Of a stretch of 35,540 nt of DNA, positions 1 through 35,540 are shown one piece after another. A model generated the notes under the pieces. The model did not search any database and was not told the DNA's origin. It was given only the letters and a program-made list of their open reading frames with translations. This stretch comes from a virus: the IMG/VR virus record IMGVR_UViG_3300027770_000141, positions 1 through 35,540 of that record. One strand, written 5' to 3'. Made by a program: the position numbers and the translations under genes. How positions within the stretch are numbered: the stretch's first letter is position 1; the number at the start of each line of letters is the position of its first letter.

Positions 1-256
1 TAGATGTGAAATTCATTGTTGGATTGTCAAATAGACTAGAGATAAAATTCAACATCTGTCGAAGATCATAAATAGCGAAATCTACAGGAAACTTGTCAGG
101 AAGAGTTGCTTCTGCCAAAACAGTTTTCCCTTCTGTCATAGTACGAATCTCATTACCAGTAGAGACAACCAATCCATTATTAATAGAAGCAAAGTTTGCG
201 AGAACTTTCAAAGTAAATGGATCTAATGTAATTTGGTTCTTATTCTTAATTGTCAT
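1..256 (-). CDS. 45: DNA polymerase sliding clamp (gp45), N-terminal part, runs off window
   Basis: The reading frame opens at ATG 256 and continues off the left edge, so only about 85 N-terminal residues are visible. It begins MTIKNKNQITLDPFTLKVLA and contains ANFASINNGLVVSTGNEIRT followed by AEATLPDKFPVDFAIYDLRQ. This matches the start of T4 gp45, with its NFATINSG segment and its DVAIYDL-type segment. By family knowledge, gp45 is the trimeric ring that tethers the replicative polymerase and also acts as the mobile activator of late transcription, which fits the TATAAATA late promoters in this window. A ribosome site AGGTGAT precedes the start by a few bases. The gene ends the minus-strand run RNase H, 144-aa protein, gp45. 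Identification is by remembered similarity. Confidence 0.88.
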   Translation of the reverse strand, partial: MTIKNKNQITLDPFTLKVLANFASINNGLVVSTGNEIRTMTEGKTVLAEATLPDKFPVDFAIYDLRQMLNFISSLFDNPTMNFTS

Positions 257-275
257 ATCATATCACCTATTATAT

Positions 276-304
276 ATTATACTACTCATCCATCTTAAAG
301 TAAA
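276..304 (-). promoter_or_regulatory. sigma-70-like promoter for the sliding clamp gene
   Basis: On the minus strand TTTACT (299-304) and TATAAT (276-281) are separated by 17 bp. Transcription would start near 269, leaving a 13-nt leader that holds the ribosome site AGGTGAT. This clamp promoter therefore gives a short but normal leader, unlike the leaderless family elsewhere in the window. Confidence 0.6.
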
Positions 305-739
305 CTACTTTCTATCAAGAGAATGAGATAAGACTTGTGGGAAGAATTTCTTAATGAAGTTCTTATTTAGATTCTTATATGGGTTCTTCTTTTGGATAAT
401 GTAATCGTAAACTAAATCCGATTCTTCAGCATACATGCTCTCAAGAATTTGAGTTAATTTGACCCTCTTCCGATCTTCCGGTAGAGCATTATCCTTTGTA
501 AACATATATAATCTTTTCATTTCATGATCAAGTGTTGAATCAGAAATTCCGGATTTATTATGTTTGGTTGAATATTTGATATCTTTGAATTTTCCGAATT
601 CAATCGAATCATTATGAAAACAAGCTAGAACTTTGAATATTGCTTCACGCATGTGGAGCCTGAGAAATTTTGCTCTATCCTCAGGCTCTTCAATTTCATT
701 TGCTAGACGCAGAACATCGGGAATCGGTTTTTGATACAT
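305..739 (-). CDS. conserved small phage protein between RNase H and clamp genes
   Basis: This is a 144-residue protein beginning MYQKPIPDVLRLANEIEEPE. The start at 739 is chosen because GGAGA lies 8 nt upstream; an in-frame ATG at 754 would overlap the RNase H stop and lacks such a site. The protein is mostly helical in character and charged, with no signal or membrane segment. An N-terminus of the form M-Y-x-K-P followed by L-R-x-A-N is one I associate with small conserved proteins of T4-type phages, but no function is known to me. Only 1 bp separates it from the RNase H stop and 48 bp from the clamp start, so it probably travels in the same replication transcript. Confidence 0.75.
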   Translation of the reverse strand: MYQKPIPDVLRLANEIEEPEDRAKFLRLHMREAIFKVLACFHNDSIEFGKFKDIKYSTKHNKSGISDSTLDHEMKRLYMFTKDNALPEDRKRVKLTQILESMYAEESDLVYDYIIQKKNPYKNLNKNFIKKFFPQVLSHSLDRK

Positions 740-740
740 G

Positions 741-1595
741 TTAAAAATCTCCAATATTATTTATTAGTGTTTTCAATCCATTCGCCATCAAATAACGATA
801 AACATGTGTTGAAGTGGTTTCAATCGGTTTATCGTATTCAGTTAGAATATTTTCCTGAAGATCATCAGGAATATAATCAAAATCGATCAAATATTTATTG
901 CGCATGTATCCGGCCAATTCTGCATTATTCATGATAGATTCAGGTTTGAAACAGGCGAGAATCTGATCAATCTTCTTCTGAGTCAACCTCTTCTGCCTCT
1001 TACCCTGGGTAACAAAGGTATCATCGTCGGATAAGAAATTCGGAACACCATCGCCAGTATCACCAGATAAAACTTTCTCAAGTAGATATTTCTTAGGATG
1101 TTCTTCTTTAATCCACGCCTTCATGATAGTCGAATATTGTGAGACATTAGGATACTTCTGTAATTGAACGAAATCCTTGTCTCCAGAAATAATGAGAATT
1201 TTCTCAGAAGAAGAGAATCTTTTGGTTAGAATTGCAATAACATCATCGGCTTCGCAGGTAGGAATCTCAATATATCGATAAGGGAAGTTTCCCCGAATCT
1301 CTCCCTTGATCTTATTGATAGTCTTGAATATCGCATTCCAATCAAAGATCGATGCATCCCTAGATTTCTTTCTATTGGCCTTGTAATACGGAAAGAGAGA
1401 TTTGCGCCAATAATTGAAAGAATCCGAACAAAGCACCAGTTCGCCATATTTATCACCAAACTTGGATCTAACAGAACGAATTGAATTTAAGATCATATGG
1501 CGAAGAAAATCTTCTTCAATAGTGTCACTCTTGCTGATGTTTATCTGTTGCATAATATTTGATACAACGATTTGATTTAAGTCTAAGAGAATCAT
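741..1595 (-). CDS. rnh: T4-type RNase H (5'-3' exonuclease/flap nuclease)
   Basis: The protein has 284 residues from ATG 1595, which has AGGT six bases upstream; a longer frame to 1640 adds 15 residues without a good ribosome site. The family is the FEN/RAD2-like nuclease that removes RNA primers and flaps from lagging-strand fragments. Visible metal-binding motifs in order are MILLDLNQ near the N-terminus, CSDSFNYWRK with the basic helix YYKANRKKSRD, CEADDVIAIL, SGDKDFVQLQ, and SGDTGDGVPN before the helix-hairpin-helix region. These acidic clusters match T4 RNase H in order. The gene sits next to the clamp gene, the expected functional partner. The stop lies 1 bp from the next gene. Confidence 0.93.
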   Translation of the reverse strand: MILLDLNQIVVSNIMQQINISKSDTIEEDFLRHMILNSIRSVRSKFGDKYGELVLCSDSFNYWRKSLFPYYKANRKKSRDASIFDWNAIFKTINKIKGEIRGNFPYRYIEIPTCEADDVIAILTKRFSSSEKILIISGDKDFVQLQKYPNVSQYSTIMKAWIKEEHPKKYLLEKVLSGDTGDGVPNFLSDDDTFVTQGKRQKRLTQKKIDQILACFKPESIMNNAELAGYMRNKYLIDFDYIPDDLQENILTEYDKPIETTSTHVYRYLMANGLKTLINNIGDF

Positions 1596-1611
1596 AATTT
1601 TACCTATATTT

Positions 1612-1640
1612 ATTATACTACTATTACAGGAAAATATCAA
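1612..1640 (-). promoter_or_regulatory. sigma-70-like promoter for RNase H
   Basis: Minus strand TTGATA (1635-1640) is followed after 17 bp by TATAAT (1612-1617). The predicted transcript starts near 1605, giving a leader of about 10 nt that contains the AGGT ribosome site. Confidence 0.55.
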
Positions 1641-1651
1641 TAGATAGATTA

Positions 1652-2167
1652 TTATTCGCCCACCTCAACCGTCTTCATCTTCTTCTTGGCAATCTCAGCC
1701 TTCGCCTTCTCGAAGAGTTCTTTCTTCGTCATAATCTTCTTATTGTTTTTCTCAATATTCTTTTTGATCGAAGTCACGATCGGCAATTCTACTTCTACGA
1801 CTTCAGACTCAACGATCTTCTTGTTGGTCCGAACTCGCTTAGTTTTCGGAGCGGAACCATCATCAGTCTTAACCTTTGCGGGTTTCTGAACCTTAGCAAC
1901 AGGAATCACTTCGGTGACACCTTCCCAAGGTGCTTTACCAGTAACCCAGGAATCGGGAATCGTGTATTGGCCTTGGCCGAGACGAGTCATCTTTCCATAG
2001 CCTTGATTCCGTGAAGCGAACATGGTGAATCCAACACCATTCGTCTTTCCGATCTCTTCAACGTTCGCACGAGTAAAGACCTTATTGTCACCCCCACCGA
2101 AAGTCTCCGAAAGAGACGTCACGAAACCCTGCAGGGCCAATTCACGAGTAATTTTAACACGAGCCAT
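1652..2167 (-). CDS. basic protein of unknown function, possible DNA-binding N-terminus
   Basis: This 171-residue protein begins MARVKITRELALQGFVTSLS. The first 75 residues look like a compact folded domain containing FGGGDNKVFTRANVEEIGKT and a glycine- and tyrosine-rich stretch ending in GQYTIPD. The remainder is low-complexity and strongly basic, with a Lys-rich tail. The N-terminal part resembles a winged-helix style DNA-binding unit, but this is an inference and I do not recognise the family. It starts with AAGGA ribosome binding spaced about 11 nt from ATG 2167 and is driven by its own consensus promoter. It lies upstream of RNase H and the clamp, suggesting a replication or transcription accessory role. 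Confidence 0.75.
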   Translation of the reverse strand: MARVKITRELALQGFVTSLSETFGGGDNKVFTRANVEEIGKTNGVGFTMFASRNQGYGKMTRLGQGQYTIPDSWVTGKAPWEGVTEVIPVAKVQKPAKVKTDDGSAPKTKRVRTNKKIVESEVVEVELPIVTSIKKNIEKNNKKIMTKKELFEKAKAEIAKKKMKTVEVGE

Positions 2168-2208
2168 AATTTTTAATTTTCCTTTTTGAGAATTTTCTCT
2201 ACTTAACC

Positions 2209-2237
2209 ATTATACTAGATCTTTCGTTGATTGTCAA
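2209..2237 (-). promoter_or_regulatory. perfect-consensus sigma-70 promoter
   Basis: Minus strand TTGACA (2232-2237), a 17-bp spacer, and TATAAT (2209-2214). The transcript would begin near 2202, leaving a leader of about 35 nt that contains a small GAGAAAATTCTC palindrome and the ribosome site AAGGA before the 171-aa gene. Confidence 0.8.
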
Positions 2238-2268
2238 GCATTCAACGAAATTAATTTATCGAACCGAA

Positions 2269-2541
2269 TCATCCATTAATAACTTTTCCATCCAGGATAA
2301 TCTTGCCACCAGTATGCACCAACAACCCATCGTTCATCAGAACTTGGAGCGGGGCGGAAGCTTCAAGCTTCTTGAAGTAATCCTCAACAGTGTAATACTT
2401 TACGAGCACGGCCATGAACTTTGCTTTCGTGACAGGAGAGCTCCTGTATTTGAACCGAGCCACAAAATTCGGTTGTCCGTTCAACTCATAAGACAATATG
2501 TTATTGCCAGCGTTAAAAAATTTGCTTCTTTCGAATTCCAT
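2269..2541 (-). CDS. small early protein of unknown function
   Basis: This is a 90-residue protein beginning MEFERSKFFNAGNNILSYEL. ATG 2541 is chosen because the frame upstream runs into a repeat and a promoter: TATAAT ends exactly 6 nt before this ATG, so the mRNA is predicted to start at the A of the start codon. The middle holds QPNFVARFKYRSSPVTKAKF and the C-terminus is LLVHTGGKIILDGKVING. It has no membrane segment and resembles no family I know. Two other short proteins behind the same promoter type (ends at 11293 and 11074) are similarly small and soluble, typical of host-takeover early genes. Confidence 0.7.
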   Translation of the reverse strand: MEFERSKFFNAGNNILSYELNGQPNFVARFKYRSSPVTKAKFMAVLVKYYTVEDYFKKLEASAPLQVLMNDGLLVHTGGKIILDGKVING

Positions 2542-2576
2542 AGAACCATTATAGCGTATTAGAACAGAGGTAGCAA
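2539..2576 (-). promoter_or_regulatory. early promoter P1, predicted leaderless start
   Basis: Minus strand TTGCTA (2571-2576), 17 bp, TATAAT (2548-2553), then GGTTCT and ATG. Six bases between the -10 box and ATG put the transcription start on the initiation codon itself. There is no ribosome-binding sequence. Confidence 0.8.
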
Positions 2577-2585
2577 CTTTTTTCG

Positions 2586-2651
2586 AAACTATATCTCCTT
2601 TGTTTTCAACGACTTGGTGCAAGTGATTGATTCATAAGAGAGATATAGTTT
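2586..2651 (+). repeat. structured repeat copy a, 12-bp inverted arms
   Basis: Arms AAACTATATCTC (2586-2597) and GAGATATAGTTT (2640-2651) are perfectly complementary. The interior holds a second imperfect stem centred on ACTTG-GTG-CAAGT. The copy at 2793-2858 has the same 66-nt length and differs at only two positions. Copy a lies just beyond the -35 box of promoter P1. Confidence 0.85.
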
Positions 2652-2792
2652 GATATCGCTGCAGGGGTTCCGGGAGACCAGGTATACCTATGGACCACCT
2701 GAATCCAGAGATCGCTTGTGTGCGTCCCTGGGACGATCCATGCAGGCAATAACACAGGTGTGGGTATAGATGGAACCTCCATGGATTCACCA
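2652..2792. other. intergenic core 1, gene-free and structured
   Basis: About 140 bp between two direct copies of the repeat, richer in G and C than the surroundings and without a credible gene. Possible pairings include TGAATCCA (2700-2707) with TGGATTCA (2782-2789), GGTTCC (2666-2671) with GGAACC (2772-2777), and the near-perfect palindrome CGTCCCTGGGACG (2723-2735). The first two pairings cross, so they are alternatives or a pseudoknot. It could be a small RNA, a control region or a replication site. The sequence alone does not decide. Confidence 0.4.
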
Positions 2793-2858
2793 AAACTATA
2801 TCTCCTTTGTTTTCAACGACTTGGTGCAAGTGATTGATTTATAAGGGAGATATAGTTT
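2793..2858 (+). repeat. structured repeat copy b, 13-bp inverted arms
   Basis: Arms AAACTATATCTCC (2793-2805) and GGAGATATAGTTT (2846-2858) are perfectly complementary. The copy is in direct orientation to copy a and almost identical to it. It ends 9 bp before the -35 box of promoter P2, mirroring the position of copy a relative to P1. Confidence 0.85.
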
Positions 2859-2867
2859 GCGAAATCC

Positions 2868-2907
2868 TTGCTACCTCGGTTCCAATAAGGTATAATGGTT
2901 CTATATG
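2868..2907 (+). promoter_or_regulatory. early promoter P2, predicted leaderless start
   Basis: TTGCTA (2868-2873), 17 bp, TATAAT (2891-2896), then GGTTCTAT and ATG at 2905. The start site would fall at 2902-2905, leaving 0-3 leader bases and no ribosome-binding sequence. The block AAGGTATAATGGTTCTAT is shared with several other promoters in the window. Confidence 0.82.
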
Positions 2908-3894
2908 AATGACACGAATAAGGTTAATCTGGTAAACGAGCTCGTTACGAAGTTTGGTACGACCGTCAATCGTGAACAATTAATGTCAACTGCGGCGAAG
3001 TATAAAGTGAATCCTGGATTCCTAACTGCGAATAGAATCAGTCGTGGTGTGTACGATATTTCTAATTGCGTGACATCGACTCCCACTCAGAAAACTGACA
3101 ATATTAAGGTTGAATTAACTGACGAAGAAATTCTTGATAGTCAACGTCGTCGCTTCCGGACGCTAGATCGTATGGCTTCTGGTGTTGTGGCCGGAAAGGT
3201 TCGCAGCATGATCGTCTCTGGTCCTGCTGGTATCGGTAAGACTTATACGATCGAAGGAATGTTAGAGACTGCTGAAGCTTCTAATCAGATTAAATACAAA
3301 AAGATCACTGGATTCGTGAAGGCGACTGGTCTCTTCAAGGCTCTCTGGGATAATCGCTCCGAGAATTCTGTTATTCTTATCGACGACGCTGATTCTGCCT
3401 TTGACGATGAAATTGCTCTTAATATTCTGAAGGCTGCTCTTGATTCGTCAAAGCGTCGTGTTATCTCTTGGGCTTCTGAGAAATTATTTATCGATGAGTT
3501 TGGTGAAGCGATTCCCAATACATTTGAATATCGTGGTTCGATGATTTTCATCACGAACAAGAATTTCGAAACTGCGATTTCTCAAGGAAAGAATCTTTCC
3601 CCGCACTTCCAAGCTCTTATCTCCCGTTCGTTTTATATTGATTTGAATATGAATTCGACTCGCGAATATCTTATTCGCATGGAAGATGTTCTGAAGAATA
3701 CTGATATGGCTTATACTCTTGGTTTGACCGAATCGGATACCACTTTCATCATGAAGTATATTCGGACAAATGCAAATCGGATGCGGGAATTATCGCTGCG
3801 TGCGCTTTTGAAGCTTGCCAAAATCCTGACTTTTGCTGATTCTCGTGCAGACTTTGAAGAAATCGCTGAGACTACTTGCCTTCGTCGCAAGTAG
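2905..3894 (+). CDS. AAA+ ATPase
   Basis: This 329-residue protein carries a central AAA+ module. Walker A is GPAGIGKT at residues 106-113, Walker B is VILIDDAD near 156-163, and a sensor-1-like strand MIFITNKN follows about 55 residues later. An arginine-rich C-terminal helical segment (NANRMRELSLRALLKLAKIL) fits an AAA+ lid. The first 60 residues form a small N-terminal region containing PGFLTANRISRGVYDIS. By family, such ATPases remodel protein or nucleic-acid complexes; the substrate here is unknown. The gene is predicted to be leaderless, and a 9-bp hairpin overlaps its stop. It begins the plus-strand early run. It is not the T4 clamp loader gp44 or helicase gp41 by its motifs. Confidence 0.85.
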   Translation: MNDTNKVNLVNELVTKFGTTVNREQLMSTAAKYKVNPGFLTANRISRGVYDISNCVTSTPTQKTDNIKVELTDEEILDSQRRRFRTLDRMASGVVAGKVRSMIVSGPAGIGKTYTIEGMLETAEASNQIKYKKITGFVKATGLFKALWDNRSENSVILIDDADSAFDDEIALNILKAALDSSKRRVISWASEKLFIDEFGEAIPNTFEYRGSMIFITNKNFETAISQGKNLSPHFQALISRSFYIDLNMNSTREYLIRMEDVLKNTDMAYTLGLTESDTTFIMKYIRTNANRMRELSLRALLKLAKILTFADSRADFEEIAETTCLRRK

Positions 3895-3895
3895 T
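3871..3895 (+). other. hairpin over the ATPase stop codon
   Basis: ACTACTTGC (3871-3879) pairs with GCAAGTAGT (3887-3895) around a 7-nt loop, and the TAG stop lies in the second arm. No T tract follows, so this is more likely a processing, stability or attenuation element than a complete intrinsic terminator. Confidence 0.55.
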
Positions 3896-3943
3896 CGCAA
3901 CTGCCAAATTGTAAGGTATAATTGAGTTAGAGGAAAATATATA

Positions 3944-4063
3944 ATGCTACGAATTATGGAACTGTGGATTAATGTTACTGATTACAATGTTGACATGTTG
4001 GATTGTGGTTGGGAGCTTGTTAAGTTTGAAGACGATCTCGTCCTCTTAATTAAGGAGTATTAA
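3944..4063 (+). CDS. 39-residue acidic small protein
   Basis: A short frame from ATG 3944 to TAA 4063 encodes a protein beginning MLRIMELWINVTDYNVDMLD and ending LVKFEDDLVLLIKEY. It has an AGAGGA ribosome site about 8 nt upstream and a TATAAT box at 3916-3921 preceded by AAGG, although no good -35 is visible. Its stop overlaps the next start as TAATG, so translation is probably coupled to the exonuclease gene. The shape is typical of tiny phage accessory proteins. No family is recognised. Confidence 0.65.
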   Translation: MLRIMELWINVTDYNVDMLDCGWELVKFEDDLVLLIKEY

Positions 4064-4638
4064 TGTCTGTAAAATACTTATTCTGCGACACAGAAACATC
4101 CGGGATCGATCCATCGAAACATGGTGTTATTCAAATTTCAGGATTAATTGATATTGACGGAGAAGTTCAAGAAACATTTGATATTAAGGTTCAACCATTT
4201 AAGAATCAGCTGATCTCTAAAGAGTCAATGAAGATTAATGGGGTGACTGTAGAAGATCTACAGAATCACATTCTTCCACAAGAAGGATATAATATCTTAA
4301 TCAACATATTTTCTAAGTATGTTTCGAAATTCAACAAGACTGATAAGTTCTTTTTGGTTGGATACAATTCGACTTTCGATGACACTTTTTTGCGCAAATT
4401 CTTCATCAATTGTGGAGACGAATATTATGGCTCATGGATTTGGTGGCCAACTATTGACGTGGCTACATTTGCTGCAGAATTTCTTAAAGAGGAAAGGTCT
4501 AAGTTTCCAAATTTCAAATTATCAACTGTGGCGAAAGCCTTGGGAATTGCTGTAGACGAGACAAAATTGCATGAAGCTCTGTATGATTCGATCTTAACAC
4601 GATCAATTTATCGTAAAACTATTTTAGGAATTGACTAA
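4063..4638 (+). CDS. DnaQ-like 3'-5' exonuclease (DEDDh)
   Basis: This 191-residue protein has the three exonuclease motifs of the DnaQ/DEDD family. Exo I is FCDTETSG with D9 and E11, Exo II is YNSTFDDTFL with D106, and Exo III is KLHEALYDS with H170 and D175, which places it in the DEDDh subgroup. The family degrades DNA or RNA from 3' ends using two metal ions; proofreading, RNA trimming and host nucleic acid degradation are all possible roles. No polymerase domain is attached, so it is a stand-alone enzyme. The start overlaps the preceding stop (TAATG), and GGAG lies 6 nt upstream. It probably shares a transcript with the small genes on both sides. Confidence 0.9.
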   Translation: MSVKYLFCDTETSGIDPSKHGVIQISGLIDIDGEVQETFDIKVQPFKNQLISKESMKINGVTVEDLQNHILPQEGYNILINIFSKYVSKFNKTDKFFLVGYNSTFDDTFLRKFFINCGDEYYGSWIWWPTIDVATFAAEFLKEERSKFPNFKLSTVAKALGIAVDETKLHEALYDSILTRSIYRKTILGID

Positions 4639-4656
4639 CAACAGGAGTATTTGATT

Positions 4657-4950
4657 ATGATTCGATTTAATATGAACGACCAGAAGATGGCCATTGATTT
4701 TATGTATGATGTTTTCAATGGCTCACGGATTACTATCGCAAAAATCTTAGATGAGACTGATGTCCAATATGTAGGATTTGCGACTCAAGATTCGCGAGAT
4801 CGCGACGTGAAAGAGATTGGACGTAAGACTGCTCTTCGTCGATTAATGGATAATTGTAAGATGAAACGGTCCGACCGAACTGTCGTATGGACAGCTTACC
4901 ATAATCGTGCTGGCTTATTTACTAAGCGATCACAAGCGAGTCATAAATAA
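4657..4950 (+). CDS. hypothetical small protein
   Basis: This 97-residue protein starts MIRFNMNDQKMAIDFMYDVF. ATG 4657 follows AGGAG by 9 nt; a TTG two codons upstream is possible but less likely. The central part reads VQYVGFATQDSRDRDVKEIG, followed by a basic segment rich in Lys and Arg. The charge and absence of hydrophobic segments suggest a soluble, possibly nucleic-acid-binding protein. No family is recognised. It lies 18 nt after the exonuclease stop and 16 nt before the HNH gene, in a compact operon-like run. Confidence 0.68.
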   Translation: MIRFNMNDQKMAIDFMYDVFNGSRITIAKILDETDVQYVGFATQDSRDRDVKEIGRKTALRRLMDNCKMKRSDRTVVWTAYHNRAGLFTKRSQASHK

Positions 4951-4966
4951 TTCCATGGAGAGATAG

Positions 4967-5470
4967 ATGTCAGTACTTGTTTTGAATTCTCAATATTTGC
5001 CCATACAAACGACTTCTGTGAAGAGAGCGGTCGGTCTGATCTATCGTGGTGTTGCAGTAACTGAAAAGTTCACTGAACAAGTATGGAAATCTATCTCTTC
5101 ACAGTTCGTCCTTCCTTCTGTAATTCGTTTGATTAATTTTCACAAATTACCTCCCAGGAATAATAAATTATCGAAGAAGAATATCTTGATTCGCGATAAA
5201 AATATTTGTCAATATTGTAAAGAGAAGTGCACTGATAGAACCCTCACGATTGATCATATTCTACCGAAATCAAGAGGCGGGACTTCTAAGTGGGAGAATC
5301 TTGTTACAGCATGCAGAAGATGTAATATAACGAAAGCAGATAGAACCCCAGAAGAAGCAGGAATGTTTTTACACACTAAACCAATTCGATTGAATATTTA
5401 CACATACACCACTATCCTGCGTAACAAATGCGAATCGTATCCAGATTGGTCGGAATTTTTGTATAATTGA
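4967..5470 (+). CDS. free-standing HNH endonuclease (COG1403/McrA-like)
   Basis: This 167-residue protein has an N-terminal region beginning MSVLVLNSQYLPIQTTSVKR and a C-terminal HNH nuclease. The zinc knuckle is CQYCKEKC, followed by LTIDHILPKSRGG with the catalytic His, the Asn of WENLVTACRRCN, and the second Cys pair. The layout, with VLNSQYLP then RAVGLIYRG then a PSVIRL segment before the HNH, is that of a widespread bacterial and phage HNH family. Some members are homing enzymes, others act in genome processing. It is not inserted in a recognisable gene. GGAGAG precedes ATG 4967, and its TGA overlaps the region of the next gene's ribosome site. Confidence 0.88.
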   Translation: MSVLVLNSQYLPIQTTSVKRAVGLIYRGVAVTEKFTEQVWKSISSQFVLPSVIRLINFHKLPPRNNKLSKKNILIRDKNICQYCKEKCTDRTLTIDHILPKSRGGTSKWENLVTACRRCNITKADRTPEEAGMFLHTKPIRLNIYTYTTILRNKCESYPDWSEFLYN

Positions 5471-5478
5471 GGTTATCT

Positions 5479-5790
5479 ATGTTCGAAGATTTTCTATTCG
5501 ATTTTGTCCATTATGTATTAATAATTGCGTTGGTAATCGTCTTATTTGTATCATCTATTATGGTGGTGACATCTGGAAAACCAGATTATTATTATATGCG
5601 TCTGAATCCTGGTTTGGTTACAACATATTGTGTATATGCTAATATTAATTGGAGACTCGATGATGTGATTTATTGTTCAGAAGATATGAGTAAGATACTT
5701 CTGTTTAATCTTGCCATGAACGCACAGATTCAACAAACTACACCACCAACACCAGAAATTATCCAGAAAGACCCCAAAGGAATTGTATGA
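5479..5790 (+). CDS. small membrane protein
   Basis: This 103-residue protein starts MFEDFLFDFVHYVLIIALVI. ATG 5479 has GAGG upstream. Residues 10-31 form a strong membrane-spanning segment. The remainder is a soluble domain with several Tyr, two Cys and a proline-rich tail containing TTPPTPE. Its stop overlaps the next start (ATGA), and the next gene is also a membrane peptide. A two-gene overlapping pair of small membrane proteins suggests an envelope role such as lysis timing or superinfection exclusion, but the pair lacks the classical Rz/Rz1 lipoprotein signature, so this is only a possibility. Confidence 0.7.
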   Translation: MFEDFLFDFVHYVLIIALVIVLFVSSIMVVTSGKPDYYYMRLNPGLVTTYCVYANINWRLDDVIYCSEDMSKILLFNLAMNAQIQQTTPPTPEIIQKDPKGIV

Positions 5791-5918
5791 CATTTTTATT
5801 ATTTTGCATCATGATGATACCTGTTTTATTGTTTTTTCTTTTCTTCTTCTATGTTGCTCTGATTTGTCACACAATGGTTGACGAAACAAAACAAAATAAT
5901 ACCGATTCTCCCACCTAG
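5787..5918 (+). CDS. 43-residue membrane peptide
   Basis: The frame from ATG 5787 overlaps the preceding stop as ATGA. The product begins MTFLLFCIMMIPVLLFFLFF and continues with a short polar tail VDETKQNNTDSPT. It is one long hydrophobic helix with a hydrophilic C-terminus. The overlap implies translational coupling with the 103-aa membrane protein. It is followed by an intrinsic terminator, so it closes the plus-strand run that begins with the ATPase. Confidence 0.65.
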   Translation: MTFLLFCIMMIPVLLFFLFFFYVALICHTMVDETKQNNTDSPT

Positions 5919-5958
5919 ACCTGGAGGATCAACCCAAATTATTCAAGAATAAATGATG

Positions 5959-5985
5959 AATGGACCTGATTTAGGTCCATTTCTA
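5959..5985 (+). terminator. intrinsic terminator
   Basis: AATGGACCT (5959-5967) pairs with AGGTCCATT (5973-5981) around loop GATTT, and T-rich sequence follows. It ends the plus-strand early run and may also slow minus-strand transcripts leaving the small genes to its right. Confidence 0.75.
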
Positions 5986-6019
5986 TTACACAAAAGATAA
6001 AATCAATATTGTCGTCACA

Positions 6020-6211
6020 TCATCCAAAACTAACTCCCACCACAATACCTTCAGCAACAGTCAAACCAAACCGACCTGGATTATAATCGCATGTCAACGT
6101 CATTGGTTTACCATCAAGTTCAATAATTCTTGTCGTGAATCCAGCATTCTTAGCATACTCTTGTGCTTCAATAAGCGTTTTTCCTATCCAGGCATTTCCA
6201 GAAATTTCCAT
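6020..6211 (-). CDS. 63-residue protein resembling potato-I / I78 protease inhibitors
   Basis: The protein begins MEISGNAWIGKTLIEAQEYA. The pattern is W-x-G-K-T, then an amphipathic helix EAQEYAKNAGF, a strand TRIIELDGKPMTLTCDYNPG, an arginine in PGRFGL and a final strand TVAEGIVVGVSFG. This order of W, GK, EA helix, exposed loop, R and G-V-V-x-x-V-x-x-G is that of small serine-protease inhibitors of the potato-I and I78 types. The likely reactive loop is around MTLTCDYNP. Function is inferred from pattern only; it might instead be a structural small domain. AGAGGA lies 8 nt upstream of ATG 6211. It is the last gene of the minus-strand tRNA-region transcript before the terminator. Confidence 0.6.
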   Translation of the reverse strand: MEISGNAWIGKTLIEAQEYAKNAGFTTRIIELDGKPMTLTCDYNPGRFGLTVAEGIVVGVSFG

Positions 6212-6250
6212 ATAATATCCTCTTATATCAAATTTAAATCTTTAAAATTA

Positions 6251-6307
6251 TTAGTCTTCTCTTGTTATGAAGAAAACAACACAAACGATAAACAATATTA
6301 ATATCAT
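6251..6307 (-). CDS. 18-residue membrane peptide
   Basis: A very short frame from ATG 6307 encodes MILILFIVCVVFFITRED, a single hydrophobic stretch with a charged end. It is supported by an AGAGGA ribosome site 8 nt upstream. Its closeness to two other tiny membrane peptides (6345-6515 and 7697-7765) supports a real gene, but the length leaves doubt. Confidence 0.45.
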   Translation of the reverse strand: MILILFIVCVVFFITRED

Positions 6308-6344
6308 AAAAAAATTCCTCTTGAATATATTTTTAAAAAACTAT

Positions 6345-6515
6345 CTATTTCAATTTAGATATAGCTCTAATGATCGACAATGCAGAATAGCAGAATAATA
6401 TTATTATGAGTAGAAGATCGAAATCATCATTTTTGGATATATTGGCGTGTTCTGATAAAATACAAAAAAACAAAACTGTTGTAATATACAACCAAAATAT
6501 AACTGATAACATCAT
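6345..6515 (-). CDS. 56-residue two-helix membrane protein
   Basis: The frame starts at ATG 6515 and begins MMLSVIFWLYITTVLFFCIL. A polar stretch SEHANISKNDDFD then leads to a second hydrophobic segment LLLIIILFCYSALSII and a short basic tail. Two membrane helices separated by a short acidic loop are predicted. No good ribosome site is seen; it may be translated from a tRNA-processed transcript. The first helix (FWLYITTVLF) is closely similar to that of the 22-residue peptide at 7697-7765 (LWLYITTVFL), indicating a duplication. Function unknown. Confidence 0.55.
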   Translation of the reverse strand: MMLSVIFWLYITTVLFFCILSEHANISKNDDFDLLLIIILFCYSALSIIRAISKLK

Positions 6516-6539
6516 TTTACACTAAGAGAAATTTTGGGT

Positions 6540-6643
6540 GATTGGGTCGGACCTTGAACCCGACTTCGGCTAGTCCAAACGATCTTGCTAAGAATGGACT
6601 TGGTTCTAATATACCACCTGTTTTACCTGATAAACTACCAATC
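6540..6643 (-). tRNA. degenerate or atypical tRNA-like element with long variable arm
   Basis: On the minus strand GATTGG (from 6643) pairs with CCAATC (6540-6545), and a T-arm with loop TTCAAGG is present. A D-arm TTTA/TAAA and a long extra arm AGTCCA/TGGACT can also be drawn. The anticodon arm TGGT/ACCA would have an 8-nt loop ATATTAGA, and the 3' end reads A-CCC rather than CCA. At 104 nt it is longer than normal class II tRNAs. It is probably a decaying Leu/Ser-type tRNA or an unusual tRNA-like RNA. Confidence 0.4.
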
Positions 6644-6651
6644 AAATTTAA

Positions 6652-6726
6652 TGGCGATCCCGACAGGAATCGAACCTGTGCCCGCACCTTTATCATTGAT
6701 GCGCTCTACCACTGAGCTACGGGATC
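6652..6726 (-). tRNA. tRNA-Ile(GAT)
   Basis: The cloverleaf has acceptor GATCCCG/CGGGATC, D-arm GCTC/GAGC, anticodon loop ATGATAA giving GAT, and T-arm ACAGG-TTCGATT-CCTGT. Discriminator G is followed by an encoded CCA. One A-A mismatch closes the anticodon stem. Confidence 0.88.
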
Positions 6727-6733
6727 GAAATCT

Positions 6734-6808
6734 TGGTTGCCTGTCTGTGAGTTGAACACAGGCCTCATCTGTTATGAGCAGAGTGCTCTTCCACTAAGCT
6801 AACAGGCC
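6734..6808 (-). tRNA. tRNA-Met or tRNA-Ile2 (CAT)
   Basis: Anticodon loop CTCATAA gives CAT; T-arm CTGTG-TTCAACT-CACAG; D-stem GCTT/GAGC; CCA encoded. The acceptor is GGCCTGT against ACAGGCA, leaving an unpaired G1-A72. Initiator tRNAs also lack a 1-72 pair, but the anticodon stem lacks the three G-C pairs expected of an initiator. Elongator Met or lysidine-modified Ile2 is more likely. Confidence 0.85.
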
Positions 6809-6817
6809 AAACTTTTA

Positions 6818-6855
6818 TTTAACAACACTATTTAGTATACCCCATCCACACAAGA
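6818..6855 (+). repeat. left flank repeat of the GIY-YIG cassette
   Basis: The segment ATTTAACAACACTATTTA followed by a CCACACAAGAAA block recurs at 7686-7730 on the far side of the endonuclease gene in the same orientation. Both copies are also preceded by GGCCAAACTT. The pair brackets the endonuclease and its promoter. Confidence 0.65.
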
Positions 6856-6874
6856 AAGTCAAGAGCGAATTTTA

Positions 6875-6882
6875 TATAAATA
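6875..6882 (+). promoter_or_regulatory. T4-type late promoter for the GIY-YIG gene
   Basis: TATAAATA, the exact T4-type late -10 motif. Transcription would start about 6 nt downstream, directly at the base of the hairpin at 6889-6922. Confidence 0.75.
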
Positions 6883-6888
6883 ATATAT

Positions 6889-6922
6889 GAGAGGAGAAGT
6901 GTATCAAGCACGTTCTCCTCTC
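6889..6922 (+). promoter_or_regulatory. 5'-terminal hairpin in the GIY-YIG leader
   Basis: GAGAGGAGAA (6889-6898) pairs perfectly over 10 bp with TTCTCCTCTC (6913-6922). It would form the extreme 5' end of the late transcript and contains a Shine-Dalgarno-like GAGGAG locked in its stem, while the true ribosome site AAGGAAG lies further downstream. Confidence 0.75.
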
Positions 6923-6951
6923 TAAACACACAAACTAAGGAAGTAGCTTAT

Positions 6952-7635
6952 ATGCCTAAAATTATTTATACAGACTCGAACAGATTCTATGTCTATGCAT
7001 TTCTGCGAAAAGATAACACCCCATATTATATTGGAAAAGGCCAGGGTAATAGAGCCTGGAGCAAGAGACAATTTCGTCCGGTGGACGATTCGAGAATTGT
7101 TATTCTCAAAGAGATACTTACAGAAACAGAAGCTTTCGATCTTGAAACAGAACTTATAGAATTTTATGGTCGAAAAGATAATGAGACGGGAATTCTCAGA
7201 AATCTAACAGATGGTGGAGAAGGAACTTCTGGCTACATAAATTCTGAAAAAACCAAAGCCAACATGTCTGCAGCTAAATCTGGTGTGAATAATCCTATGT
7301 TTGGAAAGAAGCCTCATAATTTTGGAAAGAAAGCTTCAGAAGAAACTATAGCCAACATGTCTGCAGCTCTATCTGGTGTGAATAATCCTATGTTTGGAAA
7401 GAAGCCTCATAATTTTGGAAAGAAAGCTTCAGAAGAAACTATAGCCAAACGTTCTGGTGAAAATCATTATAATTTTGGAAAGAAACGATCTCCAGAAATA
7501 ATAGCCGAAATATCTAAATCTAACACTGGAAAGAAACATTCACCAGAATCCAGAGCCAAAATGCGAGAATCATGGATTCTAAGAAAGATTTCTAATACTA
7601 TGACAGAAATAGAAAATATCTCTGTTGATGTTTAA
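6952..7635 (+). CDS. GIY-YIG homing endonuclease with NUMOD3 repeats
   Basis: This 227-residue protein has an N-terminal GIY-YIG nuclease: YVYAFLRKDNTPYYIGKGQG carries the two signature strands, followed by a conserved Arg region and the catalytic Glu of ETELIEFYG. From about residue 100 it consists of DNA-binding NUMOD3 motifs, each with the N-P-M-F-G-K-K or N-F-G-K-K pattern followed by a short helix. A 31-residue unit is duplicated in tandem. It is free-standing, lies between tRNA genes on the opposite strand and is driven by a late promoter, like the T4 Seg enzymes. AAGGAAG precedes ATG 6952. The flanking sequences repeat each other, indicating insertion or duplication of the tRNA-edge sequence. 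Confidence 0.93.
   Translation: MPKIIYTDSNRFYVYAFLRKDNTPYYIGKGQGNRAWSKRQFRPVDDSRIVILKEILTETEAFDLETELIEFYGRKDNETGILRNLTDGGEGTSGYINSEKTKANMSAAKSGVNNPMFGKKPHNFGKKASEETIANMSAALSGVNNPMFGKKPHNFGKKASEETIAKRSGENHYNFGKKRSPEIIAEISKSNTGKKHSPESRAKMRESWILRKISNTMTEIENISVDV
7258..7443 (+). repeat. 93-bp tandem duplication inside the GIY-YIG gene
   Basis: Units 7258-7350 and 7351-7443 are almost identical, differing at about two bases. Each encodes one 31-residue block containing NPMFGKKPHNFGKK. The near identity marks a recent expansion of the DNA-recognition region. Confidence 0.85.
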
Positions 7636-7685
7636 TATGAGTTTCCTATAAAGGTTTACAATATGGGCCAAACTTGTCACTTGTC

Positions 7686-7730
7686 ATTTAACAACACTAT
7701 TTATTATAGATCTTCCACACAAGAAACACT
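7686..7730 (+). repeat. right flank repeat of the GIY-YIG cassette
   Basis: Contains ATTTAACAACACTATTTA and TCCACACAAGAAA in the same order as 6818-6855, and lies just after GGCCAAACTT. It overlaps the 3' end of the 22-aa membrane peptide gene. Confidence 0.65.
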
Positions 7731-7765
7731 GTTGTAATATATAACCAAAGTAAAAATGTAATCAT
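7697..7765 (-). CDS. 22-residue membrane peptide, paralogue of the 56-aa protein
   Basis: The frame from ATG 7765 begins MITFLLWLYITTVFLVWKIY. AAAAGGA precedes the start by about 6 nt. The helix LWLYITTVFL closely matches FWLYITTVLF of the 56-residue protein at 6345-6515, and both lie just 3' of tRNA genes on the same strand. It looks like a truncated duplicate, or a minimal single-helix version, of that gene. The intervening GIY-YIG cassette separates the two copies. Confidence 0.5.
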   Translation of the reverse strand: MITFLLWLYITTVFLVWKIYNK

Positions 7766-7788
7766 AATATCCTTTTCCTAGAAAGGTT

Positions 7789-7880
7789 TGGTGCTTCGAT
7801 TGGGACTTGAACCCAAACTAACCTCTAATCTGGAGAATCGGGTTTATAAGACCCGTCGTGCTACATTACACTATCGAAGC
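7789..7880 (-). tRNA. class II tRNA with apparent TAT anticodon
   Basis: Acceptor GCTTCGA/TCGAAGC, T-arm TTGGG-TTCAAGT-CCCAA and encoded CCA are perfect. The anticodon stem CGGGT/ACCCG closes a 7-nt loop CTTATAA, giving TAT (Ile). However, the D-stem has only 3 bp and the variable region is about 22 nt with a CTC/GAG stem, as in Leu, Ser or Tyr tRNAs. Body and anticodon disagree, so amino-acid identity is uncertain. Confidence 0.8.
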
Positions 7881-7900
7881 AATTATTAATTTTGTTTACA

Positions 7901-7976
7901 TGGAGCGAAAATTCGGATTCGAACCGAAACTAATAGTTTGGAAAACTACTGTGCTAACCATTAACACCATATTCGC
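7901..7976 (-). tRNA. tRNA-Gly(TCC)
   Basis: Acceptor GCGAATA/TTTTCGC with one T-T mismatch, D-arm GTG/CAC region, anticodon loop TTTCCAA giving TCC, T-arm TTCGG-TTCGAAT-CCGAA. Discriminator T is followed by an encoded CCA. Confidence 0.88.
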
Positions 7977-8000
7977 ATATTTTAAAAGATACATTAATTC

Positions 8001-8069
8001 GGCATCTCCGCTTGGATTCTAACCAAGATCTTATAGTGTTGGAAACTATTGTTTTAAACTACTGAGACC
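8001..8069 (-). tRNA. degenerate tRNA-Trp(CCA)-like sequence
   Basis: Anticodon stem ATAGT/ACTAT with loop TTCCAAC gives CCA, and the T-arm CTTGG-TTAGAAT-CCAAG is intact. The acceptor GGTCTCA pairs poorly with the 3' strand, the D-arm is reduced to a tiny GTT-TAA-AAC hairpin, the T-loop lacks TTC, and CCA is not encoded. It is probably a decaying tRNA gene. Confidence 0.5.
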
Positions 8070-8074
8070 TCGAA

Positions 8075-8082
8075 TATTTATA
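8075..8082 (-). promoter_or_regulatory. possible late promoter inside the tRNA array
   Basis: Minus-strand TATAAATA lies between tRNA-Tyr and the Trp-like element and would transcribe the leftward tRNAs. The motif match is exact, but nothing else supports it. Confidence 0.4.
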
Positions 8083-8110
8083 GAACTTTTGGGTTTGTTA
8101 CATTAAATAG

Positions 8111-8198
8111 TGGTGGATTATCAGAAAATCGAATTCTGCGGGGCACTAAGGCCAACTGGTTTACAGCCAATCCCGTCTCCATAACGGACTAATAATCC
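8111..8198 (-). tRNA. tRNA-Tyr(GTA)
   Basis: Acceptor GGATTAT/ATAATCC, anticodon stem ATTGG/CCAGT with loop CTGTAAA giving GTA, a class II variable arm, T-arm CAGAA-TTCGATT-TTCTG, discriminator A and encoded CCA. Confidence 0.9.
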
Positions 8199-8204
8199 AT
8201 AATA

Positions 8205-8531
8205 TTAATTCTTCTTTGAAGCTACAACGAAAGATCCGCAACAGTTCGAAACACGAAAACCACAATGTGTTTCAATCTCGTAAGGAATAACATAATTTGC
8301 CGAACCATTCACAAACCAAATACCAGGAATTCCCATGGTGGTGCGATTATCTTTGTTGAACTTAGAACAATCTACCGATTCTAATTTATTTTCGAGACTC
8401 TTCCATTCGAATCGGATACCATCATCCATCGAATCAAATTTACTCAAGTTAAGGAGAAAAAGATTCTTGGTGCTAACAGCACTTTTGATAAAAGCTTTCA
8501 CCGTGGCTAAAGTCGTCTTTTTGCTTTTCAT
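8205..8531 (-). CDS. early protein of unknown function (108 aa)
   Basis: The product begins MKSKKTTLATVKAFIKSAVS, a basic helical N-terminus that resembles the start of a small DNA- or RNA-binding protein. It continues with a segment DGIRFEWKSLENKLESVDCS and a C-terminus containing GIPGIWFVNGSANYVIPYEI and VSNCCGS. Three cysteines occur in the second half. No family is recognised. The start codon lies 8 nt after the -10 box of an early promoter, so the mRNA is predicted to be leaderless. The gene ends 6 bp before tRNA-Tyr on the same strand, so its transcript may read into the tRNA array. Confidence 0.72.
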   Translation of the reverse strand: MKSKKTTLATVKAFIKSAVSTKNLFLLNLSKFDSMDDGIRFEWKSLENKLESVDCSKFNKDNRTTMGIPGIWFVNGSANYVIPYEIETHCGFRVSNCCGSFVVASKKN

Positions 8532-8568
8532 ATAGAACCATTATACCTTATCCATCCAGGAATAGCAA
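8529..8568 (-). promoter_or_regulatory. early promoter P3, predicted leaderless start
   Basis: Minus strand TTGCTA (8563-8568), 17 bp, TATAAT (8540-8545), GGTTCTAT, ATG. The spacer TTCCTGGATGGATAAGG is nearly identical to that of promoter P6. Confidence 0.82.
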
Positions 8569-8587
8569 GGATTTTTTGAAAAAAATA

Positions 8588-9181
8588 TCAACCGATAATT
8601 TTGTCCCCAGAGACCCGAGCGTTCCCATAGACCACTGCGTTCCCAGAGACCACTGCGTTCTCATAGATCCAGGCGTTCCCAGAGACCACTGCGTTCCCAG
8701 AGACCATTGCGTTCCCATAGACCATTGCGTTCTCATAGATCCAGGCGTTCCCAGAGACCATTGCGTTCCCAGAGACCATTGCGTACCCATAGACCGATGC
8801 GTTCCCAGAGACCACTGCGGACCCATAGACCCGAGAGTTCCCAGAGACCAATGTGTACCCATAGACCATTGCGTTCCTATAGACCCGAGCGTACCCAGAG
8901 ACCTGAGCGTTCTCAAAGACCATAGCGTTCTCAAAGACCATAGCGTTCCCGAAAACCATAGCGTTCCCGAAAACCCTGGCGTTCCCAGAGACCCGAGCGT
9001 ATCCATAGACCACTGCGTTCCCAGAGACCACTGCGTCTCCAGAGATTACTGCGTCAGGACCAACAAAAGCGGTCTCAGCGACGGTAGCAGTATTCTGGAC
9101 CCAGCCGCCTCCGTTAGGATGAACGTGCCACGTCTCAAGAGTAGCGTCAGGAAAAGCTGTCTTTAAATCTTCGAACTTCAT
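8588..9181 (-). CDS. left-handed beta-helix repeat protein (hexapeptide type)
   Basis: This 197-residue protein has a 30-residue N-terminal cap, MKFEDLKTAFPDATLETWHV, followed by NGGGWVQNTATV and about 24 imperfect hexapeptides of the form G-N-A-x-V-x. Such repeats fold into a left-handed parallel beta-helix, as in hexapeptide acyltransferases and the E. coli YdcK-like group. No catalytic His typical of the acyltransferases is obvious, so a binding or structural role is more likely. The DNA is an array of 18-nt repeats. A paralogue with the same cap lies at 10432-11028, where the helix is more diverged. The start sits 8 nt after a -10 box, predicting a leaderless early mRNA. Confidence 0.85.
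   Translation of the reverse strand: MKFEDLKTAFPDATLETWHVHPNGGGWVQNTATVAETAFVGPDAVISGDAVVSGNAVVYGYARVSGNARVFGNAMVFGNAMVFENAMVFENAQVSGYARVYRNAMVYGYTLVSGNSRVYGSAVVSGNASVYGYAMVSGNAMVSGNAWIYENAMVYGNAMVSGNAVVSGNAWIYENAVVSGNAVVYGNARVSGDKIIG
8590..9060. repeat. 18-nt repeat array encoding hexapeptides
   Basis: The array is built from 18-nt units related to GTTCCCAGAGACCACTGC and to GTTCCCATAGACCATTGC, read on the plus strand. It encodes the beta-helix rungs on the minus strand and keeps other frames open, which produces several spurious long frames here. Confidence 0.85.
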
Positions 9182-9218
9182 ATAGAACCATTATACCTTA
9201 GTGGAACATCAATAGCAA
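9179..9218 (-). promoter_or_regulatory. early promoter P4, predicted leaderless start
   Basis: Minus strand TTGCTA (9213-9218), 17 bp, TATAAT (9190-9195), GGTTCTAT, ATG 9181. Repeat copy c lies just upstream of the -35 box. Confidence 0.82.
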
Positions 9219-9230
9219 GGATTGCGAGAA

Positions 9231-9290
9231 AGAATATATCTCTTTTGTTTTCAACAGTATTCTGCAAGTGACTGATTCTTAAACAAAAAT
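9231..9290 (+). repeat. structured repeat copy c (diverged, single)
   Basis: Contains TCTTTTGTTTTCAACAGTAT and TCTGCAAGTGACTGATTCTT, matching the core of copies a, b, d and e in the same orientation. The right inverted arm is lost. No partner copy or core is present next to it. Confidence 0.65.
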
Positions 9291-9473
9291 ATTCATTAAC
9301 TTATTTTTGATAGTCGTCAACCAACTATTTTTCAAATCCTTAGATTTGATATTTTGAGATTGCCTATATTGTGATACAGTAGACGAACTGTATGCAGGAT
9401 GTTTAAGGTTACTCTCTCTGATATTAGAGATCGGAATGTAAGGAGTCGTTTTTAAATGTGATTCACGTTTCAT
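9279..9473 (-). CDS. possible 64-aa protein, doubtful
   Basis: An open frame from ATG 9473 begins MKRESHLKTTPYIPISNIRE and is polar and basic. It lies directly downstream of tRNA-Lys on the same strand, lacks a ribosome binding sequence and overlaps repeat copy c at its 3' end. Codon use does not argue strongly either way. It may be a real small gene or a chance frame in the gap between the tRNA block and the beta-helix gene. Confidence 0.35.
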   Translation of the reverse strand: MKRESHLKTTPYIPISNIRESNLKHPAYSSSTVSQYRQSQNIKSKDLKNSWLTTIKNKLMNIFV

Positions 9474-9483
9474 AATTAGAATT

Positions 9484-9559
9484 TGGTGCGCCCTGCGAGA
9501 CTCGAACTCGCGACTCTTGCATTAAAAGTGCAATGCTCTACCAACTGAGCTAAGAGCGC
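9484..9559 (-). tRNA. tRNA-Lys(TTT)
   Basis: Acceptor GCGCTCT/AGGGCGC, D-arm GCTC/GAGC, anticodon stem TTGCA/TGCAA with loop CTTTTAA giving TTT, T-arm GCGAG-TTCGAGT-CTCGC, discriminator A and encoded CCA. Confidence 0.95.
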
Positions 9560-9579
9560 AAATTATTATTGTTATAATG

Positions 9580-9655
9580 TGGTAGCCCTATAGGGATTCG
9601 AACCCCAATTCTCGCTTTAGAAGAGCGATGTCCTAGTCCATTGAACGATAAGGCC
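9580..9655 (-). tRNA. tRNA-Arg(TCT)
   Basis: Acceptor GGCCTTA/TAGGGCT, closing with a G-U pair at 1-72. Anticodon stem TCGCT/AGCGA with loop CTTCTAA gives TCT; T-arm TGGGG-TTCGAAT-CCCTA; CCA encoded. Confidence 0.92.
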
Positions 9656-9682
9656 ATAGATCAAAACTGTAAATTACGATAT

Positions 9683-9758
9683 TGGTGTTGTCGACGGGAC
9701 TTGAACCCGCAGTACCCACCTTGAAAGGGTGGTATCTTAACCATTAGATGACGACAAC
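9683..9758 (-). tRNA. tRNA-Glu(TTC)
   Basis: Acceptor GTTGTCG/CGACAAC, anticodon stem CCACC/GGTGG with loop CTTTCAA giving TTC, T-arm GCGGG-TTCAAGT-CCCGT, discriminator A and encoded CCA. Confidence 0.95.
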
Positions 9759-9765
9759 AAAACTT

Positions 9766-9852
9766 TGGCAGCAGACGGAAGGCTCGAAATCCTATGCTTT
9801 TCAACATACCCTGGTTTTCAAGACCAGTCGTCCTCCATGGACGGCACCTGCT
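9766..9852 (-). tRNA. tRNA-Ser(TGA)
   Basis: Acceptor AGCAGGT/GTCTGCT, anticodon stem CTGGT/ACCAG with loop CTTGAAA giving TGA, and a class II variable arm. Discriminator G is followed by an encoded CCA. The T-stem pairs poorly around loop TTCGAGC, so some decay or an unusual T-arm is possible. Confidence 0.82.
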
Positions 9853-9931
9853 GTAATACTTCAGTTATTCCTGTGGAACTTAACTATATTTATTCTTAAT
9901 AATCTAAGATTTGTTTTACATAAATAATTGT

Positions 9932-10426
9932 ATGACATTCAAAGAACTGAATATTTTATTGCTAGAATCAAAAACTCAGTTATCTCCTGCTAGAATTATG
10001 ACAACTGTGGTAGAAGATTCAGAGCAATCATCAGCATTAGCATCAATGGTCAACCAAGATCAGTATGAGCGTAATGAATATACACAATTTGTAAAATCGC
10101 AAGCAAGTGGTGACTGGACCAAAGGGGCCGAGCTGTATGCCCGACTCAAAAAAAGACCCAGCAATGATATATTTGGCGATGTAGTAAGATTAAAGCAGTT
10201 TATGAAAATGACTTTTGATTTTGATAATTTTACCAATACAGATTGGGATAATTATTGGTTGTTAGCACAGCATTGTGATGACAATCGTGACTTTCAAAAA
10301 AAAGCTTTATCAATAATTGAAAAATACCAAGGCAGAGATCACTCACACTACAAATATCTGTATGATAGGATCAGTGTCGGGCTGACTGGTAAACAGAAAT
10401 ACGGAACACAAAATATAAACAAGTAA
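9932..10426 (+). CDS. DUF6624-like protein of unknown function
   Basis: This 164-residue protein starts MTFKELNILLLESKTQLSPA at ATG 9932; an upstream ATG at 9911 is less likely. The C-terminal half reads YWLLAQHCDDNRDFQKKALS, then YLYDRISV, then GKQKYGTQ. The combination of a Q-H-x-D segment, a D-R segment and a final Q-x-Y-G-T-Q is the signature I associate with the DUF6624 family of bacterial proteins. Family function is not known to me. CATAAATA at 9919-9926 is one base from the late promoter motif and would give a very short leader. It is the only plus-strand gene between the tRNA block and the second beta-helix gene, and converges with that gene. Confidence 0.72.
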   Translation: MTFKELNILLLESKTQLSPARIMTTVVEDSEQSSALASMVNQDQYERNEYTQFVKSQASGDWTKGAELYARLKKRPSNDIFGDVVRLKQFMKMTFDFDNFTNTDWDNYWLLAQHCDDNRDFQKKALSIIEKYQGRDHSHYKYLYDRISVGLTGKQKYGTQNINK

Positions 10427-10431
10427 CTTGT

Positions 10432-11028
10432 TTATTCGTTACCACTTTCGTTCCATGCGACCTTGGTATGCCCAGAGATCTGGGCCTTCCCAGAGACCAC
10501 TGCGGATCCATAGATCCGAGCGTTCTCAAAGATCTCAGCGTCTCCGCAGACCTGAGCATCCTCATAGACCCAAGAAGTCCCGGAGACTATAGCGTTATCA
10601 AAGACCCGAGCGTTATCCATGACCTGGGAACTCCCACAGACAAAAGAAATTCCATAAACCCAAGCAAATCCTGAAACCTGGGCGTTCCCCAAGACCCGAG
10701 ATCTCCCTTCGACCCGAGCGTCTCCAGAGACCCCAGCGTGCTCAAAGATATGAGCTTTCTCACCGACCTGAGCGTTCTCGCAGACCACAGCGGATTCGTA
10801 AACCCAGGCGTCGCCCCAGACCACAGCGTTCCCATAGACCCGAGCGTGGTCGAGGATCCGAGCTTCCTCATAGACCCGAGCGGATCCAGAGACGATAGCG
10901 TCAGGACCCACATAGGCACTATTAGTGACCGTAGCAGTATTCTGAACCCAGCCTCCTCCATTAGAATGAGGGTGCCACGTCTCAAGAGTAGCGTCAGGAA
11001 AAGTAGATTTCAAATCTTCGAATGTCAT
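10432..11028 (-). CDS. second left-handed beta-helix repeat protein
   Basis: This 198-residue paralogue of the protein at 8588-9181 shares the cap, which here begins MTFEDLKSTFPDATLETWHP and again leads into NGGGWVQNTATV. Roughly 26 hexapeptides follow, with patterns such as G-S-A-R-V-Y and G-D-A-W-V-Y, more varied than in the first copy. The fold is predicted to be a left-handed parallel beta-helix. The function is unknown; repeated cap and early promoter suggest both copies act in the same early process, perhaps binding a host target. The promoter has a perfect TTGACA -35 box. The start codon lies 8 nt after the -10 box, predicting a leaderless mRNA. Confidence 0.85.
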   Translation of the reverse strand: MTFEDLKSTFPDATLETWHPHSNGGGWVQNTATVTNSAYVGPDAIVSGSARVYEEARILDHARVYGNAVVWGDAWVYESAVVCENAQVGEKAHIFEHAGVSGDARVEGRSRVLGNAQVSGFAWVYGISFVCGSSQVMDNARVFDNAIVSGTSWVYEDAQVCGDAEIFENARIYGSAVVSGKAQISGHTKVAWNESGNE

Positions 11029-11065
11029 ATAGAACCATTATACCTTATTGTGATAGGAATGTCAA
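11026..11065 (-). promoter_or_regulatory. early promoter P5, perfect -35, predicted leaderless start
   Basis: Minus strand TTGACA (11060-11065), 17 bp, TATAAT (11037-11042), GGTTCTAT, ATG 11028. Both hexamers match the sigma-70 consensus. Confidence 0.85.
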
Positions 11066-11073
11066 GTAAAATC

Positions 11074-11283
11074 TTATGCGAAATTAGGAGGAATCATCAC
11101 TCTAAACTTTTTGAAGTCTGCTTTCGTTGCCTGGCGAATGTCATTCTTGAGATAGGCAGCAGTGCCGTCCATCCAGCAATGGCCGCCGAGAAGAGGGTTC
11201 CCAGCAAGTATTTGCATCTCCATCTCGCTCACGATAAATCCCAGAGTGTGTTCGCCCTTTACGATGTACTGTGTTGTGTTCAT
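11074..11283 (-). CDS. small early protein (69 aa)
   Basis: The product begins MNTTQYIVKGEHTLGFIVSE and contains GNPLLGGHCWMDGTAAYLKN and a C-terminal KADFKKFRVMIPPNFA. It is soluble, with no membrane segment. It starts 9 nt after the stop of the 54-aa gene and has no clear ribosome site, so it probably depends on coupling to that gene and on promoter P6. The ending resembles the KKFRV-type ends of other short early proteins, but no family is recognised. Confidence 0.65.
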   Translation of the reverse strand: MNTTQYIVKGEHTLGFIVSEMEMQILAGNPLLGGHCWMDGTAAYLKNDIRQATKADFKKFRVMIPPNFA

Positions 11284-11292
11284 TATATAACT

Positions 11293-11457
11293 TTATAGGC
11301 TATTGAAAATGGCCACAGCGTCTTCATTGTTCGTATCCCAGAGGATACGAACAGTATTCTTTGTCGTCTGGTTCCAGATTTCGTACTGATAGTTCCCAGT
11401 TTGGAATAGGACGATCTTCTGTCTGTTCTTGTTTTTGCTATTAATGAAAACGATCAT
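11293..11457 (-). CDS. small early protein (54 aa), leaderless
   Basis: The frame begins at ATG 11457 with MIVFINSKNKNRQKIVLFQT and ends NTNNEDAVAIFNSL-like, precisely DTNNEDAVAIFNSL. A longer open frame upstream passes through promoter P6 and a repeat and is not credible. The -10 box TATAAT ends 6 nt before this ATG. The sequence suggests a small beta-rich protein (FQTGNYQYEIWNQTTKNTVR). No family is recognised. The 69-aa gene follows 9 nt later. Confidence 0.68.
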   Translation of the reverse strand: MIVFINSKNKNRQKIVLFQTGNYQYEIWNQTTKNTVRILWDTNNEDAVAIFNSL

Positions 11458-11492
11458 AGAACCATTATACCTTTTCCATCCAGGAATAGCAA
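11455..11492 (-). promoter_or_regulatory. early promoter P6, predicted leaderless start
   Basis: Minus strand TTGCTA (11487-11492), 17 bp, TATAAT (11464-11469), GGTTCT, ATG 11457. The predicted start site is the A of the initiation codon. Confidence 0.82.
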
Positions 11493-11500
11493 GGAGAAGC

Positions 11501-11566
11501 CGAAAGAATATTTCCTTTGTTTTCAGTAGTTTAGTGCAAGTCACTGAAAACAAAGGAGATATAGTT
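11501..11566 (+). repeat. structured repeat copy d, 14-bp inverted arms
   Basis: CCTTTGTTTTCAGT (11514-11527) and ACTGAAAACAAAGG (11543-11556) are perfectly complementary, and GGAGATATAGTTTT follows. The central GTGCAAGT is shared with copies a and b. Compared with a and b, the arms change from CAA/TTG to CAG/CTG, a paired change that keeps the stem. Confidence 0.8.
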
Positions 11567-11700
11567 TTCCCAACATCAATCAAGCGGATGATCATTAGTA
11601 TCGATCCCCTCAGGATCCTCCAGGTGAGCTGCAACGAATCGGTGGGCTTTGGAGGTCCTAAGGTACGCTGGATGTCCAGAAATCGTCCCACACAGTGATC
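11567..11700. other. intergenic core 2, gene-free and structured
   Basis: About 130 bp between repeat copies d and e with no credible gene. AGGATCCTCCA (11612-11622) pairs with TGGAGGTCCT (11650-11659) as a 10-bp helix with one bulged T. The sequence is unrelated to core 1, but the arrangement (repeat, G/C-richer core, repeat, between divergent early promoters) is the same. Confidence 0.4.
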
Positions 11701-11770
11701 TCTCGAAAGAATATCTCCTTTGTTTTCAACAGTATTCTGCAAGTGATTGAAACTAAATAGAATATAGTTT
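11701..11770 (+). repeat. structured repeat copy e (diverged)
   Basis: Contains ATATCTCCTTTGTTTTCAAC and TCTGCAAGTGATTGA, then AATATAGTTTG. Its interior matches copy c, while its outer arms follow copies a and b with mismatches. It lies about 10 bp upstream of the -35 box of promoter P7. Confidence 0.75.
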
Positions 11771-11780
11771 GGGAAATTCC

Positions 11781-11818
11781 TTGCTATGACTGATTCAATA
11801 AGGTACAATGGTTCTATG
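11781..11818 (+). promoter_or_regulatory. early promoter P7
   Basis: TTGCTA (11781-11786), 17 bp, TACAAT (11804-11809), GGTTCT, ATG 11816. It matches the leaderless family except for C in the -10 box. The ATG opens only a 7-codon frame. Confidence 0.7.
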
Positions 11819-11839
11819 GAAAGGAAAGAACCTTTCTGA
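11816..11839 (+). CDS. 7-codon leader frame
   Basis: ATG 11816 opens MERKEPF followed by TGA. GAAAGG (11819-11824) pairs with CCTTTC (11831-11836) within the frame. It stands exactly where the other promoters of this family place a gene start. It may be a remnant of a lost gene or a small leader in front of the 359-aa gene, which has its own promoter P8. Confidence 0.35.
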   Translation: MERKEPF

Positions 11840-11866
11840 TACTCTAAACCGATCTTCTGAAATCTC

Positions 11867-11905
11867 TTGACAATTCAGAAGATTCTATAGTATAATACAA
11901 ATATG
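11867..11905 (+). promoter_or_regulatory. early promoter P8, predicted leaderless start
   Basis: TTGACA (11867-11872), 18 bp, TATAAT (11891-11896), six bases ACAAAT, ATG 11903. It differs in sequence from the GGTTCTAT family yet keeps the same 6-nt gap to the start codon, so leaderless initiation is again predicted. Confidence 0.78.
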
Positions 11906-12982
11906 AAGAAACGATTCTCAAATACAAACGAAGTCTACTGGGGCAAGGAACCTGATAGAAAAGATTTCGAAGATTCCATTTCACCGAACTTCAATAAGTT
12001 TCTGACAGAGGCATTGAATTGGTATAATTATTCGTCTTCTCTAGAAAAGAAGAAAGGGTGGTTTATCGATTGGGTTAGAGTCAATCGCCCAGAAGTGAAT
12101 GTCGGTCTTATTGAAGTGAATAATGATGGGGCGTTCACGACTGCTGGGGCGATTGCTAGACTACACAGTCGTGGTTTGGTGGATTCTGATTATCTGAATC
12201 GTAAACTCGATAATTGGGTGCGAACCTTCTCGGCTGAAGGCGAAACAATTATTCGTGTGAAAGAAGGAAAGAAGACGATCAAGAAACGGATTGGTGAGAA
12301 GGATCCTCGTCTGTCTAACCTTATCGGTCTCATTGAAGTCCAGCTTGATCTCCTCATGGAAAATGATTATAAGCCGACCAACTTTGATATGAGCGATTGG
12401 ATCCTGAGGAATAATCCTTCTCCGGTACATCTTTCTGCGATCAATGATCGGTTCCTTCGTTTGGTTGAAGAATTAACTGATACTGACGAACAAGTCACAG
12501 AAGCGTATGCTCATCTGAGTGAAGAACAATTCAATAATCTTCTTGAGTTTCTTCTTGATGTCGTTTCTGCCAAGAAGATGCGGAAGGCACGAGTCGTCCG
12601 CAAAAAGAAGAATTCGCCTCCTTCTAAGCAAGTTTCCAAATTGAAATGCGCCGTCTCTGATCCGGATACTGGTGTTAAATCTATTTCACCGACAGATATT
12701 CCTGGCTCTAAGTGTGTTTGGATTTGGAATAAGAAGTATCGGATGATTGGTGCTTATCATGTTGAAGGCGACAAGGAAATCGGTGTGAAAGGAACTACTC
12801 TCATTAACATTGATGCTGATTCTTCCGTTTGGAAGAAAGTCCGAAAGCCCGAAAGTATTATCCCTCAGATAATGGCTGCCAATAAGATTGGTATGAAGAA
12901 GATCTTCGAAGGAATCAATTCTAAATGTTCTAAGATGACTGGCCGAATTAATTCAGATACTGTAATTTTGAAAGCGTTCTAG
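11903..12982 (+). CDS. early protein of unknown function (359 aa)
   Basis: The product begins MKKRFSNTNEVYWGKEPDRK. The N-terminal 240 residues are helical and charged, with FNKFLTEALNWYNYSSSLEK and GWFIDWVRVNRPEVNVGLIE. A basic linker around residues 225-250 (ARVVRKKKNSPPSKQVSKLK) joins a C-terminal domain containing SKCVWIWNKKYRMIGAYHVE and ending GMKKIFEGINSKCSKMTGRI. The division into helical domain, basic linker and beta-rich domain suggests a multi-domain nucleic-acid-associated protein, but this is inference. No family is recognised. Predicted leaderless expression from promoter P8 points to an early role. Confidence 0.8.
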   Translation: MKKRFSNTNEVYWGKEPDRKDFEDSISPNFNKFLTEALNWYNYSSSLEKKKGWFIDWVRVNRPEVNVGLIEVNNDGAFTTAGAIARLHSRGLVDSDYLNRKLDNWVRTFSAEGETIIRVKEGKKTIKKRIGEKDPRLSNLIGLIEVQLDLLMENDYKPTNFDMSDWILRNNPSPVHLSAINDRFLRLVEELTDTDEQVTEAYAHLSEEQFNNLLEFLLDVVSAKKMRKARVVRKKKNSPPSKQVSKLKCAVSDPDTGVKSISPTDIPGSKCVWIWNKKYRMIGAYHVEGDKEIGVKGTTLINIDADSSVWKKVRKPESIIPQIMAANKIGMKKIFEGINSKCSKMTGRINSDTVILKAF

Positions 12983-12995
12983 AAGAAAGAAAAAG

Positions 12996-13003
12996 TATAA
13001 ATA
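12996..13003 (+). promoter_or_regulatory. T4-type late promoter
   Basis: TATAAATA 14 nt before ATG 13017. It would give a leader of about 8 nt that contains AAGGA very close to the start codon. Confidence 0.7.
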
Positions 13004-13016
13004 TAAGATCAAGGAT

Positions 13017-13253
13017 ATGACTTCACATAACGAAACTGTAAATTATCTAGTGCTCCAAGGATGGGAGTACGATACGAATGCTGTTGACGGATATTCTTTC
13101 CGTCCAAGTGATTCAGAAGACGACTGGTATACTCTCGATGAAGCACTTATTATCGAACGAGAAGAGAATCCAGAAGCTTATAGTGAATTCGAATTAGTAT
13201 CTAATCTTGATTCTCGATTAGCTAATATGTTCTCGCACTATATGGATCATTAA
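13017..13253 (+). CDS. small acidic protein (78 aa)
   Basis: The product begins MTSHNETVNYLVLQGWEYDT and is strongly acidic, with DSEDDWYTLDEALIIEREEN in the middle and a helical end. It could be a host-protein inhibitor or DNA mimic given its charge, but nothing specific supports this. A late promoter lies immediately upstream, and AAGGA sits only 1 nt before ATG. The following gene starts 2 nt after its stop, so the two form a late bicistron. Confidence 0.65.
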   Translation: MTSHNETVNYLVLQGWEYDTNAVDGYSFRPSDSEDDWYTLDEALIIEREENPEAYSEFELVSNLDSRLANMFSHYMDH

Positions 13254-13254
13254 A

Positions 13255-13437
13255 ATGATTATTGGATGGATTGTAACACGATCTCGTGCTTCAGGTCTTA
13301 CAGAATTCGTCTCAGAAGATAATTTATGGACTATCAAACCATCAGAATGTGCCATATTTCGTGATAAAAATGTGGCACAATCTCATCTCAATAATACTGA
13401 TTACCCAGAAATTATTCCTGTAGAGGTTCAATTTTAA
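13255..13437 (+). CDS. small protein of unknown function (60 aa)
   Basis: The product begins MIIGWIVTRSRASGLTEFVS and contains ENLWTIKPSECAIFRD-like sequence, precisely EDNLWTIKPSECAIFRDKNV. It ends IIPVEVQF. It has no strong ribosome site, and translation probably continues from the preceding gene, whose stop is 2 nt upstream. Its 3' end overlaps the oppositely oriented glycosyltransferase gene by 4 bp. No family is recognised. Confidence 0.6.
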   Translation: MIIGWIVTRSRASGLTEFVSEDNLWTIKPSECAIFRDKNVAQSHLNNTDYPEIIPVEVQF

Positions 13438-14342
13438 GACAGAAAATTCACCCAACTTGCAATATGCTTAGACCAATCATAGTTCTCTCTGGCGAACTCT
13501 TGAATGTCTAAGCATTTTTGGACATATGCATCTGAATTCTGCTGATAGAAGACAAGAGATTCAGTTAATGCAGAGCAGAATTCTGATTCATCAGGGTGCC
13601 CCATGGGCAGAATAATTCCTCCGCCTGCAGGTCCATTCTCTTCAAAGTAACCCACTGGTGTTGATAACACTAGTCGACCTGCAGCTGCGGCTTCCATTGA
13701 CGGAAGTCCAGCGGATTCTTCAATAGAAGAAACTACTACAGCATCAACAGAATTATAATAAGCTGGCATGCACATCCAATTATAGAATCCATGTTCTACC
13801 AGATTAATACCAGGTATCTTTTCTACTGTTTGTTTAACCAGATGTCCACGTTTAATCTCCAGATCAAAAAAATTCTTAGTTTCTTTTGCCCCACCATATC
13901 CAATTCTTGTTAGGCTATCAGAAGGTTTTCTATAGAATAAATCGAAATGAATTCCAAATGGAACAACGTCAGGTACTCGATCGATTCCGAATTCTGCAGC
14001 TTTCTCCTTCAATACATTAGAAACTACACCAAATTTACTAATTTCATTATAGAAAATATTTCCATTGTCTCTTCTTGCCAATAACATATCCCACTGACCG
14101 TGCGCAACTGTTGCCAATTTATTTGGTGGAATTCCTAATCTATTAAGATGAATAACTGCTTCAGGATTAGTAACAAATAGATCATATGTGTCATTCAATA
14201 ATCTAATTTCTTCTGGACTATATTGTTGAGTCCAATCAAGAAGATTGGCAATTATTCCATACTTATATAATTCTTTTGCTAGAGCATGATGGATCGATCC
14301 GAAGGCCCATCTGTTCTGTGTGTAGAATAATACTTTCTTCAT
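13434..14342 (-). CDS. glycosyltransferase, GT-B fold (GT4-like)
   Basis: This 302-residue protein begins MKKVLFYTQNRWAFGSIHHA, an N-terminal Rossmann strand and helix. The C-terminal donor-binding half carries VVSSIEESAGLPSMEAAAAG, which includes the E-x7-E pattern of GT4-type retaining glycosyltransferases, followed by RLVLSTPVGYF. The protein is shorter than typical GT4 enzymes because the N-terminal domain is compact. The likely role is transfer of a sugar from an activated nucleotide sugar to a glycan, virion protein or DNA. It ends a five- or six-gene minus-strand run of glycan genes, and its start abuts the previous stop (TAAATG). Confidence 0.85.
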   Translation of the reverse strand: MKKVLFYTQNRWAFGSIHHALAKELYKYGIIANLLDWTQQYSPEEIRLLNDTYDLFVTNPEAVIHLNRLGIPPNKLATVAHGQWDMLLARRDNGNIFYNEISKFGVVSNVLKEKAAEFGIDRVPDVVPFGIHFDLFYRKPSDSLTRIGYGGAKETKNFFDLEIKRGHLVKQTVEKIPGINLVEHGFYNWMCMPAYYNSVDAVVVSSIEESAGLPSMEAAAAGRLVLSTPVGYFEENGPAGGGIILPMGHPDESEFCSALTESLVFYQQNSDAYVQKCLDIQEFARENYDWSKHIASWVNFLS

Positions 14343-15086
14343 TTAGTATTTTCTCACTTTATCACCGAGCAAAAATCGAAATCCATTATCATATGCATAT
14401 CTTAGATATTTTGCCATATGTGGAATCCCACCACTACCTGCTGTAGAATGACAATCTCCACCATATTCCCATCCCTTCAAAGATCCCCACATTTCTTTAT
14501 CTGAAATTGGATGAGGTGGAACCCAGGTCTTGTACTCTGAATATTTCTGAAGCATCCATGAGAAATGCATGTCTTCACCAACAGAAAACACATGATCGAT
14601 CGGTGGTAATTCTCTACAAAAATGCGTTAACATATCTCTATGGAAAAACCATGCGTGTCCACCAAAGTCTGCTAACTCCGCTTTCTCGTTAGGACCATCC
14701 CAACCAATTCTTCTTTCAAATCCATAATCTGCATGATTAACAATCACACCGATAGTTGTGTGTAATCCTGGATGGGAATTCTGCGTCTCTAAACAATTTT
14801 CAAACCACTTTTTACCAGGAATTGTATCATCATCGAAAATACACACCCAATTAGTTCTTGCGTTTAACGCATAATAGAATCTAGACCATACACCGAAATT
14901 CGTGTTGGATAGTGAAGAGATACATTGATTAATATAATTATTATCATATTGTACATCAGGCATTGAATTTTGCCAATACATAATATTTTTGGGTTGAATT
15001 GTTGACGCAGTAACTGCATCGAATTGTTCCTTTAGGTTTGCTGGTCTTTTATATCCATTAAAAATTACTGTAATATCATTCATCAT
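14343..15086 (-). CDS. glycosyltransferase, GT-A fold (GT2-like)
   Basis: The protein begins MMNDITVIFNGYKRPANLKE, typical of GT-A enzymes, with the metal-binding acidic motif CIFDDDTIPG near residue 95. Further features are GGHAWFFHRDML and the acidic VGEDMHFSW, which resembles the general-base region, then a C-terminal GGDCHSTAGSGG. The 247-residue length fits a single catalytic domain. It presumably transfers a sugar to the same glycan as its neighbours. GGGGA lies about 8 nt upstream of the start. A minus-strand TATAAATA at 15150-15157 inside the preceding gene could supply extra late transcription. Confidence 0.85.
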   Translation of the reverse strand: MMNDITVIFNGYKRPANLKEQFDAVTASTIQPKNIMYWQNSMPDVQYDNNYINQCISSLSNTNFGVWSRFYYALNARTNWVCIFDDDTIPGKKWFENCLETQNSHPGLHTTIGVIVNHADYGFERRIGWDGPNEKAELADFGGHAWFFHRDMLTHFCRELPPIDHVFSVGEDMHFSWMLQKYSEYKTWVPPHPISDKEMWGSLKGWEYGGDCHSTAGSGGIPHMAKYLRYAYDNGFRFLLGDKVRKY

Positions 15087-15087
15087 A

Positions 15088-15798
15088 TTATATTCCCCAA
15101 TTGCATGTTAAATTTGCGTGAAATGATCCTTGTTGATAGTATCCACGAATATTTATATCCGAACCAAGCCATGGATGTAGTGTTGATCCAATGTCCAAAT
15201 ATGTGTTACTTTGATTGTCTTCCCATAGGCTTTGTGCTAGAATCTTTCCTAATGGTCCACAAGCAAATAAAAATAATGTATCTTTATTATGTTGTTTCTT
15301 AATATGATCGATTACAGCCAAATCGTTTACCCATGCATTATAACTAACACCAATAAATCTACAAGCAAAAGGAAGATTTTGTACTTGGGACTTTTCGTTC
15401 GCAATCAAAATAATATCTCGGCCCTTAAATGCAGGAATAAAATTTTGTACGAAAAAATTATAATTGGAATTAACAAATATATTTGCAAAAGTGAGATTAT
15501 CTTCTGGCTGTCCACTTAGAGATTTCATATTTTGGAAATTAGCTTGGCCTTGACAACAAGGACATACTATTCCAACATAGTAATTTGGGTGGACATATGT
15601 GAACGATTTTTCTAACAGAGATCTGGCTATTTCATATTGAGGTTCGGGACCATTTGTCATCCATTCCCCATAACCAGATGCAATGGTCTCTTTTCTTAGT
15701 GCAATCATTTCACCGTCACCAAATCTGGACAATGAGAAATGTTCACCAGAAATTAACATATTGTAGAATTTTTTTATTTCAGAATCAAATAATTTCAT
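15088..15798 (-). CDS. GT-D-type glycosyltransferase (DUF1792-like)
   Basis: This 236-residue protein contains HFSLSRFGDGEMIALRKETI near the N-terminus, matching the R-F/Y-G-D-G-E motif of DUF1792, the family with the GT-D fold. The C-terminal part has LFLFACGPLGKILAQSLW followed by YLDIGSTLHPWLG, matching the family's G-P-x-(A/G) and D-(I/V)-G elements. Related enzymes add hexoses to glycosylated bacterial surface proteins. Presence of GT-A, GT-B and GT-D folds side by side indicates several sugars added in order. Its start overlaps the methyltransferase gene upstream by 14 bp. Confidence 0.78.
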   Translation of the reverse strand: MKLFDSEIKKFYNMLISGEHFSLSRFGDGEMIALRKETIASGYGEWMTNGPEPQYEIARSLLEKSFTYVHPNYYVGIVCPCCQGQANFQNMKSLSGQPEDNLTFANIFVNSNYNFFVQNFIPAFKGRDIILIANEKSQVQNLPFACRFIGVSYNAWVNDLAVIDHIKKQHNKDTLFLFACGPLGKILAQSLWEDNQSNTYLDIGSTLHPWLGSDINIRGYYQQGSFHANLTCNWGI

Positions 15799-16327
15799 AT
15801 ATCACCCATCTCGTTGTCTGTTCCCAATGTTGTATTATCAATTTACTATTTGGAAAGGATTTTACAAAATCTTCTATAAATGGATAATGATCGAAATCGT
15901 CAATTAACACTAGACATCCGATTTCTAATCTATCTTGTAATAATTTCCATGCAACAGATCTGCCGTGTCCATGATGACCATCTAAGATAACAAGATCGTA
16001 CTTACTAGATGTTAAATCTTCTTCTTTAATATCGTAAAAAGAATAATCATCACCAAAACACACTGGTCTGTCATCATATGGAATAATGGTTCTTATTTTT
16101 GCTAGTGGATGTGCATAATTTTGATCAGCATCGAACGAATCTAATACACCAGGAATAGAATTTGTAGAGACAAATATCGACATTACTTCTGTAGATCTAC
16201 CTGATCCGAATTCTACAATATCTAAGCGAGTCGGGTTCTTGTCTACTAGTAATTCTTGAAGACGAATCAAACAGTCTGGGGATATTTCCCAACCAGTGTA
16301 ATCATAATTTGGTGTGATTATTTTCAT
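15785..16327 (-). CDS. class I SAM-dependent methyltransferase-like protein
   Basis: This 180-residue protein begins MKIITPNYDYTGWEISPDCL. Motif I, the SAM-binding loop, is DIVEFGSGRSTEVMS near residues 35-50, and the later YDLVILDGHHGHGRSVAWKL and GCLVLIDDFDHYPF form the central strands. The shape is that of small class I methyltransferases linked to sugar modification. It overlaps the GT-D gene downstream and starts 4 nt inside the stop of the gene upstream, so all are co-translated. The likely target is a glycan or sugar nucleotide, by context only. Confidence 0.78.
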   Translation of the reverse strand: MKIITPNYDYTGWEISPDCLIRLQELLVDKNPTRLDIVEFGSGRSTEVMSIFVSTNSIPGVLDSFDADQNYAHPLAKIRTIIPYDDRPVCFGDDYSFYDIKEEDLTSSKYDLVILDGHHGHGRSVAWKLLQDRLEIGCLVLIDDFDHYPFIEDFVKSFPNSKLIIQHWEQTTRWVIYEII

Positions 16328-16887
16328 TTTTGGATGACTAATAAACCTACATTCAGACCATCAAACCATGGTGCTCCGGAACCAATAATTCTATTATGAT
16401 AATGTTCATGAGATATCTCAGATCCAACAAATTCTTCGATCTTATCCAATTGAAGACCAGGAAGATCGAATGTGATAATAAGATATCCACCAGTTCGAAC
16501 TTGTGATAATAAATTATTCAGATATCTAACATGATCACCAGGAATCTCTTCTAGTGCAGAAACATTTAAAACAATATCAAATCGATCTTTAAAATAATCG
16601 TTTGGTTCTTTAGTGATATCATGCACACAAGTATTTGGTACACCCCTGTAAAGAATATCAGAATTAATTACAGAAGAAACACCATATTCCATTTCTAGGT
16701 GATCCTTAAATTTTTGATGATGTTCAACATCAAAACCCCAAGAAGAATTGTGAATTTTAGGATTAGATAAAGACAATTCTTTAATTATCGATGATATCGT
16801 GGGATACTCATATTTTCTGGACCAATGTGGATATGAATCGTCGAAGGCGTCTGTCTTGATAATGAATCTGAAATCGATAACTTTCAT
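16324..16887 (-). CDS. class I methyltransferase-like protein
   Basis: The 187-residue product starts MKVIDFRFIIKTDAFDDSYP. It contains WGFDVEHHQKFKDHLEMEYG at the position of the SAM-binding loop, then FDIVLNVSALEEIPGDHVRY and a strand-turn GGYLIITFDLPG, which are typical of Methyltransf_11-type enzymes. The glycine-rich loop itself is weak, so it may be an inactive or unusual member. It lies between a glycosyltransferase and a second methyltransferase. Both methyltransferases may modify sugars added by the adjacent enzymes. Confidence 0.72.
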   Translation of the reverse strand: MKVIDFRFIIKTDAFDDSYPHWSRKYEYPTISSIIKELSLSNPKIHNSSWGFDVEHHQKFKDHLEMEYGVSSVINSDILYRGVPNTCVHDITKEPNDYFKDRFDIVLNVSALEEIPGDHVRYLNNLLSQVRTGGYLIITFDLPGLQLDKIEEFVGSEISHEHYHNRIIGSGAPWFDGLNVGLLVIQK

Positions 16888-16896
16888 AATTTATCC

Positions 16897-18069
16897 TTAT
16901 GCATGTGGTGCCTTTTTGACACCAGAAGGATAATATCTATTTAACCATTCTAATTCATCTGTATGTTCGTCTTCCGTATACCATCCTTTTCCTGTATACA
17001 CATTATGAACCATCTGGAAATAATGCTCATACATTCTGGCAACACGGTCCAGTGTGAAGTTTGCCATCGCCCAATCTCTACAATCTTGTGGATTGATCTT
17101 GTCGATATTCTTAGCAGCCCAAGAGAATTCTGAGAATGAACGACAACGATAACCAGTTACTCCATGTAAATTATTCTCTGCGTGTGAACCCCAATCTGTT
17201 GTGATAATAGGACAACCTGCAAAAAGAGCTTCGATAGATGCTCCACCAAAAGGTTCGTTGAACATAGAAGGAAGCCAGAATCCTTTTGCTTTTGATAGGA
17301 CTCGTTTTCTATCTTCAGAATTTAGATATCCGATAACTTCAATTTGACCAGGAATTTCTTTATAACCATGTTCTTCAAGAGAACCTTGTCCTGCAATCTT
17401 CAACTTCAGCCCTAGTTTTTCACAGACTTGAACAGCAATATCGATTCCTTTACCAGGATAGATTCTTCCCATGAATAGAAGATAATCTTCTTTTTCTTTT
17501 GAAAATTCGAATTCTTCCGGATCAAAGTAATTAGGAATTACAGCATGATACCAGGATTCTTGACATTGTCCAACTGCTTGGTGTCCACCAACAGCAGATC
17601 TGATAGCATATGATTCATAGATTCGCCAAGGAGAAAATTGTCCTGTAGCATAACCGATACCAGGTTCAACAACAATCATATCTTCTGAGTGTGCATTACA
17701 GACTGGTAAATTTCCAGCTCCCCAGAAAGGAAGAAGAAAGTCGTTCTTCTTTTTTCTCTTGGCAACTTCTCTAATTGTGTTCTCATGTTGAACCTTATAA
17801 ACATGATCGTTCAAATCGAACTTAAAGAAATTCTTACGCCAATCAAAATTTCCATAGGAGATTTCTAAATCTTTATTTGTAGTAACTGTAACATGTTCAC
17901 TACAAATAAGATCTGAATCCTCATGTCCATAATGGATGACTTCGTGCCCACGCTCTGTCATCATCTTTCCGAATTTGATTACCTTTTGGGTATACGCACA
18001 ACTGCTGTATTCTTTATTACTCACGGTATGTGCTGGAGGCATTATGTGAAATGTAAATTTATCGGTCAT
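16897..18069 (-). CDS. glycosyltransferase, GT4 family
   Basis: This 390-residue protein is a full-length GT-B enzyme. The acceptor half begins MTDKFTFHIMPPAHTVSNKE; the donor half includes YLLFMGRIYPGKGIDIAVQV, the strand LKLKIAGQGS and the motif MFNEPFGGASIEALFAGCPI with its E-x7-E pattern. A W-rich C-terminal tail of about 40 residues follows. It heads the minus-strand glycan cluster, with AGAGGA 8 nt before ATG 18069 and a sigma-70-like promoter upstream. It is probably the first transferase in the pathway. Confidence 0.9.
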   Translation of the reverse strand: MTDKFTFHIMPPAHTVSNKEYSSCAYTQKVIKFGKMMTERGHEVIHYGHEDSDLICSEHVTVTTNKDLEISYGNFDWRKNFFKFDLNDHVYKVQHENTIREVAKRKKKNDFLLPFWGAGNLPVCNAHSEDMIVVEPGIGYATGQFSPWRIYESYAIRSAVGGHQAVGQCQESWYHAVIPNYFDPEEFEFSKEKEDYLLFMGRIYPGKGIDIAVQVCEKLGLKLKIAGQGSLEEHGYKEIPGQIEVIGYLNSEDRKRVLSKAKGFWLPSMFNEPFGGASIEALFAGCPIITTDWGSHAENNLHGVTGYRCRSFSEFSWAAKNIDKINPQDCRDWAMANFTLDRVARMYEHYFQMVHNVYTGKGWYTEDEHTDELEWLNRYYPSGVKKAPHA

Positions 18070-18087
18070 TATATATCCTCTAATTCA

Positions 18088-18116
18088 ATTATACTATAAA
18101 TTTGTCGATTAGTAAA
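18088..18116 (-). promoter_or_regulatory. sigma-70-like promoter for the glycan cluster
   Basis: Minus strand TTTACT, 17 bp, TATAAT (18088-18093). The same TTTACT -35 box occurs in the clamp promoter. The predicted leader is about 12 nt and contains AGAGGA. Confidence 0.55.
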
Positions 18117-18153
18117 TGATTAAAAGTGTTATACCACAATTAATACATCACTA

Positions 18154-18492
18154 CTATTTAGTAGCATTGGGCGAAACTTCAATAATTCCTTCTAAAACTC
18201 TTAAAATTGTCGCTCCACTAGTCATCTCGACATCATAAACATATCTTCCAGGTTTATATGTAGCTGTATTTGTTGCTGTAGATGATATTGTTATGCTACC
18301 ATCTGTAGCAGGTGACCCAACAGAAACTGTTAATGAAAACACATATGAATCCGAATAATAAGAACGTCTCATCTTACAAGTTCCAGTGTAACCAGTTAAA
18401 TTTAAAGCAGTTTTATCTGCATTTTTAAGTGATATCGTTGTAGAAAAAGTAGCACCCGATTCGATTTTAAGATTTGTATATTTGGCTGGCAT
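18154..18492 (-). CDS. virion-associated beta-sandwich protein (112 aa)
   Basis: The product begins MPAKYTNLKIESGATFSTTI. Its elements are an N-terminal G-A-T-F strand, NLTGYTGTCKMRRSYYSDSY, and a C-terminal YDVEMTSGATILRVLEGIIE. This pattern of G-A-T-F, D/N-L-T-G-Y-T, M-R and Y-D-V/L-E followed by a G-x-I/V strand is common in tail or baseplate-associated proteins of many phages. It follows gp15 by 16 nt on the same strand, so a tail role is likely. AGAGGA lies 6 nt before ATG 18492. The exact position in the virion is not known. Confidence 0.68.
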   Translation of the reverse strand: MPAKYTNLKIESGATFSTTISLKNADKTALNLTGYTGTCKMRRSYYSDSYVFSLTVSVGSPATDGSITISSTATNTATYKPGRYVYDVEMTSGATILRVLEGIIEVSPNATK

Positions 18493-18508
18493 CGATTCCT
18501 CTATAATA

Positions 18509-19534
18509 CTATGTAATTGTTGTGTTTATTGTGTATACATCATCTCTATCTGCTGTTATCGGATTTACTTCAACAGTAACAGTTGACAACTTTTGTGTTG
18601 TATCTAATTGATAGAAATTAGTAACCGCAGTTTTAATAATCTTAGAATCAGAAATCGGAGGATATATCCAAGAATTAGCAACGAATGTTAAAGTCCAATT
18701 GATAATTCTATCTTCTTCAACAGCTCCTTCGTATTCATCTGATTGATTGACAGAAGTAAGTGTTATCTGAACATCTCGTTTAAGATCAACACTAGGAATG
18801 TCATTCAGTGTAACAGTATAGAATGGAGTAAAATAAGGAAGAATTTGTTCTATTATTTGTAATCCATCGTCTACATATTTCACAAATAAATTTAATGAAA
18901 ATTCGAAATTATAAGGAACAGGATTAAATTGTCTTGAATAACTTTGTGATAAAGTTGAAGTCCCGGTTCCAACAGAAGTAATATTCAAGGCAGTTCCAGA
19001 TTCGGCTAGAGATCTGGTAGCGGCCAATTTAATCTTATTATTATCTAGTTTAATTGCAAAATAAGTTCCATTATTAACTATTCCTGTTGAACCTATTACA
19101 GTTGATCCTGTAGCACCTTTAGAATATGTGATCGATTGACCTGTTCTTAAATTATGCGAAGGAATCGAAATTGTATCATCAGTAATATTAACTGCAGTTC
19201 CAGCATTAAAGGTTATATTTGCTGGTGGAACATAGACATTTTTTGTTGTGCTTTGGGTCTTTCTATTAGAATCATATGTAATGGATGTCATTTCAAATGA
19301 TAATCTTGGAAGAGAAATTTTAATGTCAACGAAATTTTCTCTTCTTTGAATATCTTGCTGTTGTAACATCGTGATAGTCTTATCGGCCGACGCATATGCA
19401 AGAGGAACTTTAATAGTCTTCTCTACAGATCCATCCGAATTATATCTAACAATTATTATGTTGTTAAATAATGATCCAAAAGCAGCTGTAAGATTTCTAA
19501 TTGTAGAAAAATAAAAGTTTGTTGAATTTAACAT
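18509..19534 (-). CDS. 15: tail sheath stabiliser and completion protein (gp15), with inserted domain
   Basis: This 341-residue protein matches T4 gp15 at both ends. The N-terminus has FYFSTIRNLTAAFGSLFNNI followed by a VPLAYAS segment; the C-terminal half has LNLFVKYVDDGLQIIEQILP then PYF, and INWTLTFVANSWIYPP. T4 gp15 is 272 residues. The extra length is an inserted domain at about 104-200 with SIPSHNLRTGQSITYSKGAT and YFAIKLDNNKIKLA, which resembles a domain at the start of the 2111-aa fibre. By family knowledge gp15 caps the tail sheath and joins tail to neck. Its start overlaps the gp14 stop (TAATG), so neck and tail genes are co-translated. Confidence 0.9.
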   Translation of the reverse strand: MLNSTNFYFSTIRNLTAAFGSLFNNIIIVRYNSDGSVEKTIKVPLAYASADKTITMLQQQDIQRRENFVDIKISLPRLSFEMTSITYDSNRKTQSTTKNVYVPPANITFNAGTAVNITDDTISIPSHNLRTGQSITYSKGATGSTVIGSTGIVNNGTYFAIKLDNNKIKLAATRSLAESGTALNITSVGTGTSTLSQSYSRQFNPVPYNFEFSLNLFVKYVDDGLQIIEQILPYFTPFYTVTLNDIPSVDLKRDVQITLTSVNQSDEYEGAVEEDRIINWTLTFVANSWIYPPISDSKIIKTAVTNFYQLDTTQKLSTVTVEVNPITADRDDVYTINTTIT

Positions 19535-20166
19535 TATGGATTTCCAAAAGGGTTTGACTCGGTGAAGTCAATTATTATATTAGATTTATCTTGTATTGCT
19601 TTATTCTTTGCAAATGGGTCACTTATACCAGTGGCACCATCATTTCCGTATGCTAGTGGAACCTCATCTGCTTCTGTACCTGTATTGATAGTTTCATTAG
19701 AATAAGTGAAGACTTCGCATGTAAGAACAAAATATTGTCTTGAACCAAGAGGAAACAGAGGAGTTTTGTCGTCTACATATTTAATTTCAAATAGAGATCT
19801 TGAAGTTGGAAACATAACTAGATCCCCTTCTAATGGTAGTACTGCACCAACAATAGATGTGAATCGTTCACGAGATACGATTAATCTTAATCTATCTCCT
19901 AGAGTGAACCCAAACTTAGAAATTAAAGCTCCGTCTCCCAAAAACGATTCATAATTTTCAATGTACATTTCAATAGTGAAATCGTTAACGAATTTCGATA
20001 CATAATCTTCTCTATATAATTCATCAAGTTTTACAATAGTTCTCGGTAGATATATGAAATCGCAACCGGCTATTTGTATAGTTTCGTTCACTAATACTTG
20101 GAGAAGATTTTGTTCTTCTGTAGATCCTATTCCTCTACCAGATTGAAAGAATTTATTTGTAGGCAT
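19534..20166 (-). CDS. 14: neck protein gp14
   Basis: The protein has 210 residues and begins MPTNKFFQSGRGIGSTEEQN. Resemblance to T4 gp14 is seen in QIAGCDFIYLPRTIVKLDEL, in the F-G segment GALISKFGFTLGDRLRLIVS, and in EGDLVMFPTSRSLFEIKYVD. T4 gp14 is about 256 residues, so this version is shorter, mainly at the C-terminus. The family forms part of the neck that closes the filled head and accepts the tail. It lies between gp13 and gp15 in the usual T4 order. Its start is 3 nt after the gp13 stop. Confidence 0.9.
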   Translation of the reverse strand: MPTNKFFQSGRGIGSTEEQNLLQVLVNETIQIAGCDFIYLPRTIVKLDELYREDYVSKFVNDFTIEMYIENYESFLGDGALISKFGFTLGDRLRLIVSRERFTSIVGAVLPLEGDLVMFPTSRSLFEIKYVDDKTPLFPLGSRQYFVLTCEVFTYSNETINTGTEADEVPLAYGNDGATGISDPFAKNKAIQDKSNIIIDFTESNPFGNP

Positions 20167-20169
20167 TAT

Positions 20170-20931
20170 CTATCCGATATATATGTCGAGTGGGAGTTGG
20201 AGATCTACTGTTAATCTTTTTTCTAATTTGTCAATTTCAGTTACTGCTTCTGCATATATCGCTTCACCATTAATTGTAATCCCACCAGGAAGATTCATCG
20301 AACCATATTTCTTAAGATTTTCACCCCACTGTCTCTTTATTAAAGCTGTAGCATATTCTTTCAAAAATTCATCTGCCCATATATCACTGTAGGTATCTGT
20401 ATCTATTTTTCTGTATATCTTAAGAACCAGATTTGATGCTTTCTCTTTCAGAACAGAAAGAGGTTCGTTAAATTTAATTCTATTGGTTTTTCTATTAAAC
20501 TTAAAAGAATTTAGAGGAGATAGTGTCATCTGTAATGTTGATAGGTATGATTTCATACCATCTAAATAAGATAAATTATTTCCTACAACATTTGACGAAT
20601 TATAGAAATCGTTCATATAGAATTGATATTCAGCATTAAATAGATCTCCTGCGCCAACAGCTGTTGAGGAATCATTTATAGGAAGAACAGATATCACAGA
20701 AAATACTTTTTCTTCGAGAGTAATGTATCCAGCAGAAACAGCAGCATCTGTTATAGGAACAATAAGATAATCTTCTTCTACACCATCAAAATGATAATCC
20801 CAATATTTTGCAATAGCATCGTCGATTCTGTCGTCAACTTGTTCTTCTGCTACGTTAATTTCGATGACAGGAAATCCGAGTCTTCTTAAGCAATAATCAG
20901 CGAATTCTACTTTTGTTGTTGGTGTAGCCAT
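20170..20931 (-). CDS. 13: neck protein gp13
   Basis: The 253-residue protein starts MATPTTKVEFADYCLRRLGF at ATG 20931, 6 nt after GGAG; an upstream TTG at 20943 is not needed. The hallmark is YCLRRLGFPVIEINVAEEQV followed by DDRIDDAIAKYWDYHFDG, the conserved start of gp13 in T4-type phages. Later segments include YLDGMKSYLSTLQMTLSPLN and a C-terminal helix. T4 gp13 is about 309 residues, so this is a shorter version. With gp14 it forms the head-to-tail neck. It is driven by a late promoter placed directly after the terminator of the upstream gene. Confidence 0.92.
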   Translation of the reverse strand: MATPTTKVEFADYCLRRLGFPVIEINVAEEQVDDRIDDAIAKYWDYHFDGVEEDYLIVPITDAAVSAGYITLEEKVFSVISVLPINDSSTAVGAGDLFNAEYQFYMNDFYNSSNVVGNNLSYLDGMKSYLSTLQMTLSPLNSFKFNRKTNRIKFNEPLSVLKEKASNLVLKIYRKIDTDTYSDIWADEFLKEYATALIKRQWGENLKKYGSMNLPGGITINGEAIYAEAVTEIDKLEKRLTVDLQLPLDIYIG

Positions 20932-20947
20932 TAGTCTCTCCAAATAT

Positions 20948-20955
20948 TATTTATA
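20948..20955 (-). promoter_or_regulatory. late promoter for gp13-gp14-gp15
   Basis: Minus-strand TATAAATA, starting transcription near 20942 with an 11-nt leader that holds GGAGAG before ATG 20931. It directly follows the T tract of the upstream terminator. Confidence 0.8.
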
Positions 20956-20984
20956 AAATAAAAAAGGAACCAACTAAGGTTCCT
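20956..20984 (-). terminator. intrinsic terminator
   Basis: On the minus strand AGGAACC (complement of 20978-20984) pairs with GGTTCCT (complement of 20965-20971) around a 6-nt loop, followed by TTTTTTATTTTA. It ends the 120-aa gene and abuts the late promoter for gp13. Confidence 0.88.
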
Positions 20985-21009
20985 GAAAATAGAGTATTGA
21001 GATTATTAT

Positions 21010-21372
21010 TTAATCTTCTTCTTTAATGAAGAATGATAATTGTGACATTTGAATTGGCGTTAATGTAACTGTTTCAGGAAGCTTATCCACTGAAAACGGT
21101 TCGAAAGGAAGAATAACGTCTTCTAGAAGAAGTGGATTCAATTCTTCAATGAAGGCATCGAAATTTTCACTAGAAACTACAACTGTTCCTTCATTTTCTA
21201 CACCATATTTTTGCACTAGCTTTTGTCTAGCTTCTTCAAGATCGGCAAGTTCTACACCGATAACCTTTAGAACTTTAGAAATTCTATATGCCAGAGCGAT
21301 CGGAAGAGCGCAATTTGAAAGTGCCACAAGAGCTTGTTCAGAATTTTTTAATTGACCGAGTGTCAAAGTCAT
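21010..21372 (-). CDS. DUF1617-like small phage protein (120 aa)
   Basis: The product begins MTLTLGQLKNSEQALVALSN. The pattern of L-x-x-G-Q-L, A-L-x-x-L, L-P-x-A-x-A-Y-R-I, then ELADLEEARQKLVQKYGVEN resembles DUF1617-type proteins, small helical proteins found among tail genes of many phages. A C-terminal acidic half with PFEPFSVDKLPETVTLTPIQ follows. Function unknown. AGGAGAT lies 10 nt before ATG 21372, and a minus-strand late promoter stands at 21435-21442. It is the first gene of the minus-strand virion cluster and has its own terminator. Confidence 0.7.
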   Translation of the reverse strand: MTLTLGQLKNSEQALVALSNCALPIALAYRISKVLKVIGVELADLEEARQKLVQKYGVENEGTVVVSSENFDAFIEELNPLLLEDVILPFEPFSVDKLPETVTLTPIQMSQLSFFIKEED

Positions 21373-21434
21373 GTTAATTTTATCTCCTAATTAATAATGT
21401 ACATCTTTGTAAGTGGAATCATCACCAACAAAAT

Positions 21435-21442
21435 TATTTATA
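21435..21442 (-). promoter_or_regulatory. late promoter for the 120-aa gene
   Basis: Minus-strand TATAAATA with a predicted leader of about 56 nt. On the plus strand the same bases touch the AGGAGA ribosome site of the lysin gene, so the two divergent units share a very tight control region. Confidence 0.65.
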
Positions 21443-21453
21443 GGAGATAAATT

Positions 21454-21870
21454 TTGATCAGAAAATTTTTGATTTCTATGTTCTTTACATCAGTTGTATT
21501 TGGATACGAAGTAAAGCGCAATAGAAATATAAATTGTATGGCATCTGCTATATATCATGAAGCCAGAGGCGAATCAAGGAAAGGTAAGATAGCAGTAGGC
21601 TATGTAATTCTCAACAGGATTAAAAGAGGATATGGCCATAATCCATGTGAAATTGTTTCTGCTAAAAACCAATTTTCTTGGTTTGGTAAAAGACTTGCTG
21701 TCAAAGAGAAAGAGAAATGGATAGAATGTTACAGATTATCGAAGAAAATATTATTGAATGAGACTAAAGATCCAACCAATGGATCGATTTTCTTCCATGA
21801 GAAAACGCTTAGACCTGGCTGGAAGTACAAAAGAGTAGCAGTTATTGATAACCACGTCTTCTATAAGTAA
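21454..21870 (+). CDS. SleB-type cell wall hydrolase with N-terminal signal
   Basis: A 138-residue protein with catalytic-domain motifs of the Hydrolase_2/SleB family: SAIYHEARGESRKGKIAVGY with the catalytic Glu 36, VILNRIKRGYG, and SIFFHEKTLRPGW. The family cleaves peptidoglycan. The start is taken as TTG 21454 because AGGAGA lies 6 nt upstream and the resulting N-terminus (MIRKFLISMFFTSVVFGYEV) is a plausible signal peptide or signal-anchor; ATG 21478 would lose the basic end. Export by the host secretion system rather than a holin alone is therefore possible. It stands alone between the late virion cluster and the early primase operon and may be the phage endolysin. Confidence 0.88.
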   Translation: MIRKFLISMFFTSVVFGYEVKRNRNINCMASAIYHEARGESRKGKIAVGYVILNRIKRGYGHNPCEIVSAKNQFSWFGKRLAVKEKEKWIECYRLSKKILLNETKDPTNGSIFFHEKTLRPGWKYKRVAVIDNHVFYK

Positions 21871-21975
21871 CATACAGTAGTAATATCTATTACTTAAAAC
21901 TGGTACATACCTATTGTAGCTTAGAAAGTCAAGGATGTCAAGTCTTTTTATAAAGTATATTGAGAAAACACGACA

Positions 21976-22015
21976 TTGCTTATTTGGTACAAATAAGGTA
22001 TAATAGTTCTATATG
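21976..22015 (+). promoter_or_regulatory. early promoter P9, predicted leaderless start
   Basis: TTGCTT (21976-21981), 17 bp, TATAAT (21999-22004), AGTTCTAT, ATG 22013. It belongs to the same family as P1-P6 and drives the primase/nucleotide operon. Confidence 0.8.
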
Positions 22016-23032
22016 AGTATTTTAGTTGACTCCAAATATCTTTCTTTAATTTCTCCCAAATTATTAAACTTCAAAAAGAAAACGGAAATTCTTTGGAATT
22101 TCAAGTGTCCGTATTGTGGTGATTCTAAAAAGAAAGAATCTAAATCTAGAGGCTATGTTTATAGAAAGCATAATGATCTATTTTTTAAATGTCATAATTG
22201 TGTAAAGGGTACAACGTTCTCTAATTTCTTACAATTTTTAGATCCAATCTTACATAAAGAATATGTATTCGAACGATTCCGCTCCGGTGACACACATCCG
22301 AATCATAATTATAAAAAACCAATTCTAGTTTCTTCGGAAGCTAAGAATCGATTTCAGAAGAAGATTATATCATATGATATTCCCCAATTAGAATCTATTG
22401 CGTCTCTACCAGATCTTCATTATGCTAAAGAATATATTAGATCTAGATGTATTCCTTTTGAACATTGGAATAAATTATTTTTCACTTCTGATTTCAAAGA
22501 ATATATTCGCTCTGTTAATGAGGACAAATGTAAGAATTTAAAATCAAAAGATCCTAGAATTGTTATTCCGTTCTTCGATATTGCAGGTAAGTTAATTGCA
22601 GTTCAAGGTCGTGCTCTAGAAGATAATAATGCGAGATACATAACAATAAAAACTAAAGACGATAATGATAAAATATATGGTTTGGAAAGACTAAATACAA
22701 ATATTCCCATATGGATATTTGAAGGACCAATTGATTCACTATTCGTGAAAAATGGATTAGCAACTGCAGGATCTGAATTATCAAAATTAATCAAAGAATT
22801 TCCACAAGCCACATTTGTTTTCGACAACGAGCCTTCTAATGTCCAGATCGTTAGAAATATGCAAGATATAATAGACTCGAATTCAAAGATTGTAATTTGG
22901 AAAAAAACTAACACACACAAAGATGTCAACGATATGGTTATGTCTGGTATCAATATCGATAAAGAATTATCTGAATCTGTTTTTTCAGGATTGGAAGCGA
23001 GATTCAGATACAATATTTGGAAGAGGATATAA
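22013..23032 (+). CDS. 61: DNA primase (gp61)
   Basis: This 339-residue protein matches T4 gp61. The N-terminal zinc ribbon is FKCPYCGDSKKK with C32 and C35, then FKCHNC with C60 and C63. The middle has YIRSRCIPFEHWNKLFFTSD, and the catalytic Toprim region has VQGRALEDNNARYITI, IWIFEGPIDSLFVKNG with the key Glu, and FVFDNEPSN with the acidic metal ligands; KDVNDMV follows. The enzyme makes RNA primers for lagging-strand synthesis together with the gp41 helicase. Its start codon is 8 nt after a -10 box, so the mRNA is predicted leaderless. It heads a five-gene replication and nucleotide operon. Confidence 0.93.
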   Translation: MSILVDSKYLSLISPKLLNFKKKTEILWNFKCPYCGDSKKKESKSRGYVYRKHNDLFFKCHNCVKGTTFSNFLQFLDPILHKEYVFERFRSGDTHPNHNYKKPILVSSEAKNRFQKKIISYDIPQLESIASLPDLHYAKEYIRSRCIPFEHWNKLFFTSDFKEYIRSVNEDKCKNLKSKDPRIVIPFFDIAGKLIAVQGRALEDNNARYITIKTKDDNDKIYGLERLNTNIPIWIFEGPIDSLFVKNGLATAGSELSKLIKEFPQATFVFDNEPSNVQIVRNMQDIIDSNSKIVIWKKTNTHKDVNDMVMSGINIDKELSESVFSGLEARFRYNIWKRI

Positions 23033-23036
23033 CATT

Positions 23037-23405
23037 ATGTATACATACAATGCAAAAGTAATCAGAATTTTAGATGGTGATACTGTCGAAGCCGAGCTTG
23101 ATCTGGGTTTTGGTGTGTCGATCACACGTATCGTAAGAATGAACGGCATAGATACTCCAGAAAAGACTTCTAGTATTTTAACTGTTCGCGAACTTGCGGC
23201 AAAGGCAACAGCTAGAGCAAAATATGCTTTAGAAAATAAGAAAGTTATTTTAAAGACACAATTAGATAAGGGAGATAAGTACGGTCGTGTTTTGGCTTAT
23301 ATCTACGAATCGCAACGAGAATTAGATGCAGATCAATCTTTCAATTTGAAATTGATTCAAGAAGGTTTGGCGTTTCCGTATGATGGTGGCAAAAAAATTG
23401 TATAA
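23037..23405 (+). CDS. thermonuclease-like (SNase) nuclease
   Basis: This 122-residue protein starts at ATG 23037, which has GAGGA upstream and lies 4 nt after the primase stop; a longer frame inside the primase gene is spurious. It has the SNase OB-fold order: AKVIRILDGDTVEAELDLGF, then MNGIDTPEK with the catalytic Arg-Glu neighbourhood, KVILKTQLDKGDKYGRVLAY with the second Arg, and a C-terminal helix FNLKLIQEGLAFPYDGG. Cytosolic placement in a nucleotide operon suggests DNA breakdown to supply nucleotides, or recombination. No signal peptide is present, unlike secreted bacterial relatives. The 3' end overlaps thyX. Confidence 0.87.
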   Translation: MYTYNAKVIRILDGDTVEAELDLGFGVSITRIVRMNGIDTPEKTSSILTVRELAAKATARAKYALENKKVILKTQLDKGDKYGRVLAYIYESQRELDADQSFNLKLIQEGLAFPYDGGKKIV

Positions 23406-24093
23406 AAATTATGATGAGATTGTGAAAGTTCGACTAGTTTCATATTCACAACCAGGACCAGAGTTTGTTGACTTACTCGATACCGAAGAGAGTAATACAT
23501 TAACAAATCTAATTTCTTTTTGTGCTAGAGTATCTAATCCTTCTAACCAAAATAATGTAGAGACTTCAGAGAAATTGCTGAATTATCTGATTCGTCATAA
23601 ACATTGGTCGCCTTTTGAGATGGTGAATGTTTGTTTAGAAATTACTTCTACACGTGATATTATAAGACAGATTCTTCGACATAGATCTGCTTTTTTTCAG
23701 GAATATAGTCAAAGATATGCAGATCCAACTCAAGATCTAGAATTTTGTTTGCGAGAATGTAGAATTCAAGATACTAAGAATCGACAAAATTCTGTCGAAT
23801 TAGTTGAAGACGAATATGGGTTGAATGGGATCTGGATACAAATGCAAATCGAAATTATTGAGAAAGCAGAAATGCACTATCGATATGCTATTTCGCAAGG
23901 CATTGCAAAAGAAGTTGCTAGAGTAATTCTACCAGAAGGTAATACAGTTTCTAGAGTTTATATGAATGCGTCTCTGCGGACTTGGATCCATTTTTTAGAA
24001 GTCAGAACAGGAAACGGAACGCAAAAAGAACATATGATGATTGCACGTGCCTGTGCAGAATCTTTAAATAAAATTTTCCCGTATATTAAGTAA
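23380..24093 (+). CDS. thyX: flavin-dependent thymidylate synthase ThyX
   Basis: This 237-residue frame contains the ThyX signature RHRSAFFQEYSQRYADP at 100-116, preceded by HKHWSPFEMVNVCLEITSTR, and the C-terminal helix of the active site MNASLRTWIHFLEVRTGNGT. The enzyme makes dTMP from dUMP with folate and FAD, replacing the ThyA of T4. The start is uncertain: ATG 23380/23383 overlaps the nuclease gene, while GTG 23422 would give the usual short N-terminus VKVRLVSYS and has GATGAG just upstream. It lies in one operon with both ribonucleotide reductase subunits, completing a DNA precursor pathway. Confidence 0.92.
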   Translation: MMVAKKLYKNYDEIVKVRLVSYSQPGPEFVDLLDTEESNTLTNLISFCARVSNPSNQNNVETSEKLLNYLIRHKHWSPFEMVNVCLEITSTRDIIRQILRHRSAFFQEYSQRYADPTQDLEFCLRECRIQDTKNRQNSVELVEDEYGLNGIWIQMQIEIIEKAEMHYRYAISQGIAKEVARVILPEGNTVSRVYMNASLRTWIHFLEVRTGNGTQKEHMMIARACAESLNKIFPYIK

Positions 24094-24106
24094 TAAGAGG
24101 AATTAT

Positions 24107-25267
24107 ATGACAGAAAATTATTTGGGAATTAATATTGATTATTCAAGAGATTCAAACTTTGACGAATTAGGTTTGAAGAGATTGAAAGAATCATATATGG
24201 GTGACAAAGAGACTTCCCCACAACAAAGATACGCATTTGTATCAAAATATTTTTCGTCAAATCCTGAACATGCACAGAGACTATATGATTATTCTTCTAA
24301 ACATTGGTTAAGTTATTCTACACCAATTCTTTCTTATGGTAGAACAAAGAAAGGTCTTCCGATTAGTTGTTTTTTGTCATACATTCCGGATTCCGCAGAG
24401 GGATTGGTTGATGCCTTGTCGGAAACTAATTGGTTATCTATGTTGGGTGGTGGTGTAGGACTTGGTATTGGTATGAGATCTTCGAGTGAGAAATCTACTG
24501 GTGTTATGGCGCATATGAAAACGTATGATGCTTGTTCTTTGGCATATAGACAAGGAACAACACGACGTGGATCTTATGCAGCTTATATTGCTATCTCACA
24601 TCCAGACATTATCAATTTCATGGAGATGAGAAAACCTACTGGTGATCCAAATATTCGTTGCTTTAATATGCATAATGCAGTAATGATTCCAGATTCCTTC
24701 ATGAAGATTATTGAACGATGTATGGTGGATCCTACTGCAGATGACTCCTGGGATCTGATTGATCCTTCTTCAAACGAAATTAGAGAAACTGTTTCAGCAA
24801 AGTATCTTTGGCAATTGTTATTAGAATTAAGAATGATGACTGGCGAACCTTATCTGTTGTTTATTGACACTGCAAATAATGCTATGCCAAGAGAACAATA
24901 TGATAAAGGTTTAAGAATTCGACAATCTAATATCTGTTGTTTAACTGGAGATTCGAAGATTACTGTATCTAAATCGAAAACAGGGAGCAATCCTTTCCAA
25001 GAGAATTTAAAATCTTTTGTTGAGAAGTATACAATGGGTTTTTACATAGAAGATATCTGGGTTAAGAGTTTCGATACACAAACACAAGAAGTCGAGTGGA
25101 ATTTAATTGACGGGGCAAAACATTCGGGAGATGTTGATGATTTGTATGAAATTGAAACACCATCTGGTAATGTGATTCGATGTACACCCGAACATTATAT
25201 CTGGACCAAAAATCGTGGATATGTCATGGCTCAAGATTTACTTGAAACTGACGACTTAGTAGAGTAA
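24107..25267 (+). CDS. nrdA: ribonucleotide reductase large subunit, N-terminal extein fused to split intein N-half
   Basis: The 386-residue frame has two parts. Residues 1-277 are NrdA: YSTPILSYGRTKKGLPISCF with the first redox Cys, the glycine loop MLGGGVGLGIGMRS, NMHNAVMIPD, and RQSNIC, whose C277 aligns with the thiyl-radical Cys 439 of E. coli. No N-terminal ATP cone is present. Residues 278-386 are an intein N-half: C278 begins CLTGDSKITV (block A), and VIRCTPEHYIW carries the T-x-x-H of block B; a stop follows DDLVE. It should splice in trans with the C-half at 26186-26287. AGAGGA precedes ATG 24107. Confidence 0.93.
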   Translation: MTENYLGINIDYSRDSNFDELGLKRLKESYMGDKETSPQQRYAFVSKYFSSNPEHAQRLYDYSSKHWLSYSTPILSYGRTKKGLPISCFLSYIPDSAEGLVDALSETNWLSMLGGGVGLGIGMRSSSEKSTGVMAHMKTYDACSLAYRQGTTRRGSYAAYIAISHPDIINFMEMRKPTGDPNIRCFNMHNAVMIPDSFMKIIERCMVDPTADDSWDLIDPSSNEIRETVSAKYLWQLLLELRMMTGEPYLLFIDTANNAMPREQYDKGLRIRQSNICCLTGDSKITVSKSKTGSNPFQENLKSFVEKYTMGFYIEDIWVKSFDTQTQEVEWNLIDGAKHSGDVDDLYEIETPSGNVIRCTPEHYIWTKNRGYVMAQDLLETDDLVE

Positions 25268-25341
25268 TTTCAGTACTTATAAATTTTCTGGTATGTTCTG
25301 AAATTTAGTTTTCTATAAATATATTATAGAGGATTTCTTAT
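25268..25341 (+). other. gap between intein N-half and HNH gene
   Basis: AATTTCAG (25266-25273) can pair with CTGAAATT (about 25297-25304) around a long loop, and the late promoter follows. The hairpin could slow read-through from the early operon into the endonuclease gene. No coding frame is seen. Confidence 0.4.
25314..25321 (+). promoter_or_regulatory. T4-type late promoter for the HNH gene
   Basis: TATAAATA, with predicted start near 25327 and an AGAGGA ribosome site before ATG 25342. It would also transcribe the downstream intein C-half/NrdA-C and NrdB genes late in infection. Confidence 0.75.
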
Positions 25342-26184
25342 ATGGACTACCAGAAAATTTATAGAGATTTAATGGTTAAGGCAAAAAGACAAAATAGAGT
25401 GAAAACTAAAGAACATTATTTTGAAAAACATCATATTATACCAGAATGTTTATTTAAGATTAGAACGAGAAGTGGTCCTAAGGGATATGTTGATGGTGAT
25501 TCCGATGATCAAAATAATTTGGTTCTGTTGACACCCAGAGAGCATTTCATCGCTCATGTGTTATTATGTAAAATTTACAAAAACACTGAATATGCATTTA
25601 AAATTGGTTCTGCTTTATTATTCTTTTTCTCTAAAATTATAAATCCCATGCATCCTAGACTAAAATCATTCGCACCTAATAGCAAAAAATATGAATCATA
25701 TAGAATAATGGGGATTCAATCGATATCAAATGCCAACAAAGGATATATTAATGTTCGCGAACGTGATACTGGTAAATATATAGGTAGAATTTCTATAAAC
25801 GATCCGGATTACATATCAGGTAAATATGTCCATCATACTAAAGGTAGAAAAATATCTGATATTGAACGATCACACAGAAAACCACAAACAGGTAGTAATA
25901 ATAGTAATTACAAAGAAATGACCGAAGAGAGAAAATTGCGATTGTTTTCTCTAGTAGACCGTTGTTTGATTGGTAATCACTTGATATTAAAGTTACTACA
26001 ACGTGAAATGCAAACTGAATTTGTAGAATTTAAAAAAATTAGTAGAGTGTGGTTAGATAATAATTTTGGCTCTATTCAAAATTTTATAGACGAGTGCAAT
26101 AAAACCAATAATTCAACAATACAATATGCACCATATTTTCGTAATTCACAAAGTTATAAAAAACAGTTTTTAAGTAAGGATTAA
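25342..26184 (+). CDS. HNH homing endonuclease between the nrdA halves
   Basis: This 280-residue protein has an HNH core: YFEKHHIIPECLF with H30 and H31, DDQNNLVLLTPREHFIAHVL with Asn 58/59, H68 and H72, typical of phage homing endonucleases with the HHIIP and LTPREHFIAH motifs. A middle segment with NANKGYINVRERDTGKYIGR and a C-terminal helical region with RVWLDNNFGSIQNFIDECNK look like DNA-binding modules. It is a complete separate gene with its own ribosome site and late promoter, not fused to the intein. Its stop lies 1 nt before the start of the intein C-half. It presumably cuts an unbroken nrdA allele to spread this arrangement. Confidence 0.9.
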   Translation: MDYQKIYRDLMVKAKRQNRVKTKEHYFEKHHIIPECLFKIRTRSGPKGYVDGDSDDQNNLVLLTPREHFIAHVLLCKIYKNTEYAFKIGSALLFFFSKIINPMHPRLKSFAPNSKKYESYRIMGIQSISNANKGYINVRERDTGKYIGRISINDPDYISGKYVHHTKGRKISDIERSHRKPQTGSNNSNYKEMTEERKLRLFSLVDRCLIGNHLILKLLQREMQTEFVEFKKISRVWLDNNFGSIQNFIDECNKTNNSTIQYAPYFRNSQSYKKQFLSKD

Positions 26185-26185
26185 T

Positions 26186-27238
26186 ATGATAAAAATTAAA
26201 AAAGTAAAAACGAATGCAACTGCAGTTTATGATATTTCAGTACGTGGAGTAAATAATTTTTTCGCCAACGGAGTGTTAGTCCATAATAGCGAAATCGTCC
26301 TCGCATCTGACGAAAAACGCACAGCAGTATGTTGTTTATCTTCAATTAATATATACAAATATGATGAATTCAAAGATTCGTTTAACCAAGTTATTTCTGA
26401 TGTTGCAGAAATGTTAGATAACGTTCTGACAAAATTTATTAATGAAGCTCCGAATAGTATCAAAAGAGCAAAATATAGTGCGATGATGGAAAGAGCTATT
26501 GGTATTGGAGCTCTGGGTTACCATTCGTATCTACAATCTAAATCTATTCCTTTCGAATCTGTTGCTGCTAAAGTCTTCAATCGATCTTTCTTTAAGACTA
26601 TGAAAGAACATGCTGATACTGCCAATCTTAGATTAGGTACAGAACGTGGTGAAGCTCCAGATATGGTGGGATCCGGGAAACGATTCTCTCATTCAATCGC
26701 AATTGCGCCGAATGCAACAACCAGTATTATCATGGGTAATATTAGTCCTTCAATTGAACCACTAAGGGCAAATGTTTTCAGACAAGATACTCTATCAGGT
26801 TCATTTATTCATAGAAATAAAGAGTTAGAAAAAGTTCTCCTTACTAAGAACGTCGATATGGAAGAAATCTGGAATTCAATTGTGTTGAACGATGGATCTG
26901 TTCAGCATCTAAAATGTTTATCTGATGATGAGAAGGATGTATTCAAGACAGCAATTGAAATCGATCAAAGATGGATTATTGAAACTGCAGGTGACAGACA
27001 AAAATATATTGATCAAGCACAATCAGTTAATTTATTCTTCAAACCAGATACTCACGTTAAATATCTACATGCTATCCATTTCTTAGGATGGAAAGTTGGT
27101 TTGAAAACACTTTATTATTGTCGATCAGAAAAGATCAGAAAGGCAAATAAGATATCTCAAAGAATCGAGCGAAAGAGAATTGAAGATATAGATATCAAAT
27201 CACTTGTTGATGGAGAAGGTTGTCTTGCGTGTGAGTGA
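26186..27238 (+). CDS. nrdA: split intein C-half fused to ribonucleotide reductase large subunit C-terminal extein
   Basis: Residues 1-34 are the intein C-half: VYDISVRGVNNFFANGVLVHN with block F and the block G ending H-N, followed by Ser as the +1 residue. Residues 35-350 continue NrdA: SEIVLASDEKRTAVCCLSSI supplies the active-site Glu (C439-x-E441 in E. coli) and the second redox Cys, then NATTSIIMGNISPSIEPLRA, the radical-transfer pair GLKTLYYCR and the C-terminal redox tail GEGCLACE. Trans-splicing with residues 1-277 of the upstream frame would give a 593-residue enzyme. AAGGA precedes ATG 26186. NrdB follows 28 nt after the stop. Confidence 0.93.
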   Translation: MIKIKKVKTNATAVYDISVRGVNNFFANGVLVHNSEIVLASDEKRTAVCCLSSINIYKYDEFKDSFNQVISDVAEMLDNVLTKFINEAPNSIKRAKYSAMMERAIGIGALGYHSYLQSKSIPFESVAAKVFNRSFFKTMKEHADTANLRLGTERGEAPDMVGSGKRFSHSIAIAPNATTSIIMGNISPSIEPLRANVFRQDTLSGSFIHRNKELEKVLLTKNVDMEEIWNSIVLNDGSVQHLKCLSDDEKDVFKTAIEIDQRWIIETAGDRQKYIDQAQSVNLFFKPDTHVKYLHAIHFLGWKVGLKTLYYCRSEKIRKANKISQRIERKRIEDIDIKSLVDGEGCLACE

Positions 27239-27266
27239 AATATTAGATTAATTGACAAGGAAAAAT

Positions 27267-28244
27267 ATGAACAAGAAAAATACTGAAGCCAAAATTACAG
27301 ATAAGAGAGCAACGTTCAAGCCCATGAACTATCCATGGGCATTCGACTGCTGGAAAACTCACGAACAAATGCACTGGCTCTGGACAGAAGTCGAAATGAT
27401 GCAAGATATCAAAGATTGGAAAGAGAAATTAACTCTTTCAGAAAAAACTTTCTTGACTCATATTTTTCGATTCTTCACACAAGGTGATATTGACGTCTCT
27501 GATGGATATGTCACAAATTATCTGCCATTTTTCCCACAACCAGAAGTCAGAATGATGCTTCTTGGATTCGCAGCTCGCGAGGCAATTCACGTCGCAGCAT
27601 ATTCTCATCTAGTAGAAACTCTTGGTCTGCCTGAAACAACTTATAATGAATTCATGGAATATTCTTCGATGAAAGAAAAGCATGATTATATCTTCTCACA
27701 TAAAGGAGATGATAATCGGAGTATTGCTAAGAATATTGCAGTATTTTCTGCATTCACCGAAGGAATGCAATTATTCTCTTCGTTTGTTATGTTGCTAAAT
27801 TTTGCTAGACACGGTAAAATGAAAGGCATGGGTATGATTATCCAGTGGTCTCTATTAGACGAAGATATGCACTCTGAGTCCATGATTAGATTATTCAGAA
27901 CTTTTATTGAAGAGGACAGAGAAATTTGGGATGACGAATTAAAAACGGACATCTATAATATCGCAACTAAAATGGTTGAACTAGAAGATAAATTTATTGA
28001 TCTCGCATTCAGTCTTGGCCCGATGGAAAATCTTACCTCAGATGAAGTGAAAAAATATATTCGTTATATCGCAGATAAAAGACTCATCGCAATGGGAATG
28101 AAAACTGTGTTTAAAGTAAAAAGAAATCCACTCACTTGGGTAGACGCAATGATTGGTGTTGGGCATACTTCGTTCTTCGAAAATAGGAGCACCGATTATG
28201 CTAAGGGTGCATTGAAAGGCACCTGGGAAGATGTCTGGCAATAG
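27267..28244 (+). CDS. nrdB: ribonucleotide reductase small subunit, class I
   Basis: This 325-residue protein starts MNKKNTEAKITDKRATFKPM at ATG 27267, which follows AAGGA; five more N-terminal codons are open but unneeded. Metal ligands are visible as WTEVEMMQD, REAIHVAAYSH with E105 and H108, FTEGMQLF, and LLDEDMHSESM with an E-x-x-H. Y112 in HVAAY sits four residues after the His, the position of the radical Tyr 122 in E. coli. It therefore looks like a class Ia-type diiron-tyrosyl subunit. It partners the trans-spliced NrdA and ends the nucleotide operon. The late promoter of the HNH gene may also express it late. Confidence 0.95.
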   Translation: MNKKNTEAKITDKRATFKPMNYPWAFDCWKTHEQMHWLWTEVEMMQDIKDWKEKLTLSEKTFLTHIFRFFTQGDIDVSDGYVTNYLPFFPQPEVRMMLLGFAAREAIHVAAYSHLVETLGLPETTYNEFMEYSSMKEKHDYIFSHKGDDNRSIAKNIAVFSAFTEGMQLFSSFVMLLNFARHGKMKGMGMIIQWSLLDEDMHSESMIRLFRTFIEEDREIWDDELKTDIYNIATKMVELEDKFIDLAFSLGPMENLTSDEVKKYIRYIADKRLIAMGMKTVFKVKRNPLTWVDAMIGVGHTSFFENRSTDYAKGALKGTWEDVWQ

Positions 28245-28250
28245 ACTAGT

Positions 28251-28258
28251 TATAAATA
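28251..28258 (+). promoter_or_regulatory. late promoter, near-leaderless
   Basis: TATAAATA ends 7 nt before ATG 28266. With the usual T4 late start about 6 nt downstream, the mRNA would have only about 2 leader bases and no ribosome-binding sequence. Confidence 0.7.
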
Positions 28259-28265
28259 TTGATTG

Positions 28266-28901
28266 ATGTCAACTCTATCAATCAATATTCCTTTGTTCTA
28301 CTGTTTGTTAAGAAAAGAATATCTCTATAATTTAGAAGATCATTTTGGTGAATATCTCTCTTGCTCTGTGTTTGGTGTCACTTCGATACCTTCCAGAGCA
28401 ATCACTTTTACTTGTATGATAAATAATGGTGCGCAAGTAGCTAGATTACCTATTTCTGCATTCTGTTGGAAAGAGAGTGAACCACAACCACTTGAAGTTC
28501 TAGAACTTTGGGATTGTTTCTCATACAATGTAACTTGTGTAGAATATGATTATCTTAGAGGATTACGAGCTTCTGCTTTCCTCAAAGATAAAAAAAATCA
28601 TGATGGTGAATATTGTTTTACTCTAGATTGGTATGGATCTTCGACTGCTGAGAATCCAGGCGAAGGTGGATTTAAAACGGCACATATTTTGAAATTAGAT
28701 AATGGCAACTTCGCCGCACAGCCGAACAATAGAATCTGTTGGTATGAACCAGCTTTCATTGTTAATCCTTATACAGATTCAGAAACAAAACCGGATTATA
28801 AAGTAAATTCACATATTTGGAAATGCGAGTCGGCGTCTAAGTGGTATACAGAAGATTCAGACAAATATTTTTATGACTTGAATCAGCGACCGAATAAATA
28901 A
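28266..28901 (+). CDS. conserved phage protein of unknown function (211 aa)
   Basis: The product begins MSTLSINIPLFYCLLRKEYL. Conserved-looking blocks are HFGEYLSCSVFGVTSIPSRA, the R-L-P-I-S-A-F-C-W segment, LELWDCFSYNVTCVEYDYLR, and a C-terminal HILKLDNGNFAAQPNNRICW. I recall similar sequences in other T4-type phages, especially those of aquatic bacteria, annotated only as hypothetical. Four cysteines and many aromatic residues suggest a compact globular protein. It lies between nrdB and the giant fibre and has its own late promoter, so a virion or late role is likely. Confidence 0.75.
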   Translation: MSTLSINIPLFYCLLRKEYLYNLEDHFGEYLSCSVFGVTSIPSRAITFTCMINNGAQVARLPISAFCWKESEPQPLEVLELWDCFSYNVTCVEYDYLRGLRASAFLKDKKNHDGEYCFTLDWYGSSTAENPGEGGFKTAHILKLDNGNFAAQPNNRICWYEPAFIVNPYTDSETKPDYKVNSHIWKCESASKWYTEDSDKYFYDLNQRPNK

Positions 28902-28959
28902 TTTTATATAGATCATACACGTCGCAATACAGATCAAAGGATATCCTGAATTATCTAAT

Positions 28960-31900
28960 ATGACAACATTAAATTTCACCACAAGTACAATCAGCAATTC
29001 TTCATTATCTATCGCAGCACATAATTTAACTACTGGCGTCACTGTTAGATATCAGAATGGTACAGCAGGTTCGCCATACAATATCGGTTTAACAGATAAT
29101 TCAGAATACACTGTTGTTGTGAAGAATTCTTCTACAATTTATTTATCTTCTAATATAGGCAATATTAAATTCTTTCTCAGTTCGTTCGCTGACTTAATTA
29201 ATATTACAGAAAATACTATTTATGTAGACGCCCATGGATTTTCTACTGGTGATAGAGTTATATATTCTTCGGAAGGTGGAACTGATATTGGAGGATTAAC
29301 TTCCGGCCAAACTTATTATGTGATAAAAGTTGATGATAATAAAATTAAATTATCGAATAGTCCTTCAGAGGTAGCCATTGATCTGACGGGTTTGGGTGAA
29401 GGATATACACATTTACTATTTAAGTATATTGATCTCACACCATTTTCGCCAGATCAAACGCATTCATTAGAATACGATTTCAATATAATAGGATTTATAG
29501 GATCAACTGGAGTAGGTCCGACAGGACAATTCGGATCTACTGGATTCATTGGTGCGACAGGTCAGTTCGGATCAACAGGATTTATTGGTGCAACAGGTCA
29601 GTTCGGATCAACAGGATTTATTGGTGCGACAGGACAATTTGGATCAACTGGATTCATTGGTGCGACAGGAGTCTCTGGAACGGCTGGTGGAGATCTTTCA
29701 GGAACCTATCCAAATCCTACTGTAGTTAAAATAAATGGAACTGCAGTTACAACTAGCATCACTACTCCACTGGTAATTGGTGGTACTGCTGTATCTTCTA
29801 CTCTGACGTTACAGTCAACTTCTGGTGCTGGTACGAGTGATGCGATTATCTTTAAGACTGCCTCACAGACTGAGCGGATGCGAATCACTACTGCTGGTAA
29901 CGTAGGAATCGGAACGGCCAGTCCTGGTACTGCCCTCTCGGTTACTGGCACGATTACTGCTTCTACCTCTTTAGTCGTAAACAGCATCACCATTGGCAGG
30001 GGTACAGGAGCCGATATTAATAGCACATCAGTTGGTAATGGTGCCCTACTTAACAATACAACAGGAACTCAAAACACAGCAGTTGGCCGAGATGCATTAC
30101 GAAGCAATACCACCGGTTTCAATAATAACGCATTTGGTTACACGTCACTGTATAACAATACAATAGGTGTTGATAATACTGCCCATGGCGCACCTTCATT
30201 ATATGCAAATGTTGACGGGAATTATAATTCTGCATTGGGTGTGTATACACTTTATAAAAATATAAGTGGAAATGACAACCTTGCGGCTGGACATAGTGCT
30301 CTTTTTAGTAATTTAGTTGGAAGCACCAACACTGCGGTTGGTAAATATTCTCTATACTCAAATACCATAGGAAATAACAACACAGCAATTGGTGCTAGTT
30401 CTCTTTATGATCTTGGTGAAGTGACAGCCGCAGGTTCCTTTTTAATCGGTTACGATTATTATATCGTTACAATCGGAACCACAAATTTCACTCTGATCGG
30501 AGCAGCCTCGAATACTGTAGGAGAATTGTTCACGGCCAGTGGTGTTGGTACAGGAACTGGTACGGCATCTGCGAATAATATATCTTATAACAATACTGTA
30601 ATTGGATATAGCACCGGAGGAGGTATAGTCTCTGGAAATAATAATACTATTATTGGTGCTAATGTTACTGGACTTGCAGCAGATTTATCCAATAATATTA
30701 TTATCGCTGATGGAGATGGTAATCAGAGAATTAATATTTTATCAAACGGAAATGTGGGTATCGGAACTGCCAGTCCCGAATATAAATTAACCGTAACTGG
30801 TGGAGCACTGGTCGTGTCAGATTCGACCGGCGCGAACTCTGGACGAACGTTCTACTCCCTAAACACAACAACTACAGGATCGAATTACGCAGCCGTTCTC
30901 AATGCAGTAGGAGTCGGGGCAACCGCTAACACGGGAGTGTATGTTAACACTACCGGGGCATCATCTAATTATGGAATCACCATAGTCAATACCACGGCAG
31001 CCGCAAGTAATTATGCGATATACTCGTCCGCACCCGCTCAGAGCTACTTCGCTGGCAACATAGGCATCGGAACGACGAGTCCGAGTAGTTTATTACACCT
31101 TTCAAGTAACACAGGCACACATATCTTCATAGATAGTTTTGGCTCTGCTCCAGATCCGGGTATCATATTTCGTTCTGCAAATGGAACAGCGACGTCGCCA
31201 TCTGCTACACAATCCGGTAATGAATTGATGTGGGTTGGAGGTAGAGGGTATGGCACGACAGGATTTACTAATAATACTAGAGTGGCCGTTATTGGATATG
31301 CTTCGGAAAACTGGACTGATTCGGCGACGGGTTCATATTTGGTTTTTGCAACAACTGCTACTGGAGGGACATCTCGCACTGAAAAGGTAAGAATACAAGG
31401 CGACGGCAATGTGGGCATCGGAACGACGAGTCCTGGTGGAAAATTAGAAGTAGTGGGTGGTCGATCATTTTTTAACGCCGCAAGCGAGCCTTATGGTGTC
31501 GGATCAAGATTTATCTCCACTGGCGGAACTGTGTACTTTGGTGCTACTAACGGTACAGCAACACCTGACGCACAGATTTCTGCCTCTGGTGGTAGTGCGC
31601 TGATGACATTGCTGAATGGCGGAAATATAGGCATTGGTACTGCATCTCCTGGCACGAAACTGGAAGTATTTGGATCGATAACTGCAAGAGCAGCAACCAC
31701 TCAGGACTCAGTTATCCTGGCTGGAAGAGCAGGAGGAACTTCTAGTTTTGGAGTGACACTAACTCCTACTACATTAACTGCTTCTCGTACTGTTACCTTG
31801 GCCGATGGTAATACGACCTTAACAACAGGTACGATGGCTGTCACTAGTGGAACTCTTGCTCAATTTGCAGCTACTACTTCTGCTCAGTTGGCTGGTGTAA

Positions 31901-34900
31901 TCTCAGATGAGACAGGTACAGGGGCGTTGGTATTTGGTACGTCTCCTACGTTCACTACAAGCGCTGTAATCCCATTAGTCAACGGCGGGACTGCTGTATC
32001 TTCCACCCTGACATTGCAATCGACCAGCGGGGTTGGTACGAGTGATGCAATTGTCTTTCGGACTGCATCGCAGTCAGAAAGAATGCGGATTGATACATCT
32101 GGCAGAGTGGGCATCGGGACGGCGAGTCCGTCACGTAAATTAGACGTTATGTCCACAGACTCACAAGTCGGTGCATTTAGATACAATACAGCATTTACGG
32201 CTACTACAAATGAAATATTTACAATGCATTCTTTAACAAGTAGCGGAATGGGTGATGGATTCGGTGGACAATTTACATTTAGATCAGGTGATGTTGGGTA
32301 TGATGGATATCTAGCAGGACGTATTTACACGAAAAGAAATGGTAGTGATTCAAATCATGATATATATATGGAACCAAGTGGTTCATCTGGCATCGTTGTT
32401 AAATACACAGGCAACGTGGGCATTGGTACGACGACACCTGTAACAGTTCTTGAGGTAGTTGCGACATCAAATGGTGCAATTACATCTTCTACTTATTCCG
32501 CTGGATCGAATGCGGCAGTTTATTTTGGTCAATCTGCAAGAGGAACTATTTCTGCACTAACCGCAACACAAGCTGGCGACAGAACAATAGCCATGATCGG
32601 TCGAAGTTATGGTGGGACGACATTCGTAAATCATGGAGCGTTTAATTTATACTGTTACGAAAATCAAACAGAAGCTGCCAGAGGATCTTACATAACTTTC
32701 GATACAACAACTTCTGGTGCAACTGCTCGTGCTGAGAGAATGAGGATTGACCACAACGGCAACGTGGGCATCGGGACGGCGAGTCCTGGGGTGAAGTTGG
32801 AAGTTTCGGGAACTGTTTATAGTAATACAGGCAACTTTATCACAAACAGAGCGAACGCCGGTGCTAATACTTCTGGCAGTGGTGTTGAGTTAAGAATAGA
32901 CGGAACTACATACGCAGCTATTCGCCAGCCAGCAGCAGAAGTATTGGCATTTTACAGAGGCAACGGTGGAACAACTGAAACGATGCGTATCCACTCTGAT
33001 GGCAACGTGGGCATCGGAACGGCGAGTCCTGGGGCGAAATTAGATGTGGCTGGAACAACAGCTATTACAACAGGACTTAATTCTTCTACGCCATTTCAAG
33101 GACTTGTTACCATTGGTACGTCTGGAACTGGAGGAAGCCTTGTTGTCAGGACGGCTGGTTACGACAGCATTAATTCTACGGGATTAGGAGTCGATGGAAC
33201 TTTTTCTGTCAATAGTTCGGTAGTAAATTTAAAATCTTTTGGGGTTAAGGCTGGTTCTTTCAAATCTTCGCTTACCTTTTGGACTCAAACTTTCGGTACA
33301 GCCGATCCTTCAGAAAAGATGCGTATCGATGACGCTGGCAACGTGGGCATCGGAACGACTAGTCCTGGCAGCAACCTTGAAGTGTGGGGTTCAACTCCTA
33401 TTGTGAAAATTACACAAAATCCTGGAGTAGCTGGTAGCTCTTTGTTAAATATTTCGGCTGCTGGTGCTGCTGGGAATACTGCTGGTATCAGTCTTGCCGC
33501 TAGTTTTATCTATGCTGATACTGGTTCTGGGACGACTGTAAATTTTGGCGCTGACCGCCTTACTGCTAATGCCAAGATGGTTATAAATACAACCACCGGC
33601 AACGTGGGCATCGGAACGGCGAGTCCTGCGTACAAGCTACACGTTGTGGGCAACATTGCGCTTGGTCTGCCTCAGTCTGGAGACACCTCGGCCAATGCTT
33701 CGGGCGGACAGATCCTCTTTGGCGATGCGAGCAATTCTGCTTACGGAAACCGTGTGCGCTCCCATGATGATGGCTCATACGTGAGCTTACATTTCGACAA
33801 CAAAAGAGGCGGGACTTGGTACGACTCGGTTATTTTCAGAGGCGACGGCAACGTGGGCATCGGAACTGCGAGTCCTGGTGGAAAACTGGAAGTAGTGGGT
33901 GGTCGGTCTTTCTTTGCTGCCGCAAGCGAACCCTTTGGTGTGGGTGCCAGATATATCTCCACTGGCGGAGCCGTTTATTTTGGTGCCACCAACGGCACAG
34001 CAACACCTGATGTGCAAATTTCTGGCGCTGGCGGTGGTGCCCTGATGACATTGCTAACTGGCGGCAACGTGGGCATCGGAACGGCAACCGCTGCGACAAA
34101 TAAACTCCACATTTATGGTGGAAGTTTATCAGTGAATACAGCGGCGTTGGCGGAACATCATGCGATTGGCGGAATATCCATCCAACATGGTGGAGCCAGT
34201 TTCGCTAACCGTGCTATGCAAATAATGGCTAGTGCTGGTAACCCAAGTTATATCATACAATCATACGGTGCCGGTACAGCTTGGTACACATATGGCGTGA
34301 ATACCGACAATACTTTTCGCATTAATCCTGGCGCAGATACAATAACAGGGTCTGCATTTGTCATTAATAGTAGCGGCAACGTGGGCATCGGGACGGTGTT
34401 GCCATACTCGCAACTTACGATTATTCCTGGGACTACTCCAACTAGCGTTGCTACCGCCACACAGCTAGCCATCGGCGAATCGACGAATAATGCGTTGTAT
34501 AGACTTATTCTTGGATACGAGAATGAGGGTGGTTATAAAGGTGTTATAGATGCTCTGGGATATGGTTCCGGTACAACATTACTCATAAATCCAAGCGGCG
34601 GCAACGTGGGCATCGGCTTGACGAGTCCTGCGGCCAAAATCCATGTGGCGTCGAGCACATTAGCTACGGCTACGGTCAACTCTTTAGTCGTGGCTAGAGT
34701 AGAGAGGCCGTTCACTTCAGGCATCAAGTACTCCAACACGATGGACATATTGGTTGGAAGCTATGACACCTCAATAAACTCACAGACAAGAGTAGATTTT
34801 GCGCTCGGTAATGGTGCCACGAATACTCCAGAAATAACGGTGATGACTTTACTGGGCAGTGGCAACGTGCTGATCGGCTATACCGCATCAAACGGTGCGT

Positions 34901-35295
34901 ACAAGCTCCAGGTCAACAGTCAGATTTTTGCCACTAACGCCACCGTGGCAACATCTGATGGTCGCTACAAGCAGAACATTGCTCCCCTGCAATCTGGCCT
35001 GGATCTGATTGACCAGCTGAATCCAGTCACATTTGACTGGAAGCAACACGATGTACATGACTTTGAGCAGGGAACTCAGGTGGGATTTATCGCACAGCAA
35101 GTACAGCAAGTCCTGGCAGGAGTTGCTTACGCAGGATCTGTGGTCAAGCGCAACGAGTTCAAGCGAGCAGACGGGTCGATTGAAGAATTCCTGGGCATGG
35201 CAGATGCCAAGCTGATTCCCATATTGGTCCGGGCAATTCAGGAACTCAAGACTGAGATTGACCTGCTTAAATCCCAGATCTCTCATACGATATAA
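28960..35295 (+). CDS. giant tail fibre / receptor-binding protein with S74 chaperone domain
   Basis: This 2111-residue protein has several parts. Residues 1-180 hold two copies of a small domain with [18 protein letters not shown] and [16 protein letters not shown]. About 180-236 is a collagen-like stretch with four units of [12 protein letters not shown]. About 353-487 contains repeats like [20 protein letters not shown], as in trimeric adhesin heads. From 310 to 1990 there are sixteen G-N-V-G-I-G-T type repeats. The end, from about 1998 ([20 protein letters not shown]), is an S74 peptidase/intramolecular chaperone that trimerises and then cleaves itself off; S1999 and K2004 are the likely dyad. 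It should bind the host surface. Confidence 0.93.
29530..29670 (+). repeat. 36-nt collagen-like repeat
   Basis: Four near-identical 36-nt units encode [12 protein letters not shown], the last lacking the final codon. The Gly-X-Y pattern is collagen-like and probably forms a rigid trimeric shaft. High identity between units makes the copy number prone to change. Confidence 0.9.
31432..31626 (+). repeat. fibre internal duplication, copy 1
   Basis: Encodes the block from [20 protein letters not shown] through [12 protein letters not shown] to MTLLNGGN. A second copy lies at 33873-34067 with roughly four fifths of bases shared. Confidence 0.85.
33873..34067 (+). repeat. fibre internal duplication, copy 2
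   Basis: Encodes [20 protein letters not shown] through [12 protein letters not shown] to MTLLTGGN. Compared with copy 1 it is richer in G and C at third positions. Confidence 0.85.
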
Positions 35296-35298
35296 ATA
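35291..35298 (+). promoter_or_regulatory. T4-type late promoter
   Basis: TATAAATA overlapping the last codon and stop of the fibre gene. It is followed by AAGAGGA and ATG 35320 of the next gene. Confidence 0.75.
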
Positions 35299-35319
35299 TG
35301 TTAAGAGGATAAAAAAAAC

Positions 35320-35540
35320 ATGCCAGCAGAATATAAATGGACTTTCAATGGAATCAAAGTTAGAACATTAACAGAAAATTCCCTCAAAGACGCAGTAATC
35401 TCTTACGAATGGAGAAGAGGATTACAAGACGGTACATTTTATGTAGATACATATGGTTCTCTTTCTTTACAGAATCCAGATCCAAAGAATTTCACAAAAT
35501 ATGAAGATTTAACTAAAGAAGACTTCGTAACATGGACCGT
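35320..35540 (+). CDS. hypothetical protein, N-terminal part, runs off window
   Basis: The frame opens at ATG 35320 after an AGAGGA ribosome site and is still open at the right edge (73 codons). It begins MPAEYKWTFNGIKVRTLTEN and continues with SYEWRRGLQDGTFYVDTYGS and YEDLTKEDFVTWT. The W-T-F, V-I-S-Y-E-W-R and D-G-T-F-Y patterns recall small conserved proteins found next to fibre genes in other T4-type phages, whose role is unknown to me. It has its own late promoter, so it may be expressed more strongly than by fibre read-through. Confidence 0.75.
   Translation, partial: MPAEYKWTFNGIKVRTLTENSLKDAVISYEWRRGLQDGTFYVDTYGSLSLQNPDPKNFTKYEDLTKEDFVTWT

Follow-up and report, generated by a model that had tools for sequence, protein, structure and literature searches.

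A promoter-linked 66-bp near-palindrome, inversely related to -35 quality, at gene-exchange sites of uncultured T4-like phages

Introduction

The intergenic segment at positions 2586–2858 of a viral contig (IMG/VR record IMGVR_UViG_3300027770_000141, analysed over its full 35,540 nucleotides and referred to here as the window) carries two direct repeats around a G/C-richer core, placed between two divergent early promoters, raising the question of what function such a unit serves. An activator or repressor site, an early small RNA, an antitermination element and a replication origin were offered as possible roles in the original prediction, which was made from the sequence. The phage is assigned to the T4-like group by the families of its tail sheath stabilizer, primase, exonuclease and AAA ATPase. 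In T4-type phages, PeSL (promoter(early) stem-loop) cassettes combining a promoter with a stem-loop have been associated with gene shuffling, as cited in PMC4503421.

Architecture of the cassettes

The unit, termed cassette 1, has the order P-R-core-R-P, where P is an outward-facing sigma70-type promoter and R a 66-bp near-palindrome. Its two R copies are indeed direct 66-nt repeats with two differences, at position 48 (C/T) and position 54 (A/G), each featuring the anticipated inverted arms (AAACTATATCTC/GAGATATAGTTT; 12 bp, 13 bp in copy 2) and nested hairpin ACTTG-GTG-CAAGT, and the core at 2652–2792 is G/C-richer as described (141 bp; 53.9% G+C compared with 37.8% for the window). The repeats do lie between two promoters, but the -35 elements, originally placed within about 20 bp, are closer, each exactly 9 bp from the R tip. 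Cassette 1 is real, but the window contains a second full cassette as well as one half-cassette and one remnant, with five R copies overall; that R is a repeat family extending beyond cassette 1 had been overlooked. The features are as follows:

2269–2541, minus strand: 90-aa early gene (phrog_22119, function not assigned), driven by the left promoter; ATG 6 nt past the -10, probably leaderless
2548–2576, minus strand: left promoter TTGCTA-17-TATAAT (-35 at 2576–2571, -10 at 2553–2548)
2586–2651: R copy 1, 66-bp near-palindrome, tip 9 bp from the left -35
2652–2792: core A, 141 bp, 54% G+C, a member of an optional core family; orientation relative to R opposite to that in L014, L016 and L021
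2793–2858: R copy 2, tip 9 bp from the right -35
2868–2896, plus strand: right promoter TTGCTA-17-TATAAT (-35 at 2868–2873, -10 at 2891–2896), followed by GGTTCTAT and ATG
2905–3894, plus strand: AAA ATPase early gene (phrog_1250), probably leaderless
8540–8590, minus strand: promoter TTGCTA/TATAAT (8540–8568) with only a remnant R tip; contig L012 has the same promoter with an intact R
9190–9218, minus strand: promoter of the half-cassette (9190–9297), serving the beta-solenoid gene at 8588–9181
9231–9297: single R of the half-cassette, inner arm decayed
11037–11065, minus strand: R-less promoter of the same family with consensus TTGACA, preceding the paralogous gene at 10432–11028
11464–11492, minus strand: left promoter of cassette 2, the second full cassette (11464–11809)
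11503–11567: first R of cassette 2, a long version with arms of about 24 bp
11568–11705: core B of cassette 2
11706–11771: second R of cassette 2
11781–11809, plus strand: right promoter of cassette 2, TTGCTA/TACAAT

The paralogous genes at 8588–9181 and 10432–11028 are of the YdcK beta-solenoid type (PF18836) with 18-nt repeats, and this family is the commonest cargo following R-linked promoters in related contigs. Further possible sources of rearrangement in the window include a gene with 93-nt tandem repeats beside tRNA genes (6952–7635), an HNH endonuclease (4967–5470) and a homing endonuclease (25342–26184). A minus-strand segment at ~9766–9853 resembles tRNA-Ser (anticodon TGA, long variable arm) and is unreported by ARAGORN and at the Rfam gathering score; a 2111-aa ORF (28960–35295) with many repeats and a collagen-like G-rich stretch is probably a tail fibre.

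Distribution and anatomy of the repeat

R was recovered in 38 viral-contig stretches by exact and degenerate pattern searches, the same patterns giving four matches in 257 Gb of cellular genomes, as many as chance would produce, and an iterated R profile produced 85 matches, ~39 of them distinct, across the fetched viral stretches and the window. Given this recurrence in the window and in dozens of viral contigs, the repeats of cassette 1 are not a product of chance. Within the phage isolate collection no match was found for the first 20 kb of the window or for the cassette, and a probe of R plus promoter gave matches to isolate phages only at E about 4. Two contigs (L022 and L023) start inside or beside R copies, so that the cassettes are probably points where assembly of these phages stops.

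Copy number also bears on a role in replication. Some phage origins have repeats near early promoters, a general resemblance that cassette 1 shares; set against this are the 11 R copies in a single 76.7-kb contig and the five in the window, each tracking an early promoter, and the absence of the core from an orthologous site (see below), which together make the proposed replication origin scarcely credible.

As a sequence, R is an imperfect palindrome of 60–67 bp, with arms of ~24 bp in some copies and elsewhere of up to 31 bp reaching a 3-nt loop, with internal mismatches; in cassette 1 the outer 12–13 bp pair, together with a central stem. The folding energy of R copy 1 is about -23 kcal/mol for both strands (z -5.9 and -6.7), a value that none of 200 shuffles matched. 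Across 32 copies, pairing at the dyad is found in 76% of cells, compared with 40–52% when the dyad is slid, and doubly changed dyad cells number 29 as opposed to 4–11, with changes on both sides in 11 pairs. Shuffle controls equal most of these pairing measures and RNAalifold returns no consensus structure over the 32 copies, for which reasons R is taken to be a dyad at the DNA level, an RNA hairpin being unproven. In cassette 1 the centre of R also contains a perfect IHF-like match (AATCAATCACTTG), which is not general across R and is kept as an idea.

Promoter spacing and -35 quality

R is tied to promoters. Just outside the tip of nearly every copy lies a promoter, in either orientation, in a ratio of one R per promoter, with two R at divergent promoters and one at tandem sites, where R can follow a stop codon directly and precede the next promoter. 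The spacing is fixed: among 25 linkers from R tip to -35, delimited by hand, 12 measure 9 bp and 10 measure 10 bp (22/25 combined), with two of 20 bp and one of 0 bp; the 20-bp linkers both add one helical turn, but are orthologues of each other. Linker sequences are diverse and unrelated despite this constant length. The A/T-rich R tip (ATATTCTTT/ATATAGTTT) is positioned at ~-54 to -46, in phase with the -35, where an UP element would be expected. Identical promoters precede different genes, and one gene family carries different cassettes.

Start codons fall 5–9 nt past the -10 in most early genes of the window (2541, 2905, 8531, 9181, 11028, 11460 and 11903) and of related contigs, and in nearly all R-associated cases, from which the early mRNAs of this T4-like phage are probably leaderless; the search used to compare R-linked with R-less promoters itself requires this start spacing, whereas a separate listing of R-associated promoters does not.

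The presence of R and the quality of the -35 are inversely related. Among TTG-type promoters with a start codon close behind, TTGAC- occurs in 1/29 R-linked and 18/26 R-less promoters (p=2e-7), the R-linked promoters typically carrying the degenerate TTGCTA or TTGCTT. R abuts the -35 in the single R-linked exception; a second exception, outside the 1/29 count, is the left promoter of L012, which combines TTGACA with a weaker TACAAT -10, and a few R-less promoters also carry TTGCTT or TTGCTA. Common ancestry could have given R-linked promoters one -35 and may inflate the p-value, an explanation against which the diversity of the linkers and a natural allele pair both appear to count. This pair, from a near-identical phage group, comprises R with TTGCTT (L031 and L033) and no R with TTGACA (L032 and L034) at a single gene whose -10 and start do not differ between the alleles, and offers the cleaner evidence.

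These sites also permit the reading of R as mainly a bidirectional terminator or insulator hairpin to be weighed, the module then being a promoter-terminator composite of the kind published for PeSLs, which the title of Comeau 2014, as cited in PMC4503421, describes as promoter-terminator motifs. R can form a strong RNA hairpin, and tandem R copies directly after a stop codon and ahead of the following promoter occupy the place expected of a terminator, which counts against an upstream-element reading. No R in the window was picked up as terminator-like by a scan, however, and the bases past the G/C part of the stem (ATATTCTT or ATATAGTT) contain no T run. With the lack of an RNAalifold consensus, the presence of two R at divergent promoters that have no incoming gene to terminate, and an exact spacing and -35 relation that termination leaves unexplained, a principal role as terminator is judged unlikely.

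The core segment

Divergent promoter pairs can hold a core of ~125–170 bp. Cores A to D show significant similarity when compared in one orientation (B–D, B–C, C–D and A–D; 0/300 shuffles in at least one representative pair each), the likeness of A to B being weaker and one A–C pair scoring in the opposite orientation also. L010 and L020, 96% identical over 8.7 kb, share the same divergent gene pair, separated by a 17-bp gap without a core in the former and by core D in the latter; L011, from the contig of L008, is also without a core, and in L071-type contigs R adjoins R. Core A is inverted relative to R in the window, L012 and L019 compared with L014, L016 and L021, and has different flanking genes in the window, L012, L014 and L016. 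Being absent at an ortholog, present in both orientations and variably flanked, the core is unlikely to regulate a particular gene, and we infer that it would serve as optional filler or as a recombination substrate and not as a regulator. Related phages with the promoters but lacking repeats or core had been named in the original prediction as evidence against it, and L010, which keeps the promoters and R, is such a case for the core, not for the repeats.

Three further interpretations were discarded: a coding function for the core is argued against by 2-nt indels between close relatives, a likeness between core B and a conserved part of 23S rRNA does not extend to relatives, and an apparent inversion of the whole cassette in L014 and L016 was wrong, the cassette being colinear and the flanking genes different.

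Folding bears on a further possibility, in which R-core-R is an early small RNA or other structured RNA whose two R copies pair with each other on either side of the core. Shuffled versions of the 286-nt unit fold much less well than the real one, whichever strand is taken (z -7.2 and -8.5), although two near-identical palindromes alone yield such z-scores, and the core A minus strand has weak support, with a consensus energy z of -2.9 over five close relatives only. Core B has no conserved fold (consensus energy z -0.1 and +0.9), conserved pairing with covariation was not found in the core, and Rfam searches over the window returned tRNAs only, with nothing at the cassette. Both promoters, moreover, point away from the unit and their genes start 5–9 nt past the -10, and the core is dispensable and invertible as above, so that a structured RNA or early small RNA is very improbable, and an antitermination element is unlikely.

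Gene exchange at the repeats

Gains and losses of modules cluster at R, promoter and core sequence. Of 12 distinct large indels that separate near-identical contigs, about 7 fall no more than 60 bp from R, in a small set with duplicates grouped by hand and a rough background, giving an enrichment p of 5e-6 to 5e-5 as a rough figure that takes R-flanking DNA as 7–10% of sequence. The window and L019, the latter an allele resting on one contig and containing repeats (R and a 161-bp duplication) able to mislead assembly, are 98.4–98.7% identical except for a 335-bp promoter-gene insert in L019, flanked by the 161-bp direct duplication, which takes in R and 91 bp of core. Recombination between these duplicates would lose the insert and release a small circle, and the geometry of the two alleles fits the loop-out of small circles attributed to PeSLs. 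An 87-aa ORF with no assigned function (L019 1982–2245), followed by a truncated core, is exclusive to the L019 allele of cassette 1.

Between G001 and L016, genes are inserted or replaced at R, promoter and start sites, and a 775-bp difference at the promoter and start separates L008, L010 and L013 from L020. The L014 allele is backed by independent contigs, G001 and G002, which differ very little across 16 kb. No claim is made that the window phage and G001 have exchanged DNA horizontally, almost no other genes being common to both; L024, a 100%-identical sister contig of the window, derives from the same sample as G001, and the shared sample together with the near-absence of other shared genes suggests that the window phage and G001 may be separate parts of one genome.

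Such exchange raises the alternative that the unit primarily serves recombination or mobility, for example as a site that is cut or that extrudes a cruciform, with promoters associated by incidental hitch-hiking. The mapping of gene and core gain and loss to R, promoter and core sequence, the L019 insert between direct duplicates and the occurrence of cores in both orientations relative to R are all as this would have it. Hitch-hiking, however, predicts neither a 9–10 bp spacing nor the -35 relation, and no target-site duplication or adjoining recombinase gene was noticed on inspection, which was not systematic; the alternative is regarded as quite improbable.

A proposed role for the repeat

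R is best read as a DNA-level upstream element of the promoters of early leaderless genes, carried in shuffling modules, a proposal resting on sequence comparison to which a probability of roughly 0.55 is assigned. The unit would consist of two promoter modules back to back, each with a weak -35 and an R at constant upstream distance. R would work as double-stranded DNA, its tip (ATATTCTTT/ATATAGTTT) offering the RNA polymerase alpha subunit an UP-like site and/or its dyad binding an activator, and could thereby replace part of the -35 contact, permitting a weak -35; homologous recombination from one copy to another may move the module, the mechanism that has been proposed for PeSL cassettes. 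Among the roles first put forward, an activator or repressor site is the one that fits the repeats, in view of the fixed -35 spacing, the inverse -35 quality and the single R per promoter. An UP element would account for the tip only, and not for the whole 66-bp dyad or its conserved GCAAGT centre. A wider formulation, in which a mobile 66-bp dyad is a portable enhancer substituting for the -35, loss of R is balanced by restoration of TTGACA, and the exchangeable module both sets promoter strength and provides a crossover site for leaderless early genes of uncultured T4-like phages, is more tentative and falls somewhat short of an even chance.

Comparison with known systems

PeSL cassettes of phages RB49 and phi1 were reportedly treated by Arbiol in 2010 and Comeau in 2014; the definition used here follows citing papers and the RB49 sequence. 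The likeness to PeSLs so defined includes a repeated intergenic cassette of sigma70-type early promoter and stem-loop at many sites per genome, occurrence in T4-like phage contigs at sites of gene swapping (the ~7/12 large indels), and closely spaced copies that could loop out a small circle. Read directly, the RB49 sequence places a short G/C-rich hairpin within the promoter itself, either between the -35 and the -10 or surrounding the -10, with promoters that are mostly TTGACA and an SD leader. In the cassettes described here, by contrast, a 60–67-bp A/T-rich near-palindrome lies wholly upstream, 9–10 bp before a weak -35 and without overlapping the promoter, the mRNAs look leaderless, and divergent pairs can hold a ~125–170 bp core. 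Termination activity has been claimed for PeSLs but is not indicated here by the sequence (no T run, no scan match, no consensus fold). With its stem-loop upstream of the promoter and not inside it, the module appears to work like a PeSL as a distinct variant, not a strict member.

T4 early promoters have the arrangement UP/-35/TGn/-10, with contacts between alpha-CTD and the UP element (PMC2988021). As with UP elements in strong early promoters transcribed by the host polymerase, A/T-rich sequence is found here at ~-40 to -60. T4 early promoters, however, combine UP with an excellent -35, whereas the upstream element here belongs to a long dyad and accompanies a poor one. The haloarchaeal virus HGTV-1 has a TATA-box and inverted-repeat motif before many ORFs, with suggested roles in transcription regulation and genome shuffling (PMC3950731); the pairing of conserved promoter and inverted repeat is alike, by description and not by sequence, and the promoter is of a different, archaeal type.

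Significance

If the proposed role is correct, T4-like phages would have more than one way of building shuffling promoter cassettes, with a stem-loop whose part here seems to be in initiation instead of termination. The natural alleles at one gene, R with a weak -35 and no R with a consensus -35, constitute a ready-made experiment on whether an upstream dyad can replace the -35 in phage early promoters, and the sequences provide a marker for following early-gene exchange among uncultured phages.

Follow-up and report, generated by a model that had tools for sequence, protein, structure and literature searches.

A fractured nrdA gene with a split intein and a free-standing HNH endonuclease gene in an uncultured virus: a very probable mobile element

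How a phage ribonucleotide reductase gene that is broken by an endonuclease gene might still yield its enzyme, and whether the interruption is itself mobile, are the questions raised by the nrdA locus in the uncultured virus record IMGVR_UViG_3300027770_000141 (the whole stretch of 35,540 nucleotides that was analysed, hereafter the window). The neighbours of nrdA in the window are thyX and nrdB, so the element sits in a normal nucleotide-metabolism cluster. Three frames make up the locus: in the first, NrdA residues 1-277 lead into a 109-residue intein N-half; the second encodes a 280-residue HNH protein; and in the third a 34-residue intein C-half precedes 316 NrdA residues. The features of the locus, all on the plus strand, are as follows:

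24107-24937 (+): NrdA N-extein, residues 1-277, ending in RQSNIC, the catalytic thiyl-radical cysteine motif (PRK09102/NrdE_NrdA profiles; protein identical in the uninterrupted contig L001)
24938-25264 (+): split-intein N-half (IntN), 109 aa, C1-LTGDS...TPEH...LVE (TIGR01445 above cut-off; 52% identity to the contiguous mini-intein of L006)
25265-25267 (+): stop codon of the NrdA-N/IntN frame
25278-25293 (+): 5' arm of a perfect 16-bp inverted repeat, TATAAATTTTCTGGTA, with its partner at 25348-25363 inside the start of the HNH gene (repeat search; RNA fold -32.7 kcal/mol, z -4.6)
25307-25335 (+): inner hairpin, 25307-25318 pairing with 25324-25335, the 3' arm of which holds the HNH ribosome site (RNA fold; gone from a transcript beginning near 25327)
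25314-25321 (+): predicted T4-type late promoter, TATAAATA, 20 nt upstream of the HNH start codon (motif enrichment in the window and recurrence at relatives)
25330-25333 (+): HNH ribosome site, AGGA
25342-26184 (+): free-standing HNH homing endonuclease gene, 280 aa (PHROG 655 'homing endonuclease', E 3.5e-32; invariant residues; dN/dS in relatives)
25342-25671 (+): MobE-like HNH catalytic half (tblastn matches to T4 MobE and 966 phage records)
25792-26181 (+): C-terminal half of the endonuclease, putative recognition domain for the nrdA site (37 of 37 relatives at the site; homology to GIY-YIG C-halves)
26176-26180 (+): ribosome site AAGGA for the second nrdA frame, within the end of the HNH gene (from sequence)
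26186-26287 (+): split-intein C-half (IntC), 34 aa, MIKIKKV...FANGVLVHN (TIGR01443 intein_Cterm above cut-off)
26288-27235 (+): NrdA C-extein, 316 residues, with the +1 serine, the remaining active-site residues and the C-terminal CxxC (NrdA profiles; L001 99.7% identical)
27236-27238 (+): stop codon of the IntC/NrdA-C frame

The two NrdA pieces cover positions 11-284 and 284-604 of the class I profile PRK09102, so that nothing is lost across the break, and the computed length of the spliced protein is 277 + 316 = 593 residues. The first-pass annotation of this DNA, made from the letters alone, had described a fractured nrdA with split intein halves (C278 LTGDS and TPEH; VHN before serine), a complete HNH gene with its own late promoter and ribosome site, and a 593-residue product. 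Its coordinates, frames and arithmetic hold, and the database searches that it proposed for the intein halves and the HNH protein returned the two intein profiles, PHROG 655 and the cultured Yersinia phage TG1. Our analysis indicates that the locus is very probably a fractured-gene mobile element, in which a split intein expected to splice in trans is combined with an HNH protein that would home into intein-less nrdA under late-promoter control.

The interruption is an insertion of 1,350 bp, because the near-identical contig L001, the closest to the window, carries an uninterrupted nrdA in which C277 is joined to S278 exactly at the predicted splice point. DNA identity between the window and L001 is 97% across 6.8 kb to the left and 99.5% across 2.2 kb to the right, and what the window has in excess is exactly positions 24938-26287, besides the first serine codon (TCC in L001 versus AGC in the window) and scattered substitutions. 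The site is uninterrupted in nearly all of the 80 nearest NrdA-N relatives. In L006, whose N-extein is 88% identical, the same place holds a contiguous 162-residue intein without an endonuclease.

A scan with the intein N-half identified 80 loci, nearly all of which are in nrdA and at the same motif. The gap between the intein halves contains a GIY-YIG gene at most of these loci, an HNH gene in the window, L082-L085, L092, L109, L115 and others, and a Vsr-like gene in L087 (this last label comes from a reading of motifs; the family labels of representatives are Pfam and PHROG assignments). Split inteins without an endonuclease occur in L079, L081, L102 and L103, and contiguous inteins in L006, L104, L106, L108, L110, L120, L137, L153 and L160. 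Among cultured phages, TG1 has NrdA-IntN, HNH and IntC-NrdA in the order of the window, and Klebsiella phage KP13-7 has the GIY-YIG form. The HNH form was not seen in the other phages closest to the window, and a search of phages with the tail of NrdA-a from L080 returned no match. L104, with a contiguous intein, and L118, with a split intein and a GIY-YIG gene, are phages of 97% identity. At 98-99% identity, L147 is distinguished from L148 by deletion of most of its GIY-YIG gene. The coexistence of these forms means that all stages of a homing cycle are present at one site of an essential gene: empty (L001), contiguous (L006, L104), split around an HNH gene (window) or a GIY-YIG gene (L118), and split with a mostly deleted endonuclease (L147), with three of the allele pairs (window/L001, L104/L118 and L147/L148) in DNA that is roughly 97% identical or more. 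This allele series makes the origin of the split intein directly testable, and TG1, being cultured, provides an experimental system.

The endonuclease consists of two halves with very different distributions. The N-terminal half belongs to the free-standing and very common T4 MobE family (tblastn with the whole protein matched 966 phage records), and the residues H30, H31, P34, E67, H68 and H72 are invariant among 20 sequences, which places the protein in the MobE-like family. A Pfam search of the HNH protein gave no match, nor did a Foldseek comparison of its predicted structure (pLDDT 85, pTM 0.57) with solved structures; the model of the GIY-YIG protein was poor (pLDDT 72). The C-terminal half, when searched against 50,697 phage records, matched TG1 only. 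A scan of viral contigs that used the complete HNH sequence by itself gave no hit, the sequences being too diverged; in 2.9 million viral contigs, an alignment of the C-halves of the window, L082 and TG1 found 37 loci. Each of the 37 is flanked by NrdA-N/IntN and IntC/NrdA-C or reaches the contig end there, and a mixed GIY-YIG/HNH alignment of C-halves gave 77 loci with the same placement at the nrdA site. These scans used queries from the nrdA site and could miss a strongly diverged copy elsewhere; any copy as diverged as those within the set (about 35% identity) should have been detected. The simplest reading is that the C-half recognises the nrdA DNA around the insertion point.

The GIY-YIG endonucleases at the site carry a homologous C-half, and for this reason nuclease domains appear to have been exchanged at least once on a shared target-recognition domain. 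The C-halves of the HNH protein of L084 and the GIY-YIG protein of L107 match in blastp (E 1.7e-15), and HNH and GIY-YIG C-halves match as profiles (hhalign probability 99.7%, E 3e-25). The subgroup to which the window's C-half belongs matches the GIY-YIG group weakly when compared directly (66%) and is linked to it through the other HNH group, which gives 97% with the window's subgroup and the 99.7% with the GIY-YIG group. A single origin of the GIY-YIG head is not rejected (AU p 0.17), and at least one exchange is supported. Domain exchange in general has been reported for phage homing endonucleases of the T5orf172 types (PMC10448857). On balance, we favour the view that a single recognition domain, specific to the catalytic-cysteine site of nrdA, has acquired both HNH and GIY-YIG heads and is still tied to the same split intein. 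If so, the fractured nrdA is a modular mobile element in which the cutting part is swapped and the address is kept, and the shared C-half would illustrate how, in nature, a fixed DNA-recognition part can receive different nuclease heads. Among the window's relatives, the insertion of such elements, the replacement of their cutting parts and their decay can be followed with unusual clarity.

Evidence for movement comes from comparing the module with the NrdA that surrounds it. In L192 and L205 the NrdA proteins are 41-47% identical, yet IntN is 85%, HNH 72% and IntC 88% identical, and therefore the module has passed from one nrdA lineage to another. Where pairs are related by vertical descent, as L184/L185 are, IntN and HNH diverge faster than NrdA; the modules of the window and L184 are no more alike than their NrdAs. 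Both marks of a mobile element are thus found, namely the empty allele in the 97-99.5% identical DNA of L001 and the incongruence between module and exteins in L192/L205. In addition, purifying selection acts in the relatives on the HNH gene and on the two intein halves, with dN/dS values in L184/L185 of 0.12 for IntN, 0.02 for IntC and 0.07 for HNH (rough values, as dS is high). The proposal of the first-pass annotation that the HNH protein is the mobile partner agrees with the movement of modules between distant nrdA genes and with the exclusivity of the C-half.

The free-standing endonucleases of T4 often have their cleavage sites hundreds of bases away from the gene that encodes them (PMC2988022), and split inteins without an endonuclease exist at this very site, so that the HNH gene might be regarded as a hitchhiker in an already split intein, cutting elsewhere or inactive and mobilising nothing. 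We consider this unlikely, since the C-half is confined to one nrdA site, purifying selection on HNH is strong, and modules have been transferred as a whole between distant nrdA genes. In the mobile-element reading that we prefer, the C-terminal half of the HNH protein would recognise the intact SNIC|SEI DNA of an intein-less nrdA, the MobE-like half would nick or cut it, and donor-templated repair would copy the entire 1,350 bp. The intein would render the insertion harmless and mask the target, and the endonuclease would give the intein its mobility.

It had also been suggested that the locus shows an intein whose endonuclease has become independent. The gene does lie exactly in the gap where nested endonucleases normally sit, and the HNH genes of the window and L082 match the relationship of their inteins, which implies that the association of intein and HNH is old (the partner of the window in the intein tree is L006, with support of 100/99, beside the split L081 without an endonuclease and the split L082 with HNH). 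Descent of the HNH gene from an endonuclease formerly nested in a contiguous intein is nevertheless improbable, because none of the nine contiguous inteins seen at the site has a nested nuclease and because three nuclease families (HNH, GIY-YIG and Vsr-like) share the same gap, the catalytic half in the window being of the free-standing MobE type. The data fit free-standing endonucleases that entered a small intein and replaced one another.

The intein halves themselves have the features expected of a Hint-domain intein that is naturally split. The N-half matches the NCBIfam profile intein_Nterm (TIGR01445) with 30.7 bits (cut-off 24.5) from residue 278 onwards, and the C-half matches TIGR01443 with 29.5 bits (cut-off 15.6) over residues 14-35. 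The splicing residues are all present (Cys1 in LTGDS, TPEH, VHN and Ser+1), the first frame stops at 25265 and a new one starts at 26186 with its own ribosome site, and the two halves can be aligned to the contiguous intein of L006. The net charge is -10 for IntN and +4 for IntC. The solved intein closest to the contiguous relatives is the NrdJ-1 intein (PDB 8ubs, E 3.9e-25), which differs in its host enzyme, NrdJ. We propose that the two nrdA frames are translated separately, and that the acidic N-half and the basic C-half would associate and then splice in trans by way of Cys1, the Thr/His of block B, His-Asn and Ser+1, which would yield the 593-residue NrdA that the sister phage L001 encodes without interruption.

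In Aeromonas phage Aeh1, NrdA broken by mobE is functional without splicing (PMC3653736), and one could imagine that the intein halves of the window are dead remnants and that the NrdA pieces act as a non-covalent complex in the manner of Aeh1 NrdA-a/NrdA-b. This is very improbable for a pair of halves that keep all splicing residues, score above curated cut-offs and have dN/dS values of 0.02-0.12 in close relatives. Moreover, the break falls between the catalytic cysteine and glutamate of one motif, and the 109 + 34 residues, if not removed, would occupy the active site. An assembly chimera or pseudogene, for which the origin of the window from an uncultured virus record might speak and which had been raised as a possibility at the outset, can in practice be dismissed: at least 37 further, independent contigs as well as cultured TG1 show this order of parts, the three frames are intact, and the splice junction restores the L001 protein exactly.

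Expression of the HNH gene is probably controlled by a late promoter placed inside an RNA hairpin that hides its ribosome site. The window contains 11 copies of TATAAATA against 3.9 expected, and the motif stands 12-42 nt upstream of the endonuclease start at 15 of 31 loci (the window included), where 0.43 would be expected. The 16-bp repeat (25278-25293 with 25348-25363) and the inner stem bury the HNH ribosome site (fold z -4.6), so that read-through RNA would fold across it; the predicted late-promoter transcript would begin near 25327, beyond the 5' arms, and forms no structure hiding the site. The enzyme would therefore be made from its own late promoter only. The same design with unrelated stem sequences occurs in TG1, L085, L092, L184, L185, L045, L088, L089, L118, L148 and L156, several GIY-YIG genes among them, and L115 has it with CATAAATA instead; several other relatives, L200, L204 and L208 for example, are without a clear promoter-in-hairpin design. 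I-TevI and Aeh1 mobE are timed by a late promoter and a hairpin over the ribosome site (PMC2988022), and by analogy a similar timing may apply in the window's phage.

The fractured genes described by Dassa et al. in 2009 reportedly have a Vsr-like endonuclease at half of their loci. They resemble the window in having a conserved DNA-metabolism gene, a split intein and an endonuclease gene between its halves; with the HNH frame (25342-26184) between the intein halves of a broken nrdA, the locus is of this kind. Unlike the Vsr-like loci, the window has a MobE-like HNH, a site-specific C-half, a late promoter and a hairpin hiding the ribosome site. Seven nrdA cases in ocean data are mentioned in a later paper citing Dassa et al. 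(PMC3653736). The nrdA of Yersinia phage vB_YenM_TG1 (KP202158, L163) shares the NrdA motif, the split intein and the late promoter within a hairpin loop; its HNH gene is 32% identical to that of the window with a homologous C-half. TG1 differs in that the insertion precedes the cysteine (SNL|C) and its IntN is 33% identical, and the annotation of its record gives two RNR genes plus one for HNH, with no intein. Pseudomonas phage MIJ3 has the same arrangement of a split intein with an HNH gene between the halves (PMC6892783), in PolB rather than in nrdA. Given TG1, the dozens of uncultured contigs and MIJ3, the window is not the first such combination, and the idea of the first-pass annotation that it joins two themes gives way to membership of a class described in 2009. 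What the present analysis adds is the exclusivity of the C-half for the nrdA site, the apparent exchange of nuclease heads with the GIY-YIG genes there, the late promoter inside a hairpin and the range of alleles at the site.

The first-pass comparison with Aeh1 nrdA/mobE (AY266303) is apt as regards regulation. In Aeh1, too, a MobE-kind HNH gene splits nrdA and is preceded by a late promoter and a hairpin that hides its ribosome site (PMC2988022), but the break lies about 10 codons downstream, there is no intein and the C-half is unrelated. An Aeh1-type mobE insertion was considered for the window and set aside, as the site differs and an intein is present. T4 MobE and the other PHROG 655 endonucleases are similar in the HNH catalytic half (32% identity) and differ in their unrelated C-terminal half and, for T4 MobE, in the location of the gene between nrdA and nrdB.

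Finally, the position of the junction varies among the loci. Most have SNL|C...HN|C-x-E-I, and the invariant catalytic cysteine therefore doubles as the +1 splicing nucleophile; we take this cysteine to be the thiyl-radical residue of class I reductases (E. coli C439). The window, L006, L184 and L185 have the shifted junction SNIC|C...HN|SEI, with the intein one codon later and serine as nucleophile. The shifted kind accounts for 17 of 116 scored N-junctions, and the others use cysteine wherever the C-junction was scored. If the modular view of this element is correct, the intein of a fractured nrdA can shift its position by one codon, past the catalytic cysteine. Two features are additions to the first-pass annotation: this one-codon shift of the insertion and the perfect 16-bp inverted repeat around the HNH start.

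In nrdA the intein sits one codon away from its usual place, on the other side of the catalytic cysteine: the sequence reads SNIC/C...HN/S or C (the stroke marking the junction) where the usual form is SNL/C...HN/C. The same shift occurs in other viral loci (L183, L184, L185, L189, L192-L199 and L205), and the junctions in the window are:
24929-24940, shifted intein junction
26282-26293, shifted intein junction

The split-intein gap can also hold a Vsr/PD-(D/E)xK-like endonuclease gene, as in contig L087 (6273-7304), and a shorter remnant of such a gene lies in the same gap of L086 (6325-6570).

The nrdA of the cultured Yersinia phage vB_YenM_TG1 (L163, KP202158; 741-4388) contains a split intein and an HNH gene that are unrecognised in its record, which annotates two separate reductase alpha genes. 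In Campylobacter phage CPt10 (L182; 1642-5709), nrdA is annotated as a pseudogene with two disrupting frames. Since the frame ahead of the break weakly matches the intein N-half (E 8e-4), this annotated pseudogene may be a working fractured gene.

Breaks also occur elsewhere in nrdA. A MobE-like HNH gene splits it in contig L080 (7364-7951) at a different position; the tail of the N-terminal piece, NrdA-a (QSEILFEDDSGNSISVKSSDFVTVVRGGEEMSIRACAVLEGDDLKM), resembles intein block B but lacks block A, and no match to it was found in phages. In L104 (3249-4290), a related phage contig, an endonuclease-like frame makes a second break shortly downstream of the contiguous intein, and the NrdA tail there (LKMKVKVKKDKVEDYKKYV) is similar to the NrdA-a tail of Aeromonas phage Aeh1. 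The nrdA of L085 carries a second insert of ~1.27 kb (272-1544), which breaks the gene close to the PISC active-site cysteine (residue 88).

Outside nrdA, short repeats of the V.GNA.V kind suggest that two frames in the window encode left-handed beta-helix proteins:
8588-9181, minus strand, short-repeat frame
10432-11028, minus strand, short-repeat frame

What the first reader, a model, noticed from the sequence alone, without database searches (positions are those of the whole stretch)
24923..26310. The break lies exactly inside the NrdA radical active site
The N-extein ends R-Q-S-N-I-C and the C-extein starts S-E-I. In E. coli NrdA the same block is S-N437-L-C439-L-E441, which supplies the hydrogen-bonding Asn, the thiyl-radical Cys and the catalytic Glu. 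The intein therefore separates C439 from E441, with insertion directly after the radical Cys. Neither half can be active alone, so dNTP synthesis would depend on trans-splicing. This could act as a control step as well as explaining why the element persists.
Basis: partly seen in the sequence, partly recalled or inferred. Interest (0 to 1): 0.8.

Follow-up and report, generated by a model that had tools for sequence, protein, structure and literature searches.

The report
Split intein at reductase radical cysteine
A phage's gene for the enzyme that makes DNA building blocks is cut in two exactly at its most important amino acid by a self-splicing protein element that carries a DNA-cutting gene; the position is real and striking, but the same kind of insertion was already known, and it looks like a mobile parasite rather than a control switch.

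Summary
N-half NrdA ends ...RQSNIC (24935-24937 = E. coli C439). A 109-aa N-intein follows (24938-25264), then an HNH endonuclease ORF (25342-26184), a 34-aa C-intein (26186-26287), and the C-extein from Ser440 (26288) and Glu441. Aligned with E. coli NrdA, C225, N437 and C439 lie on one chain, and E441, C462, Y730 and Y731 on the other.

The control-step idea is not supported. Sibling contig L002 has an intact nrdA whose protein matches the joined exteins at 592 of 593 residues. Close relative L003 carries a cis mini-intein at the same point, and a homing-like co-conversion footprint surrounds it against L009. Best reading: a mobile "fractured gene" split intein, persisting by homing and excision. 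The Aeh1 split lies downstream of E441, so it is not a test of this cut.

Precedents: NrdJ-1 (native exteins NPC/SEI) and, unremarked in its annotation, Yersinia phage TG1.

New here: insertions occur in two registers one residue apart, after or before the radical Cys. In the second, the radical Cys itself must be the splicing nucleophile. Register A inteins are not one clade (p-AU 6.5e-5). A late-promoter-like site, usually within a predicted hairpin, precedes the endonuclease. Splicing and activity were not tested.

The parts
24107..24937 (+). nrdA N-extein, 277 aa, carries C225, N437 and C439 equivalents, ends RQSNIC
24938..25264 (+). N-intein, 109 aa, C1 (CLTGDSKIT), block B CTPEH; TAA stop 25265-25267
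25275..25366 (+). predicted RNA hairpin over the endonuclease RBS and start (about -33 kcal/mol, z -6.4)
25314..25321 (+). TATAAATA, T4-late-promoter-like, 28 nt upstream of the endonuclease ATG
25342..26184 (+). HNH homing-endonuclease ORF, 280 aa, PHROG 655; 32% to the T4 MobE region
26186..26287 (+). C-intein, 34 aa, own ATG, ends VLVHN
26288..27235 (+). nrdA C-extein, 316 aa, starts Ser440-Glu441, carries C462, Y730, Y731, C759 equivalents
27267..28244 (+). nrdB, small subunit

Best explanation
A mobile split intein with a free-standing MobE-like HNH endonuclease gene between its halves has inserted into phage nrdA immediately after the radical cysteine (C439). Inferred working: the two halves are translated separately, N-intein and C-intein associate, the Cys1 thioester forms on the C439 carbonyl, Ser440 takes over the N-extein, and Asn cyclisation releases a scarless 593-aa NrdA. 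The endonuclease cuts intein-free nrdA and spreads the element by homing. The site is used because it is conserved, offers a +1 nucleophile, and punishes non-splicing copies; splicing control of dNTP supply is not needed to explain it. Shown: anatomy, empty and cis-intein relatives, a footprint of localised transfer, and recurrence at the site. Inferred: splicing, cleavage, inactivity of unspliced halves, late timing of the endonuclease.
For: Intein end models pass their cut-offs and the catalytic letters are intact: C1, TxxH, terminal HN, +1 Ser. Empty-site sibling L002: 850 of 850 nt upstream identical, and the Ser440 codon differs, TCC in L002 and AGC in the window, as if brought in by the element. 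Cis mini-intein at the same point in L003. L003 against intein-free L009: 12 differences within 300 nt upstream then none from 300 to 1000; 48 within 500 nt downstream then 3 out to 2100 (the first 18 nt downstream were outside that alignment). Residue 440 is Ala in L009 and Ser in L003. HNH: phrog_655 homing endonuclease 3.5e-32; H30, H31, N59, H68, H72 invariant in 5 of 5 aligned. 33 of 33 inserts with both junctions found keep the reading of one intact radical Cys after splicing.
Against: No splicing, cleavage or reductase data. The window's intein sequence was not found a second time, so its donor is unknown. L002 against the window shows no wide donor tract, only the 440 codon. The mini-intein in L003 has no endonuclease, so its transfer must have used one in trans, an earlier one now lost, or ordinary recombination. 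No Pfam model matched the HNH protein and its structure model found no PDB match at E <= 0.001.
Confidence: 0.88

Rival explanations
1. Regulatory trans-splicing: the split intein is kept because splicing gates NrdA activity in time or by redox state.
For: It sits at the radical Cys, and a Cys1 intein can be redox sensitive (general knowledge). An Aquifex NrdB intein between two iron ligands raises iron loading and activity of the mature protein (PMC8772380 passages), so an RNR intein can matter to its host protein.
Against: Sibling L002 lacks it with 592 of 593 residues otherwise equal. It is absent from 155 of 159 related loci (L030 is cut off and uninformative). Homing-like footprint in a relative.
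Confidence: 0.05
2. Aeh1-like genes in pieces: the halves associate and work without splicing, and the intein parts are relics.
For: Aeh1 nrdA is split around an HNH gene and works as two chains (passages in PMC2988022). T4-group phage enzymes tolerate splits.
Against: All splicing letters are intact. The cut is between C439 and E441, unlike Aeh1, where both are in nrdA-A. Unspliced chains would carry 109 and 34 extra residues at the active-site loop.
Confidence: 0.05
3. Dead gene: the phage reductase is inactivated and the split copy is decaying.
For: Splitting would destroy function if splicing fails.
Against: Both halves are open, catalytic residues are kept, exteins are 592 of 593 identical to the intact sibling, nrdB is intact.
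Confidence: 0.02

Closest known systems
NrdJ-1 split intein (metagenomic)
   Same: Native exteins NPC and SEI, so insertion directly after the Cys of the class II NPC-SEI block, +1 Ser; only PDB sequence match of the window N-intein. That this Cys is the class II radical Cys is recalled.
   Different: Host gene is nrdJ, not nrdA; whether an HNH gene lay between its halves was not seen here.
Fractured genes (Dassa et al. 2009)
   Same: Split-intein halves with a free-standing endonuclease gene between; 7 nrdA subunits interrupted by inteins are credited to that study (PMC3653736 passage).
   Different: Here a MobE-like HNH nuclease; the paper's new endonuclease family is a different one by recall. 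The paper was not held.
Yersinia phage vB_YenM_TG1 nrdA (KP202158.1)
   Same: nrdA N-half, HNH gene (32% over 88% of the window protein) and C-half with intein motifs on both sides.
   Different: Inserted one residue earlier, SNL|C...HN|CAEI; annotated only as two reductase genes and an HNH gene.
Aeromonas phage Aeh1 nrdA-A / mobE / nrdA-B
   Same: HNH gene splits nrdA; mobE has a regulatory hairpin and late promoter (PMC2988022 passages).
   Different: No intein motifs seen; split downstream of NLCIEIALPT; halves work without splicing.
Aquifex aeolicus NrdB intein
   Same: Intein between two essential active-site residues of an RNR (PMC8772380 passages).
   Different: Cis, small subunit, LAGLIDADG endonuclease.

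Membership tests
Split intein (Cys1 type) | Cys1 with block A, TxxH block B, terminal HN and C/S/T at +1 | tested here: met
   CLTGDSKIT, CTPEH, VLVHN, Ser440
Split intein (Cys1 type) | Halves on separate ORFs, broken at the canonical endonuclease site | tested here: met
   TAA at 25265, own ATG at 26186; break falls in the linker of the cis mini-intein of L003
Split intein (Cys1 type) | HINT fold | tested here: inconclusive
   Model of the L003 precursor failed, mean pLDDT 33
Split intein (Cys1 type) | Trans-splicing in solution | not testable with these tools
   needs protein
Fractured gene | Free-standing endonuclease gene between the intein halves | tested here: met
   25342-26184
Fractured gene | Endonuclease of the new family of Dassa et al. 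(recalled, paper not held; the arrangement, not this family, is what is claimed here) | tested here: not met
   HHIIP...N...EH...H, PHROG 655
MobE-like HNH homing endonuclease | Sequence relation to T4 MobE with HNH residues | tested here: met
   32% over 68% to the T4 mobE region, E 1e-11; invariant H30, H31, N59, H68, H72
MobE-like HNH homing endonuclease | Cuts intein-free nrdA and promotes homing | not testable with these tools
   needs protein and a phage cross
Aeh1-type genes in pieces | No splicing element; C439 and E441 on one chain | tested here: not met
Class I RNR large subunit | Catalytic Cys pair, N-C-E block, YY radical path | tested here: met
   C225, N437, C439, E441, C462, Y730, Y731, C759 aligned; E. 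coli C754 faces Glu in this alignment, a Cys lies three residues before C759

The most novel reading that the evidence does not exclude
The nrdA radical-Cys codon is a homing hotspot used by related split inteins in two registers one residue apart. In register A (as here) the radical Cys is the last N-extein residue and residue 440 (S, C or T) is the splicing nucleophile. In register B the radical Cys itself is the nucleophile. The register has shifted more than once within the same element lineage, and A-type elements sit in nrdA lineages whose residue 440 is usually already S or C. The endonuclease (HNH or GIY-YIG) is timed by its own late promoter and hairpin.
Probability: 0.55. Interest if true: 0.55.

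Novelty: new member of a known kind. Interest (0 to 1): 0.42.

Why it matters
It gives natural sibling sets (empty, cis, split with HNH, split with GIY-YIG, two registers) at one catalytic residue, so how inteins enter, shift and split can be read and tested at a site where any error abolishes the enzyme. For protein chemistry it offers several candidate split inteins with SNIC/SEI, SNLC/CEI and SNL/CxEI junctions. It also corrects a reading: an intein inside an active site is expected from how inteins persist and is not evidence for regulation.

Tried and rejected
Rejected: control-step function (empty sibling L002); Aeh1-type association as the main mechanism (intein motifs intact; Aeh1 cut elsewhere); a decaying gene (both halves intact).

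Led nowhere: the viral-contig scan with the window HNH protein found no relative, although relatives turned up behind the junction patterns; the genome contigs junction scan gave 10 stretches, of which displayed 6 with the peptide, none an nrdA by eye (the other 4 did not match the peptide pattern); AlphaFold of the L003 precursor failed (pLDDT 33); the HNH model (pLDDT 72) had no PDB match with E <= 0.001. Donor of the window's insert: not found. No Pfam family for the window HNH.

Limits: the junction patterns require G-D and a fixed spacing, and one search also requires Gln before SN, so counts of registers say nothing about prevalence. Many loci are near-copies or two cuts of one contig. 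The register tree has 16 rows, two lacking the C-intein, one long branch (L206) and weak deep forks. The hairpin effect on RBS or AUG access was mixed, and two of the 29 control starts (20928, 21460) were not start codons.

Full report
1. The observation. The window is an IMG/VR virus record of 35,540 bases. nrdA is in two ORFs. The first (24107-25267) ends in RQSNIC followed by a 109-aa N-intein, CLTGDSKIT...CTPEH...LVE-stop. The second (26186-27238) begins with a 34-aa C-intein ending VLVHN and goes on SEIVLAS. Alignment with E. coli NrdA (mapped) puts C225, N437 and C439 in the N-half and residue 440 (Ser), E441, C462, Y730, Y731 and C759 in the C-half. The NCBIfam intein end models pass their cut-offs on both halves; the Pfam intein model does not. 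The N-intein matches one PDB sequence only, the NrdJ-1 intein.

2. What lies between. ORF 25342-26184 is an HNH protein of phrog_655, homing endonuclease, 3.5e-32. It is 32% identical to the T4 mobE region and 32% over 88% of its length to an HNH gene of Yersinia phage TG1. One base separates its stop from the ATG of the C-half. Upstream of it stand TATAAATA at 25314 (11 matches in the window against 3.9 expected) and a strong predicted hairpin, -32.8 kcal/mol, z -6.4.

3. Origin of the insert. L002 is an intein-free sibling. The 850 nt upstream of the site in nrdA are identical, 2161 nt downstream are 99.5% identical, and the joined window exteins differ from its NrdA at 1 of 593 residues. 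At the junction the Ser440 codon is TCC in L002 and AGC in the window, so the insert seems to have brought its own +1 codon. L003, a relative with 84% identity over the C-half, has an uninterrupted mini-intein at the same point. Against its intein-free relative L009, L003 shows 12 differences within 300 nt upstream and none from 300 to 1000 nt, and 48 differences within 500 nt downstream (the first 18 nt not counted) and 3 from 500 to 2100 nt. Further-away differences exist too (11 at 1000-1100 nt upstream, others beyond 1800 upstream and beyond 2100 downstream). This is what co-conversion during homing leaves. Residue 440 is Ala in L009 and Ser in L003. Of the 159 loci have an uninterrupted motif; L003, L086 and L106 are interrupted, and L030 is cut off.

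4. Two registers. Junction patterns in viral contigs gave 15 stretches and 20 stretches. With the window, L086, L106 and six phage records, 44 sequences were classified: L176 had no reductase hit and L199 no N-junction, leaving 42. Fifteen are register A (SNxC|C1) and 27 register B (SNx|C1). Where the C-junction was also found (12 of 15 and 21 of 27) it agreed every time: S, C or T then E in A; C, any residue, then E in B. The spliced product always has one radical Cys in place. In B that Cys is necessarily the +1 nucleophile. Register B includes Yersinia phage TG1 (split, with HNH) and Caulobacter, Brevundimonas and Rheinheimera phages (cis). Many of these 42 are near-copies.

5. Register shift. 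The HNH proteins of L178 (A) and L180 (B) are 84% identical, so one element lineage occurs in both registers. On a tree of 16 inteins register A needs 3 changes, and holding A together is rejected, p-AU 6.5e-5. Deep forks are weak, starred branches alone do not exclude one origin, and one branch is long. In intein-free relatives, residue 440 is Ser in 147 of 155 loci near the window, Cys in 68 of the 77 L178 relatives and 70 of the 79 L167 relatives that have the intact motif, out of 80 loci in each set. So A-type inteins sit where residue 440 can already serve as nucleophile. L009/L003 shows that the element can also bring that residue.

6. Endonuclease cassette. In 11 of 11 endonuclease-bearing split inteins (L183 and L192 are near-copies; 7 HNH; of the other 4, L167 and L193 pass the Pfam GIY-YIG cut-off, and L175 and L188 are called GIY-YIG by their sequence alone) a TATAAATA (6) or CATAAATA (5) lies 24-48 nt before the endonuclease start, and 10 of 11 starts fold with z at or below -2.7; L189 is the exception, z -0.9. 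In the window the predicted RBS access rises from 0.41 to 0.68 in a late-start transcript but AUG access does not change (0.66, 0.63), and in L175 and L206 AUG access falls, so the effect on translation is unproven. Among 29 starts in the window the HNH start has the lowest z (-6.8), and the next (-4.5) belongs to another endonuclease-like gene. Passages of PMC2988022 describe the same hairpin and late-promoter control for T4 intron endonucleases and Aeh1 mobE.

7. Comparison with what is known. NrdJ-1 has native exteins NPC and SEI (PMC13123727 passages), that is, the same point in the corresponding class II block. PMC3653736 (passages) credits Dassa et al. with 7 nrdA subunits interrupted by inteins; that paper was not held. 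The Aquifex NrdB intein separates two iron ligands (PMC8772380 passages). Native insertion sites in general lie near active sites: mean 8.3 A against 21.1 A for other C/S/T sites (PMC3359363 passages). Aeh1 is not the same case: its nrdA-A reads NLCIEIALPT, so C439 and E441 equivalents are on one chain. In the papers searched (listings, and passages of eight papers) I saw no description of the two registers or of TG1 as a split intein; this is no proof that none exists.

8. Verdict. The position is confirmed and precise. It is a new member of a known kind, best explained as a mobile split intein. Dependence of the phage reductase on splicing is likely; a control role has no support here. The register pattern is the part worth following.

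Noticed in passing
L206 (KP202158.1 135655-142419): Yersinia phage TG1 nrdA is a split intein around an HNH gene but is annotated as two reductase alpha genes and a homing endonuclease.
   Followed up: yes
window 6952-7635: GIY-YIG-like ORF with TATAAATA at -77 and a start-region hairpin (z -4.5), as for the HNH gene.
   Followed up: partly
window 4967-5470: HNH-like ORF with CATAAATA 25 nt before its start.
   Followed up: no
window 8588-9181 and 10432-11028, minus strand: Two ORFs of hexapeptide-like repeats (GNAxVxGxAxV type).
   Followed up: no
L013 against window 20024-24033: 96% identical up to the start of nrdA, then about 75%: a recombination boundary at the reductase gene.
   Followed up: no
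window 21000-24048 against L002: Upstream genes differ by about 5% while nrdA-nrdB are almost identical, as if the reductase block was exchanged recently.
   Followed up: no
L167, L193 (Pfam GIY-YIG), L175, L188 (by sequence): The same intein break carries a GIY-YIG instead of an HNH endonuclease.
   Followed up: partly
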